Assembly (NCBI GenBank): GCA_030148335.1
Contig: JASBTQ010000022.1
Span: 1 to 64,000 of the forward strand
Direction: 5' to 3'
Source: Allomuricauda sp.
GTDB taxonomy: Bacteria > Bacteroidota > Bacteroidia > Flavobacteriales > Flavobacteriaceae
Length of the DNA: 64,000 nt
Shown here piece after piece: positions 1 through 64,000 of the stretch. Made by a program: the position numbers and the translations under genes. The number at the start of each line of letters is the position of its first letter. The first letter of the stretch is position 1. A model generated the notes under the pieces. It was not told where the DNA came from. It searched no databases and worked only from the letters and a program-made list of their open reading frames with translations.

Positions 1-1
1 T

Positions 2-643
2 GGATGTAATGCCCAATTATTTAGGGGAGAACACATTTTGTGTGCAGTTTGTCGACATGATGTGCCACTCACCGATCATAACTTTCTGGAAGAAAACGCA
101 GTAGACCGTATGTTTTATGGAAGAATCCCGATAAAAAAGGCTGCATCGTTCATTTTTTTCCCGAAAAATGGATTGGTGAAAAACTTGATCCATTGGTTGA
201 AATACAAAAACCAAGAAGAGATCGGGAGCTTTTTGGGAGATTGGTGTGGAGCCCATCTGCAAAATGATGCTGGCCTCGGACAGATAGATGTGGTGGTCCC
301 TGTTCCACTTCACCCGAAAAAACAGAAAAAAAGAGGCTATAACCAAGTGGCACTTTTTGCCCAAAAAATTGCCAAACACCTACAAGCCGAGTACAGGGAC
401 GACGTGCTCCTGAAAAGCATCAACATAAAATCCCAGACCAAAAAAGACCGTTTTTTGCGTTGGGAAAGTTCTAAGGCAGCTTTTGAGGTGAACCCAAATT
501 GCAAAACCGACTTTAAACGGGTTCTTTTGGTGGACGATGTGATCACCACAGGCTCCACCATGGAATCCTGCACAAGGGCACTTTTGGAACTTGAAGGGGT
601 GGAAGTCTCCCTGTTGAGCATGGCCGTGGTGCAACAGGGTTAA
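2..643 (+). CDS. ComF family protein / phosphoribosyltransferase (5' end truncated by window edge)
   Basis: Frame is open from base 2 (GCNAQLFRGEHILCAVCRHD, ComF-type Cys motif); C-terminal VLLVDDVITTGSTMESC is a PRPP-binding motif. The listed ORF start at 38 is an internal TTG. Confidence 0.9.
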   Translation, partial: GCNAQLFRGEHILCAVCRHDVPLTDHNFLEENAVDRMFYGRIPIKKAASFIFFPKNGLVKNLIHWLKYKNQEEIGSFLGDWCGAHLQNDAGLGQIDVVVPVPLHPKKQKKRGYNQVALFAQKIAKHLQAEYRDDVLLKSINIKSQTKKDRFLRWESSKAAFEVNPNCKTDFKRVLLVDDVITTGSTMESCTRALLELEGVEVSLLSMAVVQQG

Positions 644-708
644 AATTTGTGAATCCCTTGTCCCAGTTTTCAAATTAGTTGTTTCTTTGTCCCACATTGG
701 TTTTAGGC

Positions 709-2328
709 ATGGTGTACTTAAAAAAAGTGTTGGGCTTTCTTTTCTTCGCCTTCATCGTTCTGGCGCTTTGGCAATGTGCCAAAAGAGGATCCCCGAGCGG
801 TGGGCCCAAGGACATAACACCCCCAAAACTGGTGCGCACTGAGCCTGAAAATTTCAGTATCAATTTTAAGGCAAAAAAAATCAGGCTTTATTTTGATGAA
901 CTCATCAAATTGGAAGATGTACAGAACCAACTGGTGGTTTCCCCTCCCTTTAAAAATGCGGCACAGATCATGCCCCAGGGTATTCCGAGCAAGTACATCG
1001 AACTGACCATAAAGGACACGCTTCTGGAAAATACCACCTATACCATCAATTTTGGGCAGAGCATTGTGGACAACAACGAGGGCAACCCCAACCGATTTTT
1101 GACCTATGTTTTCTCCACAGGCGATTATATTGATTCCCTTTCCGTTTCGGGTGCCGTAAAGGATGCCTATGACCGTAAAGCGGAAGAATTCATCAGTGTG
1201 ATGCTCTATGAAATGGACAGCACCTATACCGATTCGACCATCTATAAAAGTCCGCCGCGGTATATTTCCAATTCTGGGGACAGCCTTCCCCTGTTCGAAC
1301 TCAAAAACCTCAAGGCAGGAAAATATGCCCTTGTTGCACTGAAAGATGTGAACAAGAACAATATGTTCAACCAAAATCAGGACAAGATCGGTTTTATCGA
1401 GGACACCATTACCATCCCCACGGACTCCACCTACGTGTTGAACCTTTTCAAGGAAGTCCCCGATTATGCCGCTTCCGTGCCCAGTTATGTGGCCAAGAAC
1501 AAGATCATCTTTGGCTTTCAGGGCGACCACAGGGACATGAAAATCGAACCATTGACCGTTTTGCCCGATTCGGTAAGGACCACCATCCAAAAGGAACGGG
1601 GCAAGGACACCTTAAACTATTGGCTGACCCCCACCGATCTGGACTCCATCATCTTTACCGTGACCAACGATAAGATGAAAATGATCGACACTTTTACCGT
1701 AAAGACCAGAAAATTGCCCTTGGATTCCCTCAAAGTGTCCACGAGTGCCAGTGGAAAGTTCAATCTGGAAGACACATTCAGCCTGCTTGCCAATACGCCC
1801 ATTACCGAAATCGATACAAGCAAGGTAGGGCTCATGGTGAGTGATTCCATTCCGTTATCCTATACCCATACCTTGGACACCTTGGAGAACAAAGTGGATT
1901 TTGATTTTGATGTGGAGCCCAACCAAAAGTACCGTTTCTCCTTTTTGCCCGGTGCCATCAGCGACTTTTTTGGGATGCAGAACGATACGCTGGATTATAG
2001 TTTTTCCACCAGTAGCCTAACGGATTATGGCGTCCTCCGTATGAACCTCGGCGGCGATGTGACCTATCCCGTGATTGTCCAGCTCACCAACGAAAAAGGG
2101 GAAGTGTTGCGCGAGATCATTGCCATGGAGCCCCGAATTTTTGAGTTCAATAGCCTTGAGCCGGCCAATTATGTGGCCCGTGTTATTTTTGACGGGAACG
2201 GAAATGGAAAGTGGGACACGGGAAACTACCTCAACAAAGTACAGCCTGAACGCATCAGTTACTATCCAGGTTTGATCGAGATACGGGCGAATTGGGAAAA
2301 AGAGGAAAATTTTATCCTTTCCAACTAA
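709..2328 (+). CDS. Ig-like (SbsA-type) domain-containing lipoprotein
   Basis: ATG at 709; lipobox LWQCAKRGSPSGGPKD followed by TPPKLVRTEPENFSINFKAKKIRLYFDE, typical of Bacteroidetes Ig-like_5 proteins. Confidence 0.8.
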   Translation: MVYLKKVLGFLFFAFIVLALWQCAKRGSPSGGPKDITPPKLVRTEPENFSINFKAKKIRLYFDELIKLEDVQNQLVVSPPFKNAAQIMPQGIPSKYIELTIKDTLLENTTYTINFGQSIVDNNEGNPNRFLTYVFSTGDYIDSLSVSGAVKDAYDRKAEEFISVMLYEMDSTYTDSTIYKSPPRYISNSGDSLPLFELKNLKAGKYALVALKDVNKNNMFNQNQDKIGFIEDTITIPTDSTYVLNLFKEVPDYAASVPSYVAKNKIIFGFQGDHRDMKIEPLTVLPDSVRTTIQKERGKDTLNYWLTPTDLDSIIFTVTNDKMKMIDTFTVKTRKLPLDSLKVSTSASGKFNLEDTFSLLANTPITEIDTSKVGLMVSDSIPLSYTHTLDTLENKVDFDFDVEPNQKYRFSFLPGAISDFFGMQNDTLDYSFSTSSLTDYGVLRMNLGGDVTYPVIVQLTNEKGEVLREIIAMEPRIFEFNSLEPANYVARVIFDGNGNGKWDTGNYLNKVQPERISYYPGLIEIRANWEKEENFILSN

Positions 2329-3091
2329 AATGGTCCCTATCCTCCAAAAAGCGAAGTTTTTTTCGGGTAGAATCGATATGCTCTTTGTCCAATGCGGCAT
2401 AGAGGATTTCCTCTTCCCCAGAATAAGCTATTCGTTTCCCCAACACATCATAGACGGCCGAATGGCCCGGATATTCATGCTGTAAATGGTCTTGGCCAGT
2501 TCGGTTTACCCCGACACAGTAGACCATGTTCTCGATGGCACGCGCCTTGAGGAGCGTATCCCATGCCTCTATTCTGGGTTTCGGCCAATTGGCCACATAG
2601 ATAAGCACATCATAATCTTCCACATTTCTGGCCCAGACCGGAAAGCGAAGATCATAACAAATCAACGGGCAAATCCTAAAACCCCTGTGCTCTATGATCA
2701 GTTTTTGTTTCCCAGCTTCATATACCTTGTCCTCCCCAGCCAAGGTGAAGGTGTGCTTTTTATCATAGGTACTGTATTTTCCATTGGGTTCCACAAAGAA
2801 GAGGCGATTGAAATAGTTTCCATTTTCCTGAAAGACGATACTCCCCGTTAAAGCCATGTTCTTTTGTTGGGCCAATCGCTGCATCCATTCCACGGTTTTC
2901 TTTCCTTCGGAGGAATCAATCTGCCCTGGTTCCATGGTAAACCCACTGGTGAACATTTCGGGAAGCACGACCAAATCCACATCCTGCGAAATGGCATCAA
3001 TCTTTTCCCCGAACATTTTTCTGTTTTGTTCCGGGTTTTCCCAATGAAGATGGGACTGTATGAGTGCTATGCGGAGGGTTTGCGCCATCAC
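2312..3091 (-). CDS. Nitrilase-family amidohydrolase (omega-amidase-like)
   Basis: Catalytic motifs VVLPEMFTSGF, YDKKHTF, CPLICYDLRFPVWARN. Confidence 0.88.
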   Translation of the reverse strand: MMAQTLRIALIQSHLHWENPEQNRKMFGEKIDAISQDVDLVVLPEMFTSGFTMEPGQIDSSEGKKTVEWMQRLAQQKNMALTGSIVFQENGNYFNRLFFVEPNGKYSTYDKKHTFTLAGEDKVYEAGKQKLIIEHRGFRICPLICYDLRFPVWARNVEDYDVLIYVANWPKPRIEAWDTLLKARAIENMVYCVGVNRTGQDHLQHEYPGHSAVYDVLGKRIAYSGEEEILYAALDKEHIDSTRKKLRFLEDRDHFSWKG

Positions 3092-3564
3092 TTGTTTTCC
3101 AAAAGGTTAACCAATGGCTGTATGCCCTGTTCCTTGGCATGGTCCAAAGCGGATTTCCCTTTGGCATCCTTGATGGAGACATCGGCCCCATGTGCCAAAA
3201 GTAGCTTTGCTATATCTTCCCTATTGAAGGTCACGGCGTAGATCAAACAGGTGGCGCCCATGGCATTTTTGTGGTTCACATTGGCCCCGGCTTGGATCAA
3301 TTGCTTTGCAATGTCCACATAACCCTTGAAACAGACCCCCATCAAGGCAGTGTTGCCGGACCCGTCCTTGGCATCTACTTTGGCGCCTTTTTCCAATAAG
3401 AGTTCCACCACATCCCCATGGCCGTAATATGCGGCCAACAAGAGCGGGGTAGAGCCTCTTTGATCTTGGGTTTCCAAAAATTTGGGAACGGTCTGCAACT
3501 GGGATTCAATGGCATCCACATGGCCGCTTCGGATATGGTTGAAAAAATCTTCGTTACTGCTCAT
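3088..3564 (-). CDS. Ankyrin repeat protein
   Basis: Ankyrin consensus repeats (GSTPLLLAAYYGHGDVVELLLEKGAKVDAKD, GNTALMGVCFKGYVDIAKQLIQAGANVNHKN); start set at MSSNEDFF. Confidence 0.88.
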   Translation of the reverse strand: MSSNEDFFNHIRSGHVDAIESQLQTVPKFLETQDQRGSTPLLLAAYYGHGDVVELLLEKGAKVDAKDGSGNTALMGVCFKGYVDIAKQLIQAGANVNHKNAMGATCLIYAVTFNREDIAKLLLAHGADVSIKDAKGKSALDHAKEQGIQPLVNLLENK

Positions 3565-3587
3565 ACTAGTTTGAAAGTTATAAAAAA

Positions 3588-3617
3588 ACTGCCACAACCT
3601 TGGTCGGTCATGGCAGT
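3588..3617 (-). terminator. Intrinsic terminator-like hairpin between katG and the ankyrin gene
   Basis: ACTGCCA...TGGCAGT stem; on the minus strand it is followed by TTTTTTT. Confidence 0.65.
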
Positions 3618-3666
3618 CTTTTGCAGTTTCTTTTCTTTTTCTATAGACTTATTTCATTTGCCCAAA

Positions 3667-5910
<2,244 letters not shown>

Positions 5911-6161
5911 TTAAATTTTTTGCCAGCCTAAATTTACAAAATTGGCTCTCTTCCGCATAGACAATTCATATTAAAATATTATAAAATCATAGATTAAACC
6001 TATTTTAATGGGTAGTTCCATAGATTTTTCCATTTTGCCTGGATGGACCTCTAATTTGGCGCATTTGACCCCTTAAGAGGTATATATTTACCCTATCTTT
6101 ATATTGGATTACATCGAGCGATCCAAAAACACGATCACACAACCTTAAAAACACTGTAGAA

Positions 6162-6767
6162 ATGAAAAAAATGATTCTACCCATGTTGGCGTTGGCCCTC
6201 TTCAGCTTTAGCACAGATACGGGAAAGCTTACAGAGGAAGAGCGCAGGATGGTAAACCAACATTTGGCCGAAACCCGGGACCACATGTTGGACGTTCTGG
6301 ACGGCCTTACCGATGAACAGCTGAACTTTAAACCAGGTGATGGCTCTTGGTCCATTGCAGAAGGAGTGGAACACCTTGCCATTCTGGAAACCACCTTTAA
6401 AGATTTGGTGCACAAGTCCGTGGCCGATGGCCCCAATCCGGCCTTAAAGGATTCCTTGGTGTTCAAAGACGAGCAGATCATGCCCATGGTAACGGACAGG
6501 AGCAGCAAAGTGAAAACCTCCGAAGCTTTTGAGCCCAGTGGTAAATTCGGTTCCCATGAGGAAACATTGCAAGCTTTTTTGGAGAAGCGCGGCGAACTCA
6601 TGGATTATGTAAAAACCACTGAGGACGACCTGAGAAACCGTTTCAACAGCGATTTCCCATTTGGTACAGTGGATGCATTGCAACTCATTGTATTCACTGC
6701 TGCCCATACCGAACGCCATGTGCTGCAAATGGAGGAGGTCATGGCCCATGCCGATTTTCCCAAATAA
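6162..6767 (+). CDS. DinB family protein (secreted)
   Basis: HLAETRDHMLDVLDGLTDEQLNFKPGDGSWSIAEGVEHLAILE, DinB_2-like; signal peptide. Confidence 0.8.
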   Translation: MKKMILPMLALALFSFSTDTGKLTEEERRMVNQHLAETRDHMLDVLDGLTDEQLNFKPGDGSWSIAEGVEHLAILETTFKDLVHKSVADGPNPALKDSLVFKDEQIMPMVTDRSSKVKTSEAFEPSGKFGSHEETLQAFLEKRGELMDYVKTTEDDLRNRFNSDFPFGTVDALQLIVFTAAHTERHVLQMEEVMAHADFPK

Positions 6768-6805
6768 GCGGCCAAACAATACCATTTCATTAACATTAAT
6801 TGGCA

Positions 6806-6837
6806 AACCCTTTCCACTTCGGAAGGGGTTCGTTTTT
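6806..6837 (+). terminator. Intrinsic terminator
   Basis: AACCCTTTCC-ACTTC-GGAAGGGGTT followed by CGTTTTTT. Confidence 0.6.
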
Positions 6838-6870
6838 TACCTTTGATGAAAACACTAAAATCACAATGCC

Positions 6871-7401
6871 ATGAAAATCGTAAAATCAATTGCACTGGCT
6901 TTGACGTTGTTATTTGACGTGGGTGTCATGGCCCAGAGCAAAAAAGACCAGAAAATAATGGACGATGCCCAAAAGGCCAAACAATCCCTCTTGGCTGCAC
7001 AACCTGGACTGGAAGACTTTTTTGAGGATTCGGCAGGTTATGCCCTCTTCCCCAACGTAGGAAAGGGAGGCTTCATCATTGGCGGGGCCTCCGGAAATGG
7101 GGTGGTATATGAAAACGGTACTGCCGTGGGCATGGCCGACCTTAAAAAATTGAATGTGGGGCTACAGGCCGGTGGACAGGCCATCATCGAGGTCATCTTT
7201 TTTGAGACCGATGAGGATTTGAATCGCTTTAAGGGCGGTGAGTTCCAATTTTCTGCAGAAACCTCCGCAGTGGCCCTTAAATCTGGAGTGGCCTTCAACG
7301 CCAAATATAAGGATGGAGTGGCCGTTTTTGCCCTGCCCAAGGCCGGCTTGATGGCCGATGCCTCGGTAGGCGGACAGAAGTTTGGGTATGAAGCGTTTTA
7401 A
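6871..7401 (+). CDS. SYLF/YSC84 domain lipid-binding protein
   Basis: YALFPNVGKGGFIIGGASGNGVVYENG; QAGGQAIIEVIFF; C-terminal ASVGGQKFGYEAF. Confidence 0.85.
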   Translation: MKIVKSIALALTLLFDVGVMAQSKKDQKIMDDAQKAKQSLLAAQPGLEDFFEDSAGYALFPNVGKGGFIIGGASGNGVVYENGTAVGMADLKKLNVGLQAGGQAIIEVIFFETDEDLNRFKGGEFQFSAETSAVALKSGVAFNAKYKDGVAVFALPKAGLMADASVGGQKFGYEAF

Positions 7402-7418
7402 TATATTTTATCAAAAAG

Positions 7419-7446
7419 AAAGCCCCAAATTTAGGGGCTTTTTTCA
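7419..7446 (+). terminator. Intrinsic terminator
   Basis: AAGCCCC-AAATTTA-GGGGCTTTTTT. Confidence 0.75.
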
Positions 7447-7467
7447 TGTCTTTGTTTTAGAATGAAA

Positions 7468-7920
7468 TCAATTACATGGACCATCACACTCCATGGCATT
7501 ATTGAAATCCTCTTCAGTGAATACAAAATCTTCAGTGAAATCATCAGAATTAATACAATAGTCTATTGGATTTCTTTGGTTTTGGTTGCAACCTTCTTCA
7601 AAAATTGCCATTCTCTCATTACCATAAATGATTACGAGGGAATCATATAAACTACTTCCACTCAAAAAAACCTTAAAACTATATCCGCTAGGTGGCAATC
7701 CGTCCTTAAATACCTTCTCCAGTTTACTATCGATGGCCAAACTGGTGATTTCGGGCGTTACATCTGGAAAATCAGATCTGTAGCTTTTGATCACAATAGG
7801 TCTGCCACTTTTGTTTTCCATGGAATAGTAATAGACATCCCCCTCACCTAAATTTTCCCCACACGCAAAAAACCCAAGATCGATCAGAATAATTAAAAAA
7901 CACTTTTTCCATCTTTTCAT
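7468..7920 (-). CDS. Hypothetical secreted lipoprotein
   Basis: MKRWKKCFLIILIDLGFFACGEN signal/lipobox; start reassigned from the ORF-track start to 7920. Confidence 0.6.
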   Translation of the reverse strand: MKRWKKCFLIILIDLGFFACGENLGEGDVYYYSMENKSGRPIVIKSYRSDFPDVTPEITSLAIDSKLEKVFKDGLPPSGYSFKVFLSGSSLYDSLVIIYGNERMAIFEEGCNQNQRNPIDYCINSDDFTEDFVFTEEDFNNAMECDGPCN

Positions 7921-7939
7921 TTTTAAATCGTTTTGAAAA

Positions 7940-7959
7940 CCAGCCCCTAAAGGGGCTGG
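7940..7959 (-). terminator. Intercistronic hairpin
   Basis: CCAGCCCC-TAAA-GGGGCTGG perfect 8-bp stem between two tandem minus-strand lipoprotein genes; followed by TTTT on the minus strand. Confidence 0.5.
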
Positions 7960-7981
7960 CAGCCATAAATTACAAACTGAA

Positions 7982-8494
7982 TCAATTGCCATTGTCCTCA
8001 TTTGAAACAGTAAATACGATTTCTCCATACATGAAATAATCACCGTCCCTTATGGGTTTATCATATTTTAGAATACTCCAAGAGTCATAATTATAAGGGC
8101 TGTTTATCTCGTTTCCCAAATAACTGGGAGGTCCAATCCATTCTCTTTTCAGTTCATCCCCCACAAACAGTTCAAACTTGCCATAATTATTAATATGGTC
8201 ATAATAGATGCTCACATTTCTTTCAATGATCAATTTTGAATTGCCCTCTTTTACGCCATCGGAAGAAACGGAAGATGTAAAGTTGGCAGCCATTTTGGAG
8301 TTTGCTTTTAATCTAAGTGTGTCTGATTTTTCATCTGTCGAATCCAAGCTATGGTAAACAATAGTTACATCAACATTGGTGGCGTTTTCAAATACTCTTT
8401 GATAGAAATCTATATAAAAGGATTCTTCAGGGTCACAGCTCAGCAAACTAAGGCCAATCAGGATAACTGTAAAATGCATTATCAACTTTTTCAT
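7982..8494 (-). CDS. Hypothetical lipoprotein
   Basis: MKKLIMHFTVILIGLSLLSCDPEE signal/lipobox; overlaps the 3' end of the upstream gene by 47 bp. Confidence 0.65.
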   Translation of the reverse strand: MKKLIMHFTVILIGLSLLSCDPEESFYIDFYQRVFENATNVDVTIVYHSLDSTDEKSDTLRLKANSKMAANFTSSVSSDGVKEGNSKLIIERNVSIYYDHINNYGKFELFVGDELKREWIGPPSYLGNEINSPYNYDSWSILKYDKPIRDGDYFMYGEIVFTVSNEDNGN

Positions 8495-10151
8495 CGTATG
8501 TTGTTTTAGTTTTTAATTCGGCGATTAAATCGGTAAAAGTATCCGTGGTGGATTTTAAACACTCAAATATCTCTTTGGTCGAAACATCAGGTAGATTATC
8601 CACATCTTCTAAAAACCCAGGATTGTACCAATCTTCATCCTTATTAAAATAATTGTTGCTACTTGGAAACTCTTTGTCTGTCAAAACCGCACTAAAATAA
8701 TTACCCCACATTTCGCCTATGCCACAATTGCCTGAATTTGTCCCATGTCCATTCCCATAGGCTCCATAGGTTATAATATAGTTGATATATTTGATCCAAT
8801 ATCCATTGCCCACCTTTTTAAAATGGGAGGCATGGGCCAGTTCATGGAAAGTAGTGGAGAATACCCCATCTGTGCCCTTGCTGCTCCCTGCTCTAATGAG
8901 AATGTCTGGGAGTATGTACTTGTACATTATCCATAATAAATTTGCCGCTACTGTTATGCCATTTGCCTTGGCAAAAAAAGTAGAGACCTTTGAACGGCTG
9001 GTAAATCCGGCATATCCCCATACCCGTCTTAGCATGGGCGCCGATGAATAACCTGTGCCTCCTAGCGCCACTATTCTTAAATTGTTGTGCGGCTGGTCAA
9101 CGCCCATCTGAGAACAATAATTGAAGTACTTTACCGTGGCATTGTTCACAGTGGCCCACCGCCAGCCCACCGAATTGGTGTAAAAATCAAAATTATGGCC
9201 ATATCTACTTCTTTTACCCGCCCTGTACCTTGCCGATGAAATACTTACCAACGAAGGCCAAATTTTAAACCCCTTGGTGTTTTTGAACACCACTGTATAA
9301 TGCACATCCCTTCGGTAACCACGATTTACTTTGTATTGGCCTACAGAGTTTGTCCATCCCTTGGCCCATTTGAACCAGCGTCTGGTTTTTACTTTCACAC
9401 CGACCACGGGGTCAAGTTTGTTTGTTACCGTATTGTGTACCTTCACATACCCCTCGGGTGTTTTTTTGCTTTTGTCCTCTTGCGGACCCAAAGCTTCTTC
9501 AAAATTGCCTGTCAACCGGAGTGCCTCATCCTCCAGATCGAGCAAAAATTGTTTGGAGATTCCCGTCCTGCCTGCAATGGCCGTGGTTTTGGAACCATTT
9601 TCTTCTTCCTCCCCCTCAACATTTGAAGGCTCGATCAGAAACAAGTCTTCCACTTTTTCAAAAGTGATCCCATCTGGAAATTCATAATCCTTGACCACAG
9701 AAGCATAAAGCCATTGACCTTCCTGAATCTGGGTATCCCCATCCACATAATAATCACCTTCCTGTTCAATTTCAACATCCAATGGAATCTCTGATAAATT
9801 GAGTGAATCTGCCAACAGCAATTGCTTTTGTTCGTCATTTTCCACCCAAAACTTCACATAATAGTCCGTTGTGGTAATCTCAGAAGAGTCCTTAAGGATT
9901 TGGGAATCATAACCCTTTTGACCCTTTTCCAACTTCTTAATGAGATTGGCGTAAGCCCTCCTCATATTCACCACTGAATAGGGATTCTCCAACTTTTTGC
10001 CAAGCTTGATCTGTCTTAATGTGTCGGGTTCTTCCATTGCCAATGGAGGAGGGGAATGATTGATTTGCGGTTCCTCCTTTTCGCAGGAAAAAATAACACA
10101 GGCCACAATTACTGTTCTTGCCATAGCCCAATACATTTTTCTTTGTTTCAT
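8448..10151 (-). CDS. Lipoprotein with HExxH metallopeptidase-like motif
   Basis: Lipobox IFSCEKEE; TTFHELAHASHF (HExxH) with downstream GIGEMWGNYFSAVL (possible third ligand Glu). Confidence 0.65.
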   Translation of the reverse strand: MKQRKMYWAMARTVIVACVIFSCEKEEPQINHSPPPLAMEEPDTLRQIKLGKKLENPYSVVNMRRAYANLIKKLEKGQKGYDSQILKDSSEITTTDYYVKFWVENDEQKQLLLADSLNLSEIPLDVEIEQEGDYYVDGDTQIQEGQWLYASVVKDYEFPDGITFEKVEDLFLIEPSNVEGEEEENGSKTTAIAGRTGISKQFLLDLEDEALRLTGNFEEALGPQEDKSKKTPEGYVKVHNTVTNKLDPVVGVKVKTRRWFKWAKGWTNSVGQYKVNRGYRRDVHYTVVFKNTKGFKIWPSLVSISSARYRAGKRSRYGHNFDFYTNSVGWRWATVNNATVKYFNYCSQMGVDQPHNNLRIVALGGTGYSSAPMLRRVWGYAGFTSRSKVSTFFAKANGITVAANLLWIMYKYILPDILIRAGSSKGTDGVFSTTFHELAHASHFKKVGNGYWIKYINYIITYGAYGNGHGTNSGNCGIGEMWGNYFSAVLTDKEFPSSNNYFNKDEDWYNPGFLEDVDNLPDVSTKEIFECLKSTTDTFTDLIAELKTKTTYDEKVDNAFYSYPDWP

Positions 10152-10233
10152 AATAAAAAGATTCTAAGTGTTCTTGGGGTATGCTGCTATACCTGAATAA
10201 GGTAATAAAACACAATGTCAGATCGGGGGCCAA

Positions 10234-10285
10234 TTGACGGATGACCCTTTTGGTTTGGTGGATGTGCATTTTCAATTGACGGATG
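10234..10285. promoter_or_regulatory. Three direct repeats TTGACGGATG/TTGGTGGATG/TTGACGGATG, 21-bp period
   Basis: Copies begin at 10234, 10255 and 10276, upstream of the minus-strand gene starting at 10151. Confidence 0.75.
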
Positions 10286-10308
10286 GAAAATTCTGTGCTA
10301 GGTGTAAG

Positions 10309-11676
10309 TCAATCCCTTACCCCTGGCGTAAAATCCTGTGGGGCGTTTTGGGGCAAATTGATGGTCCCTGCATCCCCGGTATCGTTAAAAATGTTCCATT
10401 CCGAGAAGGTATAGACTGCATTTCCTTCGGTAATGTTGCCATTCCGCACAGCACGGCCATCCTCAAACTCATGGTCGGTGCCGGAACCGTCCTCGCCAAT
10501 CCTTCCAAAGACATCGACCACGGTACCAAAGGGATCCACCAGTTCCAGATTGTCGTCCCCGTTGGAGTCTGCCGGACTGTTCGTGGAGACGCCAAGATCT
10601 GGGGGAAAACCATAGACCAGTTCAAACTCTGGGGCATTTGGGGAAATCACTAGCGTACTATGGGCATCAATGATCAAACCAGACAAATCGATGGTGGAAC
10701 TGGTCTCTGTATTCTCGTTGGTGTACCGCCGAAGTGTCCACAGGTTCAAATCCAAAGGCTCAGGGGCCGAATTGTAGAGTTCCACAAAACGCGCCCCTGC
10801 GTTGTTGTCAGGGTCGGCGAGTTCTGAAATGAAAATTTGGGTGGACGTAAATTCGGTGATGATCTCGGGGCAACGTTCATCTGTCAAAGTTATATCATCC
10901 AAATCCCGTATGATCAATTGTGGTGTTTTGCCGTCCATGACCAACACTCCTGTGACGGTTCCATTGCCATCGGGAAGCCGTTCGGCTTGGAAATCGGCGT
11001 ATCCACTATTGAGCAAAACCAGTTCATTTTCTTCACAATCCTGAAGATGCCTTTCGGTTTCCTCTGCTGAAATCGCATAGGTTTCCCCGAGTTCTCTGTC
11101 CACAACCTCCAATCCTTCCAAACGCACCAAGGTATTGACAGGTACACTATCTATTTCAGAAATGGTGGTAAGGATGGGGTCCACATTCACCTCCTCACAA
11201 GAGCGGAACACGTGCTCCATAACCTTGAGGCTGGGCAACCTCCCCACGGACACATTGCCAAAAGAGGTGAAGGCACTTCCCAACTTGATGGTTTCGCCAC
11301 CTTTTCCAATGTAGAGCCCTTTCAACTTGACCAAAACCTTGCCGTTTGCTGGAAAAAATAGATGGAAATCCCTAAGATCTATTTGGAGCAGTATACCTTG
11401 GGAAGGATTTGTTGGGGTGTCCTGTAAATACATTTCCCCGAAAAAATTCCCTGCCCTGTCCGAAGAAACCACATATCCTTCCACAACTAGGTCTTGATGT
11501 ATCTGAACTGCTCCATCGCCCAACAGGGAATCCAATCCAGCAAAGCTGATGTTGGCTATCAAATCAGAGTTGCAGTTTTCCTTCGGTGCCCCAAAATCCG
11601 TGTTGTCCACACAGGATAAGACAATGATTGTCAAAAAACCTACAATCGTTCCAAACAATATATTTTTCATGGTCAA
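10309..11676 (-). CDS. DUF5689 / lamin-tail-domain lipoprotein
   Basis: LSCVDNTDF lipobox; DLVVEGYVVSSDRAGNFFGEMYLQD (DUF5689-like); IFISELADPDNNAGARFVELYN (lamin tail). Confidence 0.8.
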   Translation of the reverse strand: MTMKNILFGTIVGFLTIIVLSCVDNTDFGAPKENCNSDLIANISFAGLDSLLGDGAVQIHQDLVVEGYVVSSDRAGNFFGEMYLQDTPTNPSQGILLQIDLRDFHLFFPANGKVLVKLKGLYIGKGGETIKLGSAFTSFGNVSVGRLPSLKVMEHVFRSCEEVNVDPILTTISEIDSVPVNTLVRLEGLEVVDRELGETYAISAEETERHLQDCEENELVLLNSGYADFQAERLPDGNGTVTGVLVMDGKTPQLIIRDLDDITLTDERCPEIITEFTSTQIFISELADPDNNAGARFVELYNSAPEPLDLNLWTLRRYTNENTETSSTIDLSGLIIDAHSTLVISPNAPEFELVYGFPPDLGVSTNSPADSNGDDNLELVDPFGTVVDVFGRIGEDGSGTDHEFEDGRAVRNGNITEGNAVYTFSEWNIFNDTGDAGTINLPQNAPQDFTPGVRD

Positions 11677-11680
11677 TGGA

Positions 11681-14416
11681 TTAAAAGCTTATCGCCAAAT
11701 TCAAAAAATAGGTTCTTCCATAGCTGTACCAATATTTGGGACCAAAGGATGGCGAACCGCTCTGGTTGTCCTGCTGCCACTGTCCAAAATTCCCGTTCCG
11801 GCTCTGTTCATAACCGCCTGTCCTGAATATGGAGTCGAAGAGGTTACCCACACTCGCAAAAGCACTGATGTACTTTTTGCCCACAATCCACGATTTTCCA
11901 CCTACCAAATTGAGCAGGTAGATATCGTCCATGTTCCTTTGCTTCAACAATTTTTCCAAATTTTCAGAAGTGGCTTCCGGAAATGGCTCCCCGGTTTCCG
12001 GATCCAACAAAAAACTTTGCGTCCTGGTAATGGTCGAAATGCTGACATAATTATTGGTAAGATAATTGGCCGTGGCCCCGGCCCACCAATATTTTGGCGA
12101 TCGGTATTCCAACCCAAGGGCAAAGGCAGTCTGTGGGCCTTGGGCCAATTTCAACCCTTTTAGGGAAGCAATGCCCAAATCGATGGTACCTTCGGGATCG
12201 ATCAGGTCTTCCTCGGGGCCAGCGGTGTCAAAATTGATCTGCACGTTGGGGTCGCTGGCATATACATAATGTCCTACATTGCCCACGACGGTCAATTTTA
12301 CGCTGGAAGAAGGTTCGTACTCCAACCCGAATTCAATCCCTTTGTGCAGTTTGTCCAGATCCGTGATGACCTCTTGCACGAAATCGGAACCGAGACCTGA
12401 GTCCACAAAGAAGAAATTGATGTCAGTTGTGTTCTGGAACCGGGTGTAGAAGGCACTTATCCGACCGGTCAATTGTGGCAACCGGACAAAATAATTGAGA
12501 TCCAGGGAGGCGATGGTCTCCTTTTGAAGCGCTGGGACCACTTCGTTGTTCTCCCTAGGATTGATGAAACTGTTCTGAAGGGTCGGCGGTCTTTCCATTT
12601 TTGCCCCATTTGCCGTGAACCAATGTCTTCCCGTCAGGAAATAGCTGACACCGCCCTTGAGCCCCAAACTTGAAAACGTCACTTTATCGCTAGGGCCAAA
12701 GGAGTTTTCCAAAAACCGTTCATTTTTGAACAGCCCGTTTCGCTGTGCATTCAAACTGGCATAGGAAACTGAGGCAAAACCCGTCAATTTATTGCTGGTG
12801 TATGATCCTTGCGCAAAGGTCTCCAGTTGAGAAGCATCCATTTGATAGTGGTAATTGGACCTATCTCCCTCCATTTTTTGGAGACTTCCATCCATATCGT
12901 TCAAGGTTTGGGAAAAGGCATCCATGTCCTCATAAAAGTCTGCTCCCAACAAGTCCTTGATCTGTGCATAGTTCTCTGATGCCGTGGACTTGAAATTTCC
13001 GCCAAAACTGAATTGCAAACGGTCATTCGGGCTATAAGTCAAGTTGCTGGATACTGTAATCGTTTTATCATCCGACACATCATCATAAAGAATATAGGCC
13101 GCCTTCCCGTCATTTTCACCATTGGCGGTATATAGTTGCTCCCAGACCGTTTGTGGGTCTGTCAAGAATGCTTCCTTCGCCAAGTTTGCATTGATAAAAT
13201 CAGCCCCAATGGAACTGTTGATGTGATAGCTGGGCAGATAGCGATAGTAGGTGGGGTCTGGATTGGGGGCATTGAAATAGCCCAATCGGCTCCTTGCATG
13301 GGTGCCAAATTGATAGGCGATTCCGATGTTCCATTGCAATTTTTCCTGTTGTAAGGCATAATTCACTAGAAAAAGGGGTTCGAAAAGGTCGCGTTCCCTT
13401 GAATTTCGGATTTTCCCATCCTGCTCTCCCCAATAGGGATTATACTGATTCCCCACCAGTTCAAAAACCTCTTCGGTGAGTGCTGCGGAGCGTCCCCGTC
13501 TGTTCCTTGCCAAAATAGAGGTGAACGTGATGCTATTATGCGGATTGAATTGGTATTCCAAGGCCCCGAAAAAGGAGTAGGCATCGTAAAGTGTGCCGTC
13601 CACATAGCCTTCCTTGGCCCATCTGCGTGAGGCCGAGACGGTATAGGCCAGTCCATTCTTGACCAATCCAGAGCTGTAAGTGCCCATCAGCCTGCCTCGA
13701 TAGGTGCGGTTGGAAGCAGAACTGGACAAGCGGACTCCTGGTCTCATCCCGGAAGGCCGGGTATCGATATGGGTATTGCCCAAAATGCCCCCGAAGGTAT
13801 ACGAATTGAGGGAGAGGGTGTTGGTATATTCTTGGTTTCGCAACACATCGTTGAGCCCACCCCAGTTGTTCCATTGGGGCCTCCCGTCAAAAAACTTGTT
13901 CATCGGGATGCCATTGATGAGCACATTTCCGTTTTGCGAATCGTAGCCTCGTACCTTAAAAAAGGCCTGACCAAAATCAAAGGCGGCACGGTTCAGAAAA
14001 ACATCCCTTGTGGATTGCAGAAGCCCCAACGCACCTGAGACGGTTTCCTCATCATCCAGCAATTCGCCATCCGTCAAGGTAATCAGGTTGTCCGTTTTTT
14101 CCTGGACAATGTCCCTTTCGAGATAAAGAATGCCCAAATCGATAGGGCTTCCTTCCAGGTAGAGGGAAAATCGTTTCTCGACAAAATCCTGGGCATAGAT
14201 CCGTAGGATATATTCCCCTGTTTGTTCCACATCGATATTGAAATAGCCGTTCTGATCTGAAGTAAATTCATTTGAAGTGCCCTCCAACAAAAGGGAAGCG
14301 TTCTGAACGGGCAAATCTGTCCCCTTTTCTTGCAGATGCCCTGTAATGACAGTACGTTGTTGTCCGTATTGGGATAGGGAACAACAGAGCACGGCCACGA
14401 GTATAGCTGTTCTCAT
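11681..14416 (-). CDS. TonB-dependent receptor with N-terminal carboxypeptidase-like domain
   Basis: Plug motif FFKVRGYDSQNGNVLINGIPMNKFFDGRPQWNNWGGLND; C-terminal aromatic beta-strand FLNLAISF. Confidence 0.88.
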   Translation of the reverse strand: MRTAILVAVLCCSLSQYGQQRTVITGHLQEKGTDLPVQNASLLLEGTSNEFTSDQNGYFNIDVEQTGEYILRIYAQDFVEKRFSLYLEGSPIDLGILYLERDIVQEKTDNLITLTDGELLDDEETVSGALGLLQSTRDVFLNRAAFDFGQAFFKVRGYDSQNGNVLINGIPMNKFFDGRPQWNNWGGLNDVLRNQEYTNTLSLNSYTFGGILGNTHIDTRPSGMRPGVRLSSSASNRTYRGRLMGTYSSGLVKNGLAYTVSASRRWAKEGYVDGTLYDAYSFFGALEYQFNPHNSITFTSILARNRRGRSAALTEEVFELVGNQYNPYWGEQDGKIRNSRERDLFEPLFLVNYALQQEKLQWNIGIAYQFGTHARSRLGYFNAPNPDPTYYRYLPSYHINSSIGADFINANLAKEAFLTDPQTVWEQLYTANGENDGKAAYILYDDVSDDKTITVSSNLTYSPNDRLQFSFGGNFKSTASENYAQIKDLLGADFYEDMDAFSQTLNDMDGSLQKMEGDRSNYHYQMDASQLETFAQGSYTSNKLTGFASVSYASLNAQRNGLFKNERFLENSFGPSDKVTFSSLGLKGGVSYFLTGRHWFTANGAKMERPPTLQNSFINPRENNEVVPALQKETIASLDLNYFVRLPQLTGRISAFYTRFQNTTDINFFFVDSGLGSDFVQEVITDLDKLHKGIEFGLEYEPSSSVKLTVVGNVGHYVYASDPNVQINFDTAGPEEDLIDPEGTIDLGIASLKGLKLAQGPQTAFALGLEYRSPKYWWAGATANYLTNNYVSISTITRTQSFLLDPETGEPFPEATSENLEKLLKQRNMDDIYLLNLVGGKSWIVGKKYISAFASVGNLFDSIFRTGGYEQSRNGNFGQWQQDNQSGSPSFGPKYWYSYGRTYFLNLAISF

Positions 14417-14513
14417 AGCTTAAAGTAGGTTATCAAAAAAAGAGGTTGTAATTGCTTTACGAGGTATAAAAAGCAAACAATCTTACTTATTTTAGACAAA
14501 AAATCAAAACATA

Positions 14514-15554
14514 ATGCGATCATTAATATGCCTACTTGTATTAATATCGACCTCAATCCATGGGCAAAAGTCCAAAACATATACCCTAAGGACCATTGCC
14601 TTCTATAACCTTGAAAACCTTTTCGATACGCAGAACGATACCCTGACCTTCGATGAGGAGCACACGCCCGAGGGGAGTTACCATTGGACGCCGGAGCTGT
14701 ACCAAAAAAAGATAGGGAACATGACCCGGGTGCTTTCCCAGATAGGCCAGGACGTTTCCAAGACTTCTCCGGATATCATCGGCCTATGTGAATTGGAAAA
14801 TAAAAGGGTTCTGGAAGATTTGATAGCCCATCCTTCTCTTCGGGACAAGGATTATGGCATCGTGCATTTTGATTCCCCGGATATGAGGGGCATAGATGTG
14901 GCCCTACTCTACAAAAAGGCGTCCTTTTTGCCCTCTTCCTTTAAAAGCCATAGACTTCTGCTCTTCGATGATTTGGGCGAGCGAATCTATACCCGTGACC
15001 AACTGGTGGTGGGTGGCACGATGGATCAAGAAGAGGTGCATTTTATTGTGAACCACTGGCCATCCCGAAGGGGTGGGGCGACCAAAAGCCAGCCCAATAG
15101 GATCAAAGCGGCCCTTTTGAACAAGCGTATCATCGACTCCATCCAAGAACTGGACCCAGATGCCAAGGTCATTGCCATGGGCGACCTGAACGACGACCCT
15201 ATCGATGACAGCCTAAAATCCATATTGAAAACCAAGGGCGAAATCCAACAATTGGACAGTACAAGTCTCTACAATCCCATGGAGAAAATGTTCCGGAAGG
15301 GAGTGGGTTCCCTGGCCTATCGGGACAAGTGGAGCCTATTTGACCAATTTTTCATGACCCCGACCCTTGTGAACGACAGCAAGGAAGGGCTTTCATTTTG
15401 GAAAGCGGGCATCTATTCCGAATCTTTCCTCAAAACCAAAAAGGGAAAGTACAAGGGATATCCACTACGTACACATTCCGGAGGAAGTTATACGGGGGGT
15501 TATAGCGATCATTTCCCTGCCTATATCTTTTTGGTGAAGGAGGTTGTTGAATGA
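14514..15554 (+). CDS. Endonuclease/exonuclease/phosphatase family protein (secreted)
   Basis: TIAFYNLENLFDTQND, GLCELEN, VNHWPSRRGG, MGDLNDDP, YSDHFPAYI motifs. Confidence 0.92.
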   Translation: MRSLICLLVLISTSIHGQKSKTYTLRTIAFYNLENLFDTQNDTLTFDEEHTPEGSYHWTPELYQKKIGNMTRVLSQIGQDVSKTSPDIIGLCELENKRVLEDLIAHPSLRDKDYGIVHFDSPDMRGIDVALLYKKASFLPSSFKSHRLLLFDDLGERIYTRDQLVVGGTMDQEEVHFIVNHWPSRRGGATKSQPNRIKAALLNKRIIDSIQELDPDAKVIAMGDLNDDPIDDSLKSILKTKGEIQQLDSTSLYNPMEKMFRKGVGSLAYRDKWSLFDQFFMTPTLVNDSKEGLSFWKAGIYSESFLKTKKGKYKGYPLRTHSGGSYTGGYSDHFPAYIFLVKEVVE

Positions 15555-15612
15555 CGGATTCCTACTTCAAACAGGTAAGCATCAAAAATCGTTCTGTTTA
15601 TCTTTCGACGTC

Positions 15613-15635
15613 CCTTCGACTACGCTCAGGATGAC
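15613..15635. repeat. Fragment of a dispersed intergenic repeat (CTTCGACTACGCTCAGGATGACA type)
   Basis: CCTTCGACTACGCTCAGGATGACA; its reverse strand reads as the familiar spurious peptide CHPERSRRD. Confidence 0.65.
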
Positions 15636-15653
15636 ATCTCAAGGTGACAGAAC

Positions 15654-16091
15654 TCAATTGAACCATTGTGTCCACGGGATACGGCTCAGAATCAACAAGA
15701 GGCCGAGGCCGTAAAAAATGGAAATGGTCTTGAACTTTTTGTCGCTCTCCATAAACTTTTTGTGCCTGGACCACCCAACGGTGATCAAAGCCAGCGCAAT
15801 GATGTTGATGAACGGGTGTTCCACAGCCAAGAGACGTGCAGGGGCATTCAGACCACTCATTCCAAGCGTTTGGATGGCCTTTAAGCCGTTGGCGGAAACA
15901 AAATAGAGCAATAGGCCCACCAACAGTTGGATGTGGCTCAGGATCAATGCAAAGAGACTGATGCGCAAATCCTTGTGCATCGTAAAATCCTTTTTGCCCA
16001 ACCAACCCATCAGGGCATTGACAACTGCAAAAACAAGTACGGCCAAGACAATATAGGCCATGTAGGAGTGTAGGTTCTTGATAATTTCCAT
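15654..16091 (-). CDS. Small integral membrane protein (4 TM, cytochrome-b-like hypothetical)
   Basis: Four hydrophobic segments with His residues (NLHSYMAYIVLA, LILSHIQLLVGLLLYF, VEHPFINIIALALI). Confidence 0.7.
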   Translation of the reverse strand: MEIIKNLHSYMAYIVLAVLVFAVVNALMGWLGKKDFTMHKDLRISLFALILSHIQLLVGLLLYFVSANGLKAIQTLGMSGLNAPARLLAVEHPFINIIALALITVGWSRHKKFMESDKKFKTISIFYGLGLLLILSRIPWTQWFN

Positions 16092-16136
16092 CGGTGTAGT
16101 TTGTGTGGCCTAAAAATACGGAATTTATGTATAAAA

Positions 16137-16160
16137 AAACCCTGCCGATCGGCAGGGTTT
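16137..16160 (-). terminator. Intrinsic terminator downstream of the TBDR
   Basis: AAACCCTGCC-GATC-GGCAGGGTTT with U-tract on the minus strand. Confidence 0.8.
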
Positions 16161-16184
16161 CATATCTTTTTTAAGATATCAACT

Positions 16185-18977
16185 CTAAAAATTATATCTT
16201 ATGCTTACGTTCCAAGTTCTTCCAAAACCGAAAAACACTCTGTTGAATCTATTTATACCGTTCCAATTATCTGCAGGGTCAGTACTAGGTGATGAATTGG
16301 TCTCTGCTTCAGAAATATACAATTCATCAAAAACATTGTTCACATTCAGTCTTAAATTAAGTGACTTTGATTTATCGACACCAAGTAGCATTTTATAAGA
16401 AACTCCTGCATCAAATAAGTCATAAGCAGGCAACTTCAACAAAAAGTCACTATCTGCGCTACCGTCATTATTCTCATCAACAAAATCCGTTGGCCCAAAA
16501 TCTGCATATAAGTTATCGGCATGGAACCAACTAACGTCAAACTTAAGTCTTTCAACTGGCTCAATATCAATTCCTAACAAAGAAGTAAATTGTGCTGCAT
16601 CTCCTACCTTAACACCATCCAAAATAAGATTGGCTTCGCCTACTGGGTTGTTTCCATTATCGAATACTGTACCCGATGGATTTCCAGAATATTCCCAGTT
16701 GCCAATGGAAAGCATTCCATTTACATTTATCATAGAAGTGGGTTTTGCCACAAAATCAACTTCAATACCCGTATGAACCTGCTCTACTCCATTATAATTA
16801 ACAGAACCTTGGAAAACAACATCCCCGTTACCATCCAATCTACTGTAACTATCGGACACAAATCTATCTTTCCATGAAGTTCTATACAAGTTGACATTGG
16901 CATTCAAGAACTGTGATCTAAAACCATAGCCCAGTTCAAGTCCCAAAATCTTTTCGTTGGTAAGTTCTGGATTGATGTCGTTAACAAAGTTTAAGAATAC
17001 TGCATCAAACAAAGGTTGTTTCACATAATAACCGGCGTTTGCAAATACATTGTTCTTTTCATCCAAATTGTAGTTAAGACCACCTTTTATATTTCCCCCA
17101 ACTTTGTTCACCCAATCTGTTGTTTGCTCAGGGTCTGAATCCAAATAGTTGAAAGGGTCTTCTCTTTTAAATCCTTGATTTGATATGGAGCCTTGAACAA
17201 AAGCAGAAATATTGTCTTTGTTATATTCAAGTTGACCAAAAGCTCCCGTCCATCTTACAAAACCTAGGTTATAGTAATCTATCTTCTCCTCATCATCAAT
17301 ATTCTTAAATACATTAAGCGTATTCTTGATGGTAGGAGCATAAGTTTCCCTTACGAAATTGAAGGTGTTGTTTATGTTATCGTTGTCAACATAATAATCC
17401 GCACCCAATAAATCTACCAATCTTCGGTAATGAAAACCTTTGTACGTTCTAAGATCAACACCTAGATCCCAACTCCAGTTTTCATTGATTTCGTTGTTGA
17501 AATTAATAATTGCCCCAAACCAGTTGTGTGAATTAACTGATGAGCGTTGGGAAATACCATTTTCTGGTCCTCCTGTATATGATGAATCATCTTCAAACCC
17601 AAAGGAACTGTTGTTCCCATTGACGAACAAGCCTTGATTTGCCAACTCCCCTCCAAAAGTATAAGTTTGCCTTGGAGTACCGAAGTCAGGCACATTAACC
17701 CCACTGTTCCATGCTTCTATATCATCTACTCTGATTATTCCATCTTCAGTTTTGAAAGTGGAAGAGAAAGACTGATTATTGTTGATCCTTCCTATTGAAC
17801 CTACGGACCCACCCCGTCCAAATGAAGCATATACTACTGTTGATAGTGATGAACGGTCAGAAATGTTCCAATCCCAGTTTATGGATGCTATTGGTTTATG
17901 ATAAAAGTTTCCTCCAAATGTAAACTCCTTTCCATTTCGATAGCCCCAATCGCTATTGTAGCGAATGTCAGGGTCAGTACCATTGCCAAACCTGATATAA
18001 TCGTTGATCGTTGGTGCAAAACTCCTTTGATTATGTTGTTGGGGAGCACCGGTTACAGTAAACTGGAAGCTATGGTCATCGTTTGGGTTGTAGCCAAGTG
18101 CAAAAAAGTAATTATATCCTTCAAAGCTGGTGCCATCGGCATATCCATCCCCTGCGGTTCTACTGAGCAACAAAGAAGCGGATAAACCATTATCCATTAT
18201 ACCTGTATTGTACGATACAAGTGTCTTAAGGTAATTATTGTTTCCAACAGATGTCGAAACGGCACCTCCTTCTGTTCTATCAGCACTTTTGGTCACCACA
18301 TTGATTGTACCTCCAACTGATGAAATTGCCAGTTTGGAAGACCCTAGTCCTCTTTGAACTTGCATAGCAGAGGTAACATCGCTCAATCCTGCCCAGTTGC
18401 TCCAATAGACAATTCCATTTTCCATATCATTCACTGGAACGCCATTGATCATGACAGCAGAATTTTGGGTGTCAAAACCACGGATATTGATTCTGGCATC
18501 TCCAAAACCACCACCTTGTTTGGTAACATAAATTGAAGGGGTAGATTTTAAAATTTCAGGGAATTCTTGAGAACCAAGTTTCTCTTGAATCTCAGCGGCC
18601 CTAATTGTTGAAACTGCAACAGGAGTCTTTCTATCTTTGGCAATGTCCATTACTCCCGTAACAACAACACCTTCCAATTCCTCGGCATCAGGCTGTAGGG
18701 CAATGGTACCAACACTACCTGTAGTAGTAAAAGGAACACTTTTGCTCACAAATCCGATATAGGAAATGAGCAGGGTCCCGGAACTTTGGTTGACTTCCAA
18801 AGTAAAGTTTCCATCAAAATCTGTTGATGTACCTGTGCTGGTTCCCTTCACCATCACAGTTGCCCCTGGAAGCGGACCACCCAGTTCCCCGTCTGTGACC
18901 GTACCAGTAAGAGTTCCTTGTGAAAATGCCATTGCGGACATCAAAACTGCCGCAAAAGCCAAGTAGATTCTTTTCAT
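16185..18977 (-). CDS. TonB-dependent receptor (SusC-style N-terminus)
   Basis: GTVTDGELGGPLPGATVMVKGTSTGTSTDFDGNFTL; plug INIRGFDTQNSAVMINGVPVNDMENGIVYWSNWAGL. Confidence 0.92.
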   Translation of the reverse strand: MKRIYLAFAAVLMSAMAFSQGTLTGTVTDGELGGPLPGATVMVKGTSTGTSTDFDGNFTLEVNQSSGTLLISYIGFVSKSVPFTTTGSVGTIALQPDAEELEGVVVTGVMDIAKDRKTPVAVSTIRAAEIQEKLGSQEFPEILKSTPSIYVTKQGGGFGDARINIRGFDTQNSAVMINGVPVNDMENGIVYWSNWAGLSDVTSAMQVQRGLGSSKLAISSVGGTINVVTKSADRTEGGAVSTSVGNNNYLKTLVSYNTGIMDNGLSASLLLSRTAGDGYADGTSFEGYNYFFALGYNPNDDHSFQFTVTGAPQQHNQRSFAPTINDYIRFGNGTDPDIRYNSDWGYRNGKEFTFGGNFYHKPIASINWDWNISDRSSLSTVVYASFGRGGSVGSIGRINNNQSFSSTFKTEDGIIRVDDIEAWNSGVNVPDFGTPRQTYTFGGELANQGLFVNGNNSSFGFEDDSSYTGGPENGISQRSSVNSHNWFGAIINFNNEINENWSWDLGVDLRTYKGFHYRRLVDLLGADYYVDNDNINNTFNFVRETYAPTIKNTLNVFKNIDDEEKIDYYNLGFVRWTGAFGQLEYNKDNISAFVQGSISNQGFKREDPFNYLDSDPEQTTDWVNKVGGNIKGGLNYNLDEKNNVFANAGYYVKQPLFDAVFLNFVNDINPELTNEKILGLELGYGFRSQFLNANVNLYRTSWKDRFVSDSYSRLDGNGDVVFQGSVNYNGVEQVHTGIEVDFVAKPTSMINVNGMLSIGNWEYSGNPSGTVFDNGNNPVGEANLILDGVKVGDAAQFTSLLGIDIEPVERLKFDVSWFHADNLYADFGPTDFVDENNDGSADSDFLLKLPAYDLFDAGVSYKMLLGVDKSKSLNLRLNVNNVFDELYISEAETNSSPSTDPADNWNGINRFNRVFFGFGRTWNVSIRYNF

Positions 18978-19149
18978 TTAATTCAGTGTTTTAAGTAATT
19001 AATTAGCCCTGCAAATGTGATTCATTTTTGACACACCGCGATTAAGCCAAGGTTAAAAAAGAACGTTTTGATTAACACAAAATTAACAAACAAAGTTAGC
19101 TGACAAACAATTGTTTAGGGTTTTTATCCACAAATAAGAACCTCGCAGC

Positions 19150-20781
19150 CTACTCCTTAAAAAATTGCAGAAGATGTAGCGTGGAGCTGTCGTGCTTGCC
19201 GATTTCTGAATTTCCCATCTCAGAAAGGATGGTATTGGCCAATTGCTTGCCCAATTCCACCCCCCATTGGTCATAACTAAAGATGTTCCACACAATCCCT
19301 TGGACGAATATCTTATGCTCATAAAGGGCAATCAGGGCGCCCAGGCTCTTAGGGGTGAGTTTTTGGATCAAGATGGTGTTGGTGGGCTTGTTACCCTCAA
19401 ATACTTTAAAGGGATAAAGGGCCTTAAGCTGGTCTTCGGGAAGTTTTTTCAATTCTGCCTTGGCCTCTTCCGCCGTCTTTCCGTTCATCAGGGCCTCGGT
19501 CTGGGCAAAGAAGTTGGCCATGAGCTTGTCGTGGTGGTCCTTATCGCCATAGAGGGATTCCTTGAAACCAATAAAATCGGTAGGGATCAGTTTGGTCCCT
19601 TGATGGATCAGTTGGAAGAACGCATGTTGTGAATTGGTGCCGGGCTCTCCCCAAATAATGGTCCCGGTCTGGTGGGAAACCCTGTTCCCGTTCCGGTCCA
19701 CACTCTTGCCATTGCTCTCCATGATGCCCTGTTGCAGATAGGCTGAAAAGCGATGCAGGTATTGTGTATAAGGAATGATGGCTTCCGTTTCGGCACCAAA
19801 AAAGTTATTGTACCAAACGCTGATGAGCGCCAAAACAACAGGCATGTTCTTCTGGAATGTGGTTTCCCTGAAATGAAGGTCCATTTCGTGTGCCCCGTCC
19901 AATAGTTCCTCGAAATTTTTATATCCTACGGAAAGGGCAATGGAAAGTCCAACGGCACTCCAAAGGGAAAAACGACCTCCTACCCAGTCCCACATGGGGA
20001 ACACATTTTCATCGGCTATGCCAAATTCCGCGATTTTTTCCAGATTGGTGGACACAGCCGCAAAATGAAGGGCCACATCTTTCTCTGCGGCACTCTTCAA
20101 AAACCATTTCTTAATGGTAAGTGCGTTGGTTAGGGTCTCCTGTGTGGTGAATGTTTTGGAAACAATCACAAAAAGTGTGGTCTCTGGGTCGAGTTCCTTC
20201 AGCACTTCATGTACGTGGTCTCCGTCCACATTGCTCACGAAGTGCATCTTGAGATGGTTCTTGTAGAATTTTAGGGCCTCGGTGACCATTACAGGCCCAA
20301 GGTCAGAACCCCCGATGCCAATATTGACCACATCGGTAAAGGCCTTGCCCGTAAAGCCCTTTCTTTTTCCGGAAATGACCTCTTCCGAAAAGGACTTGAT
20401 TTTTTCCCTGACCTCGAAGACCTCATCCACGATGTTCTCCCCGTCCACAAAAATTTTGTCACCTTTTTTTGCCCTTAGTGCCGTATGCAGAACGGCCCTT
20501 CCTTCGGTCTGGTTTATAAGGTCCCCTTCAAAATAGCTTTTGACGGCCCCTTTCAGTCCCACCTCTTCGGCAAGTTCAAAAAGCAACGACAGGGTTTCTT
20601 CGGTGATCCTATTCTTTGAATAGTCCACCAAAAAATCGTTCCAGGACAGCATCAGGTTTTTACCGCGGTCCTTGTCCGCAGCAAACAGTTCTTTTATCTG
20701 TGTGTCCTTATGTTGTTCGTAATGTGCTAAAAGTTTGTTCCAGGCCTTGGTGGTAGTGGGGTCTATTTTGGGTAATGCCAT
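19150..20781 (-). CDS. pgi: Glucose-6-phosphate isomerase
   Basis: [57 protein letters not shown]. Confidence 0.98.
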
Positions 20782-22061
20782 TACTGGTTATAGGTTATGA
20801 GGGTTTCTTCAGGTTCTGGGGCGGGTTCCATGAATTCTATGCAGTCCAATTGTGCTTTTAGTGGCTCAATGTGCTCTATATATTGTGTGCGGAGCGAATC
20901 TATAATGGGTTCCGCTGATGGGAGCTCCTCTCGCAAGGGATCCACTTGCCTGCCGTTCTTCCAAAAACGATAGCACACGTGTGGGCCTCCCGTATTTCCG
21001 GTCATCCCTATCCAACCGATCACATCTCCCTGACGGACAAAATCGCCCCTTTTCACATTCTGGGCCTTCATGTGAAGGTATTGGGTGCTATAGATGCTGT
21101 TGTGCTTGATCTTGACGTATTTTCCGTTTCCACCCCTTCGAGTGGATTCGGTCACTGTTCCATCTGCCGTGGCAATGATGGGTGTGCCTATCGGAGCGGC
21201 ATAGTCCGTTCCTTTGTGGGGACGCACTTTGTATCCGTAATAGGCTATCCTTCGGGTTAGGTTGTACCTTGATGACAGCCTGTATCCAAACTTGATGGGT
21301 GCCCTTAGAAAAGTGCTCCTCAGGTTATTGGCCTCCTGATCATAGTAATCCAAAATATTGTTGACGGAATCGGTCACATACGGGAAAGCGTAGATAGGCC
21401 TCCCCTTGTGTTCAAAATAGGCCGCCTTTATACGACCACGACCTGCATAGATGCTGTCGTTGATGTATCGCTCATCAAAGATGACCTTGAATTTGTCGCC
21501 CTTTTCCAGTTTGAAAAAGTCGATGGTCCAGGCATAGATTTCCGAAAGTCCGATGGTGACGCTGTAATCCACGCCCAAATTGTCCATGGTCAAGGAAAGG
21601 TTGTTGTCGATGATGCCTCCCACTTCCCTTTCCACCAATTTCACTTTTCGTTTGCTCTTGTAGGCCACGGCACTGTCCCTAAGATCGACCACGGTATAAT
21701 TGATCCTGTCGTCTTGGTAGATGAACACTTTTGCAGCTTCGGAAGTGTCCTTGGACTTAAGAATAAGATAGGGGTTGCCGATTTTGATCTTCCTAACATC
21801 GAAAGTGTCCCTATAGTTTTCGGAAATGGCAGCGATCTTGGGGTAGTCCACTTTGTTTCGGAGCATGAGTTCGCCAAAGCTGTCACCCGATCTTACGGTA
21901 TCGCGGACCACATTGAACTCCTCCAGGTTGAACCCATAATGCAGGACGGGAGGTTTTTCTATCGTTTCCACTATTGCCACTTCATCGACCGGTTCCTTGG
22001 CCTGTTTGCACGACACCAATACCATCAGTGTCAAGATTGCCCCAATACATTTTTGCATCAC
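20781..22061 (-). CDS. M23 family metallopeptidase lipoprotein
   Basis: [43 protein letters not shown]; stop overlaps pgi start (TAATG). Confidence 0.93.
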
Positions 22062-22065
22062 TATC

Positions 22066-23046
22066 CTAATATTCCTTGTATTCTTTATTTGCCGGGTTAA
22101 ATATATGATCTACCCATTGTTTTCCCCATGTTTCCAATTCCTCTTCGGAATACAAATTTGGGAAAAATATTATTTTCTGAAAACTGGGAGGCAAAAACTC
22201 CTTCCAATTGGTGCCTCCAGTGGCCTCCACTTCCTTGCCCTCCCTCGCCAAATATCGGTAGGCCGAGCCCATGTGCATCAATGGCCAGTTCACATTGGCG
22301 TTGAGGTCCAATTCTTTTAACGCCTTTTTCAGTTCTTCATTGTCCTTGGACGCATCGGGGAGTTGAAGGTATTTGTGGTATATGGTATTGTCCTTCACTT
22401 GGTTGGCTATCCGCAGAAGTCTTGGGGTATAGCGGATCTCGAATTGTTTCAAGGTCAATGTTTTTTGCCCTGTGGCCAAATCGGTCGCCCCTTTTTTCCA
22501 ATAAATCTGTTCAAAAAGCTCCTCAATGCTGTCATTGGATGAAAAAGAATCTCTCACGGAGTGGTGCACCAAGTGTTCCAGCGGTGTTGCGTAAAGTTCG
22601 ATCATCCTGTATTGGGCAGACTGGAAGCCACTGGCCGGGAGCAGTGCCATACGGTAGTGAAGGAACTGTTCCCGCTCCATGCCCTTGATCATGATGCTGA
22701 ACGAGGAGATCAACGCCTTGAAATAGTTGTTGGTTCGGTTCACTTTTTCTATGAAGAACGGAACATCTTGGGATTTGTCTTCCACAATCTGTTTTTGTTC
22801 ATGGAGGATGAGCTTGAAATAAAGCTCGGTGATCTGGTGGTACATGATGAAGATTTCCTCATCGGGAAAATGGGTGCGGGGCACTTGGATGCTCAAAAGA
22901 GTATCCAGATGAATGTAGTCCCAATAAGTAAGGTATCTTTGGTAGAGGAGTCCGTCCAGATAGGAGCTCAGGTCTTGGCCTGAATTTTTGTACTTTTCTT
23001 CAAGTTTGTTGATCTGGGACTGGATTTTTTCACCATTCTTCATCAA
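22066..23046 (-). CDS. Tryptophan 2,3-dioxygenase family protein
   Basis: YWDYIHLDTLLSIQ, DEEIFIMYHQITELYFKLILHE, SGFQSAQYRMIE, GGTNWKEFLP. Confidence 0.92.
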   Translation of the reverse strand: MMKNGEKIQSQINKLEEKYKNSGQDLSSYLDGLLYQRYLTYWDYIHLDTLLSIQVPRTHFPDEEIFIMYHQITELYFKLILHEQKQIVEDKSQDVPFFIEKVNRTNNYFKALISSFSIMIKGMEREQFLHYRMALLPASGFQSAQYRMIELYATPLEHLVHHSVRDSFSSNDSIEELFEQIYWKKGATDLATGQKTLTLKQFEIRYTPRLLRIANQVKDNTIYHKYLQLPDASKDNEELKKALKELDLNANVNWPLMHMGSAYRYLAREGKEVEATGGTNWKEFLPPSFQKIIFFPNLYSEEELETWGKQWVDHIFNPANKEYKEY

Positions 23047-23056
23047 AGCCGATCTA

Positions 23057-23836
23057 CTAATTCATTATAATTTTAAACTGGTTCCTCAGTCCATTATAGG
23101 CTTCCAAGTCCGCCTTGAGCGACCCAACGGCCAAATCTGCCTTGATGCGGATGGGAATCTTGTTCAAGTCGTTGGATACCCAAAGGGTAAGACTCTCCTT
23201 TTCCTTGAAAACACGCCCTGATTGAACATAAGGCCTAAATTTAAGACATTCCACTTTCCCAAACTTGGTTTTGATGACTTCTTTTCCCAAATATTTCAAT
23301 TTGAACTGGAACACACCGTCATCATCAAAGAGCATGTCCAAATTGATGGACTGCCCTTCTTCAAACGTCTCCAGATTGTAGTTGTTCCGTAAATGATAAG
23401 AAGCTGATATCAGGTCCTGGATTTGATCGTGCACGGGAATGTCCATTTCCGTCCCGTTCTTATAATCCGTCAGCACGGCCTTTTTCTCATCATAGTCAAA
23501 GTTGATCTCTATGTCCTTGGTGTATCCGCCCTCATCGATCTTACGAATAAATTTATAGGGCTTCCCGTTCCTACGCCCAAAATAGCTCTCGTAGGTGTCG
23601 TCCACCTTAAAGAAGATGCTGGCAAAACCGGTCGTCTTCCCTTTGCCGACCACATGGTAAACTGGAATGCTGTCCAAGGTCTCCGAACTGATGTGCATGG
23701 TGGCATAGCTGGCATTGAGGATCCCATAATGTATCCTGAACTTCAACCACTCCCCCGACTTGAAGGCGGGCTGGAATTTTTGTCCCAGCATCGGGAAGGC
23801 CATGAGCAGGAAAAGTAGGGGCAGTATCTTTTTCAT
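23057..23836 (-). CDS. DUF3108 domain-containing protein
   Basis: AFKSGEWLKFRIHYGILNASYATM; YESYFGRRNGKPYKFIRKIDEGGYTKDIEINF; start reassigned to 23836. Confidence 0.85.
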   Translation of the reverse strand: MKKILPLLFLLMAFPMLGQKFQPAFKSGEWLKFRIHYGILNASYATMHISSETLDSIPVYHVVGKGKTTGFASIFFKVDDTYESYFGRRNGKPYKFIRKIDEGGYTKDIEINFDYDEKKAVLTDYKNGTEMDIPVHDQIQDLISASYHLRNNYNLETFEEGQSINLDMLFDDDGVFQFKLKYLGKEVIKTKFGKVECLKFRPYVQSGRVFKEKESLTLWVSNDLNKIPIRIKADLAVGSLKADLEAYNGLRNQFKIIMN

Positions 23837-23929
23837 AGGTTTTTTTATGGATATAAAATTAACAAAATCAGTGTTCGGGGCATTTGTTTTACATATACTT
23901 AAACAAAACTTGTTCCAAAATAGTATATA

Positions 23930-24031
23930 CAAAAAAAGCCCAGTCTTAAAACTGGGCTTTTCCTAAATAACCAACCAAACTTTAAATTATGAAAAACCAA
24001 TACTTAAAGTTATAAGGGAACCACCCCTTAT
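23930..24031 (-). ncRNA. Candidate structured small RNA ending in an intrinsic terminator
   Basis: TATATTTG promoter-like box (24045-24038, minus), then hairpins TAAGGG/CCCTTA and AACTTTAA/TTAAAGTT, and the terminator AAAGCCCAGT...ACTGGGCTTT with a U-tract. Confidence 0.45.
23935..23960 (-). terminator. Intrinsic terminator
   Basis: AAAGCCCAGT-CTTAAA-ACTGGGCTTT with long U-tract on the minus strand. Confidence 0.85.
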
Positions 24032-24171
24032 GTGGAACAAATATACGCCAAGCTTTTGTAGGAAAATGAGTTTTTAACGGACTTTAACTATCCTCCTCCT
24101 TTTTTGATGACCAAAGGCTCCTTTTTTGACAAAATATTAAGAATATTGGGGGTTTTGATAAATTCTTAACA

Positions 24172-26433
24172 CTAGAACCAATATCCCACACTAAAGAAAA
24201 TACTGTCATTTTTTATCTCCGGTGACCAAGAATAATAAATCTGCACAGGGCCCAAAAACGACTCAAACCCATAGCCCAATCCATAACCGGAATAATTGGG
24301 TTGGGTGAACCAGTCCCCGGTCCTGAAAAGATCGTCGGCCACATTGGCAAAGTTGGCCGAGAAAAGGATATGGTTCTTGGGCGCGAAATTATAGTCCAAC
24401 CTGCCAAAAACCTTCACGAAACTGTTCCCGGGTATACTGAGAAAATCATACCCGAAAAACGGTACGAAGTTGTTCACAAAATCATTCCCGAAACCTCCCA
24501 GTCCAAAATCAAACGAGGTCACTTCCGAGGTGCCCAGCTTTACCCCGCCCGAGGCCTCCACATTAAGGCTCAGTTTGTTCACCAAGGGAATCACGGTGCC
24601 CAAACGGCCCTTGGCAATGGAAAACTCCCTGAAATTTTCATTGAAATCCGAAGAGAACAGGTAAACGTGGTAATCGCTGTCAAAAAGAAGTCCTTTTGTG
24701 GGGAAATATTTGTCATCGTAGGTATCCAAGGTAATCTTCCCAAAACCACTGAAATAATTGGAATTTTCAAAATAGGTCCTCTCCGAAGTGGGCGTAGCCT
24801 CAAGGTCCTCCCCCAACTGATTGAGCGTCCTTGTGCTGTATTTCAAGAGTTTGTGCTCTGCACCTATGGTAAAGGCAAACTCTTCCCTGAGGACCGTCTG
24901 CAAATAAATCTGATTGGTCAGATCGGTCACATCTAGGCTGATCCTGCGAATGTTTGGGTCGATCGGAGCATTAAAATTTCCCTGGATCAGTGAAAAATCG
25001 ATCTCTGAATCGAAATCTGTGAACTTGGAATTGATCCCTAAACTCCAATAGTAGCCTTTGTCCAGATAATACTGCATGTTGTATCTGATGTGGTCACCCA
25101 GGATAAAATCAAAAGAGGCCACATCGTCCTTCATCAAAAAATTCTTCTTGGTCAGGTTGATGAGTGCCGCACTTTTGTAGAGGTCATCATAATGTGCGGA
25201 CATTTTGATGAACATCTTGGTGGGGTTCTCCTTTAGTTTCAAGATCAGGTCCGTGCCCAGGCCATTGGACACCAACTCATACCTGATGGCCCTGAAGTTT
25301 CCGGTAGCCGAAAGGTTGTTGATGCCCTGCTTTAGGTCATCGAATGCGATTTTCTCGGCCAGATTGAACCTCAATTTCCCCTTGATATAACCCCTGGTAT
25401 ATTGGTCGTTTCCTCTTATGATCATTCGGTTTACGACCAAACTGTCCATTCCCTGTATCCGCTTTCTGCGGTCAGGGGCATGTTTCTGGGCCTCCGCAAC
25501 TTTCTTTAACTCCTCTATTTTGGCCTTGGCCGCCGCCTCACCACTTTTGACAATCTCCTTGCTCCGACCAAAATCGATCACAGAGAATTCATCGATGGCC
25601 GGCCTGATGTAGATGTCCGTTTCTTCCGATTTCTTCTTCATGTCGTTCACCGTGCGGTAATTGTTGATCTGCAACAATATTTCAGTGGCCGAGGAGAGGG
25701 ATTCCCTTGTGGCCAGATCGTGCTGCACGTCCACCCCAATGATAAAGTCTGCTCCCATCGCCCTGACCCTTTCAATGGGATAATTGTTCACCACACCGCC
25801 ATCGATTAATATTTCCTCTTCAATTTCCGAGGGTTCAAACAGGGATGGAAACGTCCCGCTCGCCACAATGGCCTCTGGGAGGTAACCGTGGTCCAACAAC
25901 ACCTGCTCGCCGGTCTCCACGTTGGTGGCCATGCAGAGAAAGGGGATGGGAAGTTTGTTGAAGTCGTGCACGTCCTTTACATGGAAGAGCAACCGAACCA
26001 GTTCATTATAGATGTTCTGCCCCCCGGAAATGGCCTGGGGAAAGCTCACCTTGAAATTGGTGAACGGCAACGTAAGCGCATATTTCTCTGAATTTTCCTT
26101 TTCGTAGAAAGTCTTGGCACCCCTGGGTACATTGTCCTGGATAAGTCTCGTAAAGTCCGTGACCCTGAAAATGGAGTCCAGCTCCTTGGCAGAATACCCC
26201 GATGCATAGAGTGCCCCAACAATGGCCCCCATGCTGGTCCCACCTATATAATCCACTTTCACCCCGGCCTCCTCGATGACCTTCAGTGCCCCAATGTGGG
26301 CCAAACCCTTTGCTCCGCCCCCACTCAGTACAAGCCCCACTTTGGGAGGCGGGTCGCTGTTCTGGTCTTGGGCCATCCCGAGAACGCCCAATAAAACAAA
26401 CATCAATGTGATCTTTATATGTTTACTGTGCAT
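24172..26433 (-). CDS. Patatin-like phospholipase with outer-membrane BamA-type C-terminal domain
   Basis: GLVLSGGGAKGLAHIGALKVIEE, GGTSMGAIVGALYASGY, DGGVVNNYPIE; C-terminal beta-barrel. Confidence 0.92.
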   Translation of the reverse strand: MHSKHIKITLMFVLLGVLGMAQDQNSDPPPKVGLVLSGGGAKGLAHIGALKVIEEAGVKVDYIGGTSMGAIVGALYASGYSAKELDSIFRVTDFTRLIQDNVPRGAKTFYEKENSEKYALTLPFTNFKVSFPQAISGGQNIYNELVRLLFHVKDVHDFNKLPIPFLCMATNVETGEQVLLDHGYLPEAIVASGTFPSLFEPSEIEEEILIDGGVVNNYPIERVRAMGADFIIGVDVQHDLATRESLSSATEILLQINNYRTVNDMKKKSEETDIYIRPAIDEFSVIDFGRSKEIVKSGEAAAKAKIEELKKVAEAQKHAPDRRKRIQGMDSLVVNRMIIRGNDQYTRGYIKGKLRFNLAEKIAFDDLKQGINNLSATGNFRAIRYELVSNGLGTDLILKLKENPTKMFIKMSAHYDDLYKSAALINLTKKNFLMKDDVASFDFILGDHIRYNMQYYLDKGYYWSLGINSKFTDFDSEIDFSLIQGNFNAPIDPNIRRISLDVTDLTNQIYLQTVLREEFAFTIGAEHKLLKYSTRTLNQLGEDLEATPTSERTYFENSNYFSGFGKITLDTYDDKYFPTKGLLFDSDYHVYLFSSDFNENFREFSIAKGRLGTVIPLVNKLSLNVEASGGVKLGTSEVTSFDFGLGGFGNDFVNNFVPFFGYDFLSIPGNSFVKVFGRLDYNFAPKNHILFSANFANVADDLFRTGDWFTQPNYSGYGLGYGFESFLGPVQIYYSWSPEIKNDSIFFSVGYWF

Positions 26434-26439
26434 GGTTCA

Positions 26440-28230
26440 CTAATGAAAGGATTTATAAATTTTTTTTGCTTTCGCCATTCCCACAGATTCTGCAAGGCTC
26501 TCCATGGAGGCTTCTTTTATCCGTTTTACAGACTTGAAACTCTTCAACAGTTGTTCCGCCGTTTTCTCCCCGATTCCCTCAATGCCCACCAGCTCAGTGC
26601 CTATGGCTCCCTTGCTCCGCTTGTTCCTGTGGTGCGTGATCCCGAACCTGTGGGCCTCGTTCCGCAATTGTTGGATGATCTTCAATGTTTCCGACCTCTT
26701 GTCCAGATATAAAGGTACGGGGTCTTCGGGAAAATAAATCTCCTCCAACCTTTTGGCGATACCGATGATGGCTATCTTTCCCCGAAGATCCAAGGCTTCC
26801 AAACTTTTCAGGGCTGACGACAATTGCCCTTTCCCTCCATCGATTATGATCAGTTGGGGCAGGGGTTCATCTTCGTTGAGCAACCTATTGTACCTTCTGA
26901 AAACCACTTCTTCCATGCTTGCAAAATCGTCAGGGCCCTCCACGGTCTTGATGTTGAAATGCCTATAGTCCTTCTTGGATGGCTTGCCATCCTTAAAGAC
27001 AACACAGGCGGCCACAGGGTTGCTTCCCTGGATGTTGGAATTGTCAAAACATTCGATATGGGTAGGTTCCACCGAAAGCCGAAGGTCGGCCTTCATCTGG
27101 GCCATGATCCTCTTGGTGTGCCTGTCCGGATCGGTAATCTTGATCTGTTTCATCTTGTCCTGCCTGTAGAAACGGGCATTGCGCTCCGACAGTTCCAGGA
27201 TCCTGCGCTTGTCGCCCAATTTGGGCAAGGTGACCTTTACATCTTCCTCCACCGTCACAGGGAACGGCAGGTAGATTTCCTTCGTACGGGAATGGAATCG
27301 TTGTCGGATCTCGGTAATGGCCAATTGGAGGAGTTCCTCGTCCGTCTCATCCAATTTCTTTTTGATCTCCAGGGTGTGCGACCTGATGATGGCCCCGTGT
27401 GATAATTGCAAGAAGTTCACATAGGCATGGGTCTCATCCGAAATAATGGAAAAAACATCCACATTGTTGATCTTGGGGTTCACCACCGTGGACTTCGCCT
27501 GGTAATTTTCCAGAATATCTATCTTGTCCTTTACCCGCTGTGCCTTTTCAAATTCCATTTTGTCAGCCAGTTCCTTCATCTGCTGCCGGAACGAATGCAG
27601 GGAACTCTTCAGGTTTCCTTTAATGATCTGCCGAATGTCCTCTATCTGGCCGTTGTATTCCTTCTCCCCCTGGAGTCCTTCACATGGTCCCAAACAGTTG
27701 CCCAGATGATATTCCAGACACACCTTGTACTTGCCGGCCTCAATTTTTTCCTCTGAAAGGTCATAATTACAGGTCCGTAGGGGATAAAGGCTTTTCACTA
27801 GTTCCAAAAGGGTCCTCACCGTTTTCATGCTGGTGTAGGGGCCATAATATTCGGAACCGTCCTTGATGAGTTTACGTGTTGGGAAAATCCGTGGAAAACG
27901 CTCATTTTTTATGCAGATCCAAGGATAGGACTTGTCATCCTTGAGCAGCACATTGTAGCGCGGCAACAGTTTTTTGATGAGATTGTTCTCCAACAAAAGG
28001 GCGTCCGACTCCGTAGAGACCACAATATGTTTTATGGTATGGATCTTTTTCACCAATACCCGGGTCTTCCCATATTCCTGCTTTTTGTTGAAATAGGACG
28101 ATACCCTCTTTTTAAGGTTCTTGGCCTTGCCCACATATAGAATTTTCCCTGCAGCATCATAAAACTGGTACACCCCGGGGTTATCGGGCAAGGTGCTTAT
28201 CTGTACATTGATGGATGGTGGGTTGGACAT
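26440..28230 (-). CDS. uvrC: Excinuclease ABC subunit C
   Basis: PGVYQFYDAAGKILYVGKAKNLKKRVSSYF (GIY-YIG); ECFDNSNIQGSNPVAACVVFKDGKPSKKDYRHF; HhH C-terminus. Confidence 0.98.
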   Translation of the reverse strand: MSNPPSINVQISTLPDNPGVYQFYDAAGKILYVGKAKNLKKRVSSYFNKKQEYGKTRVLVKKIHTIKHIVVSTESDALLLENNLIKKLLPRYNVLLKDDKSYPWICIKNERFPRIFPTRKLIKDGSEYYGPYTSMKTVRTLLELVKSLYPLRTCNYDLSEEKIEAGKYKVCLEYHLGNCLGPCEGLQGEKEYNGQIEDIRQIIKGNLKSSLHSFRQQMKELADKMEFEKAQRVKDKIDILENYQAKSTVVNPKINNVDVFSIISDETHAYVNFLQLSHGAIIRSHTLEIKKKLDETDEELLQLAITEIRQRFHSRTKEIYLPFPVTVEEDVKVTLPKLGDKRRILELSERNARFYRQDKMKQIKITDPDRHTKRIMAQMKADLRLSVEPTHIECFDNSNIQGSNPVAACVVFKDGKPSKKDYRHFNIKTVEGPDDFASMEEVVFRRYNRLLNEDEPLPQLIIIDGGKGQLSSALKSLEALDLRGKIAIIGIAKRLEEIYFPEDPVPLYLDKRSETLKIIQQLRNEAHRFGITHHRNKRSKGAIGTELVGIEGIGEKTAEQLLKSFKSVKRIKEASMESLAESVGMAKAKKIYKSFH

Positions 28231-28485
28231 ACGGTTCTTGGAAAATTACCCTGTTCGACTTTACAACAAAGTTATATTTTAATTACCGTGTTTTCTGTTA
28301 AACTTGATTCTTTGCCCTTTTGCATTGATATCTGCCCAGTTTGGATCCATGGAAATGACAACGGCATCAATTTCAATTCTTTCCCCTTTTTGAAGCATGA
28401 CGCCAAAAACTGGGGTTTTCCTCTAAAAAAACTATGGAAAATCCCTAATGGACAATTAAAAAGTGTTAAACTGTTGCAAAAAATG

Positions 28486-28514
28486 GTGCATTTCACCGAT
28501 AAAAAGTGCATTTC
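28486..28514. promoter_or_regulatory. Tandem GTGCATTTC motif, 20-bp spacing
   Basis: GTGCATTTC at 28486 and 28506 in the uvrC / small-ORF intergenic region. Confidence 0.4.
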
Positions 28515-28567
28515 GTGGTAGATTTTAAAATTCTTTTACCTACATTTAACGGTATAAATACAATCCT

Positions 28568-28660
28568 ATGGAAAACTATGTCATCGTTTTGGGAATGTAC
28601 TTGATCTTGATGCTTTTCTTCAAGATATTCTTCTCTGTTTCAACAAGCAAGGGAGAATAA
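28568..28660 (+). CDS. Small (30 aa) single-TM protein, below the ORF-track length cutoff
   Basis: ATG...TAA encodes MENYVIVLGMYLILMLFFKIFFSVSTSKGE; hydrophobic core with polar basic/acidic tail. Confidence 0.5.
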   Translation: MENYVIVLGMYLILMLFFKIFFSVSTSKGE

Positions 28661-28704
28661 GACCATAGTGCCCCCAGAACAACCTCTAAATCTTCAACAC
28701 CTAG

Positions 28705-29268
28705 ATGTTGAAACATGAACTAAGAAAAAAATACAAGAATCTGAGAGCGGGAATCGATTCATCACAAGCCTCAGATTTTAGTTTGATATTAGCAAACCAT
28801 GTACTCCAAATCCCAATCTGGGATTTTTTTTATTACCATATCTTTTTGAGTATCGAGGAGCAAAGCGAAGTGGACACCCTCCCTATCATCACCCTGCTAC
28901 AAGGGAAGGACAAACACGTGGTCGTGCCCAAGGTGAGCGGCGAAAACTCCATGGACAACTATTTATTGACCGACGGTACTGCCTTCAGAAAAAACAAATG
29001 GGGCATTCCGGAACCTGCGGACGGTATAACGGTTCCCGAAGAAAAAATCGATGTGGTCTTCATTCCCCTTTTGGCGTTTGATTCCCAAGGCCACCGTGTG
29101 GGCTATGGAAAAGGGTTCTACGATGTTTTTTTGGATAAATGCAGAAAAGACACCCTCAAAATCGGCCTATCCTTTTTCGGTGCCGAAGAAGAGCCCATAA
29201 CCGATGTGCATGAAAACGATGTGAAACTGAATTACTGCATTACCCCGGAGAAGGTCTATGCATTCTGA
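28705..29268 (+). CDS. 5-formyltetrahydrofolate cyclo-ligase
   Basis: VFIPLLAFDSQGHRVGYGKGFYDVFL motif. Confidence 0.95.
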   Translation: MLKHELRKKYKNLRAGIDSSQASDFSLILANHVLQIPIWDFFYYHIFLSIEEQSEVDTLPIITLLQGKDKHVVVPKVSGENSMDNYLLTDGTAFRKNKWGIPEPADGITVPEEKIDVVFIPLLAFDSQGHRVGYGKGFYDVFLDKCRKDTLKIGLSFFGAEEEPITDVHENDVKLNYCITPEKVYAF

Positions 29269-29906
29269 TCGGCGACCTCTTCCTTTTTTTCCGCTTGCTT
29301 GGGAAATGCTTTCTTGTTGAAAACGATTAAAATACCCACCCCTGTACTGATAGCAGTATCAGCGATATTGAACACAGGTTCAAAGAACCGGAAACGATTG
29401 CCCCCCACCGAGGGGACCCAATCGGGCCATGTAGTATCTATCAAAGGGAAATAGAGCATATCCACCACCTTGCCATGGAACAGGCTACCATAAGGGTTAT
29501 CGGAAAAGAGGGTGGCCACCTGGCCATTGCTGTGATCAAAGATCAACCCATAAAAAACCGAGTCGATGATGTTGCCCACTGCCCCTGCAAAAATGAGCGA
29601 AACGGCCAAGATCAAGGTTCTTGGGGATTGCTTTTTCACAATGTCCCAAAGCCAATAGCCAATGCCCAGCACAGCAAAGATCCTAAAAATGGTCAGCACC
29701 AGTTTTCCCGTTGGTTCCGAAATGGGCAAAAAATCGCTCAACTTGGTCCCCCAAGCAGCCCCAGAATTCTCAATAAAATAGATTCTGAACCAAGAAAAGA
29801 TTATTTCTGTTTGTTCGTAAACAAAATTAGTCTTGATATAAATTTTGCTTGCTTGATCTGCAATCAAAATCAAAATAACGACCAACAATGATTTTTTTAG
29901 ACTCAT
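29256..29906 (-). CDS. lspA: Lipoprotein signal peptidase
   Basis: ENSGAAWG, FAGAVGNIIDSVFYGLIFD, PVFNIADTAIS catalytic Asp motifs. Confidence 0.96.
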   Translation of the reverse strand: MSLKKSLLVVILILIADQASKIYIKTNFVYEQTEIIFSWFRIYFIENSGAAWGTKLSDFLPISEPTGKLVLTIFRIFAVLGIGYWLWDIVKKQSPRTLILAVSLIFAGAVGNIIDSVFYGLIFDHSNGQVATLFSDNPYGSLFHGKVVDMLYFPLIDTTWPDWVPSVGGNRFRFFEPVFNIADTAISTGVGILIVFNKKAFPKQAEKKEEVADQNA

Positions 29907-29939
29907 CTCTTTAGTAAAGCGGTTGCAAAAATATGGATA

Positions 29940-30560
29940 TTATTTTGTTTTCTTGAGGTGGATGTCCCCTTCCACCGTCTTCAGTATAAATTGGTTGTCC
30001 CCGAAGGGTATGGTTTCCTGGTCTACCTTCCCGTACGTACTTTCGGCCAAGATGTCTCCACTGGGAGTAGAAAGCCATATGTCCCCTTTTTGGGTGGCCA
30101 CCTCAACCGTTTCGGAAACGTTCTCCAAAGTGCATATCCCATCGGAAAGGGTGATGTGCAGATTTTCATACTTGCCCGTGGCATTGATATTGCTGTTCGT
30201 TCCAAAAACAGAAACCTGTTTGTATTCTGGCACGCTGATCTGCAATGCTATGGACACGACCTTGTGGGCACTGAGCTTGTCGTTGGGGTTGATGAAAATG
30301 GGCTGGAACCCTGCGCTGACCAGCACTGTTGTGCCTTTTTCCTCTATGGAGACCAACAGATCCTTGGCATACTCTCCCTCGATGCTCGCGGATACCTGAA
30401 CCTCTTTGGTCGGGGCTGTGCGAAGATCTATCCTATAACAATATTGGGCATCTATTTGGATGGACTCGGTCCGTGGTCCGATGAAGGCTTTTTTCACCAA
30501 TTTTTGACCCTGTAGGTGCACAAGGAAAAAAAGGGCCGGTAAGAACAATATGGTCTTCAT
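29940..30560 (-). CDS. Secreted DUF4097-like adhesin-type beta-helix protein
   Basis: Signal peptide; ISVPEYKQVSVFGTNSNINATGKYENLHITLSDG...GDIWLSTPSGDILAES; start reassigned to 30560. Confidence 0.65.
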   Translation of the reverse strand: MKTILFLPALFFLVHLQGQKLVKKAFIGPRTESIQIDAQYCYRIDLRTAPTKEVQVSASIEGEYAKDLLVSIEEKGTTVLVSAGFQPIFINPNDKLSAHKVVSIALQISVPEYKQVSVFGTNSNINATGKYENLHITLSDGICTLENVSETVEVATQKGDIWLSTPSGDILAESTYGKVDQETIPFGDNQFILKTVEGDIHLKKTK

Positions 30561-30565
30561 AAACA

Positions 30566-30588
30566 AAAAACGCCCTAGGGCGTTTTTA
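30566..30588 (-). terminator. Intrinsic terminator
   Basis: AAAAAACGCCC-TA-GGGCGTTTTT. Confidence 0.7.
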
Positions 30589-30972
30589 TCATTTTTGCAT
30601 GTTCTTCGCCTCAATACTCAAGGTCGCATGGGGAACCAGCTTCAACCGTTCCTTGTTGATGAGCTTTCCGGTCACACGGCAGATGCCATAGGTCTTGTTC
30701 TCGATCCGCATAAGGGCGTTCTTCAGGTCGCGGATGAATTTCTCCTGGCGGATGGCCAACTGCGTATTGGCCTCCTTGCTCATGGTCTCCGAGCCTTCCT
30801 CAAAAGCCTTGAAGGTGGGTGAAGTATCGTCCGTACCGTTGTTGCCATCGTTCATATAGGAACTCTTCAAAAGTTCCAAGTGGCTTTTTGCCTTTTCCAT
30901 TTTTTCCTCGATCAAGACCCTGAATTCCTCCAAGTCCTTGTCGGAGTATCTTACTTTTAAATCTTCTGCCAT
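30589..30972 (-). CDS. TraR/DksA family zinc-finger-type transcriptional regulator
   Basis: NALMRIENKTYGICRVTGKLINKERLKLVPHATLSIEAK. Confidence 0.9.
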   Translation of the reverse strand: MAEDLKVRYSDKDLEEFRVLIEEKMEKAKSHLELLKSSYMNDGNNGTDDTSPTFKAFEEGSETMSKEANTQLAIRQEKFIRDLKNALMRIENKTYGICRVTGKLINKERLKLVPHATLSIEAKNMQK

Positions 30973-30974
30973 GT

Positions 30975-33900
30975 CTAATGCTTTTGAATAAACAATTTTG
31001 TATTCACCTCGTCGAAGGCAATCGCTATGCCCTCATCCAATTTTTCCTCAAAGTTCAGCACTGCGGTAAGCGTCTCCGTCTTGATGTATTCCTCATTACT
31101 GGAAACCGCATTTTCCACAAGGCCGTCCTTCAATATTTTGATGTCGATCTTATCGGTCACCTCAAATCCGGAATCCTTTCGGATGTTCTGGATCCTGTTG
31201 ACCAATTCCCTTGCGATCCCTTCTTTTTTAAGGGCTTCGTCAATGGTTACGTCCAGCGCCACCGTAAGCGGTCCTGAACTGGCCACCAGCCACCCTTCGA
31301 TGTCCTGGGAACTGATCTCTACATCGGCTAACTGTAAATTAACGGTTTTATTTTCCAATTGGAGTGTTAATTCTCCTTCTTGTTCCATTTTTTGGATGTC
31401 GTCCTGCCCCAATTGGTTCACTGCTCCCGCTATGGCCTTCATGTCCTTACCAAATTTCGGGCCCAAAACCTTGAAATTGGGTTTTATCTGTTTTACCAGA
31501 ACGCCCGAGGCATCGTCCAACAATTGGATTTCCTTTACGTTCACCTCGGATTTGATCAATCCGGATACCGCTTCGATGTCCTTTTTCTGTTCTGCGTTCA
31601 AGATCGGGATCATGATCTTTTGCAGGGGTTGGCGTACTTTTATCTTTTCCTTTTGACGGATGGAAAGCACCAAAGACGATATTTTCTGTGCCAACTGCAT
31701 CTTGCGCTCCAATTTTTCATTGACCATGGAGGCGTCGTACTTTGGAAATTCAGCCAAATGCACACTTTCAAAACCTTCCTTGCTGGTGACTGCATCCAAA
31801 TCTTTGTACAATCGGTCCATAAAGAAAGGCGCCACTGGTGCGGAAAGCTTGGCAACGGTCACCAAACAGGTGTAAAGGGTCTGGTACGCAGAAATCTTGT
31901 CCTGCCCATAGTCACCCTTCCAGAAACGTCTTCTGCACAAACGCACATACCAGTTGCTCAGGTTTTCCTGTACAAAATCCGAGATCATCCGTGAAGCCTT
32001 GGTCGCTTCATAATCTTCATAGGCCTCATCCACATTTTGGATCAGGGAATTCAGCTCGGACAAAATCCATTGGTCTATTTCGGGTCTGTCCTTCAACGGG
32101 ATATCCGCTTCAGCATAGCTGAACCCATCAATATTGGCATAGAGTGCCATGAAGGAATAGGTATTGTAGAGTGTTCCGAAGAATTTTCGCTTTACCTCGA
32201 CCACGCCTTCTATATCAAACTTGAGGTTGTCCCAAGGGTTGGCGTTGGAGATCATGTACCAACGGGTGGCATCGGGTCCGTGCTCGGGTAAGACCTCAAA
32301 GGGATCTACCGCATTGCCCAAACGCTTGGACATTTTTTTGCCTTCCTTGTCGAGCACTAATCCGTTGGAGACCACATTTTGATAAGCAATGCCATCGAAC
32401 ACCATGGTGGCAATGGCATGTAGGGTATAGAACCATCCGCGGGTCTGGTCTACTCCTTCGGCGATGAAATTGGCCGGAAAGGCAACCCCATCGTCAATCA
32501 ATTCTTTATTTTCAAAAGGGTAGTGCCATTGGGCATAGGGCATGGAGCCACTATCGAACCAAACATCGATAAGATCCGATTCCCTTTTCATGGGTTGACC
32601 ACTTGGCGATACCAAGGTGATGCCGTCCACGATATTTTTGTGCAGGTCGATCTTGTCGTAATTGTCCTCGCCCATATCGCCCACCACAAAATCGGCAAAC
32701 ACATCTTTTTCCAATACCCCAGCTTCAACGGCCTTGGCCATTTCTGCCTTTAGCTCTTCCACGGAGCCAATGATGAGTTCCTCCTTGCCATCGTCCGTTC
32801 TCCAAATGGGCAACGGAATGCCCCAATATCTTGAGCGGGAAAGGTTCCAATCGTTGGCATTGGCCAACCAGTTGCCAAAACGACCTTCTCCGGTTGCCTT
32901 TGGCTTCCAGTTGATGGTCTGGTTGAGTTCGAACATCCGATCCTTCACATCGGTCACCTTGATGAACCATGAATTTAGCGGATAGTACAAAATGGGTTTA
33001 TCGGTTCGCCAGCAGTTTGGGTAGCTGTGGACATATTTTTCGACCTTGAAAGCCTTGTTCTCTTCCTTTAGTTTGATGGCAATCTCGACATCCACCGATT
33101 TTTCGGGGGCCTGGCCATCGTCATAATATTCGTTTTTGACATATTTCCCTGCCAATTCGCCCATTTCTGGACGGAAACGTCCCTGTAGGTCCACCAAGGG
33201 CACCAAGTTGTCGTTCTCATCTTTTACAAGCATGGGTGGAACCTCTGGGTCGGCCTGTTTGGCCACCAAGGCATCGTCCGCACCAAAGGTGGGTGCCGTG
33301 TGCACGATCCCGGTACCATCTTCCGTGGTCACGAAATCCCCAGCAATGACCCTAAAGGCATTTTCGGGGTTGTCGTTGGGCAACACATATGGAAGAAGCT
33401 GCTCATAGCGGATTCCGACCAAATCTTTTCCCAAACAGCTCTGGCCTACCCAATATGGGATTTTTTTGTCCCCTTCTTTGAAATTGGACAATTCCTCGGC
33501 GGTCTCGACCTTGGCAAACTTCCCTGAAAAATTATAGCTGACCAGGTTTTTGGCCAATATCACTTGGATGGGTTCGAAGGTATATTGGTTGAAGGTTTTC
33601 ACCAATACGTATTCAATTTTTGGCCCAACGGTCAAAGCGGTGTTGGAAGGAAGAGTCCAAGGGGTGGTCGTCCACGCCAAGAAATAGGCCTCCCCCGACC
33701 CCTTCGGGGGAGGGGAAATTTTAAAAGCATCCCACACAGATTTTCCACCATTGGTGGGCAGGAGACTCTTGAACTGTGCCGTTACCGTCGTATCCGTCAC
33801 ATCCTGATAAGTGCCGGGTTGATTCAGCTCGTGAGAACTCAAACCTGTCCCCGCCTTTGGCGAGTACGGCTGTATGGTGTATCCTTTATATAGAAGTCCC

Positions 33901-34406
33901 TTATCGTAGATCTGTTTCAGCAACCACCAGACGGACTCCATGTACTTGGGCTTGTAGGTGATGTAGGGGTCGTCCATATCCACCCAGTAGCCGATCTTTT
34001 CAGTCATTTCGTTCCAAACATCCGTGTAGCGCATCACTGCTTTTTTACAAGCGGCATTGTACTCCTCTACCGATATTTTCTTGCCGATATCCTCCTTGGT
34101 GATGCCGAGTTCCTTCTCCACTCCTATCTCTATGGGCAGTCCATGGGTGTCCCAACCGGCCTTTCGCTTCACCTGAAAGCCCTTCATGGTCTTGTATCTT
34201 GGGAAAATATCCTTGATGGTACGGGCCATCACGTGGTGGATGCCGGGCATGCCATTTGCAGATGGGGGACCTTCATAGAAGACGTAGCTTTCCTTGCCCT
34301 CCCTGGTGGAAACACTTTTTTCAAAAATCTGTTTGTCCTTCCAAAAGTCCAGAACTTCTTCTGATACTTTGGGCAAATCCAATCCCTTATATTCCGCAAA
34401 CTTCAT
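30975..34406 (-). CDS. ileS: Isoleucine--tRNA ligase
   Basis: GPPSANGMPGIHHVMARTIKDIFPRY (HIGH region), DKEGKKMSKRLGN (KMSKS), editing-domain WTTTPWTLPSN. Confidence 0.98.
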   Translation of the reverse strand: MKFAEYKGLDLPKVSEEVLDFWKDKQIFEKSVSTREGKESYVFYEGPPSANGMPGIHHVMARTIKDIFPRYKTMKGFQVKRKAGWDTHGLPIEIGVEKELGITKEDIGKKISVEEYNAACKKAVMRYTDVWNEMTEKIGYWVDMDDPYITYKPKYMESVWWLLKQIYDKGLLYKGYTIQPYSPKAGTGLSSHELNQPGTYQDVTDTTVTAQFKSLLPTNGGKSVWDAFKISPPPKGSGEAYFLAWTTTPWTLPSNTALTVGPKIEYVLVKTFNQYTFEPIQVILAKNLVSYNFSGKFAKVETAEELSNFKEGDKKIPYWVGQSCLGKDLVGIRYEQLLPYVLPNDNPENAFRVIAGDFVTTEDGTGIVHTAPTFGADDALVAKQADPEVPPMLVKDENDNLVPLVDLQGRFRPEMGELAGKYVKNEYYDDGQAPEKSVDVEIAIKLKEENKAFKVEKYVHSYPNCWRTDKPILYYPLNSWFIKVTDVKDRMFELNQTINWKPKATGEGRFGNWLANANDWNLSRSRYWGIPLPIWRTDDGKEELIIGSVEELKAEMAKAVEAGVLEKDVFADFVVGDMGEDNYDKIDLHKNIVDGITLVSPSGQPMKRESDLIDVWFDSGSMPYAQWHYPFENKELIDDGVAFPANFIAEGVDQTRGWFYTLHAIATMVFDGIAYQNVVSNGLVLDKEGKKMSKRLGNAVDPFEVLPEHGPDATRWYMISNANPWDNLKFDIEGVVEVKRKFFGTLYNTYSFMALYANIDGFSYAEADIPLKDRPEIDQWILSELNSLIQNVDEAYEDYEATKASRMISDFVQENLSNWYVRLCRRRFWKGDYGQDKISAYQTLYTCLVTVAKLSAPVAPFFMDRLYKDLDAVTSKEGFESVHLAEFPKYDASMVNEKLERKMQLAQKISSLVLSIRQKEKIKVRQPLQKIMIPILNAEQKKDIEAVSGLIKSEVNVKEIQLLDDASGVLVKQIKPNFKVLGPKFGKDMKAIAGAVNQLGQDDIQKMEQEGELTLQLENKTVNLQLADVEISSQDIEGWLVASSGPLTVALDVTIDEALKKEGIARELVNRIQNIRKDSGFEVTDKIDIKILKDGLVENAVSSNEEYIKTETLTAVLNFEEKLDEGIAIAFDEVNTKLFIQKH
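33689..33713. repeat. GC-rich palindrome inside ileS
   Basis: CCTCCCCCGA-CCCCT-TCGGGGGAGG; encodes ISPPPKGSGEA in the ileS frame. Confidence 0.6.
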
Positions 34407-34589
34407 AAACTGCTACTTCTTCTAGAATTCAAGTTTGCAAAATTATAAATTTAGATGGAATTATGGCCTACCCATCGCCTATTAGAATTTCCTTAATCTG
34501 CTTAATGTAAATATGATATGGGGGCAGTCCCTGTTTCAGGTAAATTTTTGTTATTTTGATTTTACATTAACACTAATCCATTATCTACA

Positions 34590-34871
34590 ATGAAAAAAGT
34601 AATTATCGCCGCAATGGCCCTATCGCTATCCCTTTCGGTAATGACCTCTTGCAAGGATGCGCCCGAAAATGCAAAAGAGGCTTCCGAGGAGGCTGGTGAA
34701 GCCCTTGAAGAAGCTGGCAAAAACCTGAAAGAGGCTGCCAACGATGCCATCGACACGGCAAAAGAAGTGGGCGAGGATGCCAAGGAATTGGGTGAAAAAG
34801 CCATCGACAGTCTTGAAAAGGCTGGCAAAGAGATGAAAGAGGCCACCAAAAAGGCCATTGATAGCATCTAG
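34590..34871 (+). CDS. Small LEA-like/amphipathic-repeat lipoprotein
   Basis: LSVMTSCKDAPENAKEA lipobox, then EEAGEALEEAGKNLKEAANDAIDTAKEVGEDAKELGEKAIDSLEKAGKEMKEATKKAIDSI. Confidence 0.75.
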   Translation: MKKVIIAAMALSLSLSVMTSCKDAPENAKEASEEAGEALEEAGKNLKEAANDAIDTAKEVGEDAKELGEKAIDSLEKAGKEMKEATKKAIDSI

Positions 34872-34913
34872 AAGCCATTTTTAACCTGTTGTACAATATC
34901 AGTTAAGTCGATT

Positions 34914-35023
34914 TTGTCAGTTCGAGTGATTTTTCTCTAGAAAAATTGTATCGAGAACCAAAATCCAAAACCCGAAATAATTCTCGATACAAAATTCCTC
35001 TGGAATTCCACTCGAATTGACAA
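34914..35023. repeat. 110-bp fold-back (inverted repeat) element
   Basis: Arms TTGTCAGTTCGAGTG...ATTGTATCGAGAA and TTCTCGATACAA...CCACTCGAATTGACAA, with mini-hairpins inside each arm. Confidence 0.75.
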
Positions 35024-35065
35024 TTAGCTCAAAAAACAGAAACGAGTTATTTCCATTAGTAAGCC

Positions 35066-35095
35066 AAGGGGCAATTAAATTGCCCCTTTATTTTT
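35066..35095 (+). terminator. Intrinsic terminator
   Basis: AAGGGGCAATTAAATTGCCCCTT followed by TATTTTTTT. Confidence 0.75.
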
Positions 35096-37534
35096 TTAAA
35101 ACACATAACCGACTCCCAAAATTAAATTGGTTCCCGGTGCCACTATCCCCGACGAATAGGTCCGATAACGCTGGTTGGTCATGTTTTCCAAGGCCATGGT
35201 GGCTTTGAGGGCATTGGAAATTTGGTATTGCGACCTGAAATTCAGGGTGTACCACGATGGGGAATAGGGGTTTCCGTTGCGGTCACTGGCATACATGTAA
35301 TCTTTGCTTTGTTCCGAGAGCGTGAGCTCATCGTTGCTGATTTCCCCATTGTAGTTCAGAACTACATCCGCCTTTAGCTTTTGGTTCTGCCAGATCAGGT
35401 GCACGTCACCAAACGTCGGGGCGGCATGTCGGGCAGGCGTGTCCGTGCCGCTATCATCTTCTTCCGTACCTTCCGTGAGGGTGAGGTTGGACAACAGCGA
35501 CCAATGTTCATCAAAGTAGGCTTCCAACCCGAATTCAAACCCATACACATAGGCCTTGGCCGCATTTTGGATGGCCTGCACATTGCTCAGTTCGCCATTA
35601 TATTCGATTTCGCGCTGCCCATTGAAGGTAAAGTCCCTTCGGACCAAAGCGTCCACTAAATAGGTGTAATAGGCAGCCCCTTTGAACACCACCACATCAT
35701 CAAAATTCTTCTTGATGCCCAGTTCCCCATTATAGGCATATTCGGGTTCCAAATCTGGGTTGGGCACCACCACAGAGCCGGGTTCCGAGTCGAAAATCTT
35801 CCCGATATCATCAATGTTGGGGGCCCTAAACCCTGTGGAACCGTTCAAGGTGACCTGAAAATCCGACCATGGGAACCAACTGACCCCTAAACTGCCCGTG
35901 AGTGCCCCGGTCACAATATCGGCCTCTTCAAACGGAAAAGGATAAAAGGTGTCTTCAAACTGGGCATCCACCCAAACTTGGCTGTACCGTATTCCTGACA
36001 GCACGGTGAGGTTGGGCTTCACTTGATATTCTCCATTGATGTACCCGGCAAAAGTCTGCCATGTGGCCCCGTCGGGATATCGGGAGGCGGTCAATTCCCG
36101 CTCATCCGTCTCAATATCTTTCACACTTCCTTCCGAATGGACCTTGTTGAAAATATACTCCGCACCATAAAAGAGGTTCAGGTTGCCCATCTTTTTGTTC
36201 TCAAAGTCCAAGTTCACGGAAATGGCGTCCACCTTTTCCCTTGTGGAATACAGCTCCACATCTCCAAATCCACGATCGTGGCGGCTTTCTTCAAAAAATT
36301 GATAGGCCGTGGTCAACTTGACGCCGTCATAAAACTTGTTCTTCCCCTTTTGGGTGACCTGAAAATTCCCCATGAACCATTTCTGGGGACCGTAGTACCA
36401 TTCTGCAGAGCGAAGCCCCAAACCATCACCGGTGGGGCGGATCAACCTATCATATCTGGAATAATCGGAAGTTTCCGAATAGTACAGTCCTAAATCATAG
36501 TTCCACGAAGTGTTGGGTCTGTAGGCGAACTTCTGTAGAAAATTGAACTGATTGTATCCGGAGGTCACTTGCTTTCTGGGATCTTCATTTTCCACCAAAA
36601 TATCAATGCCGTTCTGCCGCACCACATAATTGTTCCGCAAATAGGAATCGGGGCCATGCTTTCCCATCTTCAGATCATCAAAATCATTGTAGGTGAAACT
36701 GGTGTAGGAGGCCCATTTGCGTTGCCCAAAGTTAACATCCACATGGGCCGTGTTCTCATTGTTCGCCGTGGCGTAACGATAGTTTGCATGACCCGAAAAG
36801 GCAAGACTGTCTGTATATGAAAAACGGGGTTTCTCCGTGTAGAAGTTCATGACCCCCCCAATGGCATCACTACCGTAGATCACAGAGCCCGGTCCGAAGG
36901 TGATCTCGGTCTTTGCTATGGTAAACGGGTCAATGGATATCACATTTTGAAGGTTGCCACCCCTAAAAATGGCATTGTTCATCCGAACGCCATCCACGGA
37001 AAGCAAGAGTCTGTTGGTGGCAAAACCGCGTATCATTGGACTTCCCCCACCCAATTGACTTTTCTGCACAAATACCTTCCCACTGTTCTGCAAAAGATCG
37101 GCAGAGGTTTGGGGCGAGGTAAAGTAAATGTCCCGCGCGCCGAGGGTCTCCACTTTTTGGGGAATCCGTTTTTTCTGCTGCTCCCACTTGGAAACGGACA
37201 TGACCACTTCCTGTAGTTCTTCAGTCTTTGTCTGGAGGTACACCCGATGGCCCCTTCTACCGATCTGCGATTTGGTGGCCGTGTAGGTCTCATAACCGAT
37301 ATGCCGAAAGGTGATTTTCTCATCTTCCCCAAAAATGCCCACATCGGTATTCCCGCGGGAGTCCGTAATAGTTGTTTTGCTCTGGTCCTTGTTGAACAGG
37401 GCCACATTATCCACAGGTATTCCGCTATCGGCATCCCAAACGGTTATCTGTTGGGCATAAAACGTGAAGGAGAAAAGTAAAAAAATGAGGGCCGAGGCTA
37501 ATTTTGGGTTCTGCATTTCAATGGAATACTTCAT
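35096..37534 (-). CDS. TonB-dependent receptor (carboxypeptidase-like N-terminus)
   Basis: KVFVQKSQLGGGSPMIRGFATNRLLLSVDGVRMNNAIFRGGNLQNVISIDPFTI plug; C-terminal NLILGVGYVF. Confidence 0.9.
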   Translation of the reverse strand: MKYSIEMQNPKLASALIFLLFSFTFYAQQITVWDADSGIPVDNVALFNKDQSKTTITDSRGNTDVGIFGEDEKITFRHIGYETYTATKSQIGRRGHRVYLQTKTEELQEVVMSVSKWEQQKKRIPQKVETLGARDIYFTSPQTSADLLQNSGKVFVQKSQLGGGSPMIRGFATNRLLLSVDGVRMNNAIFRGGNLQNVISIDPFTIAKTEITFGPGSVIYGSDAIGGVMNFYTEKPRFSYTDSLAFSGHANYRYATANNENTAHVDVNFGQRKWASYTSFTYNDFDDLKMGKHGPDSYLRNNYVVRQNGIDILVENEDPRKQVTSGYNQFNFLQKFAYRPNTSWNYDLGLYYSETSDYSRYDRLIRPTGDGLGLRSAEWYYGPQKWFMGNFQVTQKGKNKFYDGVKLTTAYQFFEESRHDRGFGDVELYSTREKVDAISVNLDFENKKMGNLNLFYGAEYIFNKVHSEGSVKDIETDERELTASRYPDGATWQTFAGYINGEYQVKPNLTVLSGIRYSQVWVDAQFEDTFYPFPFEEADIVTGALTGSLGVSWFPWSDFQVTLNGSTGFRAPNIDDIGKIFDSEPGSVVVPNPDLEPEYAYNGELGIKKNFDDVVVFKGAAYYTYLVDALVRRDFTFNGQREIEYNGELSNVQAIQNAAKAYVYGFEFGLEAYFDEHWSLLSNLTLTEGTEEDDSGTDTPARHAAPTFGDVHLIWQNQKLKADVVLNYNGEISNDELTLSEQSKDYMYASDRNGNPYSPSWYTLNFRSQYQISNALKATMALENMTNQRYRTYSSGIVAPGTNLILGVGYVF

Positions 37535-38237
37535 TTAATACGGCAAGCGACTTTGGTTCCCTGAATCCGTGCACATGCAACCGGAAATACAGGATCACCG
37601 TTTTCAAAAGTTCCCGCCTTTGGAATTTAGTTAGTTGTACAGTCTGAAGTGCATCAAAATCCATGCCCAAAAATTTCTTAAAACTGATTAGGTTTTCACT
37701 CTGTATCAATGGGTTAAGTGATGGCGTTTTACAAAATTCCCCTTCTTGAAGGTCAAAGAAAGGTGCTTCATCCAAGGAAGTGTCCGGGTAGAAGCCCAGA
37801 TATTTGGTAAGGTTCAATAAAAAGAGGATATGGAAATTGGGTGAAAGGGCATGTTCATCCAACCATTGAAGGGCATGCTCCAAATAGTTGAAGAGTCCTT
37901 GGTCCTGCTCTTGTTCATGGATACTGCTGCCCAACATTTCCGCGAGAAAAAGCACCACGCTATTCTTTAGGATGTCCGTGTGGACGGTGCAGTAAGGTGT
38001 TGCCACCTTCACTTCCCGGATGCCTTCCAAAGTGCCTTTGTTCCTGTGGCTGGCCACAATCTCCAATTGCATCAAGGGAAGAAAATAGGCAGGTTTCAGT
38101 TTCCCTTTTCCCGAAGAAAACACCCCTTTCAATAAATAGGATTTCAAACCATCGGATTCGGTAAATGCCCTGACGATGAGACTGGTGTCTCCATATTTCA
38201 ATGAGGAAAGAACGATTGCCTTTGTGGTGATTTGCAT
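37518..38237 (-). CDS. recO: DNA repair protein RecO
   Basis: MQITTKAIVLSSLKYGDTSLIVRAFTESDGLKSYLLKGV; start reassigned to 38237. Confidence 0.9.
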   Translation of the reverse strand: MQITTKAIVLSSLKYGDTSLIVRAFTESDGLKSYLLKGVFSSGKGKLKPAYFLPLMQLEIVASHRNKGTLEGIREVKVATPYCTVHTDILKNSVVLFLAEMLGSSIHEQEQDQGLFNYLEHALQWLDEHALSPNFHILFLLNLTKYLGFYPDTSLDEAPFFDLQEGEFCKTPSLNPLIQSENLISFKKFLGMDFDALQTVQLTKFQRRELLKTVILYFRLHVHGFREPKSLAVLNEVFH

Positions 38238-38327
38238 GGGCCAAAAAAAAGAAGCAGTTACCAGAAGTGTAAAAATAAGCACTCCTTCCGGTAACTGCCA
38301 ATCAAAAACTGTTTTCGGTCAAGCGGC

Positions 38328-39671
38328 CTAAATGACCCCTTGGGCCAACATGGCATCCGCAACTTTTACGAAACCGGCAATATTGGCTCCTTTTACATAG
38401 TTGCAGTACCCATTGTCCTCTTTTCCGTAGGCAATACAGGCATCGTGGATATCGGACATGATCCCTTTCAATCGCTGGTCCACCTCTTCCCGTGTCCAAC
38501 TGATCCTAAGTGAGTTTTGGGACATTTCCAGACCTGAAGTGGCCACACCCCCTGCATTGGAAGCCTTGCCTGGTGCAAACAAGATCTTGGCATCGTGGAA
38601 TGCATGGATGGCTTCCGGCGTGGAAGGCATATTCGCTCCTTCGGCCACGGCGATACAGCCATTTTTGATCAACACGGCGGCATCGTCGCCGTTCAGCTCG
38701 TTCTGGGTGGCACAGGGCAGTGCAATGTCGCACGCCACTTTCCATGGGGTTTTCCCTTTGTGGAACTCTGCCGAAGGGTACTTGGCAACGTAATCCGAGA
38801 TCCTACCCCTGCGGTTGTTCTTCAAGTCCATCACATAGGCGAGCTTTTCCTCGTTTATTCCGTCCTTGTCATAGATGTAACCGCCCGAATCGGAAAGGGT
38901 CAATACTTTTCCTCCCAATTGAAGGACCTTTTCGGCAGCGTATTGGGCCACGTTCCCAGATCCTGATATCACTACTTTCTTGCCTTCAAAAGATTTTCCT
39001 TGGGTCTTGAGCATGCTATCGGCAAAGTAAACGGTCCCGTATCCGGTCGCTTCGGGACGGATCAGCGATCCTCCCCATGAAAGTCCCTTACCGGTCAACA
39101 CGCCCGTGAACTCGTTGCGTATTTTTTTGTACATCCCAAAAAGGAATCCTATCTCGCGGGCACCCACCCCGATATCTCCAGCGGGAACGTCGGTGTTCGG
39201 GCCAATGTGTCGGCAAAGCTCTGTCATGAAGGCATGGCAAAAGCGCATCACCTCATCGTCCGACTTGCCTTTTGGATCAAAATCGGAACCCCCCTTTCCT
39301 CCGCCCATGGGCAAAGTGGTAAGGCTGTTTTTGAATACTTGTTCAAATGCCAAGAATTTCAGTACGCTGGCATTTACTGTGGGGTGAAACCGGAGTCCTC
39401 CTTTGTAGGGGCCTATGGCCGAGTTCATTTGAATGCGGTATCCGCGGTTCACATGGATTTCCCCTTCGTCATCCACCCATGCCACGCGGAACGAAATCAA
39501 TCGTTCCGGCTCGACCATTCTCAGGAGGATGTTCTTTCCATTATAGATGTCGTGCTTGGCAATATAGGGTATTACCGTTTCCGCCACCTCTTGTACCGCT
39601 TGTATGAATTCAGGTTCATGGCCGTTCCTGGCCTTCACCTCGTCCATAAATGCTTTTATTTTTGCTTCCAT
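38328..39671 (-). CDS. gdhA: NADP-specific glutamate dehydrogenase
   Basis: GPYKGGLRFHPTVNASVLKFLAFEQVFKNSLTTLPMGGGKGGSDFDPKGKSD. Confidence 0.98.
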   Translation of the reverse strand: MEAKIKAFMDEVKARNGHEPEFIQAVQEVAETVIPYIAKHDIYNGKNILLRMVEPERLISFRVAWVDDEGEIHVNRGYRIQMNSAIGPYKGGLRFHPTVNASVLKFLAFEQVFKNSLTTLPMGGGKGGSDFDPKGKSDDEVMRFCHAFMTELCRHIGPNTDVPAGDIGVGAREIGFLFGMYKKIRNEFTGVLTGKGLSWGGSLIRPEATGYGTVYFADSMLKTQGKSFEGKKVVISGSGNVAQYAAEKVLQLGGKVLTLSDSGGYIYDKDGINEEKLAYVMDLKNNRRGRISDYVAKYPSAEFHKGKTPWKVACDIALPCATQNELNGDDAAVLIKNGCIAVAEGANMPSTPEAIHAFHDAKILFAPGKASNAGGVATSGLEMSQNSLRISWTREEVDQRLKGIMSDIHDACIAYGKEDNGYCNYVKGANIAGFVKVADAMLAQGVI

Positions 39672-39796
39672 AAACGGATTAAGATTAATTGTCCCCTCGA
39701 CTTTGCTTGGGGTTATTTTTATTGAATTATGAATTTGAGCGCAAAATTATACTATTTCAATATTTCAAATGCTTGTTTTTTGTAAATTTTTCAAAA

Positions 39797-40948
39797 TCAT
39801 TGTGTAAGGGCTTGTTCCAAATCGGCTATCAGATCCTCCACATCCTCAATGCCGACACTGAGCCTGATCAACGCATCGACCACCCCATTTTTCTCACGTT
39901 CTTCTTTCGGAATACTGGCATGGGTCATGCTGGCGGGATGTCCCGCCAAACTTTCCACTCCTCCCAACGATTCGGCAAGGGTAAATAGTTTCAGGTTTTC
40001 CACAATTCTTATGGCATCGCCATAATTCCCTTTGGGCACAAAGGAAATCATTCCCCCAAAACCCTTCATCTGCGCCTTGGCCACCTTGTGGTTGGGATGT
40101 GTCTCGAAACCCGGCCAATAGACCTTTTCAATCTTCGGATGGGCCACCAGATATTTCGCAATGGCCGCCCCGTTCTCACAATGCCGTTGCATCCGCACAT
40201 GCAGTGTCTTGATCCCGCGGAGGGTCAAAAAACTATCCATGGGGCCACACACAGCACCACTTGCATTTTGGATAAAATACAGTTGATCGGCAAGCGATTT
40301 GTCCTTCACCACTAATCCGCCGACCACTACATCGCTGTGTCCGCCCAAATATTTTGTGGCAGAATGCATCACGATATCGGCTCCCAAATCCAACGGTTGT
40401 TGCAGATAGGGTGTGGCAAAGGTATTGTCAACCGCCAAGAGCAGCCCATGTTTTTTGGCAAGCTCGGACACTGCCTTGATGTCTATAATGTTCATCATGG
40501 GATTGGTGGGGGTCTCCACCCAGACCATTTTGGTGTTCGGGTTGATATGCGCTTCGATTGTCTCCACATTGTCCATCTCCACAAAGTGGAAATGGATCCC
40601 GTATTTTTCGAATATTCTTTTGAAAAGTCGGTAACTGCCCCCATACAGATCACTGGTAGAGATGACCTCATCCCCAGGGGCCAGTAGTTTGATAACGGCA
40701 TCGATGGCGGCAAGTCCACTGGCAAATGCCATTCCGTAGCTTCCATTCTCTATGCTTGCCAGAGCCTGTTCTAAGGCAGTCCTGGTAGGGTTGGCACTTC
40801 TGGAATATTCATACCCCTTATGGCCACCGGGAGTGGATTGGGCATAAGTGGAAGTTTGATAGATGGGGGGCATCACGGCCCCATAGGCCTTATCGGGTTG
40901 TTGCCCTCCATGGATGGTCTTGCTGTTGAACTTTAGGTCTTTTTTCAT
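39797..40948 (-). CDS. Cys/Met metabolism PLP-dependent enzyme (cystathionine gamma-synthase type)
   Basis: PPIYQTSTYAQSTPGGHKGYEYSRSANPTRTALE; HSATKYLGGHSDVVVGG PLP lysine. Confidence 0.95.
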   Translation of the reverse strand: MKKDLKFNSKTIHGGQQPDKAYGAVMPPIYQTSTYAQSTPGGHKGYEYSRSANPTRTALEQALASIENGSYGMAFASGLAAIDAVIKLLAPGDEVISTSDLYGGSYRLFKRIFEKYGIHFHFVEMDNVETIEAHINPNTKMVWVETPTNPMMNIIDIKAVSELAKKHGLLLAVDNTFATPYLQQPLDLGADIVMHSATKYLGGHSDVVVGGLVVKDKSLADQLYFIQNASGAVCGPMDSFLTLRGIKTLHVRMQRHCENGAAIAKYLVAHPKIEKVYWPGFETHPNHKVAKAQMKGFGGMISFVPKGNYGDAIRIVENLKLFTLAESLGGVESLAGHPASMTHASIPKEEREKNGVVDALIRLSVGIEDVEDLIADLEQALTQ

Positions 40949-41033
40949 CCTGTTCCAATCTACTTACAAATGTATCGCTATCTTTCGGAGTATTCAATGA
41001 AGTCTTATTTTTGATGACCCAAAAACCTCTTTT

Positions 41034-41777
41034 ATGAAAAAAATCCTTGCCCCTGTCTTATTCCTATGGTTCGTTGTGGGCTGTGAAAGTGAATCCCAAT
41101 TGACTTTTGAGCCGTTGTTGCTCAATGGGGAAACTTGTGCCACTTGCCCCAATGTTGAGATCAATATCCCCAAAGCAATCGATGGGTCATCGGTGGCAAC
41201 GGCCATCAACCGATCATTGAGCGAAGAGATCATCAGCCTTCTTTCCTTTAGTGAGGGACAGGAAGACATCGACACTGCCGAAAAGGCCATCGCCTCTTTC
41301 ACCAATAGTTATAAGGAACTGAAATCCAAATTTCCCGATGAAGTGGCTTGGGAAGCAAAAATAAATGGGGATGTGATCTATGAGGACCTCAATATCGTGA
41401 CCGTGGCGGTCAGTTCCTATTCCTTTACCGGGGGTGCGCATGGCTATGCCTCCACTTCCTTTTTGAACTTTGACAAAACCAAAGGGGTAGAGCTGGACAC
41501 TCCTGACCTTTTTGACGACATGGGAGGGTTTGAAAAATTTGCCGAGGCCCAATTCCGTGCCCAAGAAAAAGTGCCGGAGGACCAAAACATCAATGCTACA
41601 GGCTTTATGTTCGAAGGGGATGCTTTTCATCTCCCCTATAATGTGGGCTACACCCCAGATGGCATCCAGCTCATCTATAACCCATACGAAGTGGCGTCGT
41701 ATGCCGATGGCCCTATCGTACTGACCCTGCCCTACGATAAGGTCAATCCTTATTTAAAAAGAAAAGTAACCCTTTGA
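41034..41777 (+). CDS. DUF3298/DUF4163 domain-containing lipoprotein
   Basis: FTGGAHGYASTSFLNFDKTKGVELDTPDLF; PDGIQLIYNPYEVASYADGPIVLTLPY. Confidence 0.88.
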   Translation: MKKILAPVLFLWFVVGCESESQLTFEPLLLNGETCATCPNVEINIPKAIDGSSVATAINRSLSEEIISLLSFSEGQEDIDTAEKAIASFTNSYKELKSKFPDEVAWEAKINGDVIYEDLNIVTVAVSSYSFTGGAHGYASTSFLNFDKTKGVELDTPDLFDDMGGFEKFAEAQFRAQEKVPEDQNINATGFMFEGDAFHLPYNVGYTPDGIQLIYNPYEVASYADGPIVLTLPYDKVNPYLKRKVTL

Positions 41778-41809
41778 TGGGTCTCTATGTCATATCAAAG
41801 CACAGACAA

Positions 41810-42361
41810 CTATTTGAAATAATAACGAAGCCCGGCCCCCAATAAGAGCGTGGAATCGTGAAGGTCACTGTTAAAATGATAAAACCCATTGATGGGGACG
41901 ATCACGGAAAATGCATCCGCCAGGAAGAAATCCATTTCAAAGGAAGCGTAGCCGCCATAAATAAAACTGCTCTCGGCCTCTATGGCATCAAAGGGGAAAA
42001 AGGTGTCCCCATTATTGATGTACTTGTATCCCAAGGAGGGCCCGCCGCCAAAATAAAAGGAGATCCCTCGTTTGGGAGAGGTCAAAATAGTGGTAAAATA
42101 CCCTAGGTTCAAAAAATAATCCTCATACGGAAATTCTACCCCTGAATTGGGGGTTTCCTTGGAAAAAGTTGCCGCCAACAACACTTGAAAGTAATCCGTG
42201 GCATTGTGGTAATAGTTCGTGTTGAGCTGAATGCCGTAGCCATCTGTTTTGTAAGTGGGTACCGCTCCAATGGATAAGTAGCTTCTTTGGGAAAAGCCCT
42301 GCTCGCATACCAAGGCAAACAGCATGCAAAAGAGCCCCCAGCATAAATGGAAGTGTTTCAT
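41810..42361 (-). CDS. Small outer-membrane beta-barrel-like protein
   Basis: Signal peptide, alternating aromatic strands, C-terminal LLGAGLRYYFK. Confidence 0.65.
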   Translation of the reverse strand: MKHFHLCWGLFCMLFALVCEQGFSQRSYLSIGAVPTYKTDGYGIQLNTNYYHNATDYFQVLLAATFSKETPNSGVEFPYEDYFLNLGYFTTILTSPKRGISFYFGGGPSLGYKYINNGDTFFPFDAIEAESSFIYGGYASFEMDFFLADAFSVIVPINGFYHFNSDLHDSTLLLGAGLRYYFK

Positions 42362-42513
42362 TTTGATAAGATTTGGGTCTTACAATAAATCAACAGCAAA
42401 TATAACTGATTTTCAGTGTGTTTTGCTTTTCACCGATCTATTTGGATTTGGGAAGGAAAATTGGGCCTGGACCATGGTCCGGCCATACAATTCCAGGATG
42501 GAAAAGCAGCCTT

Positions 42514-42981
42514 TCAGCGGTCCGAGTCCAAGGCTCTTTTCAACGCTCCGATGGCTCCCAGATGAAGCCCTTCGTGGAACACATTGAACGCAATGGCATC
42601 CTCAGCGCTGGCCAAGCCTATCTTAGGGGTCGTCATATATTCCTTGAACGTTTTGAACTTTCCGTGCGAATGGTCCAATTGGATGAGCTTCACCGTGCTG
42701 AACAGGTAGGCCGATATTTTTTCCATCTCCAGCTTGGAGGGCTCCCCGTCAGGAAAGGTCCCTTTTCGGTACTTGTCGATCAATTCCTTTTCAATGGTAA
42801 AGTCAAGACCGCTCAGGCCATACAGCAGCAATTGCGGCGTTACCACCACATGGGCTATATTCCACCAAATATTGTTGTTGAATCCCTTTGGGATCCTGAA
42901 CAGGTCCTCTTTTGGAATGTTCTGCAAATGATCGTGCAGAATTTTCCTGTTCTTCAGCAATATATCAAACAACTTTTCCAT
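42514..42981 (-). CDS. DinB family protein
   Basis: NNNIWWNIAHVVVTPQLLLYGLSG; FHEGLHLGAIGALKRAL. Confidence 0.8.
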   Translation of the reverse strand: MEKLFDILLKNRKILHDHLQNIPKEDLFRIPKGFNNNIWWNIAHVVVTPQLLLYGLSGLDFTIEKELIDKYRKGTFPDGEPSKLEMEKISAYLFSTVKLIQLDHSHGKFKTFKEYMTTPKIGLASAEDAIAFNVFHEGLHLGAIGALKRALDSDR

Positions 42982-43175
42982 AACCTTATTTTTCAAAAAG
43001 CAATCTTTTTCTGACGTAAATCTAGTTTTAAAATATGAGATGGGTCTATGAAAAATACATAAAATTGCTCCTTCTTTACAATTGGAACAACCTTTCGAAA
43101 AGCTGTTGAATTTACAGTTTCTTCATGTGTTTTGATTGATTTTTGCCTTCCTTTGCCAACACAGTATCTTTTACC

Positions 43176-43529
43176 ATGAAAAAAATATACCACTTGGGCA
43201 CCTGCACTACTTGTCAGCGGATCCTAAAAGAATTGGCTCCTTTGGACGGGGTCCAATTGCAAGAGATCAAATCTGAACCCATTACCTCCGAACAATTGGA
43301 AGAAATGGCCTCCCTTTCAGGCAATTATGAATCCCTTTTCAGCAAAAGGGCCATGCTGTTCCGCCAAAGAGGGCTCCACGAAAAGGAACTCTCTGAAAAC
43401 GATTATAAAAACCTGATCTTGGAGCATTATACCTTTTTAAAAAGGCCCGTGATCCTTGTTGATGGACAGATCTTTGTCGGAAATTCCAAAAAAGTGGTCC
43501 AGGCCGCAAAAGAGGCACTGCATAAATGA
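43176..43529 (+). CDS. ArsC/Spx-family thioredoxin-fold protein
   Basis: MKKIYHLGTCTTCQRILKEL; KRPVILVDGQIFVGNSKKVV. Confidence 0.85.
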   Translation: MKKIYHLGTCTTCQRILKELAPLDGVQLQEIKSEPITSEQLEEMASLSGNYESLFSKRAMLFRQRGLHEKELSENDYKNLILEHYTFLKRPVILVDGQIFVGNSKKVVQAAKEALHK

Positions 43530-44428
43530 GCAAAAGAACCTTGGCCATTTTGGCCGCCATTGGCGCCACTACCATTTATGGCATCAACCATACCGTTGCC
43601 AAAGGGGTCATGCCCACCTATGTGAAGCCGTTTGGTTTCATCATGTTGCGGGTAACGGGAGCGGCCTTGCTGTTTTGGATCATCTCCCTGTTCGGTCCCA
43701 AGGAAAAGATAGCGAAGAGGGACTGGTTACAGATCTTGGTATGCTCCATTTTGGGCATGGTCATCAATATGCTTTCCTTTTTCAAGGGGTTGCAGCTTTC
43801 GACCCCGATCAATAGTGCGGTGCTGGTGACGATTACCCCGATCATTGTGGTCATTCTCTCAGCCTTCTTTTTGAGCGAACGGATCACCCTGAACAAAGGC
43901 CTTGGGGTATTTTTAGGCTTTGCAGGGGCTATTGGACTCATTCTTTTTGGAGCGGAAGTTCGACAAGATGCCCCCAACATTCCCCTCGGCAATTTTTTGT
44001 TTGTGCTGAACGCCACTTCGTATGGCGCATACCTTATTGTGGTGAAGACCCTCATTGAAAAATACCATCCCTTTACCTTGATGAAATGGCTTTTTACCAT
44101 TGCGGTCATCATCAACCTGCCCATCACCTTGCCCGAGGTCATGGAGATACAATGGTCCACCATGCCACTTTGGGCCTATGGCTCGATAGCTTTTGTGGTC
44201 ATTGGCACTACCTTTATGACCTATCTGTTCAATGTGTTTGCCCTTACCCAACTCAAGGCGTCCACGGTTGGGGCCTTTGTGTATATGCAACCGTTAGTGG
44301 GTATTCTGTTCGCCCTTTTTTCAGGAAAGGACCATCTTACCTTGGTCAAGATCGTGGCCACGGCCTTTGTGCTGGTCGGCGTGTATTTGGCCAGTAAACG
44401 GCCAAAGGCAGGGCTAAAGAACGATTAA
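43526..44428 (+). CDS. EamA/DMT family transporter
   Basis: 10-TM, two EamA repeats. Confidence 0.92.
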   Translation: MSKRTLAILAAIGATTIYGINHTVAKGVMPTYVKPFGFIMLRVTGAALLFWIISLFGPKEKIAKRDWLQILVCSILGMVINMLSFFKGLQLSTPINSAVLVTITPIIVVILSAFFLSERITLNKGLGVFLGFAGAIGLILFGAEVRQDAPNIPLGNFLFVLNATSYGAYLIVVKTLIEKYHPFTLMKWLFTIAVIINLPITLPEVMEIQWSTMPLWAYGSIAFVVIGTTFMTYLFNVFALTQLKASTVGAFVYMQPLVGILFALFSGKDHLTLVKIVATAFVLVGVYLASKRPKAGLKND

Positions 44429-44904
44429 CCCTCCAAATCCCTCGGAACCTGCACAAACTTTCGGGTGTCGGCCTTGGTCAACGTCTTGAAATCCTTTGAT
44501 CGTTCCATGGCTTGGAATGCTTCCAAAAATTCAGTGGGGAGAGCGGTCAATTTTCGTTCTTTCAAATCGATCCAAGCACCCATCATCTCACAACGTGCAA
44601 AGTTCTTGCCCTTGAAGTCATAAAAATTGTGCCGGAACTCGAAGAACATTCCATCTTCGCTCATGCCCACCAGTTCCAAGGAAACTTTGACAGGCCTGCC
44701 GGGAAAGGCCTCCTTAAAATAATAGACATGTTCATAAAAGACCACAGGGCCGATATTGTGGATGGCCATGCTCACCTGGTTGAATCCCAACTGCCCCAAA
44801 TAGGCCATTCGGGTGTGGCTCATAAAATTGATATAGGCCGAGTTGGCCATGTGCCTATTGGCATCCAGATCGCTCCAACGGATCTCAAATTCCTTAAAAA
44901 ACAT
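44425..44904 (-). CDS. Acyl-CoA thioesterase (4HBT hotdog fold)
   Basis: FEIRWSDLDANRHMANSAYINFMSHTRMAYL. Confidence 0.92.
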   Translation of the reverse strand: MFFKEFEIRWSDLDANRHMANSAYINFMSHTRMAYLGQLGFNQVSMAIHNIGPVVFYEHVYYFKEAFPGRPVKVSLELVGMSEDGMFFEFRHNFYDFKGKNFARCEMMGAWIDLKERKLTALPTEFLEAFQAMERSKDFKTLTKADTRKFVQVPRDLEG

Positions 44905-45021
44905 AGCGGGTTATTTTGTTATGCGTGCATAATAATTGTAAAAATACCATAGTTTTGAGAACTGGCCCCAATGGGGCAACAGAATTAATCCTATTTTTAA
45001 ACATAGTTTAACACCGATCGC

Positions 45022-45999
45022 ATGAGCCAAAAAGCCGAATTCACCAAACAGCTTTCCCTACCCGTAATCGCCGCACCCATGTTCCTGATCTCCGGACCCA
45101 AACTGGTCATTGAGTGCTGCAAGAACGGCATTGTCGGAACGTTTCCCGCATTGAACCAACGCACCAGCGAAGGTTTTGAGGAATGGCTTGTCCAAATAAA
45201 GTCGGAACTGGAACAATTTGAAAAGGAAACGGGAAAGAAGCCTGCTCCCTTCGGTGTAAACCTCATCGTGCACCCCACCAACCCCAGATTGGAGGCCGAT
45301 GTGAAGCTCTGCACGAAGTACAAAGTTCCCTTGGTGATCACCTCCCTGGGCGCCGTGAGCATGGTGGTAGACGCCATTCACAGCTATGGCGGGCTGGTGT
45401 TCCACGACATCATCAAAAAACGGCATGCGGAAAAAGCCGCCGAGGCCGGGGTGGACGGACTCATTTTGGTATCGGCAGGGGCTGGTGGACATGCTGGGAA
45501 CATCAACCCCATGAGTTTGGTCACGGAGGTCAAAAAATTCTTTGACAAGACCATTATCCTTTCAGGCTGCATCAGCACGGGAAGGGACATTGCGACTGCC
45601 ATGCAGATGGGGGCCGACCTGGCCTACATGGGCACCCGTTTCATCAACACGGAAGAAAGCCAGGCCACTGACGAATACCGCAAAATGATCGTTGATGCCG
45701 GGGCCAGTGATGTGGTCTATACCGCGGCCATTTCGGGGGTGCATGCCAATTTTTTGGCTGCCAGTCTCAAAGCTGCCGGAATCACGGAGGAAGATTTGAA
45801 AAAGGACACGAAAATTGATTTTGGAAAGGAGCTCAACACCGAAGCCAAGGCCTGGAAGACCATTTGGTCGGCAGGGCAGGGTGTCACTTCCATTGACAAT
45901 GTCCTTCCAGTTTCCAAGTTGGTCGAATCCCTAAAAAGTGAATTTAAATCGGCCATTGAGGAACAGGCCAAACTTTTGACTGTTTTCCCAAAGGATTGA
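45022..45999 (+). CDS. Nitronate monooxygenase / NAD(P)H-dependent flavin oxidoreductase
   Basis: PVIAAPMFLISGPKLVIECCKNGIVGTFPA; AGAGGHAG; MGADLAYMGTRFINTEES. Confidence 0.93.
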   Translation: MSQKAEFTKQLSLPVIAAPMFLISGPKLVIECCKNGIVGTFPALNQRTSEGFEEWLVQIKSELEQFEKETGKKPAPFGVNLIVHPTNPRLEADVKLCTKYKVPLVITSLGAVSMVVDAIHSYGGLVFHDIIKKRHAEKAAEAGVDGLILVSAGAGGHAGNINPMSLVTEVKKFFDKTIILSGCISTGRDIATAMQMGADLAYMGTRFINTEESQATDEYRKMIVDAGASDVVYTAAISGVHANFLAASLKAAGITEEDLKKDTKIDFGKELNTEAKAWKTIWSAGQGVTSIDNVLPVSKLVESLKSEFKSAIEEQAKLLTVFPKD

Positions 46000-46051
46000 T
46001 GGGGATCATTTTATTTGTATTTTTCGAAGGCAATCAGCAAAACCGACCCCT

Positions 46052-47053
46052 ATGTACGTCAAAAGAAATATCAGTTGGCACATTATTCTCCTGTATGCAT
46101 GGAAAAACCTGATTTTTTTCGTGCTCTATGCCGGGATTATCTTTTACCTATATTTTGAATTGGGCTGGACCCATATCGACATTCCTTTCCAACCCTTGTC
46201 CGTGATCGGCATCGCAGTGGCTTTTTACATCGGCTTCAAAAACAGCCAGAGCTACGACAGGTTTTGGGAAGGCCGAAAGATTTGGGGCGGTATTGTCAAT
46301 TATTCCAGGACGTGGGCGAACAATGTCTTGAGTTTTGTGGAAAATGACAGAAATGCGCAGATTGTCCTCATCTATCGGCACATTGCATGGATCAATGCCC
46401 TCCGTATCCAATTGCGGCAATCCAACAGTTTTTCCATTAAGGAAAACAGGGCAGTGGAGCGCCTGTTCGACAAGCACGGGGAAAGAAACCCTGCTTGCGA
46501 CGGCATGGAATCGCTGCTCTCCAGGGAGGAGGTCGAAGACTTGGAAAACCGTCGGAACGTGGCCACCCATCTCATCAAAAATCAGGGGAAAACGCTGAAA
46601 AAACTACTGAGCGAAGGGAAGATCACAGAGTTCGACAAGCAGGTGTTGCACAGCAATTTAGAAGAAATGTACAACCTTCAAGGCATGTGCGAGCGCATCA
46701 AGAACACGCCCTTTCCCAGACAATATGCCTATTTCAGCACCGTTTTTACCTGGATTTTCATTTTGTTGCTTCCCTTCGGATTGCTCAACGTCTTCAAAAC
46801 CCAACTACGAGGCCTGACCGATGTTCCAAGTTGGTGGTACATAGGGCTGATGGTTTTCTTTTCCGTGCTCATTTCATGGATGTTCAGCACCATGGAAAAA
46901 GTGGGCAGCAACAGTGAAGACCCATTTGAGGGACGTATCAACGATGTTCCCATGACAGCCCTTTGCCGTACCATAGAAATAGATCTCAGGGACATGCTGG
47001 ACGAGCAAAATCTACCGGAAAAAGTACGCCCACAACACCATATCCTGTATTAA
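46052..47053 (+). CDS. Bestrophin family anion channel
   Basis: GIAVAFYIGFKNSQSYDRFWEGRKIWGGIVNYSR; GSNSEDPFEGRINDVPMTALCRTIEIDLR. Confidence 0.95.
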   Translation: MYVKRNISWHIILLYAWKNLIFFVLYAGIIFYLYFELGWTHIDIPFQPLSVIGIAVAFYIGFKNSQSYDRFWEGRKIWGGIVNYSRTWANNVLSFVENDRNAQIVLIYRHIAWINALRIQLRQSNSFSIKENRAVERLFDKHGERNPACDGMESLLSREEVEDLENRRNVATHLIKNQGKTLKKLLSEGKITEFDKQVLHSNLEEMYNLQGMCERIKNTPFPRQYAYFSTVFTWIFILLLPFGLLNVFKTQLRGLTDVPSWWYIGLMVFFSVLISWMFSTMEKVGSNSEDPFEGRINDVPMTALCRTIEIDLRDMLDEQNLPEKVRPQHHILY

Positions 47054-48012
47054 TGCCTTTGATCGACTCGAATTACGCTCCTCCTTTGTTTTTTCGAAAC
47101 GGCCATTTGTCCACCATCTATTCGGGGATCATACGTTCGGTGAACGGGGTTCTCCAAAAAAGGGAACGCATTGCACTTTTGGATGGTGATTTTCTGGACT
47201 TGGATTGGAGCGAGGCCCATTCCCCTACCCAAAAACTGGTCATCCTGCTCCATGGTCTGGAGGGAGATGCCCAGCGTCCCTACATTACCGGCAGTGCCAA
47301 GATCCTGAACCAAAATGGCTATGACACCTGTGCCGTAAACTTTAGAAGTTGCAGTGGAGAACCCAACAAACTCTATCGCTCCTATCACTCCGGGGCCACG
47401 GAAGATCTCATTGAGATCCTTGATCATATCCTCAACACAAGGGATTATACCAATATCTATCTCAAAGGATTCAGTCTGGGAGGCAACCTTTTGCTGAAAT
47501 ACCTGGGGGAAGGAAATGCAGTTCCAAAGGAAATCAAAGGGGCGGTGGCCGTATCGGTGCCTTGCGACCTTCATAGCTCGTGCAGGCAATTGCTCAGCCT
47601 AAAGAATGTCCTGTATGCCCAACGTTTTAAAAAGAACCTGTTGGACAAACTGCGGCAGAAGCAGCTTCTTTTTCCTGACCTCATCTCGGATGCCGACATC
47701 AAGTGCATCAAAACATTGAAGGATTTTGATGATATCTATACAAGCCGTGCGCACCATTTTACGGATGCCGAGGACTATTATGCCAAATGCAGTTCCCTTC
47801 AGTTCTTGCCGGACATCACTGTACCCAGTCTCATCATCAATGCCAAAAATGACTCGTTCCTGAGTCCCGAATGCTATCCTTTTGTGGAAACCGAAAAAAA
47901 CCCCCATCTTTTTCTGGAAACTCCAGATCATGGCGGGCATGTCGGCTTTTGGGGTAAAAACAACATCACCTATACAGAAAATAAGGCTTTACATTTCTTC
48001 GAAAGCCGCTAA
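47053..48012 (+). CDS. YheT-family alpha/beta hydrolase
   Basis: FFRNGHLSTIYSG; VILLHGLEGDAQRPYI; GFSLGGNLLLKYLGE; start codon overlaps bestrophin stop (TAATG). Confidence 0.92.
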   Translation: MPLIDSNYAPPLFFRNGHLSTIYSGIIRSVNGVLQKRERIALLDGDFLDLDWSEAHSPTQKLVILLHGLEGDAQRPYITGSAKILNQNGYDTCAVNFRSCSGEPNKLYRSYHSGATEDLIEILDHILNTRDYTNIYLKGFSLGGNLLLKYLGEGNAVPKEIKGAVAVSVPCDLHSSCRQLLSLKNVLYAQRFKKNLLDKLRQKQLLFPDLISDADIKCIKTLKDFDDIYTSRAHHFTDAEDYYAKCSSLQFLPDITVPSLIINAKNDSFLSPECYPFVETEKNPHLFLETPDHGGHVGFWGKNNITYTENKALHFFESR

Positions 48013-48132
48013 ATGAAAACGTTATAGTTGGATACAGTGGCCCGGAAAACAAAAAACCGATGAATTATTAGCCCCTAATTGCCTATCTTAGTAATTCTAT
48101 TTACACAAACAAACTTCAATAGAACGTAAAGC

Positions 48133-48612
48133 ATGAAAAAAATATTCCTGTTCTTGGCCGTGGGAGCCATTATGGCAAGTTGTGGCGGAAAGAAAGAAGA
48201 GAAAAAGGACGGTTTTGAAGTAAGCCGTACAAAAACAGAAGAGAAAAAAGCGGAAGATGGTGGCGGAGTCCCCGTGGATCTGGACAACAAAGGTGTAGGT
48301 CCCATCAAAAATGTGGATTTCCCTGACGAGATCGACCAAGAAATGGCCGCTCGCGGACAGGCCAAGTTCGATGCCATCTGCGTGGCTTGCCACATGGTGG
48401 ACCAGCGCATGATAGGCCCTGCCATGAAGGGAGTCTATGAAAGAAGGAGTCCGGAATGGGTCATGAACATGATCCTGAACCCTGATGGGATGCTCAAAGA
48501 AGACCCCATCGCCAAGGCCTTGTTGAAAGAATACAACAATGCCATTATGCTGGACCAGAACCTGACCGAGGAAGAGGCCAGGGATGTTGCTGAATACCTC
48601 AGGACGCTATAA
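48133..48612 (+). CDS. Cytochrome c lipoprotein
   Basis: Lipobox MASCGGKK; CVACH haem motif; distal Met in HMVDQRMIGPAM. Confidence 0.88.
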   Translation: MKKIFLFLAVGAIMASCGGKKEEKKDGFEVSRTKTEEKKAEDGGGVPVDLDNKGVGPIKNVDFPDEIDQEMAARGQAKFDAICVACHMVDQRMIGPAMKGVYERRSPEWVMNMILNPDGMLKEDPIAKALLKEYNNAIMLDQNLTEEEARDVAEYLRTL

Positions 48613-48635
48613 GAGCCTGTACATAAATTTCTTTG

Positions 48636-48670
48636 AAATGCTGTTGTTTTTAAGTAAAGCAACAGCATTT
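48636..48670 (+). terminator. Intrinsic terminator
   Basis: AAATGCTGTTG...CAACAGCATTT. Confidence 0.65.
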
Positions 48671-48693
48671 TGCATTTTACAAACTAATCAAAC

Positions 48694-49401
48694 ATGAGAC
48701 ACTTTCTTTTTGCATTGCTCGGTTGCCTCTCAGTGACTGCAATGACCGCCCAAGACCTGCAAGGTGCCTGGGAAATGACCCAGACCAATGAGCAAGGAAC
48801 AGAAGTACAACATATTGCCATCATAGCCGGGGACTATATCTCCAAGGCCTTTTTTGAAAAAGAGACCGGAAAGTTTATCGGCACCAAGGGCGGGAGCTAC
48901 AAGGCCGACGGTCAAAATTTTACTTATCTGTTCGAATATGCCTCATTGAACCCCGAACTGGTGGGAACCCAAAAGAGCGTCCCTTACGAACTGGTGGACG
49001 GAAAACTCCACTTGGGTGATGCGACCTGGTCCAAAATCGATGATGGGACACCCGGGAATCTCTCCGGTGCATGGCTCATTTCCGGAAGGAAGCAAGATGG
49101 CGAGGTCGTGAAACGAAATACCTCGGGCCCGCGCAAGACCATGAAGATCTTGTCCGGCACCCGCTTCCAGTGGATCGCCTACAATACGGAGACCAAGGAA
49201 TTCATGGGCACAGGAGGGGGAACCTACACCACTAAGGAAGGAAAATATACGGAGAACATCGGCTTCTTTTCCCGGGACGATTCTAGAGTGGGCGCCAGTT
49301 TGCAATTTGATTATAGCTTGGAAGACGGGGACTGGCACCATTCCGGTTTGAGCAGCAAAGGACAGCCCATATACGAGGTCTGGAGCAAACGAACGGAGTA
49401 A
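48694..49401 (+). CDS. Secreted protein with two internally duplicated lipocalin-like domains
   Basis: GAWEMTQ...FIGTKGGSYKADGQNFTYLFEY and GAWLISG...FMGTGGGTYTTKEGKYTENIGF. Confidence 0.7.
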   Translation: MRHFLFALLGCLSVTAMTAQDLQGAWEMTQTNEQGTEVQHIAIIAGDYISKAFFEKETGKFIGTKGGSYKADGQNFTYLFEYASLNPELVGTQKSVPYELVDGKLHLGDATWSKIDDGTPGNLSGAWLISGRKQDGEVVKRNTSGPRKTMKILSGTRFQWIAYNTETKEFMGTGGGTYTTKEGKYTENIGFFSRDDSRVGASLQFDYSLEDGDWHHSGLSSKGQPIYEVWSKRTE

Positions 49402-49498
49402 GGACCGTTTTCAGATGGCACAATCCGTTACAGAAACAATGATGAATTTTATTTTTTTAGTATTTTTCCTAAACATTAACCATTAATTTCTGTAAAAA

Positions 49499-49921
49499 AT
49501 GAAAACCTCTATCCTATTATTCTTCTTTGCCATAGTCCTGGCAGATTCCTGTAGCAATTCCAAATCCAGTGCAGAGGCGCTCTATGGCCCCACTTGGGAA
49601 CTGGATTACATAACTGGCCCAAGGATTGCCTTTGAAGGGCTTTTCCCGGACAAAAAACCACAGATCACTTTCGACAAGGAGTCCTCCAAAGTCACAGGCA
49701 CGGACAGCTGCAACGGGTATTCCGCCGAATATGTTCTGGAGGGGAGCTCCATTTCCTTTGGCGAACCCGGCCCCACGACCATGATGTTCTGTGGTGGCAG
49801 CGAGCGCCAATTTTTGGAAATGATGAAAAAAGTGGATGGTTTCTCCTTTGATGAAGATGGAAAACTCAACCTGTTGATGGGCGAAATCCCCATGATGCGC
49901 TTCAAAAAGATAGGGGCATGA
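49499..49921 (+). CDS. META domain-containing lipoprotein
   Basis: WELDYITGPRIAFEGLFPDKKPQITFDKESSKVTGTDSCNGYSAEY. Confidence 0.85.
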   Translation: MKTSILLFFFAIVLADSCSNSKSSAEALYGPTWELDYITGPRIAFEGLFPDKKPQITFDKESSKVTGTDSCNGYSAEYVLEGSSISFGEPGPTTMMFCGGSERQFLEMMKKVDGFSFDEDGKLNLLMGEIPMMRFKKIGA

Positions 49922-50733
49922 AAAAAAACGTTATGGCCATCTGTTTCCTAGTCTTCCTTTCCAGCTGTGTGGAAAAGAAAAAAAAGAATGCGGAACAGAC
50001 AGGGGCCACGGAAGAAACGACAGACACGATCAAGGAAAGGAAAAGCGCCAGAGCAATGTCCGCAGCGCATACCGAAAATTATTTCAAGGCCACAGGGACA
50101 GAACCTTTTTGGGGCCTAAAGATCTATGGGGACAGGGTGGAACTCAGTACTGTTGAAGGGGACACCATCGTTGTGCCGCACACGGAGCCCATCAGGGTAC
50201 AGGATGCCAATATAAAGATGTACCGTGCACAGACCGAGGCCACGGCCATGGATGTCGTCATCTCCCAAAAAGAATGCACCAATGCCATGTCCGGCGAAGT
50301 ATCTCCGTATTCCGTGACCATTTCCTATAAAAAGACCGGGGAGGAAGAAACCCATGTCTTGGAAGGCTGCGGCTCGTATGTGACCGATTATAGGCTCAAT
50401 GATATCTGGGTGCTGGAGGAAATGGGGGCCAAAAAAGTGTCCAAAGAAGAGTTCAACGGGAAAGATGTGCCCTATATGGAAATCTATACCGAGGACAACC
50501 GTTTTTCAGGTTTTTCGGGCTGCAACCGAATGACAGGAAGTCTCTTCTACGAAAAGGACCTCCTGCGTTTTGCCCAGATTGCCTCCACTCAAATGGCCTG
50601 CCCCAAGATGGACAGGGAATCCGAATTTTTGAAGGCCCTGCAAAGCGGCACACAATATAAGGTGGAAAACAATAGACTCTACCTTTCCAACGGTAGCGAA
50701 GAAAACCTGCTCATATTCAAAAAAATAGACTGA
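49918..50733 (+). CDS. META domain-containing lipoprotein (COG3650-like N-terminus)
   Basis: NYFKATGTEPFWGLKIYGDRVELST; FSGFSGCNRMTGSLFYEKDLLRFAQIASTQMACP. Confidence 0.85.
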   Translation: MKKNVMAICFLVFLSSCVEKKKKNAEQTGATEETTDTIKERKSARAMSAAHTENYFKATGTEPFWGLKIYGDRVELSTVEGDTIVVPHTEPIRVQDANIKMYRAQTEATAMDVVISQKECTNAMSGEVSPYSVTISYKKTGEEETHVLEGCGSYVTDYRLNDIWVLEEMGAKKVSKEEFNGKDVPYMEIYTEDNRFSGFSGCNRMTGSLFYEKDLLRFAQIASTQMACPKMDRESEFLKALQSGTQYKVENNRLYLSNGSEENLLIFKKID

Positions 50734-50735
50734 TC

Positions 50736-51206
50736 ATGAAAAAACTACTTTTTACCTGCTTGGCCCTATCGGTTTTGGCCAGTTGCAAGACCAAAGAAAA
50801 GCAAGAAGAGAACGAGACCCAGCCCGAAGTCCCGATGGCGGTTGAAGAAAAAGCGCCCGCCTTGGCGTTGGGATGTTATACCTATGATGGCAACGGCAAC
50901 CACATTGTACTGGAGATCACCGAAATGAACGGCACCGTTCTCGGAAACCTGGACTATGCCCTCAAGGAAAAGGATGCTAACAAGGGGACTTTTTCCGGTG
51001 TCTTGAAGGACAGTGTGCTCCTCGGGAGTTACACCTTTATGTCCGAAGGCACGGAAAGCACCCGCGAGGTGGCCTTTTTGGTGAAGGAGGGGCAGTTGAT
51101 CGAAGGATTTGGCGCACTGGACGAGACCGGGACCGCCTTTCAGAATCCAGTTTCCCTCAGTTTCAGTTCGTCCATGCCGTTGTCCAAAACGGATTGTGAA
51201 CCGTGA
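50736..51206 (+). CDS. Hypothetical lipoprotein
   Basis: LSVLASCKTKEKQEE lipobox; third gene of a tight operon. Confidence 0.7.
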   Translation: MKKLLFTCLALSVLASCKTKEKQEENETQPEVPMAVEEKAPALALGCYTYDGNGNHIVLEITEMNGTVLGNLDYALKEKDANKGTFSGVLKDSVLLGSYTFMSEGTESTREVAFLVKEGQLIEGFGALDETGTAFQNPVSLSFSSSMPLSKTDCEP

Positions 51207-51323
51207 TACCCAACGGGATTCTTTCGTATGGGCCAGAAGAGAGTCAAACCCATCGATGATACCCCAATTGGGGGGTATATGGATGTATTTTACATCTATA
51301 TATACAAGTTACCTGCAAGCTAA

Positions 51324-64000: not shown

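Follow-up and report, generated by a model that had tools for sequence, protein, structure and literature searches.

To our knowledge, operators are known for few of the many LytTR regulators of the Bacteroidota. The half-sites of AraC/XylS-type regulators are, like the arrays described here, direct repeats about 21 bp apart, and they abut the -35 region. LytTR sites consist of repeats of 9-11 nt with spacers of 11-13 nt (PMC4847170); for AgrA, the centre of the repeats lies near -60 (PMC4227749), and CoxC and RcoM1 provide examples of triple repeats (PMC11347149). In the best-supported reading of the sequence, the arrays that we describe in Allomuricauda would work like a LytTR-type activator operator.

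Two arrays were found in the window, which is the whole 64,000-nucleotide stretch analysed (Table 1). Over 10234-10285 the minus strand reads CATCCGTCAATTGAAAATGCA-CATCCACCAAACCAAAAGGGT-CATCCGTCAA, the units being exactly 21 bp apart. Three direct repeats at exact 21-bp steps on this strand had been reported in a first-pass annotation, and they were borne out both by the sequence and by TRF, which independently detected 10231-10285 (period 21) and a second array, not listed in that annotation, at 63059-63113; the GTTTTAT placed 22 nt past the repeats and the open reading frame start placed at 10151 were also found as described. A profile of 33 nt, derived from 122 arrays that include the two of the window, gave scores of 43.3 and 50.1 bits at the window arrays, whereas the highest score among 120 simulated strands of 64 kb was 8.0; the window arrays are therefore not chance occurrences. 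An Rfam search of the window returned no match to an RNA element, and no E. coli-type promoter or terminator was found near the array.

Table 1. Units, putative promoter boxes and downstream genes of the two window arrays.
Feature	Position	Strand	Basis
First array, distal unit CATCCGTCAA	10276..10285	minus	sequence
First array, middle unit CATCCACCAA (2 mismatches; 21 bp downstream of distal unit)	10255..10264	minus	sequence
First array, promoter-proximal unit CATCCGTCAA(TT)	10234..10243	minus	sequence; profile score 43.3 bits
First array, putative -7 box TACCTTAT (retains TA..TT of TAnnTTTG; 29 nt past last unit)	10197..10204	minus	sequence; family-wide peak at 29-30 nt
First downstream gene, 567-aa lipoprotein-like protein with HExxH, family not known	8448..10151	minus	
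Second gene, 170 aa, overlapping first gene	7982..8494	minus	
Third gene, at most 191 aa	7468..8043	minus	
Second array, distal unit CATCCGTCAA	63103..63112	minus	
Second array, middle unit CATCCCTCAA	63082..63091	minus	
Second array, proximal unit CATCCATCAA(TT)	63061..63070	minus	unit pair scores 50.1 bits
Second array, putative -7 box TAGCTTCA (30 nt past last unit)	63023..63030	minus	
69-aa secreted-looking peptide gene, second array upstream	62740..62949	minus	
GLPGLI family protein, downstream of 69-aa peptide gene	61938..62675	minus	

The window targets are thus the gene of an HExxH lipoprotein, with which the second and third genes probably share a transcript, and the genes of a 69-aa secreted-looking peptide and a GLPGLI protein. 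The lipoprotein had been called metallopeptidase-like; the sole basis of this name is the HExxH motif (TTFHELAHASHF), which is indeed present, and the protein has no Pfam, NCBIfam or PDB match. Loss of the repeats in close relatives that conserve the operon had been named as an outcome against the proposal, and was not observed: a lipoprotein homologue in Allomuricauda sp. pb2, diverged to 24% identity with HExxH kept, has an array upstream too. The same holds for a 76%-identical relative of the 69-aa peptide (L112). Beyond the 69-aa peptide gene, the GLPGLI gene is followed by that of a large outer-membrane-type protein.

The genome-wide enrichment of 21-bp-spaced copies that the first-pass annotation had anticipated was found in the genome of origin (3.44 Mb, 84% complete), where a loose two-unit pattern gave 39 matches and its reversed control none; about two thirds of these pair matches are convincing, and some of the weaker ones, which carry two mismatches, are likely due to chance. 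A stricter pattern was present in 50 of the 120 genomes searched, all inside the genus (Flagellimonas/Allomuricauda), and never in reversed form; arrays were found in none of the 47 genomes from outside it. When GTDB species genomes were scanned for exact matches, 77 loci emerged, almost all of them named Flagellimonas, Allomuricauda or Muricauda; the scan also brought up two Saprospiraceae metagenome assemblies (L239, L273), outside the genus, with the same array ahead of homologous secreted proteins. A viral origin of the arrays was rejected, as the pattern occurred in none of the viral contigs. Micro-repeats of CAACCATCAACC (L223, L233), although picked up by the loose scan, were left out of the family. 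Elsewhere in the genome of origin (C8:48096; L025 around 1501), a run of TTTAGGG heptamers resembling plant-type telomeres was noted; it could reflect either a simple repeat confined to this locus or an error of assembly.

The geometry of the family is constant, with 10-nt units, an 11-nt spacer and a strict 21-bp period throughout. The 144 distinct arrays include 99 with two units and 44 with three. The unit consensus is CATCC(G/A)TCAA-YYCAAA, followed by five looser bases; in the last, promoter-proximal unit, conservation is limited to CATCCGTCAATT, that is 12 bp compared with 16 bp in the upstream unit. The targets are mainly surface lipoproteins, the largest groups being those that carry IPT/TIG, Kelch or cadherin-like repeats and those with collagen repeats; transcription factors also belong to the target set. 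At two loci (L178, L179), near-identical IPT/TIG lipoprotein genes are clustered, each with one array, and short repetitive intergenic stretches lie in between (ORFs like SLRLRSATELPTSDFRL).

The arrays stand at a fixed distance from a promoter box. TAnnTTTG, with at most one mismatch, peaks 29-30 nt past the last unit (63 of 144 arrays, compared with 0-4 at other offsets), no clear signal for a -33 element was seen across the 144 distinct arrays, and the last unit lies a median of 69 nt from the start codon. In Flavobacterium psychrophilum the -7 box covers -12 to -5 (PMC9723704); because the flavobacterial box has this position, the last two units fall at about -52..-43 and -73..-64 (near -47 and -68), and the centre of the pair at about -58. 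This places the operator immediately ahead of the -35 region in the target promoters, as is the case for LytTR sites. Such a layout would be that of an activator-dependent promoter, and a protein that activates genes very probably binds at the array. The recurrence of the arrays across genome and genus, together with the fixed -7 box distance, upholds the earlier proposal that a regulator's direct-repeat operator precedes the lipoprotein gene, and the arrays are almost certainly regulatory operators.

Judged from sequence, the protein that binds them is probably of the LytTR type. Unit length and spacing fall within the range of LytTR operators (9-11 nt units, 10-13 nt apart), and the core TCCGTCAAT agrees with the AgrA consensus WMMGTTNRK (PMC8826819) at 8/9 positions, a match with an estimated chance probability of about 0.27 over some 42 registers and strands, or about 0.06 if the conserved block alone is considered; LytTR sites share no common consensus. 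The arrays are also linked to a LytTR gene. On another contig of the same genome (C31, about 36056-38748) lies a 7TMR-DISM/His_kinase gene with a LytTR gene behind it, and an array is present upstream of this kinase-LytTR operon in 36 of the 40 fetched genomes that keep this LytTR, array-poor ones included; an array was counted if it scored higher than the random maximum and lay within about 4.5 kb, and the exact position was checked individually in part.

Near other LytTR genes, too, perfect 10-bp repeats with a -7 box behind them were encountered, at the promoter distance seen for the arrays: there were three matches, all of period 21 and made of three different words, and 15 other periods gave none at the same loci. 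Agreement with the LytTR consensus in these three repeats is 7/9 at best. One of them, TTTCACAACA-N11-TTTCACAACA, lies between the LytTR gene L085 and the next gene (L486 near 4155; also L315, L316 and L496-L501); it is perfectly conserved in 9/9 genomes, with a -7 box 28 nt on in the genome of origin, and is probably the operator of this regulator. Another, TTCATATATT-N11-TTCATATATT (L487, minus strand, near 168), lies in the promoter of an operon encoding a lipoprotein, a 113-aa protein, a kinase and a LytTR protein, and is likely an autoregulatory operator with a different word. These observations, small in number, suggest that 21-bp repeats are how LytTR operators look in this genus.

The likeliest individual binder is the LytTR protein of the C31 kinase operon, and that it is this one is about an even call. 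This operon is missing, or present as remnants only, in at least four genomes that retain 5-14 arrays (G065, G072, G035, G069), and array counts did not differ significantly between genomes with and without it (p=0.15). Arrays and the linked LytTR gene thus do not strictly co-occur across genomes, which speaks against the C31 LytTR as sole binder, not against LytTR binders generally. For selection on arrays after LytTR loss, G065 and G072 were compared over three pairs, of which one was informative. Deletion of the kinase/LytTR operon has occurred repeatedly in the genus (L402, L447, L449, L451, L454, L455), often with the C-terminal part of LytTR remaining. Two LytTR genes that seemed to accompany arrays were rejected as candidates: the one near the L225 array, which has 98% identity with L080 of the genome of origin, lies there by chance, at a distance of 3.5 kb, and the array drives a different gene; the apparently array-driven one in G072 (L322) is a deletion scar in which an unrelated secreted protein is fused to the end of the LytTR gene. 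The first-pass annotation had assigned the array to a LytTR-type regulator; geometry, the 8/9 consensus agreement, the operon linkage and the 21-bp repeats of other LytTR loci speak indirectly for this assignment, whereas the absence of the linked gene from some array-rich genomes and the competing AraC-type gene speak against it.

The arrays are dispersed and lineage-specific, as would be expected if they were non-regulatory, i.e. a dispersed repeat, a mobile promoter cassette or chance, but such an origin is extremely improbable given the fixed -7 box distance, an orientation toward the start codon in nearly all cases and their retention upstream of diverged genes. The binder might instead be an AraC-type (HTH_18) regulator, which we consider unlikely. 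The candidate is a membrane-anchored HTH_18 protein of 203-273 aa, which would activate its own gene together with the regulon, related HTH_18 proteins substituting for it in other genomes. Of 30 orthologue loci examined, about 25 do have an array immediately ahead of this gene, and four others have what looks on visual inspection like a degenerate one; presence of the gene is correlated with the number of arrays (p=0.005, uncorrected for phylogeny), and arrays precede an unrelated second HTH_18 clade (TPR-HTH_18; C46:39544 in the genome of origin) in several genomes. The 16-bp conserved block of the upstream unit would also suffice for a two-box half-site; the promoter-proximal unit, however, conserves 12 bp and not 16, the second box, CAAA, being conserved in upstream units only. 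Moreover, the short membrane HTH_18 gene is absent from seven array-rich, near-complete genomes (G052, G064, G034, G051, G056, G031 and G069), so that this regulator is not found wherever arrays are. The DNA-binding domains of the two array-preceded clades are about 30% identical, and they therefore look more like targets. The perfect-repeat scan of HTH_18 loci returned a single match, which lay within coding sequence; 21-bp repeats with a different word were not seen at the promoters there. The TPR-HTH_18 protein, considered separately as an autoregulated master regulator, was rejected: its clade occurs in about one third of the genomes and is missing from array-rich G068, G018, G044 and G065.

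No candidate examined is present in every array-rich genome, which would fit binding by a different, universally conserved regulator, either a core LytTR protein or a member of another family, with the LytTR operon and the AraC-type genes as its most conserved targets. Seven core LytTR genes are indeed common to three array-rich genomes (G000, G065, G072), but none of them is accompanied by a matching array and one, L085, has the different, conserved repeat described above; this explanation is improbable. It is possible, though doubtful, that the operator outlived its original regulator and that another LytTR or a membrane-bound AraC-type protein took over the sites, since the anchoring kinase/LytTR operon was deleted several times, leaving LytTR fragments, and the arrays persist. 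If this were the case, it would be a natural example of one regulator replacing another on an existing set of operators. As no single candidate fits every genome, the binder remains at the level of a candidate, probably LytTR-type and with little likelihood AraC-type.

With a LytTR-type binder, activation could proceed as follows. The 21-bp period would align the two or three CATCCGTCAA copies along the same helical face, separated by a partly A-rich spacer (YYCAAA), and a LytTR-domain response regulator, dimeric or oligomeric, would bind them cooperatively. Occupying about -43 to -73, it would contact RNA polymerase; the promoter has a sigma-A -7 box and no recognisable -33 element. A genus-specific regulon would thereby be switched on, comprising surface lipoproteins, small secreted proteins and the regulator's own kinase-regulator operon.

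In the open-licence papers searched, we found no earlier description of the operator word, of the regulon or of a rule of one repeat per LytTR. If this reading is right, it provides the binding word and the targets of one LytTR, together with its promoter geometry, in which 10-bp repeats at a 21-bp period stand 28-30 nt ahead of the -7 box. It would also supply a simple rule for finding other LytTR operators, several of them apparently beside their own LytTR genes. It points to a common switch for surface lipoproteins in a widespread marine genus.

Compared with known systems, the arrays share with AraC/XylS-type operators direct repeats about 21 bp apart beside the -35 region, but their promoter-proximal unit lacks a second conserved box, and HTH_18 loci show no promoter-placed repeats of such layout outside the array family. 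LytTR-type operators (AgrA, YpdB, HdrR/BrsR, RcoM/CoxC) likewise consist of direct repeats with a period of about 21 bp that lie at the -35 region or upstream of it; the array core agrees with the AgrA consensus at 8/9 positions, and RcoM1 and CoxC also have triple repeats. The arrays differ from these operators in that the word CATCCGTCAA is new, that there are often three units rather than two and that the binder is here a candidate; compared with the LRS examples of Streptococcus mutans, their last unit is somewhat nearer the promoter. The LRS-like operons of Bacteroides, in the same phylum, resemble the arrays in having a LytTR gene and an 11-nt spacer (TCCGGTATTCA-11bp-ACCGGAAATCA in B. 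thetaiotaomicron), and the B. thetaiotaomicron repeat also has a TAnnTTTG-type promoter downstream and similar letters (TCCG...TCA). It differs in its 22-bp period and in standing 11 bp plus a -33 element ahead of the -7 box. Finally, the Bacteroides repeats are predicted to serve the autoregulation of one operon, whereas the arrays belong to a dispersed regulon.
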